34,707 bases of DNA from Thermoplasmata archaeon. Lineage in GTDB: Archaea; Thermoplasmatota; Thermoplasmata; Lutacidiplasmatales; UBA184. Below the pieces are notes generated by a model, which saw only the letters and a list, made by a program, of their open reading frames with translations, did not search any database and was not told where the DNA came from. This document shows, in pieces, positions 1 through 34,707 of the stretch. The stretch lies in NCBI GenBank assembly GCA_030040915.1, contig JASHSI010000050.1, positions 1 to 34,707 of the forward strand. The letters are read 5' to 3'. Made by a program: the position numbers and the translations under genes. Position 1 is the stretch's first letter; the number at the start of each line of letters is the position of its first letter.

Positions 1-122
1 CGGGCGGAGACCGGGCCCGGCGCCCGCCGCGCCCTCGAGGCTAAATACCCCCTCCCCTAGCGGGCCGCTACCCGTGAGCCGAGGACCCCCCACGCGGGGT
101 TCCGCTGACGCGAGGTGACCGG

Positions 123-494
123 ATGGCGCGACCAATCTACGTACGGTTCGAGACGCCCGCCGACCTGGCCGACAAGGCCCTGCAGCTCGTGCAGATCGCG
201 AGCGAGACCGGAAAGCTCCGCGTCGGCACCAACGAGGTGACGAAGTCGAGCGAGCGCGCCGAGGCGAAGCTCGTCGTCATGGCCGAGGACGTCGACCCGG
301 TCGAGATCCTCATCCATGTCCCGATGCTCTGCGAGGAGAAGCGCATCCCCTACCTGTACGTCCCCAAGAAGCAGCGGCTCGGCCAGTCGGCCGGGCTCAC
401 GAAGTCGGCCGCGAGCGTCGCCATCGTCGAGGCCGGTGAAGGGAAGGGCCTCCTCGAGGAGATCGCCCAGGGCGCCGCCGGCCTGAAGAAGTAG
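123..494 (+). CDS. rpl7ae: Ribosomal protein L7Ae (kink-turn RNA-binding)
   Basis: 123 aa ORF with L7Ae signature ([56 protein letters not shown]); followed by S28e and L24e as in archaea. Confidence 0.95.
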
Positions 495-525
495 GAGCGC
501 GGGGCGGGAAGGGCGCGGGGTCCGC

Positions 526-738
526 ATGGTCGAGGAGAAGGGCTCGCCGGCCGAGGTCGTCGAGCTCATCGGCCGGACCGGCATGGCCGGCGAGGCGACC
601 CAGGTCAAGGTCCGCGTGCTCGCGGGCCGGGACCGCGGCAAGATCATCACCCGCAACGTCGCCGGGCCGATCCGCCTGGGCGACGTGCTGATCCTCCGCG
701 AGACGGCCCGGGAAGCACGCAAGCTCTCGGTCCGGTAG
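526..738 (+). CDS. rps28e: Ribosomal protein S28e
   Basis: 70 aa, [59 protein letters not shown]. Confidence 0.93.
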
Positions 739-751
739 GGGGCCCGGGAAG

Positions 752-1408
752 ATGGTCGTCAAGCGCCAGTGCTCGTTCTGCGCCGGCGAGATCGAGCCCG
801 GGACCGGGACGCTCTTCGTCAAGCGCGACGGCACGGTCTTCCAGTTCTGCTCCTCCTCCTGTCGGAAGCAGCAGCTCCATCTGGGCCGGGTCGGCCACCG
901 ACGGAAATGGACGCAGGCGTACAGCCAGAAGCGCGCGGCCGAGCACAGCGCCGCCATCGCCCGAGGCCGGGCCGCCGCCCCTTCCTCGGCCGCCGGGAAG
1001 CCGTCCGGGACGGCGCGGTCGGGGGCCCCCAAGGCACCGGCCCCCGCGGCGGCGCCGGCGACCCCTAAGCCCGAGGGTGCGACCCCATCGGCGCCCCCCG
1101 CGATCTCCCCGCCCTTGGCCCCGGCCCCCGCGGCCCCCGTGACCGAGAAGAAGGAGGCGCCCGCTACCCCCCGCCCGAAGCCCGCCCCCAAGGCGGAGTC
1201 GAAGCCCGCTCCATCGGCGAAGTCCACCGCCCCTTCCGGCGAGGGGAAGGAGACCTCCGACGCGCCCGCGAAGAAGTCCGCAGAGAAGAAGCCCGCCGCC
1301 GAGGGCGAGGAGAAGCCCGCGGCGAAGCGCCGCCCCGCGAAGAAGTCGGACGAGACCAAGGCCGCCAAGGACGACGCGAAGGCCGACGCCCCGTCCGGAA
1401 AGCCGTAG
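752..1408 (+). CDS. rpl24e: Ribosomal protein L24e with long Ala/Pro/Lys-rich C-terminal extension
   Basis: N-terminal CSFCAGEIEPGTGTLFVKRDGTVFQFCSSSCRKQ zinc finger of L24e; about 150 aa low-complexity tail. Confidence 0.9.
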   Translation: MVVKRQCSFCAGEIEPGTGTLFVKRDGTVFQFCSSSCRKQQLHLGRVGHRRKWTQAYSQKRAAEHSAAIARGRAAAPSSAAGKPSGTARSGAPKAPAPAAAPATPKPEGATPSAPPAISPPLAPAPAAPVTEKKEAPATPRPKPAPKAESKPAPSAKSTAPSGEGKETSDAPAKKSAEKKPAAEGEEKPAAKRRPAKKSDETKAAKDDAKADAPSGKP

Positions 1409-1481
1409 GTCGGCGACCCGCGGGGGTCCGCTTCCACTCCATCGCCGAGCTTGAAAGCCGGCGGGCCGCTGCGGAGGAGGC

Positions 1482-1760
1482 ATGCCCCCGCCCTCCGCCC
1501 CGTCGGACGTCCCGTGGGTCTCCGCGAGCGACCTCGCCGAGCAGGTCTACTGTCCTAGGGCCCTCTGGTACCGGCACCATCCGCCGGACTTCCCGGCGTC
1601 CGGCGCGGCGGAACGCTCGGCCGAGCGGGGGGCGCGCTACCACGCCCGCGCCCTCTCCGCCGTCCAACGCCGCGAGTCGATCGGGCCGGCCCTTCCCTTG
1701 GCGCTCCTCCTCCTCGGGCTCCTCCTCCTCGTCGCCCTCCTGCTGTCGGGAGCCGTGTGA
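1482..1760 (+). CDS. N-terminal part of a split Cas4-like protein (Fe-S Cys motif plus C-terminal TM helix)
   Basis: SASDLAEQVYCPRALWYR resembles the N-terminal YCPRxxYY Cys motif of Cas4/RecB-family nucleases; C-terminal hydrophobic stretch LPLALLLLGLLLLVALLL; GTGA overlap with next ORF. Confidence 0.55.
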   Translation: MPPPSAPSDVPWVSASDLAEQVYCPRALWYRHHPPDFPASGAAERSAERGARYHARALSAVQRRESIGPALPLALLLLGLLLLVALLLSGAV

Positions 1761-2287
1761 TCGCGCTCCCCTCGGAGGTCGATCTCCTCCTCGCGCTCCT
1801 CGGGCTCGCCCTCGTCGCGGCCGGCGCGTGGAGCTTGAGGAACTGGCTCGTCGGCCGGCACTACGGCACGCTCGAGTACGCCGACACCGGCGACCGGATC
1901 GACCGCGCCCTTCGCGCCCCCCGCTACCGCCTCTCGGGACGGCCCGATGAGCTCCGTCGCCTCCCCGACGGGCGTCGGGTGCCCGTGGAATGGAAGAGCA
2001 CGGCCGGCCCGCCGCGGGGTCCCCATCCGTCCCACCGCGCGCAGGTCCTCGCCTACTGCCTGCTCGTCGAGGAGGCGAGCGGCCGCGCCCCGCCGTTCGG
2101 GGTGCTGCGCTACTCGGACGGGGCCGAGTACCGGATCCCCTGGGACGGGAGCACGCGGGAGGAGGTCCTCCGGCTCCTCCGGGAAGTGCGACGGCCCTAC
2201 GACGGGCGGGCCACCCCGACCGCCGGAAAGTGCGCCCGCTGCCGATGGGCGGCCGGCTGCGACGCGCGGATCGACCGAGCGGCCTAG
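1757..2287 (+). CDS. Cas4-like PD-(D/E)XK nuclease core with N-terminal TM helix
   Basis: GRPDEL...VPVEWKS (D, ExK), HRAQVLAYCLLVEE (QxxxY), C-terminal CARCRWAAGC (CxxCx5C); N-terminal VDLLLALLGLALVAAGAW. Confidence 0.65.
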   Translation: MIALPSEVDLLLALLGLALVAAGAWSLRNWLVGRHYGTLEYADTGDRIDRALRAPRYRLSGRPDELRRLPDGRRVPVEWKSTAGPPRGPHPSHRAQVLAYCLLVEEASGRAPPFGVLRYSDGAEYRIPWDGSTREEVLRLLREVRRPYDGRATPTAGKCARCRWAAGCDARIDRAA

Positions 2288-3069
2288 ACGCGGTGCGAGA
2301 GGAAGACCTCGCAGACGTAGGGGAAGTCGACGGCCCCCCGCCCGCGGGTCTCCGCCGAGGAGTCGAGGAGTTCCTCCACGGCGCGCCGGACCCCGAGGCG
2401 TCGCTCCTCGGGGAGGAGGCCGATGAAGCTGACGGAGAGGGCGCGTTCGGCGACCTGCTCCCGGGTCAGGCGGTGCACGAAGCGGAACTCCTCCCGGACG
2501 AGCGGAGCGAACCCGACGCCGGGGCGGAAGGCGCTCCTCCAGGCGCCGCCGGACGTCCTCGGGGTGTCGCCCCGGAACTGCTCGAGGATCCGTCCGAACC
2601 CGGCGACCCACCGGATGGATTCGTCCCGGCGGTTCCACACGAGGCCGACCCGGCCGCCGGGCCGGAGCACTCGGTGGAGCTCGGAGAGCGTCGGTTCGGG
2701 GCGGAACCAGTGGAACGCCTGGCCGGCGACGACGGCATCGGCGGACGCCGCCGGCCGCGGGATCCGCTCGGCCGTCCCCCGAAGCACCCGGACCCCGGGC
2801 AGCTCGCGGCGAAAGACCCTCCGCATCCCGAGCATCGGCTCGACCGCCCGGATCCGGGATTCCGACGGGAGGAGCGCCCGGGTGAGCTTGCCGGTCCCCG
2901 CGCCGAGCTCGATCACGTCGGCGCCCGGTGCGAGCTCGAGCTCCTCGACCAGGCGGGCGATCGCCTCGGCGGGGTAGTCGGGGCGGCTCCGCTCGTAGAC
3001 CTCGGCCACCCGGCCGAACGCCTGGACCGCCGGGTGGACCGTCGATCGGGGGCGGGTCGCTCGGACCAT
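2284..3069 (-). CDS. Class I SAM-dependent methyltransferase
   Basis: [16 protein letters not shown] motif [30 protein letters not shown]. Confidence 0.87.
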
Positions 3070-3090
3070 TGCCGGTCGAGCGGCCGGGGC

Positions 3091-3104
3091 CCAAAATCTT
3101 TTGG
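3091..3104. promoter_or_regulatory. Palindromic TATA-like core between divergent methyltransferase and ndk
   Basis: CCAAAA-TC-TTTTGG, 22-35 nt upstream of the methyltransferase ATG and 25-38 nt upstream of the ndk ATG. Confidence 0.5.
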
Positions 3105-3128
3105 CGGGAGCCGGCTCGGGCGAGGAGG

Positions 3129-3590
3129 ATGCCGGGAGAGGGCACGGTCGAGCGGACGCTCGTCCTCGTGAAGCCGGACGGCCTGAAGCGGGGCCTCGCC
3201 GGGGAGATCGTCGGGCGGATCGAGCGCAAGGGCCTCAAGCTCGTCGCCGCGAAGCTCCTCCAGGTCCGACCCGAGATCGCGGAGAAGCACTACGCGGAGC
3301 ACGCCGGGAAGCCGTTCTACCCGGGGCTCCTCCAGCACATCACGAGCGGACCCGTCCTCGCCCTCGCCGTCGAGGGTCGCTCCGCGATCTCGGTCGTCCG
3401 CCTGCTCGTCGGGGCGACGAACCCGCAGACCGCCGCCCCCGGCTCGATCCGGGGGGACCTCGCGCTCGCCGTCACCCCGAACCTCATCCATGCCTCCGAC
3501 GCGCCGGCCTCGGCCGAGCGCGAGCTCGCCCTCTACTTCGCCGCGGGCGACTACGTCGCCTACCGGCGGACCGACGAAGAGCTCGTGTGA
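3129..3590 (+). CDS. ndk: Nucleoside diphosphate kinase
   Basis: [37 protein letters not shown]; active-site region [10 protein letters not shown] at 3129. Confidence 0.94.
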
Positions 3591-4159
3591 TCGCCGCCGG
3601 GCCGATCGACCGCGCCGAGCGGGCCCTCCGGGCCGGCCGACTGGTGGTCTACCCGACCGACACGCTGCTCGGGCTGGGCGCCCGGGCCCTCGATCCGGGC
3701 GCGGTCGACCGCCTTCTCCGCGCCAAGGCGCGCTCGGCCCGGGTCCCGCTCTCCTTCGCGGTCTCCTCCTACGAGGAGGTCGAGCCGTGGGCCGAGCTCG
3801 ACGCGGCGTCCCGGACCGAGATACGCCACCGGCTTCCCGGTCCGTACACCCTGCTCCTGCCGGCGAGCGCGGCGGCGCGTCGGTCGCTGGCCCCGGGGCT
3901 CGTCTCCGCCGAGGGGAAGGTCGGGGTCCGGATCCCGGACCATCCGGTGGCCCGGGAGCTCGCCCGCCGCGTCGGCCCGGTCGTTTCCACGTCGGCGAAC
4001 CGGCACGGCGTCCCCCCATCCCGTTCGATCGCCGAAGCCCGCGCCGCCTTCGGTCGCGAGGTGGCGGCGTACCTCCCCGCCGTGCCCCCGCCGAGCGGCC
4101 GTCCCTCCGAGATCGTCGACCTTGCCGGCGCCCGGCGCCGGGTCACCCGCCGGAGCTAG
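3587..4159 (+). CDS. Sua5/YciO/YrdC family threonylcarbamoyl-AMP synthase
   Basis: [50 protein letters not shown] start overlapping ndk stop. Confidence 0.88.
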
Positions 4160-4162
4160 TCG

Positions 4163-5035
4163 ATGGGACCGAAGCCCGAGGAGCTGGGACGGTGGCGCGA
4201 AGCGGCCCGCATCAGCGCCGAGGCCCGCCGCGCCGGGGCCCGGGCGGCCGTGCCGGGCGCCCGGCGCCGCGACGTCGCGGAGGCGATCGAATCGGTGATC
4301 CGCTCCGCCGGGGCCGAGCCCGCCTTCCCGGCGAACCTCTCCCGGAACCACGAAGCGGCCCACTACACCCCGTCCCCCGGGGACGACGCGCTCCTCGAGG
4401 CCGGTGACCTCCTCAAGGTCGACGTCGGCGCGCACCTCGACGGGGCGATCGCCGATACCGCCGTGACGGTGGAGGTCGGCGGGGGCCAGCGCCACCGGCA
4501 CCTTCGCGATGCCGTCCACGATGCGGTGGAGGCCGGGATCGGCGAGGTCCGGGCGGGGGTCCGGGTCGACGACATCTCCCGGGCGATCGAGCGGGCGATC
4601 CACGCGCACGGCCTCAAGCCGATCCGCAACCTGACCGGCCACACGATCGAGCGCTACCTGTTGCACGCCGGGAAGGCGATCCCGAACGCCGCCGGCCTGA
4701 GCGCGGACCGGCTCGAGGAAGGGGAGATCGTCGCCATCGAGCCGTTCGCCACGAACGGGGCGGGCATGATCGAGAACGGCCCGTTCGGCAACATCGTGCG
4801 GTTCCGTCGGGAGCCCGACGACGCCGGGCCCGTCGCCGGCGGTTGGTACCGGCGGTTCAAGACCCTCCCGTTCACGCTCCGGTGGGTCCCTCCGTCGGAG
4901 CAGAAGGAGTTCGGCAAGGTCCGACGGCACCTGCAGACCTACGCCGTCTTCGTCGAGCAGGGCGGGGGCCTCGTCGCGCAGGAGGAGCACACGGTCCTCG
5001 TGGGGAGCTCCGGCGGCGAGGTACTGACCCGCTGA
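4163..5035 (+). CDS. map: Methionine aminopeptidase (type II, archaeal)
   Basis: LKVDVGAHLDGAIADTAVTV, NLTGHTIERYLLHAGKAIPN, EGEIVAIEPFAT. Confidence 0.94.
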   Translation: MGPKPEELGRWREAARISAEARRAGARAAVPGARRRDVAEAIESVIRSAGAEPAFPANLSRNHEAAHYTPSPGDDALLEAGDLLKVDVGAHLDGAIADTAVTVEVGGGQRHRHLRDAVHDAVEAGIGEVRAGVRVDDISRAIERAIHAHGLKPIRNLTGHTIERYLLHAGKAIPNAAGLSADRLEEGEIVAIEPFATNGAGMIENGPFGNIVRFRREPDDAGPVAGGWYRRFKTLPFTLRWVPPSEQKEFGKVRRHLQTYAVFVEQGGGLVAQEEHTVLVGSSGGEVLTR

Positions 5036-5142
5036 CGGGGAGGGGCCGTCCCGCCGACCGGGCGGCGGCAGGGTCGCCCGACCCTCACCTCGGGGTTACT
5101 CCCATCGCAATATTGAAGGCCTAGGCCGCCGGCGGGGGGCCG

Positions 5143-6756
5143 ATGGCGGAGTCGCCGAACTCGGTCCCGCTGCCGGCCCCCCCGGCGCTCGACCGGAGCC
5201 GGACCCGGGCCGTCCTGATGATCCTCTCGGCGGCCGCCCTGATGGTCACCTACGTGGAGACGATGATCATCCCCGGCCTCGTCCGCTTCCAGACGTTCTT
5301 CGGCAACGCCCCGTACTCGAGCGTCACGTGGATTCTCTCGGCCTACCTGTTGGTCGGGGTCGCGTTCACCCCGATCGCCGGGAAGCTCGGCGACATCTAC
5401 GGGAAGAAGCGGGTCCTCGTCTGGATCCTCGCGGTCTACCTCGTGGCCGTGAGCCTCGCGGGGTTCAGCCCGAACCTCGGGGCGGCGTTCGGGCTCGACC
5501 GCGCGAACCAGCTCTACGTGTTGATCGGGATTCGCGGGGTCCAGGGGGTCGGGATGGCGATGTTCCCGCTCGCCTTCGCCCTGATCGGCGAGGAGTTCCC
5601 GAAGTCCGAGGTCGCCCAGGCCCAGGGGATCGTCTCGGCGATGTTCAGCGCCGGTGCCTCGATCGGCCTCTTCGGCGGCGCGTGGATCACGCAGACGTTC
5701 GGCTGGCAGCTCACCTACCACACCGTGATCCCGCTCGCCGCGGTCGTCCTCGTCCTCACGATCGTCTACCTCCAGGAATCGCGGGTGCGCCTCAAGCAGG
5801 CGATCGACGTGCCGGGCTCGATCCTCCTCGGCACCACGCTCGCCCTGTTCCTCCTCGGGCTCACCGAGGGGCCGACGTGGGGATGGGCGAACTGGTCGGG
5901 GACCCGGATCGCCGGGGTCGCCTTCGGGACCCCGGAGCTGTTCGTCCTCTCCGCCGTCACCTTCGTCCTCTTCCTCGTCTGGGAGAAGCGGGCCGCCCTG
6001 CCCGTCGTCGACTTCCGCAAGCTGGCCGAGCGGAACATCCTCCTGTCGAACCTCATCGGCCTCTTCGCCGGGATCGCGATGTTCCTATTGTTCGTCGGCG
6101 TCGTCGCGCGGGCCGAGGCGCCGAGCCCGACCGGCCTCGGCAAGACCCCCCTCGACTTCGGCTTCTACAGCCTTCCCACGACGGTGACGAACATGATCGT
6201 CGCGCCGTTCGTCGGGCGGTGGGTCGGACGCTCCGGGCCGAAGTACCCGATGATGCTCGGGGGCCTCCTCGTGGTCGCCGGCGGGCTCCTCTTCACCGGG
6301 TGGAACGACCAGGTCCTCTACCTCGTCCTGTTCACGATCCCGGTGATGACCGGGATCATCGTGATCTTCATCGCGATGATCAACCTCGTCGTCGTCTCGT
6401 CCCGGCCGGCGGAGACCGGCGTCCAGACGGGGATGAACCTCACCTTCCGCAACCTCGGCACGGCGATCGGCCCGGTCGCGGGGTCGACGATCCTCGCGAG
6501 CGTGCTGACGACCTACTCCAAGACCCTCTCGATCGGTCCCGGCGTCACGCTCACGCTGAGCTACCAGGCCCCGGGCAACTCGGCGTTCGAGCTCATCTTC
6601 GCCCTCATCGCCGCGCTCGGCGCGGTGAGCTTCCTCCTCTCCCTGCCGATCCGGAACTTCCGGATCCTCCCCGACGGCCGCCGCGTGCCCACCGGAGGGT
6701 CCGCCACGGTACCGGCGCCGCCGGCCGCCCCCCCGGTCCCGGCCGTCGAAGCGTAG
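5143..6756 (+). CDS. MFS transporter, DHA2-like multidrug exporter
   Basis: 537 aa, many TM helices; SVTWILSAYLLVGVAFTPIAGKLGDIYGKKRVL motif A; IRGVQGVGMAMFPL. Confidence 0.9.
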   Translation: MAESPNSVPLPAPPALDRSRTRAVLMILSAAALMVTYVETMIIPGLVRFQTFFGNAPYSSVTWILSAYLLVGVAFTPIAGKLGDIYGKKRVLVWILAVYLVAVSLAGFSPNLGAAFGLDRANQLYVLIGIRGVQGVGMAMFPLAFALIGEEFPKSEVAQAQGIVSAMFSAGASIGLFGGAWITQTFGWQLTYHTVIPLAAVVLVLTIVYLQESRVRLKQAIDVPGSILLGTTLALFLLGLTEGPTWGWANWSGTRIAGVAFGTPELFVLSAVTFVLFLVWEKRAALPVVDFRKLAERNILLSNLIGLFAGIAMFLLFVGVVARAEAPSPTGLGKTPLDFGFYSLPTTVTNMIVAPFVGRWVGRSGPKYPMMLGGLLVVAGGLLFTGWNDQVLYLVLFTIPVMTGIIVIFIAMINLVVVSSRPAETGVQTGMNLTFRNLGTAIGPVAGSTILASVLTTYSKTLSIGPGVTLTLSYQAPGNSAFELIFALIAALGAVSFLLSLPIRNFRILPDGRRVPTGGSATVPAPPAAPPVPAVEA

Positions 6757-6764
6757 CTCGAGCG

Positions 6765-7910
6765 CTACCCGGCGCGGCCCTCGAGCTTCGCGCGGGCGGT
6801 CTTGGCGCCCTCGACCATCGCGCCGAGCTTCTGCCAGGCGACGTCGAGCGATCGGGTCCTTAGCCCGCAGTCCGGGTTCACCCAGATCCGGGCGGGGTCC
6901 CCGAGGTGCTTCGCCGCCCGCTCGATCCGGTCGGCGACGAGCGCCGGGGTCTCCACCTCGTCGCGGTGCACGTCGAGGACGCCGAGGCCGATCTCGCGGT
7001 CGTCGCCGTACTCGCGGAACAGCTTCAGGATCTCGTAGCCGTCGTGGCGGGCGGTGTCCCGGTTCGCGAACTCCCACGCCCACTGGCGGCAGCGCTTCGC
7101 CCCGAGGATCGCGGGAAAGAGGCTCCTGTAGTCGGAGAAGCAGATGTGCATGGAGAACTCCGCATCGAGCCCCTCGGTCGCCGCGTTGAACCCCTCGGCG
7201 ACGAGGTCGGCCTCGTCCGGGTGCGTCCCGGCCGCCGGCTCGTCGATCTGGATGAGCCGCGCGCCTCGGTCGACGAGCGCTCGGAGCGTCGGGCGAAGCG
7301 CCTGCCGCGCGATGTCGATCACGAACTCGGCGCGGGCCGTGCGACGGGCCTGCCGGCCCTTCCAGCCGGCCTGACGGGCGAGGTAGTGCTCGTCGTACGA
7401 CCATTCGGCGAGGGTGTAGGCCCCGGTCACGGGGATCTTCGGGAGCCCCCGCGCATGGGAGCGGACGAAGTCGAACTCCTCGAGGTGGTAGGGGCGTTCC
7501 AGTCGGACCGGCCCGGTCGCCGCCGCCTTCCGGTAGTACTTGTTGTCGAACGAGCGGACGTGCCCCAGGAACTCGAAGCCGCCCATCTGGCGGATCGGGT
7601 ACTCGTACATCTCGATCCGCCGGGCCTCGCCGTCGTAGACCCGGTCGAGTCCGACCTTCTCGAAGAAGCGGAGCGCGAAGAGGGCCCCCAGATCGCGCAC
7701 GGCCTCGTCGGCCGCGCCGTCCGGCGCCCCGGCGAGCCAGCGCTCGGCCTGGGGCCCGGCGCCCTCGGCGAACGCGAGCCGGGCGTTCCAGCGGTCGAGC
7801 TCCTCGCGGGCCCTCGCGTCGATCGGCCTCCCGTGCTGCCCCTGGAGCTGCCAACGGGGCTTCGCGAGGCTTCCGATCTCCTGGGTCCGGAAGAGGGGGG
7901 GCGCGCTCAT
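6765..7910 (-). CDS. metE: Cobalamin-independent methionine synthase, catalytic (C-terminal/core MetE) domain protein
   Basis: FRTQEIGSLAKP start, LIQIDEPA, HICFSDY (Zn ligands H..C), WVNPDCGLRTR. Confidence 0.88.
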   Translation of the reverse strand: MSAPPLFRTQEIGSLAKPRWQLQGQHGRPIDARAREELDRWNARLAFAEGAGPQAERWLAGAPDGAADEAVRDLGALFALRFFEKVGLDRVYDGEARRIEMYEYPIRQMGGFEFLGHVRSFDNKYYRKAAATGPVRLERPYHLEEFDFVRSHARGLPKIPVTGAYTLAEWSYDEHYLARQAGWKGRQARRTARAEFVIDIARQALRPTLRALVDRGARLIQIDEPAAGTHPDEADLVAEGFNAATEGLDAEFSMHICFSDYRSLFPAILGAKRCRQWAWEFANRDTARHDGYEILKLFREYGDDREIGLGVLDVHRDEVETPALVADRIERAAKHLGDPARIWVNPDCGLRTRSLDVAWQKLGAMVEGAKTARAKLEGRAG

Positions 7911-8881
7911 CGGCCGGACCCCCCCGGCGACAGGAGGCGACGCGCGTTCGGAAGGAGCTCGAGTTTGCGGACCGCCGCCTCGTACGGGAGGAGGTCGAGC
8001 GGGGCCCCGGCCCCGAGCCACACCGTCGGGGGGGCGAGTCGCCCCTCGACCTCCCGGACGATCCGGGCGATCTCGCCCGGGTCCTCGGCGAGGGTGGTCC
8101 GGGGGTCGAGGATCCCGAGTCCGAGGGACTTTCCCCGGAAGGAGGTGGGGATCTCGCCGGGGTCGGTCTCGGACAGGTCGAACCCGACGGCCCCGACCGG
8201 GAGCCGGGGGAGGACCTCCGTCCCCCCGTTCGGCGGGGCGAAGAACGTCCAGACGATCGTGGGTCGGGAGCCGGCCGCGGCCGCGATCGAGCGGTACGCC
8301 GCGATCGTCGCCTCGGCGAGCGGGCCCTTCGGTGGCTCCACCACGAGGAGCGGCTCCTGGAACTGGAAGGCGCCGTAGCCCAGCCCCGCGAGCTCGCCGA
8401 CCTCCTCGGCGAGGAGCCGGCCGAACCGGTGCGTGAGCGCTTCCCGCGTCTCCCCCGAGCGGTTGTCGAGTAGCCCCGCGAAGGTGTAGGGGCCGGGGAG
8501 CGTGACCTTCCGGCCGGCCGGGGGGACCTCGCCGGCGCGTGGGAGCCGGGGCGCGATCGCGCCGGCGCGGCGCTCCGGGGGCGCCCGAAGGATCGGCTGG
8601 CGGTAGAAGGTGTTCGTCTCGAACCACCGGGTCACCGGCCCGACGGTGAACCCCGGCCACGCCTCGGCGAACGGGCGGAAGAGGTCGGCCCACTCGAGGT
8701 ACCCGCCGGCGGGCGGGTCGAGCCCAAGGCGTCCCTCGAGCGCGGCGATCGCGCCCTCCGTCTCCCGGTACAGCGCCGAGACCTCGGCCGGGCTCGTCCG
8801 GCCGCGGTCGAGGTCGCGGGTCGCGGCGACGAGGGCTTCCGACCTCGGGAACGGTCCGGTCAGCGTCGTGTGGACGGTCAT
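7907..8881 (-). CDS. MetE N-terminal-domain-like protein (split MetE partner)
   Basis: TTLTGPFPRSEAL, WFETNTFYRQP, VTLPGPYTFAGLLDN, QFQEPLLV; ATGA overlap with the C-terminal gene. Confidence 0.78.
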   Translation of the reverse strand: MTVHTTLTGPFPRSEALVAATRDLDRGRTSPAEVSALYRETEGAIAALEGRLGLDPPAGGYLEWADLFRPFAEAWPGFTVGPVTRWFETNTFYRQPILRAPPERRAGAIAPRLPRAGEVPPAGRKVTLPGPYTFAGLLDNRSGETREALTHRFGRLLAEEVGELAGLGYGAFQFQEPLLVVEPPKGPLAEATIAAYRSIAAAAGSRPTIVWTFFAPPNGGTEVLPRLPVGAVGFDLSETDPGEIPTSFRGKSLGLGILDPRTTLAEDPGEIARIVREVEGRLAPPTVWLGAGAPLDLLPYEAAVRKLELLPNARRLLSPGGSGR

Positions 8882-9069
8882 CGGAGTTCGCGGGCGAGCC
8901 GGGCGCTCGGTTTAACGGTGGCGGGAGCCGGAAGGCGAAACCGCCTTGCGCGGCGAGAAAAGTGCGCCGTCCGCGGAGAGCTCTCCCGTCGAGGGAATCG
9001 ACGTCCGTCGAACGGCACGAACGTCCAACCAAAGGGTTATCTTTCGACCTTCGCGTCCGGAATGGGCCG

Positions 9070-10494
9070 ATGGCGCAGGCGGCCGAACCCGAGGTCGGAG
9101 CGGAGCCTCCGACCCGTCGGAAGGGCCGCACGGCGGCGCGCGAGGCCGGCCGGACCGAGGCGATCAGCGAGCGGTCGCTGAAGCTCGCGCGCTTCTACCA
9201 GGGGAAGATCGAGACCGTCCCGAAGGTGCCGGTCCGCAGCCTCGCCGACTTCTCGCTCTGGTACACCCCCGGCATCGCGGAGGTCTCCCGCCAGATCGCC
9301 GCGGAGCCGGACCGGGCGTTCGAGCTCACCGGCCGCTGGAACACGATCGCGGTGGTCACCGACGGCAGTCGGGTGCTCGGCCTCGGGGACATCGGCCCCC
9401 GGGCCGCCCTCCCCGTGATGGAGGGGAAGGCGCTCCTGTTCAAGTTCCTGGGCGGGGTCGACGCGATCCCCGTTCCGGTCGACACGAGGACGGCGCCGGA
9501 GCTCGTCGAGACCGTCCTGCGCCTCGCCCCCGCGTTCGGCGGGATCAATCTCGAGGACATCGCCTCGCCGAAGTGCTTCGAGGTGCTCGAGGAGCTCCAG
9601 AAGCGCCTGCCGATCCCGGTCTGGCACGACGACCAGCTCGGGACCGCCGCAGCCACGGTGGCGGGGCTCCTGAACGCGCTCCACCTCACCGACCGGTCGA
9701 TCGGGTCGACCCGGACCGTGCTCCTCGGGGCCGGGGCCGCGAACATCGCCACGGCCCGCCTCCTGATCGCGCTCGGGCACGACCCGCGCCGGATCACGCT
9801 CGTCGACCACCGGGGGATCCTCCACGGGGAGCGCGACGACATCGACGAGATCATGCTCCACAACCGCTGGAAGTACCGGCTCGCGCTGCAGACCCACGGG
9901 GGCGGCCGGACCGGCGACCTCGACTCGGCCCTCGAGGGAGCGGACGTCCTCCTCGCGGCGTCGACGCCCGTACCGGGGACCGTGACCCCGGAGCACGTCC
10001 GCACGATGGCCGCCCGACCGATCGTCTTCGCGCTCGCGAACCCTCTCCCCGAGATCTGGCCGGCCGAGGCGACGGCGGCGGGCGCGGCGGTGGTGGCGAC
10101 CGGCCGCTCCGACTTCCCGAACCAGGTCAACAACTCTCTCGTCTTCCCGGCCGTCTTCCGGGGCGTTCTCGACGCCCGGGCCCGCTCGATCCCCGACGAT
10201 CTCGTCCTCACGGCGGCCCGGGAGCTCGCGAGGCACGGGCGGGACGCCGGGCTCTCCGCCGACCACTTGCTGCCGACGATGGACGAACGGTCCGTCTTCC
10301 CCCATGTCGCAGCGGCCGTCGCGGAGAAGGCGGTGGAGCTCGGGCTCGCCCGGCACCGCCTGACGCGGGAGGAGTACTACGCTCGGGCCGTCGAGCGGAT
10401 GGGCCGCGCGGCCCGCCTCGTCCGGACCCTCGCGAAGGGGGGCCTCACCGATCCGATGCCGGACGAGAAGGGCCGTCGGAAGCGTACCGCATGA
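9070..10494 (+). CDS. Malic enzyme (malate dehydrogenase, oxaloacetate-decarboxylating)
   Basis: YQGKIETVPKVPVRSLADFSLWYTPGIAEVSRQI, GDIGPRAALPVMEGKALLFKFLGGVDAIP, WHDDQLGTAAATVAGLLNAL, GRSDFPNQVNNSLVFPAVFRGVLD. Confidence 0.92.
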   Translation: MAQAAEPEVGAEPPTRRKGRTAAREAGRTEAISERSLKLARFYQGKIETVPKVPVRSLADFSLWYTPGIAEVSRQIAAEPDRAFELTGRWNTIAVVTDGSRVLGLGDIGPRAALPVMEGKALLFKFLGGVDAIPVPVDTRTAPELVETVLRLAPAFGGINLEDIASPKCFEVLEELQKRLPIPVWHDDQLGTAAATVAGLLNALHLTDRSIGSTRTVLLGAGAANIATARLLIALGHDPRRITLVDHRGILHGERDDIDEIMLHNRWKYRLALQTHGGGRTGDLDSALEGADVLLAASTPVPGTVTPEHVRTMAARPIVFALANPLPEIWPAEATAAGAAVVATGRSDFPNQVNNSLVFPAVFRGVLDARARSIPDDLVLTAARELARHGRDAGLSADHLLPTMDERSVFPHVAAAVAEKAVELGLARHRLTREEYYARAVERMGRAARLVRTLAKGGLTDPMPDEKGRRKRTA

Positions 10495-11000
10495 CCGAGA
10501 ACCAGACCCCGGAAGCGCCCCCGGCGATCCACCTTCGACCGGCGACAACGAAGGACATCCCGTCGCTCGTGCCGCTCCTCGTCCGCCTGAAGCGGCTCAA
10601 CGAGGAGTTCGACCCGCTCCTCAAGGTCCGCGAGGACGCCGCGGAGCGGGCCGCCGAGGTGCTCGCCGCCGACATCGCGAACCCGAAGGCCGTGGTGCTG
10701 GCGGCCGAGGGGGTCGGCCCCGACAAGGACCGGATCGTCGGCGTGGTGCGCGCCCAGGTCCGGGAGCGGAAGTTCTACTTCCCCGAGAATGAGGGCGTGA
10801 TCCTCGACATCTACCTCCTCCCGCTCTACCGTCGCCGGGGGGTCGGGGAGTTCCTCCTCAAGGAGACGACCGCCCGGTTGAAGTCGCTCGGCGCCGGCGT
10901 CGTCACCGCCGAGTTCCCGACGCAGAACGAGATCGCGGTCCGATTCTACCAGAAGCGGGGGTTCCGGTCCATCACCTCCCTCCACGCCCGCTCGCTGTAG
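10491..11000 (+). CDS. GNAT family N-acetyltransferase
   Basis: ILDIYLLPLYRRRGVGEFLLKETTARLKSLGAGVVTAEFPTQNEIAVRFYQKRGFR; 4-nt overlap with malic enzyme. Confidence 0.88.
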   Translation: MTENQTPEAPPAIHLRPATTKDIPSLVPLLVRLKRLNEEFDPLLKVREDAAERAAEVLAADIANPKAVVLAAEGVGPDKDRIVGVVRAQVRERKFYFPENEGVILDIYLLPLYRRRGVGEFLLKETTARLKSLGAGVVTAEFPTQNEIAVRFYQKRGFRSITSLHARSL

Positions 11001-11010
11001 CCGCCCGCCC

Positions 11011-11031
11011 CCGGGCCCGACGGGGGCCCGG
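11011..11031 (+). terminator. Possible hairpin downstream of GNAT gene
   Basis: CCGGGCCC-GACGG-GGGCCCGG, 8-bp perfect stem, 5-nt loop, 10 nt after stop codon; no T-tract. Confidence 0.25.
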
Positions 11032-11116
11032 CTCCCGTGGCCGGGCGCTCGGCCGGCCCGATCCCCGCCTTCTCCGGAGGGCGAAGCTATAGTCCGGGCG
11101 GCTTGGTCGCCGGGCG

Positions 11117-12091
11117 ATGCCCGCGCGCGCGACCGCCGAGAGCGCCCCCGCCGAGCCGAAGTACCTGCGGCGGGGGAAGGTCAAGGAGGTCTACGAGATC
11201 TCCCCCACCGAGCTCGAGTTCCGCTTCACGAACGACATCTCCGTCTTCGACAAGCACATCCCGAGCGAGATCCCCCACAAGGGGGAGGCGCTCGCGCAGA
11301 CCGCCGCCCACTGGTTCGAGCTCTGCGGCCGCCTCAAGGTCCCGCACCACTACCTGCGCCTCAATGGGCCCCGGGCGATGCGGGTGCGCCGGGTCCGGAT
11401 CGTGCCGAAGCCCGCCACGCTCGGGCCGAACCCGAAGGACTACCTCGTGCCGCTCGAGTTCATCATGCGCTACTACCTCGCCGGCTCGATGTGGGACCGG
11501 GTGAAGGCCGGCAAGGTCAAGCCCGAGGAGCTCGGGTTCAACGGCGGCCAGCCGCTCCGCTACGGCGAGGCGCTCCCCGAGCCGTTCTTCGAGATGACGA
11601 CGAAGCTCGAGGCGGTCGACCGGCCGGTGACGACCGCCGAGGCGCTCTCCCTCGCCGCGATCGACAAGGCGCGCCTCCGCGAGATCGAGGAGATGATCCG
11701 CAAGATCGACGCGGCGATGTCGAAGGAGATCGAGCCGAGGGGGCTCCTCCATGTCGACGGCAAGAAGGAGTTCGGGGTCGATTCGGACGGCCGGGTCATG
11801 GTCGTCGACACGTTCGGCACGGCCGACGAGGACCGATTCTGGGACAAGGGGGCGTACGAGCGGGGCCGGCAGGTGGAGTTCTCGAAGGAGTTCGTCCGCC
11901 AGCACTACCGGACGAGCGGCTACTACGACGCGCTGATGCAGGCGCGCGAGGGCGGCGCGGCCGAGCCGGCGATCCCGCCGCTCCCCCCACTCGTGATCGA
12001 CGAGGTGAGCCGGCTCTACACGACGGTATTCCAGCGGCTCACCGGGGAGCCGTTCCGCTCGACCGACGGGACCTCGGCCGGGGTCAAGTAG
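11117..12091 (+). CDS. purC: Phosphoribosylaminoimidazole-succinocarboxamide synthase
   Basis: [72 protein letters not shown]. Confidence 0.93.
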
Positions 12092-12170
12092 GCCGCCCCG
12101 GCCTCCGCCCATCCTCCGGCGTTTCTCGGGCCTCCCCTCCCTTTATCTCTCCGACCGTCGGTCGGCGGCC

Positions 12171-13169
12171 GTGGTCCAGAAGAGCGCCACCCGAGCATCC
12201 CCCCCCGCGCCGGCCGAGGAGCCCCCGAAGCACGAGGTCGCCCTCGAGGACCTCGCGGGGGTCGGCGCCACGACCGCCGACAAGCTCCGCGAGGCCGGCT
12301 ACACCGACCTCATGGAGCTCGCGACCGCCTCCCCGGGCGACGTCGCGGAGGCGGCGGAGATCGGCGCGGCGGCCGCCCAGAAGATCATCGCCGAGGCGCG
12401 CCGGCTCGCCGATGTCGGGAGCTTCGAGAACGGCACGGTCCTTCTGGAGCGGCGCAAGAAGCTCGGCCGGATCAGCGCGAGCTCGAGCGCCCTCGACGAG
12501 CTTCTGGGGGGCGGGATCGAGACGATGGCGATCACGGAGTTCGCCGGCGAGTTCGGGACCGGCAAGACCCAGATCGCCCACCAGGTCGCGGTGAACGTCC
12601 AGCTTCCCGTGGGCCAGGGCGGGCTCGCCGGGGAGACGGTCTACATCGACACCGAGAGCACGTTCCGCCCCGAGCGGGTCGTCGACATGGCGAAGGCCAC
12701 CGGCCTCGAACCCGGCCCGGCCCTCGAGAAGATCCACATCGCCCGCGCGTACAACTCGAACCACCAGATGCTCCTCGTCCAGAAGGCGCAGGAGCTCGCG
12801 CGCACGCGCCCCATCCGCCTCATCGTCGTCGACTCGTTGACCGCCCACTTCCGCAGCGAGTACATGGGCCGCGGCGAGCTCGCTCCCCGCCAGCAGCTCC
12901 TCAACAAGCATCTCCACGAGCTCCTGAAGTTCGGCGACACCTACAACGCGGCGATCCTCGTCACGAACCAGGTCTCGTCCCGTCCGGACATCCTCTTCGG
13001 CGACCCGACCCGCCCGATCGGCGGGAACATCGTCGCCCACGCGGCGACCTACCGGGTCTACCTGCGGAAGTCGAAGCCCCCGAAGCGGATCGCCCGCCTG
13101 ATCGACTCGCCGAACCTCCCCGAGGGGGAGGCGGTCTTCTCCCTCACGGCCGACGGGATCCGCGAGTAG
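12171..13169 (+). CDS. radA: DNA repair and recombination protein RadA
   Basis: HhH N-terminus ([17 protein letters not shown]), Walker [40 protein letters not shown] start. Confidence 0.96.
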
Positions 13170-13830
13170 GCGCGGGCCCCGCCCCGGCGACGCGCCGAAG
13201 GGCCGCCGCCTTCACGTAGAGCCAGACACGGGCCCCGGGAGCGAGGTGGAGCTCCCGCACCGGCTCGTCCGTCACGGCGATCCGCCAGAGAGCCGCGCCG
13301 ACCCGAGCCGTGAGCAGCCTCGGTCCCTCCGGGCGGGACCGGCCCACCGACTCGACCCGGGCCGCCAGGACGTTCCGGGCGCTCGAGGGGAACCGCTGAC
13401 GGGCGATGATGATGGACTCGGGGTCGAGGAGGAGGCTCACCCGCTCCCCCTCCTCGGCCCGGAACGCGACCCGGAGCACGGGACCCCCCCGGAGCTCGAC
13501 CCGGGGGACGGGCTCCACGTGGAACGTACCTTCGAACCGGTTCGGCCTCGGGGCCGCCGCGAGCGGCCGAGCCCCGAGGAGCTCGAGCGCCTCGAACCCA
13601 CCCCGGGCGATCCGGTCGCCGAGCGGGGTCAGCCGGGTCGCGCCGTGGAGGGGACCGCCCCGGACCGCGGCGACGACCGGTCCGCCGAACGCCCGCGCGA
13701 GGCGGTGGAGGCGATACACCGCCCGGTCCCGGCTGAGGCCGATCCGCCGGGACGCCGCCACCACCCCCCGCTCCTCCCCGATCGCCCTCAGGAGGGCGAC
13801 GTCGGTCTCCGTCACGACGCTCGGACGCAT
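13144..13830 (-). CDS. ModE-like HTH plus TOBE-domain regulator
   Basis: N-terminal LysR/ModE-type HTH ([44 protein letters not shown]), C-terminal TOBE-like [13 protein letters not shown]...[16 protein letters not shown]; end of modABC operon; converges on and overlaps radA by 26 nt. Confidence 0.78.
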
Positions 13831-14867
13831 CGCTGCCCCCCCGCTCGAGCGTCCGGCTCGTCGCCGAGCCGTCGGACCGCCCCCGGTTCGACCCCGAACC
13901 GGATCCGCTCCCCGGCGGTGGGGAGCCGGGCGGGGGCCGCCCGGTCGAGGCGCAGCTGAACCGGAAGGCCCCCTGACCGGACCTCGATCCGAGTACCGTC
14001 CGGGCTCGGCCGGACCGCCTCGACGCTCCCCTCCCAGGCCGCGCCCGGGACCCCGGCCTCCGGGCTCGCGAACGCCACCCCCTCCGGTCCCGAGCGACCG
14101 GCGAGCCAGGCCCCGAGGGAGCCGGCCGGCTCCTGGGCGAGCTCGGTTCGGTCGAACACGTTCTCGTACCCGGCGAAGCGGGCCGCGAACGCGTCGACCG
14201 GAGCGGAGATCCACCGGGCCGGGTCCCCGCGGGTCCGCACCCGACCCGCCTCCAGGAGGAGGAAGGTGTCGGCGACGGAGAAGGCGAGGGCGGGGTCGTG
14301 GGTCACGATGACCACGGGGATCCGCTCGCGTTGGCGCAGGCGCTGGAGGGTCCGGCCGAGCTCGTCCCGGGCCAACACATCGAGGCCCTGCCACGGCTCG
14401 TCCCAGACGATGAGGGTGGGATCGGCGGCGAGGGCGCGGGCGATCGCGACCCGCTGGCGCTCCCCGCCGCTCAGCGCGGCGGGGCGACGGTCCGCGAGGG
14501 CCAGGAGGTCGAACTCCTCGAGGAGCTCACCGACGCGTCGCTTCGGATCCGGGCGGTCCCGCAGCTCCAGCGGGTAGACGATGTTCGCCCGGACCGTCCG
14601 GTGAGGGAGGAGCCCGAGCCCCTGCGGCACGTAGCCCAAGCCCCGGTGCTCCGGCGCCCACGCGGTGATGTCGCTCCCCCCGGCCAAGACGCGGCCCCCC
14701 TGGGCAGGGAGGAAGCCTGCCAAGGTCCTTAGGAGGGTGGTCTTGCCAGCCCCGGAGCGCCCGAGGACGGCGACCGCCTCCCCCGCCCCGACCGAGAGGT
14801 CGACCGGGCCCAGGTGGAACCCCCCGAGCGATGACTCGAGGCCCTCGACGGTCCACTCCGAGCTCAC
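13812..14867 (-). CDS. modC: Molybdate/tungstate ABC transporter ATP-binding protein
   Basis: VAVLGRSGAGKTTLLRTLAGF, LSGGERQRVAIARALAADPTLIVWDEP; GTG start overlapping permease stop. Confidence 0.87.
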   Translation of the reverse strand: MSSEWTVEGLESSLGGFHLGPVDLSVGAGEAVAVLGRSGAGKTTLLRTLAGFLPAQGGRVLAGGSDITAWAPEHRGLGYVPQGLGLLPHRTVRANIVYPLELRDRPDPKRRVGELLEEFDLLALADRRPAALSGGERQRVAIARALAADPTLIVWDEPWQGLDVLARDELGRTLQRLRQRERIPVVIVTHDPALAFSVADTFLLLEAGRVRTRGDPARWISAPVDAFAARFAGYENVFDRTELAQEPAGSLGAWLAGRSGPEGVAFASPEAGVPGAAWEGSVEAVRPSPDGTRIEVRSGGLPVQLRLDRAAPARLPTAGERIRFGVEPGAVRRLGDEPDARAGGQRCVRAS

Positions 14868-15766
14868 GGGACGAGGTCCCCCCGCCCCCACGGGAGCCAG
14901 CCGGACCGTTCGCCGATCCGCACGAGGAGGAACAGCGCGAAGGCGATGATGAGAAAGAAGGAGCTGACCGCGGCGGCGCCGGCGAGGTTGCCGTTCTGGA
15001 AGAGGTTGTAGATGTACACCGAGATCGTCGAGGAGACCGGGCCCGTGTACGGGCCGGCCGGATACACGGCGTAGGCGAGGATCAGGAGGCCACCGATCTC
15101 GCTCACCGCCCGGGCCCAGGAGAGGAGGAGACCGGCGACGATCCCCCGCGCGGCGAGCGGAAGGGTGACGGTGAGGAACGCCGTCGCCGGCCCGGCGCCC
15201 AGGGAGCGGGCCGACTCGAGGACCCCCGCGTCGACCGCGCGGAAGGAGAGCTCGCTCGCGAGGACGGTGTACGGGGCGCTCACGAACACCATCACGAGCA
15301 CCACCCCCCAGATCGTGTCGTAGACGGGGAAACCAATCGCCTCGGTGAACCGGTAGAGCGGCGCGCCGGGGACGAGGAGGAAGAAGAGGCCGAGCCCGAC
15401 GAGGAGGTGAGGGACGACCACCGGGAGGGTCACGAACGACTCGACGACGGAGCGACCTGGGAAGCTGCGGCGGGCGAGGAGGTAGCCCATGGGGATGGCG
15501 AACACGACGCTGACGAGGACGGCGATCCCCGAGGCGAGCAGCGTGAGCCCGATCGCCTGGCGCACGCTCGCGCTCTCGGCGGCCTGCCAGAGGTCGTGGG
15601 CCGGGGCGTAGGTGAACAGGGCGACGATCGGGAGCAGGAAGAGGAGGGCGAGCGATCCCGAGAGCACGATCTCGAGGGCGAGCCAGGCGCGCCCGGCAGG
15701 GAAACGCCCGGGCCGTCCCCGTCTCCGCGGGGTCCCGGGGACTAGCTCAGGAACGCGCTCGCCCAT
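14864..15766 (-). CDS. modB: Molybdate/tungstate ABC transporter permease
   Basis: EAA-type loop ESARSLGAGPATAFLTVTLPLAARGIVAGLLLSWARAVSEIGGLLILAY, multiple TM helices. Confidence 0.88.
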   Translation of the reverse strand: MGERVPELVPGTPRRRGRPGRFPAGRAWLALEIVLSGSLALLFLLPIVALFTYAPAHDLWQAAESASVRQAIGLTLLASGIAVLVSVVFAIPMGYLLARRSFPGRSVVESFVTLPVVVPHLLVGLGLFFLLVPGAPLYRFTEAIGFPVYDTIWGVVLVMVFVSAPYTVLASELSFRAVDAGVLESARSLGAGPATAFLTVTLPLAARGIVAGLLLSWARAVSEIGGLLILAYAVYPAGPYTGPVSSTISVYIYNLFQNGNLAGAAAVSSFFLIIAFALFLLVRIGERSGWLPWGRGDLVP

Positions 15767-16836
15767 GCCGGCAGGGCCACCACGTCGGGGGCCAGCACCG
15801 ACGGCACTTCACTCGGATGGTCGGACCATCCGGGGAAGATCGGGGTGATCGCCCCGCCCTGGGCGAGGATCGCGTCCCCCTGCGGGGAGAGCAGGAGGTG
15901 GATGAACTCGGCGCCGAGAGTCGGGTTCGGCGCGTTCGACGGGATCGTGACCGCGAAGAGGACCGGCGCCGGCACGACCGAGGCGAGGCCCCCCGAGGAG
16001 GCGACGATCGTCGTGGAGAGCTTTGCGTAGTCCGCGAGCGCGGTTGAGTTGTTCGAGGCGAGGCCGACGATCGGGTTCATCGAGACGAAGCTCAGGTGGT
16101 TCACCACCGCGTACGATCGGTAGGTGATGAGCGCCGAGACGACGCCCGTGTTGAGGAGCGAGGCTGCATCCGACTCGTGCTCGGGGAGCGTCGTGGCGGA
16201 GCTCGGGACCGCGGGCTGGCCCGCCGTGCCCCCGTACAGGACCGAGTAGTAGGCGTTCGTATTGCCCCCGTCGTAGAGGAGCCCCTGGAGCTCGAGGCTG
16301 AAGATCTCGTTGTAGCCGTTCGGGTCGGTCGAGGCGTTCCAGACCGCGAACGGCGCGTTCCCGTGGGTCGTCACGTCGGTGACGAGGTCCGCGCCCCAGT
16401 TCGATTCGTTGATCCCGCTGAAGGCGGCGATCGAGGGGTTGTAGCAGAGCACCTCCGGCGAGCTCCCGAAGACGATCTCGGTGGTCGCGAACTTCGGCTC
16501 GAGGAGCTCGGGGGCCAGGCGGAAATCGGCCAGCGCGGCCACGTCGGCCTTCGCACTCAGGGAGGTGATCGCGGTGGTGATGTCGAGCGAGCCCTCGTAG
16601 GTCTGGGCCGCGGACGGGGCCGAGATCCCGCTGGTCTCGTTCACGAGGTCGCTCGCGACCTCCGGGAAGAGCCCGTTGAGGGATCCGGCGGCGAGGACGC
16701 TCAACGTCGAGTTCTCCGCGGCGGCCGGTTGCGCCGCCGGGCTCGTCTTGTACTCGTACCCTCCGACGAACCCCGCGGCCCCCGCCACCGCGGCCACCAC
16801 GATCACGAGCACGACGAGCACTGCCTTCGCCACCAT
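15742..16836 (-). CDS. Molybdate/tungstate-type substrate-binding protein (ModA/WtpA-like)
   Basis: N-terminal TM/signal anchor, LSVLAAGSLNGLFPEVASDL, AKADVAALADFRL; first gene of the operon. Confidence 0.82.
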   Translation of the reverse strand: MVAKAVLVVLVIVVAAVAGAAGFVGGYEYKTSPAAQPAAAENSTLSVLAAGSLNGLFPEVASDLVNETSGISAPSAAQTYEGSLDITTAITSLSAKADVAALADFRLAPELLEPKFATTEIVFGSSPEVLCYNPSIAAFSGINESNWGADLVTDVTTHGNAPFAVWNASTDPNGYNEIFSLELQGLLYDGGNTNAYYSVLYGGTAGQPAVPSSATTLPEHESDAASLLNTGVVSALITYRSYAVVNHLSFVSMNPIVGLASNNSTALADYAKLSTTIVASSGGLASVVPAPVLFAVTIPSNAPNPTLGAEFIHLLLSPQGDAILAQGGAITPIFPGWSDHPSEVPSVLAPDVVALPAWASAFLS

Positions 16837-16848
16837 CGATGTGGGCGA

Positions 16849-16864
16849 TTAACACATCGGTTAA
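16849..16864. promoter_or_regulatory. Inverted repeat TTAAC-N6-GTTAA overlapping the predicted TATA/start region of modA
   Basis: ttaac acatcg gttaa read directly, 13-28 nt upstream of the modA ATG. Confidence 0.4.
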
Positions 16865-16892
16865 AGGGTTGCGGCCTCCGCCGCGGGCCCGC

Positions 16893-17381
16893 CTAGAACG
16901 AGCGCCGACGCCCGGGGGGGTCGTAGCACGCGACGACCCGCCCGACGAGGCGTTCCAGGGGCACCGGCCCGAACTTCCGGCTGTCGCGGGAGCGCTCCGG
17001 GGCGTCGCCGACGACGAAGACCGATCCGGCCGGCAGGTCGACCGCCTCGACGGAGTCCGGAGGAGGCGGCGTATCCTCGTCCGGCGGGGCGGGCCCGCCG
17101 AGCCCGTGTCGGTTTAACCAGAACCGGCCCGGGCCGACCCCCGCGACGCGCTTGACGAGCCAGCGGCGCGGCGCGTCCGGGTCCACGAGGACCACGAGAT
17201 CCCCCGCTCGGGGGCCCCCCACCCGGAGGGCCGCCCGGTCGATCCAGAGGCGGTCCCCCGGGCGCAGCGTGGGCTCCATGCTTTGGTCGTGGACCTCGAC
17301 CCGTCCCCTCCGCCACCATGGCGGCGCGGGGGCGGGACCGAACGGGTCCGTCGATCCATCGGCCCCGGTGTCGCTCGGCAT
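16893..17381 (-). CDS. SodX-like soluble S26-family signal peptidase (putative NiSOD maturation protease)
   Basis: DQSMEPTLRPGDRLWIDR (Ser), WLVKRVAGV (Lys), VFVVGDAPERSRDSRKFGPVPLERLVGRV; no obvious TM helix; divergent from sodN. Confidence 0.78.
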   Translation of the reverse strand: MPSDTGADGSTDPFGPAPAPPWWRRGRVEVHDQSMEPTLRPGDRLWIDRAALRVGGPRAGDLVVLVDPDAPRRWLVKRVAGVGPGRFWLNRHGLGGPAPPDEDTPPPPDSVEAVDLPAGSVFVVGDAPERSRDSRKFGPVPLERLVGRVVACYDPPGRRRSF

Positions 17382-17411
17382 CCTTATCCGAGGGTCCAAC
17401 CTCGCGGGCTC

Positions 17412-17945
17412 ATGTACGCCTCGACCCCGTCGACCTCGGTCGCGAACCGCTTCCTAGACGCTGTCTTCCGACCCCGCCCCGTCCACGCGCACTGCGACAT
17501 CCCGTGCGGGATCTACGACCCCCACGAGGCGCAGATTGGCGCGCTCACGGTGCTTCGGATGGACCAGCTGATCGGGGAGCTTCCGATGCCGGCGATGGAC
17601 GCGAAGCCCGAGGAGCGCGCGGCGTATGCCTCCAAGCTCGCCCGGTACACGGCCGTGAAGGAGGCCCACTCCGAGCGGGTCAAGGCGGAGGTCCGCGTCA
17701 TCTGGGGGGACTACTTCACCCCGGACCATGCGAAGAACTTCCCTCAGGTCCACGACCTCGTCTGGAAGATCCTGAAACAGGCGTCGAAGGCCCGCCAGGG
17801 GACCGCGATCGCGGACGCCCAGGAGCTCGTCAAGCTCGTCCAGGAGTTCTCCGAGCTGTTCTGGCAGAGCAAGGGCGCGAAGACCAAGCGCCAGCCGTCG
17901 CTGCAGAAGTCCGGCGGGGAGATCGTCTACCCGGTCGGCGCGTAG
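17412..17945 (+). CDS. sodN: Nickel-containing superoxide dismutase precursor
   Basis: Ni-hook HCDIPCGIYDP preceded by 26-residue leader ending ...RPVHA; ATG at 17412. Confidence 0.94.
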   Translation: MYASTPSTSVANRFLDAVFRPRPVHAHCDIPCGIYDPHEAQIGALTVLRMDQLIGELPMPAMDAKPEERAAYASKLARYTAVKEAHSERVKAEVRVIWGDYFTPDHAKNFPQVHDLVWKILKQASKARQGTAIADAQELVKLVQEFSELFWQSKGAKTKRQPSLQKSGGEIVYPVGA

Positions 17946-18011
17946 GCGCGCTGGCCACTGGGCCGAGCGAACGGGGTTGGGGCGGGCCGGAGGACCGGGC
18001 GCGGCCGGGCC

Positions 18012-19538
18012 GTGACCGAGTCCCTGCCGATCGACGGCCGCTCGCTCACCCTCGATCAGTTCCTCGCTGTCGTCCGCGGGGGCTGCGCCGTCTCGGTCGC
18101 CCCGGAATCCCGGGCCGCGATGGCCGCGAGCCGCCGGGCGGTGGAGCGGGCCGTGGAGCGGGGCCGCTCGATCTACGGGGTGACGACCGGCTTCGGGGCC
18201 CTCTCCGACCACCGGATCCCTCCCGAAGCGTCGAGATCGCTGCAGCGCGACCTCGTGCGGAGCCACGCGGCCGGGGCGGGGGAACCGCTCGAGCCCGAGG
18301 TCGTCCGCGGGATGATGCTCCTGCGCGCGAACTCCCTGGCCGCCGGGCGTTCCGGGGTCCGCCCGGAGCTCGTCGATCGCCTCGTCGAGTTGCTGAACCG
18401 CCGGATCGTGCCGTGGGTGCCCCGCCAGGGCTCGGTCGGCGCCTCCGGAGACCTCGCTCCGCTCGCCCACCTCGCGCTCGCCCTGGTCGGCGAGGGTCAG
18501 CTCCTCGACCGCGACGGCCGGCCCGAGCCCGCCGGCCCGGCGCTGCGCGCCCAGGGCCTCGCGCCGATCGAGCTCGTCGAGAAGGAGGGGGTCGCGCTCG
18601 TGAACGGGACCTCGCTCATGGCGAGCTACCTCGCGCTCGCCGTCGCGGACGGACAGGCGCTGCGGGACGCGGCGCTCGTGGCGGCCGCGATGGCGTTCGA
18701 CGCCCTGACGGGCGATCCGGGCGCCCTCGACGACCGTCTGGGGGAGATCCGCAACCTCCCCGAGCAGCGCGCCATCGCGGCGCGGCTCCGCAAGCTCCTC
18801 GAAGGGAGCGGGCTCGCCCGGCCCCGCGCGGAGGGGGAGGGGCAGGACCCGTACACCCTCCGCTGCCTACCGCAGGTGCTCGCCGCGGTCGAGCTCGCCC
18901 TCGGGTTCGCCGAGCGGGTGGTCGCTTCGGAACTCAACGCCGTCTCGGACAATCCGGTGGTCTTCGAGGGGGACGAGTTCGTCAGCGGCGGGAACTTCCA
19001 TGGCCAGAACCTCGCGCTCGCGCTCGACGCCCTGGCGATCGGGATCCAGTACCTCGCTTCGTTCTCCGAGCGGAGGACCGCACGCCTCCTGAACCCGAAG
19101 CTCAACCGAGGGCTTCCGGCGTTCCTCGCTCCGGACCCGGGACGGACGAGCGGATGGATGCTCGGCCAGTACCTCGCCGCGGCCCTGGTGAACGAGAACC
19201 TCACGCTCGCGCACCCGGCGAGCACCGCGAGTCTCCCGACGTCGGCCGACCAGGAGGACTTCGTCAGCATGGGCCCGTGGGCCGGCGCGAAGCTCCGCCG
19301 GATCGTCGAGAACACCCGCACGACCCTCGCCATCGAGTGGGCGGTCGCCGGCCAGGCGCTCGAGCTGAGACGGCCGAGGAGCGGCGGCCGCGGCAGCGAG
19401 GCGGCGCTTCGGGCCCTGCGGAGCTACGTGCGCCCGTGGGCCGAGGACCGCAGCCCGGCCCCGGACATCGAGGCGGTTAGGGCCCGGCTCGAGGACGGGA
19501 TGCTGCTCGCCAAGGTCCGCTCCGAGGTCCCCTTCTAG
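18012..19538 (+). CDS. hutH: Histidine ammonia-lyase
   Basis: GSVGASGDLAPLAHLAL (MIO-forming ASG), IYGVTTGFGALSDHRI, LQRDLVRSHAAGAGEPL; GTG start. Confidence 0.92.
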   Translation: MTESLPIDGRSLTLDQFLAVVRGGCAVSVAPESRAAMAASRRAVERAVERGRSIYGVTTGFGALSDHRIPPEASRSLQRDLVRSHAAGAGEPLEPEVVRGMMLLRANSLAAGRSGVRPELVDRLVELLNRRIVPWVPRQGSVGASGDLAPLAHLALALVGEGQLLDRDGRPEPAGPALRAQGLAPIELVEKEGVALVNGTSLMASYLALAVADGQALRDAALVAAAMAFDALTGDPGALDDRLGEIRNLPEQRAIAARLRKLLEGSGLARPRAEGEGQDPYTLRCLPQVLAAVELALGFAERVVASELNAVSDNPVVFEGDEFVSGGNFHGQNLALALDALAIGIQYLASFSERRTARLLNPKLNRGLPAFLAPDPGRTSGWMLGQYLAAALVNENLTLAHPASTASLPTSADQEDFVSMGPWAGAKLRRIVENTRTTLAIEWAVAGQALELRRPRSGGRGSEAALRALRSYVRPWAEDRSPAPDIEAVRARLEDGMLLAKVRSEVPF

Positions 19539-19644
19539 CGAGGCCGCCCGGCCCCGTCGCTTTTCATCGGGCGCGCGAGCCCCGCGTCCGTGGGAACCTC
19601 CCTGCCGTGCTTTCGCACAGCGAACGCGGTTCTCGGGGAACCCG

Positions 19645-19660
19645 ATTCCTATCAGAATAT
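19645..19660 (+). promoter_or_regulatory. Operator-like motif upstream of the cys/met/hom/AK operon
   Basis: CCCGATTCCTATCAGAATAT (19641-19660), ATTC-N6-GAAT core; near-identical copy upstream of the HTH-CBS gene. Confidence 0.55.
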
Positions 19661-19705
19661 CTGTGTCAACCGGGTTCTTACCGCCGAGGCGGCTGGGTCG
19701 CCGCG

Positions 19706-20776
19706 ATGACGAGCTCGCTCCCCCTCGCGGCCCGGCCTGCCCCCACGGAATCGAACCGCTCGCCGGACGTGCCCGCCCCGCCGGCGGCCGTGGGTCCGAA
19801 CGTGCTGGGGTCCATCGGTCGGACGCCCCTCCTCGATCTGGGTCGGCTCGCGGCCCGCGCGGGCCTGCCCTCCACCACCCGCCTCCTCGGAAAGGCCGAA
19901 CAGCTGAACCCGGGAGGGAGCGTGAAGGATCGGCTCGCCCAGGCCCTGTTCGCGGAGGCCGAGGCGCGGGGGCTTCGGCCCGGAGGCACGGTGGTCGAGG
20001 CCACGAGCGGGAACACGGGGATCTCCCTCGCGATTGCCGCGGCGGTCCGCGGCTACCGCCTCGAGGTCGTCGCGAGCCGGAAGGTCTCCTCGGAGAAGAT
20101 CCGTCTCCTCGAGGTGCTCGGCGCCCACGTGACGCTCACGCCGGACGTCCCCCATGGGGACCCATCCCACTATCTTGAGGTCGCGCGCCGCCGGGCGGAG
20201 GAGATCCCCGGGGCGGTCTACCTCGACCAGTTCCGCTCCCTGGCGAACGTGAAGGTCCATGAGGAGTCGACGGGCCCGGAGCTGCTCCATCAGGCGCTCG
20301 AGCTCGGGGGCCGGCTCGACGCGTTCGTCTGCGGGGTCGGCACCGGCGGGACGCTGGTCGGGATCGCCCGGTTCCTCCGGCGCGCGAGTCCTGCGACCCG
20401 CATCGTGCTCGCCGACCCCGAGGGCTCGGTCCTCGCTCACGGCGGCGCCTTCCGGTCGTACCGGGTGGAGGGGATTGGGGACGACTCGATCCCCCCCCTG
20501 CTGACCCCGGGCCTCGTCGACGGGTCGGTCTCGGTATCGGACCGGGACAGCTTCCGGTTCGCGCTCCTCGCGGCTCGCACCGAGGGCCTCCTCGTCGGGG
20601 GCTCGAGCGGCTGCCATCTCGCGGCCGCCGCCGAGATTGCGCGCGACCTTCCCAAGGGCGCGGTGGTGGCCACGATCCTGTCGGACACCGGGCGCAACTA
20701 CCTGTCGAAGTTTCTCGACCCGGCATGGTGCGAGACCCACGGCCTCGAAGGTCTCCACGAGGAGGTCCGGGCATGA
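19706..20776 (+). CDS. PLP-dependent cysteine synthase / cystathionine beta-synthase family
   Basis: SIGRTPLLDLGRL, KAEQLNPGGSVKDRLAQAL, VEATSGNTGISLAIAAAVRGY, VCGVGTGGTLVGIARFL, VGGSSGCHLAAA. Confidence 0.9.
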   Translation: MTSSLPLAARPAPTESNRSPDVPAPPAAVGPNVLGSIGRTPLLDLGRLAARAGLPSTTRLLGKAEQLNPGGSVKDRLAQALFAEAEARGLRPGGTVVEATSGNTGISLAIAAAVRGYRLEVVASRKVSSEKIRLLEVLGAHVTLTPDVPHGDPSHYLEVARRRAEEIPGAVYLDQFRSLANVKVHEESTGPELLHQALELGGRLDAFVCGVGTGGTLVGIARFLRRASPATRIVLADPEGSVLAHGGAFRSYRVEGIGDDSIPPLLTPGLVDGSVSVSDRDSFRFALLAARTEGLLVGGSSGCHLAAAAEIARDLPKGAVVATILSDTGRNYLSKFLDPAWCETHGLEGLHEEVRA

Positions 20777-21981
20777 GCCGCGAACCCGCGCCGCGGTTCG
20801 GCACCGCGTGCGTCCACGCCGGCCGGGAGCTCGAGGGGCGGCCGGCCCCGCTCGTCCCGCCGCTCGTCCAGTCGACGACCTACGGCTGGCCGGACCTCGA
20901 TCACCCGCCGTCGATCAGCTACGCCCGGAGCGGGAATCCGACCGTCGAGCGGCTCGAGCGCGCGCTCGCCACCCTCGAGGGCGGGGGCGACGCGGTGTGC
21001 TTTGCGAGCGGTCTCGCCGCCTTGGACGGGCTGTTGCGCTGCCTGCCGGCCGGGGGCCGGGTCGTGGCGGGACGGCACCTCTATGGTGGGACGACCCGGC
21101 TCCTCGATCGATTCACCGGGGGCCGGCTCGTGGTCGACCTCGTCGATTCGACTGATCCCGACCAGCTCCGAACGAGTCTCGAACGGCCGGCCTCGCTCGT
21201 GCTCGTGGAGACGCCGTCGAACCCGACGCTTCGGATCACGGACCTTCGGGCCGCGGCGAAGTGGGCGCACGCTGCGGGCGGTGCGCTCGCGGTGGACAAC
21301 ACCCTCCTGACCCCACTGTTCCAGCGCCCGATCGATCTGGGCGCCGATCTCGTGGTCCACAGCACGACGAAGTACCTCGACGGGCACAACGCGACGCTCG
21401 GCGGCGCGGTGGTCGTGGGCCCGGGACGCCCGGTCGGCGGCGTCCCGCGCGACGGTCCCTGGGCCGAGCGACTTCGGTTCGTGCGCAAGGCGACCGGCAC
21501 GACGTTGGCGCCGTTCGAGGCGTGGCTCACCCTGCAGGGACTGAAGACGCTCCATCTGCGTACGCGAGCGCAGTGGGAGGCCGCCCGGCGTCTCGCCGAG
21601 GTCGCCCACGGACATCCGGCGGTCGTTGCCGTCCATTTCCCAGGTCTCTCCGACCATCCGGGCCACGAGGTGCACCGCCGGCAAGCGGTCGGGGACGGCG
21701 GGCTGGTGGCGCTCGATCTCGGGAGCTACGGCGCCGCACGAGCTTTCGTCTCCCGCCTTAGGGTGTTCACGATCGCCGAGAACCTCGGCCCGACGGAGTC
21801 CCTCGCCACGCACCCCGCCTCGATGACCCACTCCGACCTGACCGCAGAACGGCGCCGGTCCGACGGGATCGCGGACGGCCTGGTCCGATTGAGCCTGGGC
21901 GTCGAGGATCCGGAAGACCTCGAGGCCGACCTGCGGGGCGGCCTCGACGCCCTCCTCCCGGTCCCGCTGGAGGCGGCGTGA
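20773..21981 (+). CDS. Cys/Met metabolism PLP enzyme (cystathionine gamma-synthase/lyase or O-acetylhomoserine sulfhydrylase type)
   Basis: YARSGNPTVERLERALATLEGG, FASGLAAL, VETPSNPTLRITD, VHSTTKYLDGHNATLGGAVV, LGPTESLATHPASMTH; ATGA overlap. Confidence 0.9.
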   Translation: MSREPAPRFGTACVHAGRELEGRPAPLVPPLVQSTTYGWPDLDHPPSISYARSGNPTVERLERALATLEGGGDAVCFASGLAALDGLLRCLPAGGRVVAGRHLYGGTTRLLDRFTGGRLVVDLVDSTDPDQLRTSLERPASLVLVETPSNPTLRITDLRAAAKWAHAAGGALAVDNTLLTPLFQRPIDLGADLVVHSTTKYLDGHNATLGGAVVVGPGRPVGGVPRDGPWAERLRFVRKATGTTLAPFEAWLTLQGLKTLHLRTRAQWEAARRLAEVAHGHPAVVAVHFPGLSDHPGHEVHRRQAVGDGGLVALDLGSYGAARAFVSRLRVFTIAENLGPTESLATHPASMTHSDLTAERRRSDGIADGLVRLSLGVEDPEDLEADLRGGLDALLPVPLEAA

Positions 21982-22910
21982 GCGAATCGGGCGCGCCGTC
22001 GAGGTGGGCCGTCGAGCTGCATGGCCCGGGCCGGGTCGGCCGCGCGCTCCTCGAGCGCCTCGCCGAGCACGGGATCGGGAACGCCGGCGTGTGGGGGCCG
22101 GAGGGGCTCCGGGTTCCCGCCGCCTCCTCCTCGCCCCGCATCTTCGTCGACGCGACCCCCCCTCGGTACGAGGGCGAGGAGGCCGACGCCTGGCTCGGCC
22201 GCCTCGAGCGCGTCCTCGAGCGGGGGACGCCCGTTGTCACCTGCAACAAGGCGCCGCTCACCATCGGGTGGACACGGCTGCTCGCGGCCGCCCGACGCGG
22301 CGGGTCCACCATCTCCTGCTCGGCGGCCGTCGGCGGGGGGACCCCGATCCTGCTCGCGCTCTCCAGGCTCCAGCGCTCCCAGGGCCTCACCCGGGTGGAC
22401 GCCTCGCTGAACGGGACGCTCGGCTACGTGTGCGACCGCGTGGCCGAGGGCGTCACGATCGAGCATGCCGTGGCGAACGCGGTCCGGACGGGACTCTCGG
22501 AGCCCGACCCCGCGCTCGACCTCGATGGGACGGACAGCTACGCGAAGGGGGTCATCCTTCACAATCTCCTCTTCCCGGGGGAGCGGCCACTGGACCTCGA
22601 CGGGTCCCGACCCCGGCTGCGGCTCGAGGAGCGGCGCATCCGCGAGGTGGCCACGGAAGGGAGACCCGCCCGGGCCATCACGTCGGTGACCCCGCGTAGG
22701 GTCGAGGTCGCCCTCGGGGCATTCCCCGCGGGGGCCGGTTGGGCCCTGGGTCCGGCCCCGGTGGCGGTCCGCGCCAAGCTCCGGGACGGGTCCGAGGCGG
22801 CGCTCGTGGGGCCCGGCGCTGGCCCCGAGCTAACGGCGGGGGCGCTCCTCGGGGACATCCTCGAACTCGGGGATCCGGTCGAACGGGCGGCCGGGGGGAT
22901 CCGACCGTGA
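21978..22910 (+). CDS. Homoserine dehydrogenase
   Basis: GPGRVGRALLERL, TCNKAPLT, SCSAAVGGGTPILLAL, LNGTLGYVCDRVAEG, EPDPALDLDGTDSYAKGVIL; GTG start. Confidence 0.87.
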   Translation: MSESGAPSRWAVELHGPGRVGRALLERLAEHGIGNAGVWGPEGLRVPAASSSPRIFVDATPPRYEGEEADAWLGRLERVLERGTPVVTCNKAPLTIGWTRLLAAARRGGSTISCSAAVGGGTPILLALSRLQRSQGLTRVDASLNGTLGYVCDRVAEGVTIEHAVANAVRTGLSEPDPALDLDGTDSYAKGVILHNLLFPGERPLDLDGSRPRLRLEERRIREVATEGRPARAITSVTPRRVEVALGAFPAGAGWALGPAPVAVRAKLRDGSEAALVGPGAGPELTAGALLGDILELGDPVERAAGGIRP

Positions 22911-23758
22911 CCCCCGCGCCGGTCTCGGTCATCAAGGTCGGCGGTTCGGTGCTGCGCGATGCGGCGGCGTACGCGGACGTGGCCCGCGCAATCTTCTCGG
23001 AGATCGCGAGAGGTCCCACCTGGATCGTCGTTTCGGCTGGGGCCGGGGTCACGGACCGCCTCGAGCGGAGCCTGAACGCCGGATCGCCGAGCTCCGAACT
23101 CGGGGAGCTCCTCGATCGACACGAAGCGTGGAACGACGGCCCATTCCCTGCGGAGCTTCGGGAGGGGCTCCTTGCTCGGGTATCGACGGGGGATCCGGGC
23201 GCTCTCCCTCGGCGGCTCGCCTGGGGGGAGCGGGCGAGCGCCGAGGTCCTGAAGTCCCGTTTGGGCCGATCGGGGCGAGCCGTGCCGATCGTCGAGCTCG
23301 GGTCGAGCTCGTCACTTCCCCCTGAGCGGAACGCCCTCGTTCCGGGCTTCTACCTCCGGGAGGACGATGGCGGGATCCGGCTCCTCCCCCGAGGGGGAGG
23401 GGACATCAGCGCCGTGCTCGTGGCCGCGGCACTCGGTTCGACCTCCGTCCGATTGTGGAAGCGGGGCGGGGGGATCCGGATTGACGGCCGAGCGCTCCCG
23501 CGGGTCCTTGCGTCGGATCTTCTCCCTCGGCTCGAGGACCCGATCCGCCCGATTCACGTCGAGGCGGTCCGGATCGCCGCCCGGCTCGGGATCGAGCTGT
23601 CCCTCGAAGACCCGTTCGGAGGCGCGGCGGCTACGGTCATCGAGAGTGGGCCCGGGAGCCGATCGTGGGCATACCCTACGGGCGTCTCCCCCGGGGTGAT
23701 CCTCGACGGGATCGTGGCGCCGAGCAGTGGTCCCATCACGGAGCCCCTCGCGCCGTAG
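22907..23758 (+). CDS. Aspartokinase-like amino acid kinase, catalytic domain only
   Basis: VIKVGGSVLRD, IVVSAGAGVTDRL, LPRGGGDISAVLVAAALGSTSVRLWKRGGGI; GTG start overlapping HSD stop; no ACT region. Confidence 0.78.
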   Translation: MTPAPVSVIKVGGSVLRDAAAYADVARAIFSEIARGPTWIVVSAGAGVTDRLERSLNAGSPSSELGELLDRHEAWNDGPFPAELREGLLARVSTGDPGALPRRLAWGERASAEVLKSRLGRSGRAVPIVELGSSSSLPPERNALVPGFYLREDDGGIRLLPRGGGDISAVLVAAALGSTSVRLWKRGGGIRIDGRALPRVLASDLLPRLEDPIRPIHVEAVRIAARLGIELSLEDPFGGAAATVIESGPGSRSWAYPTGVSPGVILDGIVAPSSGPITEPLAP

Positions 23759-23771
23759 CAATGGGCGCCCG

Positions 23772-23785
23772 ATTCCCATAGGAAT
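23772..23785. promoter_or_regulatory. Palindromic operator-like motif upstream of HTH-CBS gene
   Basis: ATTCC-CATA-GGAAT followed by AT; 17/20 identical to 19641-19660. Confidence 0.55.
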
Positions 23786-23812
23786 ATGCTCCTCCCCGGC
23801 CTGCGCGACCCC

Positions 23813-24373
23813 ATGCTCCCGGGGATCGAGGAGATTCCGCGAACGCGCCGTGCTCTGGGGCTCACCCAGGCCGAGCTCGCGAAGCGCGCCGGAGTGAGCC
23901 AGAGCGCGGTGGCGAAGATCGAGCGCGGGACGACGAGCCCCTCCTACGACGTGGTGCGACGGCTCTTCGCGTGCCTGAACGCGGAGCGGGCCGAGAAGGA
24001 GCAGGTCGCCAGCGTCGCGGACGTCCGTTCCCGACGGGTGGTATCCGTCGGACCCCGCCTGCCGCTCGAGGTCGCCGTCGCCGAGATGCGCCAGCACAAG
24101 TTCTCCCAGTTGCCGGTGATCGATGGTCGGAACCCGGTCGGCAGCCTGTCCGAACGGACCGTGACCAACCTCATCCTCGCCGGCCGACGGCCTTCGGAGT
24201 TCTCCCGCATCCGGGTAGGGGAAGTGATGGAGCCGCCGTTCCCGACGCTCGACGAGCGCTCGCCGGTCTACCTGGCGGCCGCCCTCCTGCAGCACTACGG
24301 GGCGGTCCTCGCGACGGTACGGGGGCAGGTCCAGGGGATCGTCACGAAGTCCGACCTCCTCAAGCTCGTGTGA
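23813..24373 (+). CDS. XRE-type HTH regulator with paired CBS domains
   Basis: RTRRALGLTQAELAKRAGVSQSAVAKIERGTTSPSYDVVRRL; CBS pair from VVSVGPRLPLEVAVAEMRQHKFSQLPVID to GQVQGIVTKSDLLKLV. ORF opens at 23786; the ATG at 23813 is preferred because of the TATA-like box 26-30 nt upstream. Confidence 0.87.
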   Translation: MLPGIEEIPRTRRALGLTQAELAKRAGVSQSAVAKIERGTTSPSYDVVRRLFACLNAERAEKEQVASVADVRSRRVVSVGPRLPLEVAVAEMRQHKFSQLPVIDGRNPVGSLSERTVTNLILAGRRPSEFSRIRVGEVMEPPFPTLDERSPVYLAAALLQHYGAVLATVRGQVQGIVTKSDLLKLV

Positions 24374-24416
24374 GCGGCCGGGACCGGCGTCCGGTCCGCG
24401 TCCGCCCGGGCCCACC

Positions 24417-25106
24417 CTACGGGCGGGGTCCGGTCGCGGAGAGCGTCGGAAGGGGGGGGCGCTCGGAGGCAGGCGGGTCGATCCGGACGGACTCGCCGCA
24501 CGCGGGGCACCGGAACGAGGCGACGCCGGCGTGACGCAGCGGGGATCGGCAGCGGGGACAGAGGATCGGGCCGGAGGTGACGTACGAGGCGAACATCTCC
24601 TGGGCCCGGCGGTCCGACGAAAAGTGGTTCGTCTCGGCCGCAGGCCGAGAGGTCGACGAGGGCGGGCTAGGGGCCAGGGAGAGCCGTCCGCATTGCGGGC
24701 AGACGATCGCCTCTCCGGTAACCGTCGGCACCATCTTCTTCCGGCACGTCGGGCAGAGCGTCCGCTCGGGGGGGGCCGCGGCCGTCGCGGTCGTCGAGGC
24801 CGGCGACGGGGTCGCGGGGTGGCCCGGCAGCGGCGGCGACGCGGAGACGGCGGGCTCGGGTGCGGGGGCCGGAACGGCTTGGGGGAGTGGGTCGGCGGGC
24901 CGTCCCACCTGGATCCGGCGCGTGGAGAGATCGTAGTAGAGGCCGCCCTCGCCGCGTCGCTGGAGCGCCACCACCATCCGCTCGGTGCGGCGCAGGGACC
25001 AACCGAGCGCGGCCGCGAGCCCGTCGACCGTGGTCGGGCCGAGGGCCCGGAGCGTCTGGACCAGGTGGGCGCGTTCCTCGAGCGACGGGCCGAACAGGAA
25101 GGCCAT
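24417..25106 (-). CDS. Winged-helix-like protein with two zinc ribbons
   Basis: N-terminal LVQTLRALGPTTVDGLAAALGWSLRRTERMVVALQ; CPTCRKK...VCPQCGRL and CPRCRSPL...RCPACGE ribbons; Pro/Ala-rich linker. Confidence 0.65.
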   Translation of the reverse strand: MAFLFGPSLEERAHLVQTLRALGPTTVDGLAAALGWSLRRTERMVVALQRRGEGGLYYDLSTRRIQVGRPADPLPQAVPAPAPEPAVSASPPLPGHPATPSPASTTATAAAPPERTLCPTCRKKMVPTVTGEAIVCPQCGRLSLAPSPPSSTSRPAAETNHFSSDRRAQEMFASYVTSGPILCPRCRSPLRHAGVASFRCPACGESVRIDPPASERPPLPTLSATGPRP

Positions 25107-25109
25107 CGC

Positions 25110-25224
25110 CGGGAAGCTGGGCCGGCTTCCCGCTATCAAGCTGTCGATTCAGGGGAATCGGGAAGGCACCGCTGGGAAGCGTGGGCCCTTGGACGGTGCC
25201 GCCCAAGCGCTTCCTAACGGTGCC
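25110..25224 (-). ncRNA. Candidate structured leader or small RNA: three hairpins between mutY stop and the zinc-ribbon wHTH gene
   Basis: 25165-25224 nested stems (7 bp, 7 bp, 5 bp); 25145-25160 CGATTC-AGGG-GAATCG; 25110-25132 CGGGAAGC-N7-GCTTCCCG; TATA-like CTATATAG at 25255-25262. Confidence 0.45.
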
Positions 25225-25254
25225 CGAGGCCGAGTAATGTAAATGCTTGCCAGT

Positions 25255-26421
25255 CTATATAGCTTGGGGACCCGCCGGGGGGTGGGGGATGGCCCCGTTC
25301 GACGGGCCCTTGGCGACCCGGACGGGGGGCGAGAGGAGCCGGAGGGCCCGGATCGTCGCCTTCGGTCGGGGCAGTTGGTCGAGCTCGGACGGGGTGACCC
25401 ATCGAAGGTCCGGGCGCCGTCGGTCCGCTGGCCGGCGGCCGAGCGCCCGACCTTCGAACACGGCGAGCTCGACGGTGAAATGGGAGTAGGCGTGTCGGAC
25501 GGTCCCGGCTCGCCGCAGCGTGCCGAGGCGCAGCCCGGTCTCCTCGAGGACCTCTCGGCGGATCGCGGCCTCTTCGGTCTCCCCGGGCTCGATTTTCCCG
25601 CCGGGGAGCTCCCAGAGCCCGCCGAGGAGCCCCGAGTCCGGACGGCGGTGGACGAGCCACCGATCGCCACGTACGACGGCCGCGATGGCGGCCCGGACAT
25701 GCGGCTTCGCCCGCCGCGCCGGTCGCCTCGGGAGCGCTCCCGGGTCGTCGAGCTCTCGGTACGCGCGGCAGGAGGCGCGCAACGGGCAGACCGGGCAGTC
25801 CGGACGGACCGGCCGGCAGACCGTCTCGCCGAGCTCCATGAGCCCCTCGTTGAAGTCTCCCGACCGGCCACTCGGCATCGCCCGGGCGAGCAGCGAAGCG
25901 AGCGCGCGGCGGGAGGCCGCCGACCCGGCGGGGGCGTCGTCGAGGCTCCATCGGGCCGCGACCCGTAGGCCGTTCGCCTCGAGGGCGACGACCTCCTCGC
26001 CAGAGAGCCGGCTCGCGAGGGCGGCGGCGATGTAGGGCCCGACGCCGGGAAGCTCGCTCCACCCGGCGCTGGTCGTGGGCCAGGGGTTCGGCCCCCGGCG
26101 GAGGAGGAGCCGAGCCGCGGCGTGGAGGTGGCGGGCGCGGGCGTAGTAGCCCGCCCCCTCCCAAGCCTTCAGAACGTCCGGGAGCCGGGCGCGGCCGAGC
26201 GCGTCGAGCGAGGGAAAACGGGCGAGGAAGGCGGTGAAGTGGACCGCCCCCTGAGCGACCCGCGTCTGCTGGAGGATCGCCTCGGCGACCCAACGTCGGT
26301 ACGGGTCAAGGTCCGACCTCCACGGCAGCGGCCGCCGGTGGCGCTCGTACCACTGCAGCAGGGCGGCCGCCGGGAACTGGGGTCCGTCCGGTCCGGCGGC
26401 GGGCCGCCTCTCCGGGCGCAT
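25255..26421 (-). CDS. mutY: A/G-specific adenine glycosylase (MutY) with C-terminal Nudix domain
   Basis: VAEAILQQTRV, ELPGVGPYIAAAL (HhH), CRPVRPDCPVCPLRASC [4Fe-4S], Nudix box GKIEPGETEEAAIRREVLEETGL. Confidence 0.9.
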   Translation of the reverse strand: MRPERRPAAGPDGPQFPAAALLQWYERHRRPLPWRSDLDPYRRWVAEAILQQTRVAQGAVHFTAFLARFPSLDALGRARLPDVLKAWEGAGYYARARHLHAAARLLLRRGPNPWPTTSAGWSELPGVGPYIAAALASRLSGEEVVALEANGLRVAARWSLDDAPAGSAASRRALASLLARAMPSGRSGDFNEGLMELGETVCRPVRPDCPVCPLRASCRAYRELDDPGALPRRPARRAKPHVRAAIAAVVRGDRWLVHRRPDSGLLGGLWELPGGKIEPGETEEAAIRREVLEETGLRLGTLRRAGTVRHAYSHFTVELAVFEGRALGRRPADRRRPDLRWVTPSELDQLPRPKATIRALRLLSPPVRVAKGPSNGAIPHPPAGPQAI

Positions 26422-26441
26422 TCCCGTACCGATTCGAGCAA

Positions 26442-26455
26442 GGGATTAAAATCCC
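26442..26455. promoter_or_regulatory. Palindromic TATA-like core between divergent mutY and trx
   Basis: GGGATT-AA-AATCCC, located 21-34 nt upstream of the mutY ATG and 32-45 nt upstream of the trx ATG. Confidence 0.45.
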
Positions 26456-26486
26456 CCGGGAGTTGAAACGCGCGCCGGGGTCAACG

Positions 26487-26828
26487 ATGCCGACGGGTAC
26501 GGGCCTGCTCCTCGTCACGGACGACACGTTCGAGCACGAGGTGATCCGCTCGCCGCTCCCCGTGGTCGTCGACTTCTACGCCGACTGGTGCGCCCCGTGC
26601 CAGGGCGCCGAGCCGGTCCTCCTCGAGCTCTCGAGGAGCCTCGCCGGGAAGGTGAAGTTCGCCAAGATCAACGTCGACGACTCCGGCGAGACGGTCCGGT
26701 CCTACGGGATCCATTCGATCCCGACCTACGTCTTCGTCGACCACGGTCGGGAGAAGGGCCGGGAGGTCGGCGCGGTCGGTCCGACCGAGTTCCGCTCGAT
26801 CCTGAAGCGGCACTTCTCGTTCGCGTGA
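26487..26828 (+). CDS. trx: Thioredoxin
   Basis: VVDFYADWCAPCQGAEPVLLELS, CAPC active site, IHSIPTYVFVDHG. Confidence 0.9.
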   Translation: MPTGTGLLLVTDDTFEHEVIRSPLPVVVDFYADWCAPCQGAEPVLLELSRSLAGKVKFAKINVDDSGETVRSYGIHSIPTYVFVDHGREKGREVGAVGPTEFRSILKRHFSFA

Positions 26829-26859
26829 CCCGAGAGGGCCCGCCGGCGGTTCGGAGCCG

Positions 26860-28455
26860 CTAGTGGCGGAAGACCCGCCAGCCCGTAAAGTACATCGCGA
26901 TCCCGTGGCGCTCGGCCGCCTCGATCACCTCGGGGTCCCGGAGGCTCCCGCCGGGCTGGATGATCGCCTTCACCCCGGCGGCCCCCGCGACCTCGATGCC
27001 GTCCGGGAACGGGAAGAAGGCGTCCGAGGCGAGCACGGAGCCCTTCGCGCGGTCCCCCGCGACCTCGACCGCGAGCTCCACCGCCTTCACGCGGGTCGGT
27101 TGGCCCGAACCGATGCCGACCGTCTTCGACCCGTCGGCGAGGACGATGGCGTTCGAGCGGGCGTGCCGGACGACCCGCCAAGCGAAGTCGAGGGCGCACG
27201 CCTCCGGGGGGGTCGCGCGCGCCGTGGTGACCGGCCGGAAGTCCGTCGGCGCGAGCTCGCGCCGGTCGACCTCCTGGACCAGGAGGCGACCGAGGGCCGT
27301 CCGGGCCTCCCACCGGTTCGGGACCGGCGGGGTCGCTCCCACCTCGACGACCTTGAGCTTCGGGCGGTGGCCGAGCGTCGATAGCACCGCGCCCTCGAAC
27401 GAAGGCGCGGCGAGGAGGTCGACGAAGACCCCCTTGAGCGCGTCGGGGTCGGTCTCCCCGAGGGTCCGGTTCACGGCGACCACGCAGCCGTAGCGGGCGA
27501 CCGGGTCCGTGGCCACGGCCCGGGCCAGCGCCTCCGCGAGGGTGGGCCCCGACGCCACGCCGCAGGGGGTCGCGTGCTTCACCAGGACCGCCGTCGGCGT
27601 CGGGAACTCCTGGACGATCGCCCAAGCGGTGTCGAGGTCGACCAAGTTCGTGTAGGAGAGCGACTCGCCCTTGCGGAGCTCGAGCGGGACGCGCGGGATC
27701 GAGGCGGCCGAGGCGCCGGCCGGGGCGTAGACCGAGGCCGCCTGGTGGGGGTTCTCGCCGTAGCGGAGCCGCATCGGCTCGGTCGCGAAGGCGAGCCGTG
27801 GCGGGAACCCCGGGGAAACGGGCGCGCCGAGAGTCCGGGCGATCGCCGCGTCGTAATCGGTCGTCCGTTCGAACGCCCGACGGGCGAGCTCGAGGCGGAG
27901 CGCCGCGGAGAGTCCCCCGTGCTCGGCGAGCTCGGCCCGTATCTCCGGGTAGTCGACCGGATCCGAGGCGACGGCGACGAAGGCGTGGTTCTTCGCCGCG
28001 GCCCTCAGGAGGGTCACTCCCCCGATGTCGATGAACTCCTCCCGGTCGGAGGCGGTCGGATGCTCGGCGAGGTGGCGCTCGTACGGGTAGAGGTTGACCG
28101 CGACGAGGTCGATCGGCAGGAGATGACGGCGGGCGAGCTCCGCGACCCCTTCGGGGTCGCGCGGGGCAAGAATTCCCCCGAGGAGACCGGGATGCAGGGT
28201 CTTGATCCGGCCCTGGAACCAGTCCCCGATCCCGGTCAGTTCCTCGGCGTGCCGGTACGGGATCCGCTCCCGGTCGAGGTGCGACCCGGTCCCGCGGGTC
28301 GCGACGAGCTCACAACCCTTCGCCGAGAGGTCCCGGGCGAGTTCGGGGAGCCCGGCAGGGTCGGAGACGGAAAGGAGCGCCCGGCGAACCGCGGCATAGG
28401 GTTCCCGCCCGGCCCCCACGTCCCGTACCCTAACGAGGGAGGATGGGAGAGCCAT
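26860..28455 (-). CDS. purH: Bifunctional AICAR transformylase / IMP cyclohydrolase
   Basis: ALLSVSDPAGLPELARDL, RIKTLHPGLLGGILA, DIGGVTLLRAAAKNH, RYGENPHQAASVY, SDAFFPFPDGIEVAGAAGVKAIIQPGGSLRD. Confidence 0.95.
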   Translation of the reverse strand: MALPSSLVRVRDVGAGREPYAAVRRALLSVSDPAGLPELARDLSAKGCELVATRGTGSHLDRERIPYRHAEELTGIGDWFQGRIKTLHPGLLGGILAPRDPEGVAELARRHLLPIDLVAVNLYPYERHLAEHPTASDREEFIDIGGVTLLRAAAKNHAFVAVASDPVDYPEIRAELAEHGGLSAALRLELARRAFERTTDYDAAIARTLGAPVSPGFPPRLAFATEPMRLRYGENPHQAASVYAPAGASAASIPRVPLELRKGESLSYTNLVDLDTAWAIVQEFPTPTAVLVKHATPCGVASGPTLAEALARAVATDPVARYGCVVAVNRTLGETDPDALKGVFVDLLAAPSFEGAVLSTLGHRPKLKVVEVGATPPVPNRWEARTALGRLLVQEVDRRELAPTDFRPVTTARATPPEACALDFAWRVVRHARSNAIVLADGSKTVGIGSGQPTRVKAVELAVEVAGDRAKGSVLASDAFFPFPDGIEVAGAAGVKAIIQPGGSLRDPEVIEAAERHGIAMYFTGWRVFRH

Positions 28456-28500
28456 AAGGGTGTCTGGGGCGCGGCGGGACGGCCGGATGGGCCGGGGCGC

Positions 28501-28947
28501 TTACGAGGAGGTGAACGGAAGCGGGGACCCGCACGCCGGGCAGTAGGCGAACTGGCCGACCGGATACGCCGCCTGGCAGCGCGGGCACCGGACCGGGGCG
28601 CTCGACGCCGGGGGCGCCCCGAACGGCGGGCGGGAGGGAACGGGGGCCGGAGGGTTGGGTGGCGGTAGCCCCGCCGGGGGAGCGGGAGGGAATCCCGGCA
28701 GGACCGGTCCAGCGGTTGGGCCGGCGGGCGACCCCGGAGCGGCGGCCCGGGTCAAGGAGAACGCCTGGACGAGGATGCCGAGGATGAGGATGAGGAGCGA
28801 GGCCGAGCCGACGGTCTCCGCCACGTTGCAGGTCACCGTGGCGCAGGCCTTGAGGTTCGGATAGTACTGGCTCGCGATCAGGTCGGCGCCGAGCCCCAGG
28901 AGGATGAGGATGAGCCCGATCTTGAATCGCTGCTCGTTGACGGGCAC
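28501..28947 (-). CDS. Small membrane protein with C-terminal zinc ribbon
   Basis: two hydrophobic segments (GLILILLGLGADLIA; SASLLILILGILVQA), Pro-rich linker, CPRCQAAYPVGQFAYCPACGSPL; GTG start. Confidence 0.65.
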   Translation of the reverse strand: MPVNEQRFKIGLILILLGLGADLIASQYYPNLKACATVTCNVAETVGSASLLILILGILVQAFSLTRAAAPGSPAGPTAGPVLPGFPPAPPAGLPPPNPPAPVPSRPPFGAPPASSAPVRCPRCQAAYPVGQFAYCPACGSPLPFTSS

Positions 28948-29019
28948 TTCGCCGTGGACCCTCCTGGGGCTTGTATCCGTTGCGAGGGGGCGAGGACGCA
29001 GCCGATCGGCGGCCCGCGG

Positions 29020-29376
29020 CTACGTGGGTGGCCGGTCGGCCCGCTCCGAGCGGAGCCAGAGCTTCCCCTTCCGGAGCGTCCCCCAGGTCCGGCGGGTGGC
29101 GATCGTCACCGGGCCGCCCCCGGCGGGGCCGGGAACCGTCGCGTTCCAGGCGGTGCGCGCGGCGCGGGCCCAGGCGTGCCCGACCTCGACGAGCGCGCGG
29201 GAACGCTCGAGCCGGACGATCCGAGGGCGTCGGCCCGCGGGGTCGGGAAGCGCCTGCGTGAGCGTGCGCTCGAGCCAGGGCCGCGGGACGAACGGGACGC
29301 CCGCCACCTCGACGCCGAGGTAGCGGGCGCGGTAGGTCGGCTCAGCGGACGAGGTCGATGACTTCCTCGGACTCAC
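29020..29376 (-). CDS. RNase P protein component Pop5/Rnp2-like
   Basis: RARYLGVEV...RPRIVRLERSRALVEVGHAWARAARTAWNAT...ATRRTWGTLRKGKLWL pattern resembles archaeal Pop5; family assignment by eye only. Confidence 0.5.
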   Translation of the reverse strand: MSPRKSSTSSAEPTYRARYLGVEVAGVPFVPRPWLERTLTQALPDPAGRRPRIVRLERSRALVEVGHAWARAARTAWNATVPGPAGGGPVTIATRRTWGTLRKGKLWLRSERADRPPT

Positions 29377-30478
29377 CGGCGGCGTAGCCTCCCTTCTGTC
29401 CGAGAAGGCTCGTCGCGCGGACGCCGGTGATGATGAGGAGCACCTTGATGGTGTTCTCCATCTCCGGGCTGTTCTCGACCGAGCACCCCCAGATGATCCG
29501 GGCGCGCTTGGAGATCTTGCCGCCGACGAGCGCCGCGGCCTTCTCGGCCTCGGAGACGGTCATCGTCGGTCCGCCGATGACCCGGACGAGGGCCCCCGTC
29601 GCATCCTTGAGCTCCACGGAGCCCAGGAGCGGGGAGGTGAGCGCCTCGGTGACGGCCTCGGTGACGCGGTCCGTCGCGCTCTCGCTCTCGCCGAGGCCGA
29701 TGAGCGCGACCCCGCCGTCCTTCATGACGGTCATGATGTCGGCGTAGTCGAGGTTGACGAGCCCCGGCCGCGTGACGATCTCGGTGATCCCCTTGATCGC
29801 CGTCATCAGGACCGCGTCGGCGAGCTTGAACGCGGCATCGAGGGGCATCCGGGGGACGAGTTCGAGGAGCTTGTCGTTCTGGATGACGATGGTCGTGTCG
29901 CAGACCCGGCGCAGGCGCTCGAGCCCGTCGCGGGCCTGCTCCATGCGCGCCGCGCCCTCGCCGGCGAACGGGAGGGTGACGACGCCCATCGTGAGGGCGC
30001 CGGACTCCTTGGCGAGGCGACCGACGAGGTGGGCCGAACCGGTCCCGGTCCCGCCGCCCATGCCGGCCGTGACGAAGACGATGTGGGCGCCGTTGAGGAA
30101 CGCCCGGAGCTCCTCCTCGTTCTCCCGGGCCGCCTCCTCCCCGATCTCGGGGCGGGCGCCGGCGCCGAGGCCCTTCGTGGCCCGGCGGCCGATGAGGATC
30201 TTGCGCGGCGCGTGGACGGTGAGGAGGTGCTTCGCGTCGGTGTTGATGGCGCACATCTCGGCGCCCTGGATCCCTTCCTCGACGCAGCGGTTGATCGTGT
30301 TCGATCCGCCCCCGCCGCAGCCGACGATCCGGATGTTGACCTTCAGCGTCTCCGCGAGCTTCGCGAGCTCCGCGTCGTCGACGCTGGTGTACGGGGCCCC
30401 GGTCGGCTTCTTCTCGTCGGTGGTGAGGGACTGGTTCTCCTGGTGCTTCGCGATCGCTTCCTGAATGATCGACTTCAT
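29342..30478 (-). CDS. ftsZ: Cell division protein FtsZ
   Basis: RIVGCGGGGSNTINR, VTAGMGGGTGTGSAHLVGRLAKE, NLDYADIMTVMKDGG. Confidence 0.96.
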   Translation of the reverse strand: MKSIIQEAIAKHQENQSLTTDEKKPTGAPYTSVDDAELAKLAETLKVNIRIVGCGGGGSNTINRCVEEGIQGAEMCAINTDAKHLLTVHAPRKILIGRRATKGLGAGARPEIGEEAARENEEELRAFLNGAHIVFVTAGMGGGTGTGSAHLVGRLAKESGALTMGVVTLPFAGEGAARMEQARDGLERLRRVCDTTIVIQNDKLLELVPRMPLDAAFKLADAVLMTAIKGITEIVTRPGLVNLDYADIMTVMKDGGVALIGLGESESATDRVTEAVTEALTSPLLGSVELKDATGALVRVIGGPTMTVSEAEKAAALVGGKISKRARIIWGCSVENSPEMENTIKVLLIITGVRATSLLGQKGGYAAGESEEVIDLVR

Positions 30479-30549
30479 GGACCGGTTCTCTTCTCCGTTT
30501 GTCGGACGAGCGTCATACGCTCTGGCGGAGCCATTTTTGGATACGCTAT

Positions 30550-30566
30550 TTGAACGTTCCGTTCAA
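30550..30566. promoter_or_regulatory. Inverted repeat in ftsZ / surface-protein divergent intergenic region
   Basis: TTGAACG-TTC-CGTTCAA, 7-bp perfect arms. Confidence 0.45.
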
Positions 30567-30683
30567 CCCGACGCCGCCGAGCGGGCCTGGTCCCCCGGGA
30601 GAATCGCCCGGGCCCCCGTCCGGTTTTCTCCCACGTTCGCCCGCCGGGTAGCAACCGTATATCGCGCGGGCCGGTGGGAGAGC

Positions 30684-32966
30684 ATGCGCCGTCGCCACTG
30701 GGCACGACCGGCGGCCCTGGCGGTCGGCTTGGTGGCCGTACTGGTCCTCTCTCCGTGGCTTTCCGGAGATCCTTCCGGATCGGATCCCCCGGGCCGAGGG
30801 CTGACGATGGCTCCCGCCGTGATCCTGGGGGCGGATGGATCCGGGACCCGGGCCTCGACCTCCAGTCCCGCCACGACGGTCGTCGGCATTCCGGTCGGGA
30901 TCGCCCCATACCTCTCGGCGTGGGACCCCGCGAACGCGTACGTCTACGTTCCGAACAGCGGCTCGGCCACCGTCTCCGTGCTCTCTGGGTCGACCGCGGT
31001 CGCCACGGTCCCCGTCGCGGCCGGTCCGACCTACGCCGTGTCCGACGACCGGACGGGCGAAGTGTACGTGGCCGACGTCGCCGCGGACGCGGTCAGCGTG
31101 CTGGACGGAACGACGGTCGTGGCGACGGTCTCGGTCGGAAGCTCTCCGGGGGAGCCGGCGTACGACCCCGCGGACGGGGACGTGTACGTCCCGAACTCGG
31201 GTTCCGGGAACGTGAGCGTCCTTGCCGGCAGCGTCCTCGTGAAGACGCTCGCCGCGCAGAAGGGTCCGTCGTTCGCCCTGTACGATCCTTCCACCTGGGA
31301 GATCTACGTCCTGAACGCGGTCTCCGGGAGCGTCACCATCCTCAACGGGACCTCGGTGATCGGGACGGTGGGGGTCGGCAGCGGTCCGAGCGCGGCCGCG
31401 TTCGATGCGGAGGACGGTGACGTGTACGTGGCGAACACGGCGTCGAACAACCTGAGCGTCCTCCACGGGAGGTCGGTGGCGAAGACGCTCACCGTAGGCA
31501 GCGATCCGATCTGGGTCGCCTACGACAACTACAGCGAGCGCATCTTCGTGGTGAACGAGAACTCGAACACGGTCAGCGTGCTCAACGGGACGGCCGTGGT
31601 CGGGCGGATCGTCGCGGGAAGCTCTCCGAACTTCGTGGCGTACGACTCCCGGGACGGCAACCTGTACATCCCGAACCAGGGGACCGACACGGTAAGTGTC
31701 GCCAACGGTTCGGACGACGCCCTCCAGGGCACGATCGCGGTCGGGGACGTCCCCCAGACCGCCGTTGTCGATCCGGCGAGCGCCGATATCTACGTGACCG
31801 ACGCCGACTCGGACGAGGTCTCGCTCCTCGTGCTCCCGACCTACCCGGTCCGCTTCCAGGAGACCGGCCTCGCGGGGAGCATCCCCTGGAACGTCTCGAT
31901 CGCGGGCGAGCGGGTCGTCGGCTCGGGGCCGGTCCTCTCCGTTGACCTGACGAACGGCTCCTACGGCTTCGCCTTGGGCGGCCCCTCCGGTTATGCCGGG
32001 AGCCCGGCCACCGGGGCGTTCCCGGTCGACGGGGCCGGCGTCATGATATCGTTCGAGTTCACCGAGCTGTTCCCCGTGACGTTCCGTGAGAGCGGGCTTC
32101 CGTCGGGATCGAACTGGACCGTGACGATCGGGCCCTCTTCGACGACCTCCGACGAGAGTTCCATCGTGCTCCCCGAGGCGAACGGTTCGTACTCGTTCAC
32201 GACCAACGCGTCGGGGTTCCTGCCCACCCCGTCCGGTGGGACGATCGGCATCTCCGGCGCGGCCCCACCGGTCGAAACCGTCTCGTTCACCCCCATCCCA
32301 CTGACGACGTATCCCGTGGTCTTCGAGGAGCACGGCCTGCCCCTCGGGTCCACCTGGTCGGTCATGCTCGGCCTCACCGCCACGCGCGGGAACGCGACCA
32401 ACATCACCATCCCCGTCGCGAACGGCTCGTACGGGTATTCGGCCTCCGGTCCGGCGGGCTACGTGGTCTCGACCCCGTTGCCGGGGTACGCCGAGATCGT
32501 GGTGAACGGTTCCGGTCTCACCATCGTGGTCGATTTCTTCGGCAACCCGCCGGCGGTCTATCCCGTGACCTTCGTGGAGGACGGCCTGCCGGACGGGGCG
32601 AATTGGTCGGTGTCGCTCTCCGACGCGAACGGGACCGTGGGCACGGACGGGCTCTCCATCGTGTACTCGGCGCCGAACGGGACCTGGGGCTATGGGGTGA
32701 CGGAGGTCCCGGGGTTCTCGCCGAACCCGGACGCCGGCACCGTGTGGGTCCACGGCTTCGGCGTAACGGTGACGATTGACTTCACCCCGACCGCGATCCA
32801 TGCGACGAAGGCGGAGGGGATCGCCTCCATCCCGCTCGGTGTGTGGCTCGCCACGGGCGGCGCGGTGGTGGCGGTCGCGCTCCTCCTCGGGAGCGTGGCG
32901 GTCGGCCGACGTCGACCCCCGCCCCGTGCGGGGGTCGAGGCGGGACCCGTCGAGCCCGCGAGCTGA
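30684..32966 (+). CDS. Secreted, membrane-anchored surface protein: YVTN-type beta-propeller plus four GLPxGxxWxV modules, C-terminal TM
   Basis: N-terminal signal (LALAVGLVAVLVLSPWLS), about seven repeats like VYVPNSGSATVSVLSG, then YPVRFQETGL.., FPVTFRESGLPSGSNWTV.., YPVVFEEHGLPLGSTWSV.., YPVTFVEDGLPDGANWSV.., C-terminal hydrophobic helix and basic tail; TATA-like gtatat about 25 nt upstream. Confidence 0.8.
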   Translation: MRRRHWARPAALAVGLVAVLVLSPWLSGDPSGSDPPGRGLTMAPAVILGADGSGTRASTSSPATTVVGIPVGIAPYLSAWDPANAYVYVPNSGSATVSVLSGSTAVATVPVAAGPTYAVSDDRTGEVYVADVAADAVSVLDGTTVVATVSVGSSPGEPAYDPADGDVYVPNSGSGNVSVLAGSVLVKTLAAQKGPSFALYDPSTWEIYVLNAVSGSVTILNGTSVIGTVGVGSGPSAAAFDAEDGDVYVANTASNNLSVLHGRSVAKTLTVGSDPIWVAYDNYSERIFVVNENSNTVSVLNGTAVVGRIVAGSSPNFVAYDSRDGNLYIPNQGTDTVSVANGSDDALQGTIAVGDVPQTAVVDPASADIYVTDADSDEVSLLVLPTYPVRFQETGLAGSIPWNVSIAGERVVGSGPVLSVDLTNGSYGFALGGPSGYAGSPATGAFPVDGAGVMISFEFTELFPVTFRESGLPSGSNWTVTIGPSSTTSDESSIVLPEANGSYSFTTNASGFLPTPSGGTIGISGAAPPVETVSFTPIPLTTYPVVFEEHGLPLGSTWSVMLGLTATRGNATNITIPVANGSYGYSASGPAGYVVSTPLPGYAEIVVNGSGLTIVVDFFGNPPAVYPVTFVEDGLPDGANWSVSLSDANGTVGTDGLSIVYSAPNGTWGYGVTEVPGFSPNPDAGTVWVHGFGVTVTIDFTPTAIHATKAEGIASIPLGVWLATGGAVVAVALLLGSVAVGRRRPPPRAGVEAGPVEPAS

Positions 32967-32984
32967 GCCGCTCGCCGAGGGCGG

Positions 32985-34707
32985 TCACTCCAGGGGCGGC
33001 CCCGGCGGGGCATCCCCCTCGGAAAGCACGGTCGAACTATCCAGATCGGCGCGGTCGAACGGTTCTCCCCCTTCCTCGGTCGGGGCCTCCTCCGATGGCG
33101 GCTCCCCGGAGGGGCCCCGGCCCGGGCGCCGGCGGAGCACCACCGCGAGCGCCGCGACCACGAAGGCGGCTCCGGCGGCCCCCCCTGCCAGGGTGACCAG
33201 GGAAGCCGATAGTCCCGACGGCGACGTGCTCGCGAAGACGAGCGCGATCGGGGCCGGGTCCGATCCGTTGACGACGATCTCCTCGCCGGTCGCGACGGAG
33301 TATCCGTTCGGACCGATCGCCCGGAGGGCGTAGGTGCCGTTCGGCTCCGGCACATCGAGGGTCGAGGAGCTCGAGTACGCCGTGAGGTTCACGATCGGCA
33401 CGCTCCCGTGCGGCCCGAGGCCGATGCTCCCGTTCGGGCCGGAGAGGACCACCGTCCACACCGCCCCCGAGGGAAGCCCCGATTCCTCGAACTCGATCTC
33501 GAAATCGAACGGCACGAAGTTGATGGCCACGGTAGCCGGCTCCCCGGCGACCGTGAGGCCCGATGGGCCCTCCGCCCGATAGCCGGCAGGCGGAACGACC
33601 ACGACCTCGTAGGTGCCGTTCGGTAGCTGGAGCGCGAGCTCGGTACCGTTCGATCGAGGGCCCGAGTCGCCGATCGGGGAGGATCCGCCGGACCCCCAGA
33701 TCGTCACCCCCCAGATCCAGCCATCCGGCAACCCACGTTCGGTGAACTGGACCGCGTAGGTGGGGACCACGACGATGGCCGAGTACCGGACGTCCGTGGT
33801 GACGTTCCGCCCGTCGAGGGTCGTCGTTCCCGATGAGCCGACCGAGAAGCCGGGCACGCTCCCTACCGTGTAGCGGTAGGTTCCGTTCGGCTCGTGGAGC
33901 ACCACGGCCGTCGAGTTCGTCACGTACGCGACGCCACCGAAGGTGACCGACCAGTTGGTGTGGGCCGGGAGGCCGGACTCCCGGAAGGTCACCGTGTACT
34001 GGACGAGGGTGAAATCCACCGCCACGAGGACGGAGGTGCCGTTCACCTGCACCACGCCGGTCCGGTTCACCCCGTAGTCCGGCGGCGGGGTCACGCCGTA
34101 GTCGAACGTACCGTTCGGCGAGATGAAGGAGGCGACGTTCGTGGTCGCCGATTGGCTCGTCGAGCGGAAGGTGACGGTCCAAAGGTTGCCCGACGGGAGA
34201 CCGTACGACTCGAACGTGACGTTGTACTGGACGAGCACGAACGTCACGAGGACGGTCGCGGGGCCCCCCGCCACGGTCACGAGGCCGGTCCACGTCGCCG
34301 AAAATCCCGGGACCGGGGTGATCGAGTAGTGGTAGGTGGCGCTCGGCTCGGAGAACGCGATCGATGGGACCGTGGCGCTCTCGGAGACCCCCGCGAGCTC
34401 CACCGTCCAGAAGGTGCCGCTCGGGAGCCCGGTCTCGTTGAAGTAGACCGGATAGTCCGCGCGGAAGTCGATGTCCACGACCGGGTCGTCGCTCGCGATG
34501 CGGAACGATCCTCCGGAGGAGGAGTAGCCGGAGATCGGGGGGACGGAGAAGGTGTACGTCCCATTCGGCTCGAACGCGGCGACGCTGGTGGTGTTCGACA
34601 GGAGGTCCGTCGCCTCGACCGAGACCCCCCAGGCCGCGCCGGCCGGGAGCCCGCTCTCGTCGAACGTGACGTACCACGGGCTCGAGACGTTCCCGACCAC
34701 GCTCACG
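32985..34707 (-). CDS. Surface protein with at least six GLPxGxxWxV modules and C-terminal TM anchor (5' end beyond window)
   Basis: repeats WYVTFDESGLPAGAAWGV, YPVYFNETGLPSGTFWTV, YNVTFESYGLPSGNLWTV, YTVTFRESGLPAHTNWSV, YAVQFTERGLPDGWIWGV, FEIEFEESGLPSGAVWTV; TM LVTLAGGAAGAAFVVAALAVVLRRR; ORF open to window end. Confidence 0.75.
   Translation of the reverse strand, partial: VSVVGNVSSPWYVTFDESGLPAGAAWGVSVEATDLLSNTTSVAAFEPNGTYTFSVPPISGYSSSGGSFRIASDDPVVDIDFRADYPVYFNETGLPSGTFWTVELAGVSESATVPSIAFSEPSATYHYSITPVPGFSATWTGLVTVAGGPATVLVTFVLVQYNVTFESYGLPSGNLWTVTFRSTSQSATTNVASFISPNGTFDYGVTPPPDYGVNRTGVVQVNGTSVLVAVDFTLVQYTVTFRESGLPAHTNWSVTFGGVAYVTNSTAVVLHEPNGTYRYTVGSVPGFSVGSSGTTTLDGRNVTTDVRYSAIVVVPTYAVQFTERGLPDGWIWGVTIWGSGGSSPIGDSGPRSNGTELALQLPNGTYEVVVVPPAGYRAEGPSGLTVAGEPATVAINFVPFDFEIEFEESGLPSGAVWTVVLSGPNGSIGLGPHGSVPIVNLTAYSSSSTLDVPEPNGTYALRAIGPNGYSVATGEEIVVNGSDPAPIALVFASTSPSGLSASLVTLAGGAAGAAFVVAALAVVLRRRPGRGPSGEPPSEEAPTEEGGEPFDRADLDSSTVLSEGDAPPGPPLE

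Follow-up and report, generated by a model that had tools for sequence, protein, structure and literature searches.

The window analysed here, the whole stretch of 34,707 nucleotides from a Thermoplasmata archaeon, contains two overlapping genes whose products are probably translated separately and form the two subunits of a single Cas4/Dna2-type Fe–S nuclease anchored in the membrane, a housekeeping enzyme that acts independently of CRISPR. The first gene (ORF1, designated nucN; 1482..1760; positions are on the + strand unless otherwise stated) has an ATG start and encodes the 92 amino acid N-terminal half of the Cas4-like nuclease, and the second (ORF2, designated nucC; 1757..2287) has a GTG start and encodes a 176 amino acid protein comprising a transmembrane (TM) helix and the PD-(D/E)XK nuclease core. 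The stop codon of nucN and the start codon of nucC overlap in the sequence GTGA (1757..1760), an arrangement that would couple the two ORFs, and a Shine–Dalgarno (SD)-like GGGAG (1748..1752) lies 4 nucleotides upstream of the nucC start.

The features of Cas4 proteins include a RecB-type PD-(D/E)XK core with D, ExK and QxxxY motifs (PMC12538437), and such a core is present in the pair. The nucN product carries the first predicted Fe–S ligand, Cys24 (in YCPRALWYR; codon at 1551..1553), identified by sequence and alignment, as was the putative metal-binding residue His54 (in GARYH; codon at 1641..1643). The latter belongs to a RecB motif-I GxxxH (G50-ARY-H54) that did not figure in the earlier description of this DNA; the matching stretch of Cas4 aligns in PDB chain 7mi4. 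The nucC product contains catalytic motifs II and III, running from GRPD (Asp64) to VEWK (Glu78, Lys80) (1937..1996), the QxxxY motif within H93-RAQ-VLAY100 (Q96 and Y100; 2033..2056) and three further predicted Fe–S ligands in C159-x2-C162-x5-C168 (2231..2260). The GRPD-to-VEWK residues are invariant or nearly so throughout the family, as are the positions of C159, C162 and C168 in homologue alignments. Alignment of 25 homologues from archaea and Chloroflexota showed complete invariance for the ORF1 cysteine, for G and H in GxxxH, for G, P and D in GRPD, for E and K in E-x-K, for Q and Y in QxxxY together with the preceding H, and for the three C-terminal cysteines. With Cys24 and His54 on one protein and the remaining ligands and motifs on the other, the Fe–S site and the catalytic site are both divided. 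The sequence-only reading had proposed a 1+3 division of the cysteines, and this holds (C24 on ORF1; C159, C162 and C168 on ORF2): the Cas4 hallmark of one N-terminal and three C-terminal cysteines is found only when both proteins are taken together.

Further evidence that this is a predicted Cas4-type nuclease, as had been claimed, comes from profile searches. ORF2 matches the Pfam families PDDEXK_1 (3.9e-8) and Cas_Cas4 (6.4e-5) and the NCBIfam cas4 family TIGR00372 (E 8.9e-12, 45.2 bits against a curated cut-off of 65 bits), which together with the conserved motifs bears the claim out. ORF1 matches TIGR00372 weakly (E 0.0032) through residues 14–62, covering the first 47 cas4 positions only, and the PADLOC Cas4 profile at 4.7e-4. 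Pfam recognised none of the ORF1 copies (75–90 amino acids) from the three lineages tested.

Each ORF encodes one hydrophobic TM segment, called in the window pair by Kyte–Doolittle hydropathy alone, and the membrane location suggested earlier is upheld on this basis. Helix 1 lies at the C-terminal end of ORF1 (residues ~70–88; 1689..1745; 19-residue mean 3.0), with Lys/Arg on its N-terminal flank and the stop codon following it, and helix 2 occupies approximately the first 25 residues of ORF2 (1760..1834; best hydropathy window at residues 2–20), with an Arg-rich C-terminal flank. Across the four groups of organisms with the split form (described below), the mean number of Lys/Arg residues is 2.3–3.9 in the 15 residues before TM1 and 4.1–5.0 in the 15 residues after TM2, whilst these residues are almost absent at the junction, which consists of a few residues only. 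That Lys/Arg lie on the soluble side of both segments predicts a hairpin with the soluble parts of the proteins in the cytoplasm, and the chain break is predicted to sit at the outer tip of this hairpin.

Structural modelling is consistent with assembly of the halves. For a fused archaeal homologue, the AF2 model was of moderate quality (pLDDT 75.3, pTM 0.67) and its best fold matches were to Cas4. The split arrangement was modelled on the Chloroflexota pair L259, rather than on the window pair, with the in-frame stop read as Gly to give one chain. This tethered model (pLDDT 93.5, pTM 0.88) matches Cas4 (8d3l) over its full length (266–272 columns, TM-score 0.64–0.65 by target length) and also matches Dna2, AdnB and ACE1. 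A PDB sequence search with a profile of the fused family returned Cas4 chains only. The earlier suggestion that the halves assemble thus gains support from the tethered Chloroflexota pair, whose model is Cas4-like over its full length. In the proposed complex, the TM helices of ORF1 and ORF2 would form a hairpin whose outer loop is very short, and the soluble parts of the two subunits, both on the cytoplasmic side, would jointly reconstitute the whole fold, so that neither half is expected to be active alone.

The split is a fixed property of the window's own family (here f1), in which all 68 distinct orthologous loci with both halves are split, at one break position and with a constant relative frame (−1). 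Both halves are under purifying selection: pairwise f1 comparisons gave a median omega of 0.24 over 32 pairs for ORF1 and of 0.20 over 34 pairs for ORF2. Whole-genome searches of 61 relatives recovered an ORF2 homologue from 54, some of these matches being to a separate 275 amino acid paralogue. The window genome itself (G000) encodes a second Cas4-like protein on contig C63 (L305:2519-3344), of ~275 amino acids, encoded by a single ORF and without the TM hairpin; it is a different protein.

Beyond f1, the split form is found in two other archaeal families, f34 (14/14 genomes) and f45 (all 15 distinct loci examined), and in the Chloroflexota, where a match to the nuclease half was seen in 94 of 301 sampled genomes. 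Thirty Chloroflexota loci were examined, 24 of which have a recognisable upstream N-terminal half, and all 24 are split. Most other Thermoplasmatota encode a single fused protein (L111-L138, L147-L150, L159-L170). Hydropathy analysis of 44 fused loci gave four TM helices in 26, two in five, eight in six (L132-L134, L150, L162 and L163) and an odd count in seven, where one helix is probably near the threshold. In the four-helix forms the TM hairpin is apparently repeated internally, and the TM insert within the Cas4 fold of the fused homologues appears to be expandable. An alignment of highly mixed homologues contained no stretch conserved enough for scanning.

The trees relating split and fused forms were unrooted, and changes between the two were counted without direction. 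In a tree of 87 archaeal sequences, f1 lies apart from f34 and f45, giving two split/fused changes, but a single split clade is not rejected (AU p 0.56). With the Chloroflexota added, the best topology has one split/fused branch (support 92/86), with f1 grouping with the Chloroflexota (88/67) and f34 with f45 (98/90). Independent origins of the split, implied by the two changes in the archaea-only tree, were accordingly set aside once the larger tree required one only.

What might the pair do? In the window, nucN lies downstream of the gene for ribosomal protein L24e (752..1408; Pfam Ribosomal_L24e 4e-16), and nucC is followed by a convergent class I methyltransferase gene (2284..3069, − strand; Methyltransf_11 3.6e-16). 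Of 20 f1 loci, 15 have L24e and ndk close to the pair and 12 have the methyltransferase there. The methyltransferase was considered as a partner and left out of the unit, because it is on the opposite strand and was not found in the other eight loci. Two further observations concern these neighbours: the stop codons of nucC and the methyltransferase gene overlap by 4 bases (2284-2287), and the 218 amino acid L24e product has a normal L24e domain (residues 5–65) followed by a long Ala/Pro/Lys-rich tail.

Neighbours in the other split lineages include genes of chromosome maintenance. In f34, smc, a gene in the kleisin position, nucN, nucC and tyrS are found together in 14/14 genomes, and most of those with long flanks also have fen1 and radB nearby on the opposite strand; identification of the kleisin-position gene as ScpA was supported by neither Pfam nor NCBIfam, and is based on its position and a DPW motif. 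The Chloroflexota loci, many of which have short flanks, show nadK in 20 of 40, a translin-like gene in 15, ssb in 11 and recN in a few. The translin-like gene lies upstream of the pair (L259:5024-5659, L264:5037-5678), and its match to Pfam Translin in L264 is below the cut-off (5.2e-4); NCBIfam PRK14562 names it 'haloacid dehalogenase superfamily', which looks like a misnomer. Nine fused archaeal loci are flanked by glmS and a gene encoding a TPD-motif (CDIN1-like) nuclease, the latter upstream of the fused protein (L111:8021-8803 and eight other loci; Pfam TPD 3.3e-43). Judged from gene neighbourhood only, the pair may act at the membrane on chromosomal DNA, processing its ends, flaps or branched structures. 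Housekeeping DNA processing is more likely on these grounds than CRISPR adaptation or defence, with the qualification that neighbours differ between lineages and that the ribosomal neighbours of f1 are little informative.

The best surviving alternative places the pair in defence or DNA entry: tethered to the membrane, the nuclease would degrade phage or plasmid DNA as it comes in, with no part for CRISPR. Its Cas4-like sequence, its predicted position at the membrane facing the cytoplasm and matches to the PADLOC Cas4 and DruK profiles would suit such a role, but the PADLOC matches reflect only Cas4 and PD-(D/E)XK homology, and the patchy occurrence of defence genes is not seen here: the housekeeping neighbours are conserved and most genomes of the lineage carry the pair. 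We regard this alternative as unlikely, and the defence function floated in the sequence-only reading finds no support in the neighbours, which are ribosomal genes, smc, ssb, recN or genes for tRNA synthetases.

Somewhat less probable again is that nuclease activity has been lost and that the proteins form a membrane-bound Fe–S or DNA-binding scaffold that retains the fold. It is unusual for an enzyme to have its active site divided in this way, and the activity of the family is so far putative. Set against this, the H, D, E, K, Q and Y residues vary little or not at all between archaea and Chloroflexota, as expected of a retained active site.

That the pair serves CRISPR adaptation as an accessory Cas4 whose genes lie away from the array seems to us very improbable. 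The profile similarity to cas4 and the presence of Cas1 in the window genome, on a separate contig (C2), are compatible with it, but Cas1 was found in only 4 of 23 genomes at genus level whereas the pair is present in most, including genomes more than 90% complete without Cas1 (for example G002, G018, G019 and G022). Of the 37 relatives in the wider set, only 9 yielded a Cas1. A link to CRISPR was therefore rejected, since Cas1 presence does not track the pair. In the window the neighbourhood is ribosomal and neither cas1 nor cas2 is adjacent to the pair, so the CRISPR independence originally proposed agrees with the location of the genes, with Cas1 elsewhere in the genome and with the failure to find it in most relatives.

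The sequence-only reading had also raised the possibility that a −1 programmed ribosomal frameshift joins ORF1 and ORF2 into one TM-hairpin protein. In favour of this, the relative frame in f1 is always −1, fused homologues exist in most Thermoplasmatota and the SD-like GAGGTGAT before the f45 junction resembles known SD-stimulated frameshifts. To examine the junction, we scanned from −25 to +3 of the end of the ORF1 stop for ATG or GTG in the ORF2 frame, using out-of-frame windows as a control. Such a codon is present in 63 of 68 f1 loci (93%) compared with 16% of control windows; starts preceded by an SD no shorter than 4 bases are found in 62% of f1 loci (6.7% of controls), and by one no shorter than 5 bases in 26% (1.3% of controls). 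No conserved slippery heptamer was found when junctions were inspected by eye. The relative frame of the halves is −1, 0 or +1 in f34 and in the Chloroflexota, with frames 0 and +1 seen in f34, f45 and the Chloroflexota, and in three Chloroflexota loci (L285, L286 and L297) a separate ORF of 215–266 amino acids lies between nucN and nucC. Varying frames and intervening ORFs exclude frameshifting as a general mechanism, and within f1, where the frame is constant, the conserved ORF2 start and SD make it unlikely; overall there is scant room for it. By contrast, the original description of two translationally coupled genes is sustained by the GTGA overlap and the conserved start of ORF2.

Two features of these junctions deserve mention. 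The ORF between the halves in L285 and L286 (Chloroflexota) is conserved, ~215 amino acids in length and HEAT-repeat-like by eye. In f45 (L081-L094, L109; for example L085 and L089), ATA is found as a start-like codon in a 4-base overlap (ATAG or ATAA) in 10 of 15 loci, often preceded by GAGGTGAT as a strong SD, with TTGA or ATGA at this position in the remaining loci. A conserved ATA start, if true, would be unusual.

The draft state of the window's metagenome-assembled genome (181 contigs, 85% complete) raises the question of whether faulty assembly or sequencing created the split. The comparative data refute this: the identical break in 68 distinct f1 loci, its occurrence in single-contig f34 genomes and the conserved start codon and SD at the junction leave this explanation with a negligible likelihood.

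How does the pair, taken as two separately translated subunits, compare with known systems? Among its closest relatives in kind is Cas4 (TIGR00372, PF01930), which takes in the solo-Cas4 proteins SSO0001 (4ic1) and Pcal_0546 (4r5q) and the type I-C Cas4 8d3l. Cas4 gives the best PDB matches by both sequence and fold, and shares with the pair the PD-(D/E)XK core, RecB motifs, QxxxY and one N-terminal plus three C-terminal cysteines. Unlike Cas4, the pair has a TM hairpin between motif I and the core and, in the window lineage, is made up of two polypeptides encoded away from cas genes. A Cas4 domain outside cas loci is the mark of solo-Cas4, and the pair displays it; characterised solo-Cas4 proteins, however, are single soluble polypeptides rather than two ORFs with a TM segment each. 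The fused Thermoplasmatota membrane Cas4-like protein is a direct homologue with the same motifs in the same order, but is one polypeptide with mostly two, four or eight TM helices, compared with 1+1 in the pair. The L259 model aligns over its full length with Dna2 (5eax, 5ean) and AdnA–AdnB (7sjr, 6ppu). In Dna2 and AddB/AdnB, as in the pair, Fe–S ligands flank the nuclease, but the pair lacks a helicase, is membrane anchored and is divided. The Argonaute-associated Cas4-family protein ACE1 (9iab, 9iac) and MGME1 are also fold matches; neither is known to be membrane-embedded or split. Across its two proteins the pair shows the family motifs, but neither a single soluble chain nor an association with a cas locus. 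Solo-Cas4 was described in a phylogenomic analysis of Cas4 from 2017 in which the words 'transmembrane' and 'split' do not appear (PMC5704561), and a literature search of open-licence papers found no description of a membrane or split Cas4.

Current annotation would hide such a system, since ORF2 alone is scored as Cas4 in some lineages and ORF1 goes unrecognised by Pfam. Against the TIGR00372 cut-off of 65 bits, two fused homologues (72.6 and 73.5 bits) and the ORF2 proteins of f45 (77.1) and the Chloroflexota (66.7) score above, and that of f34 (61.6) below. Those that pass may be annotated as CRISPR Cas4, and a passing ORF2 from f45 or the Chloroflexota represents only half of the protein.

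Taking these results more broadly, we tentatively suggest, as an idea with appreciable but less than even prospects, that the pair represents a widespread and undescribed two-subunit membrane nuclease, split once or ancestrally and common to several archaeal lineages and the Chloroflexota, that is dependent on assembly and acts alongside the SMC-type chromosome machinery in processing DNA at the membrane. The division of the Fe–S site and catalytic centre over two membrane proteins would, on our proposed reading, make activity depend on assembly at the membrane. If true, this would be a Cas4/Dna2-type nuclease with a built-in need for membrane assembly, and a Cas4-like enzyme tied, in two phyla, to chromosome maintenance instead of CRISPR.
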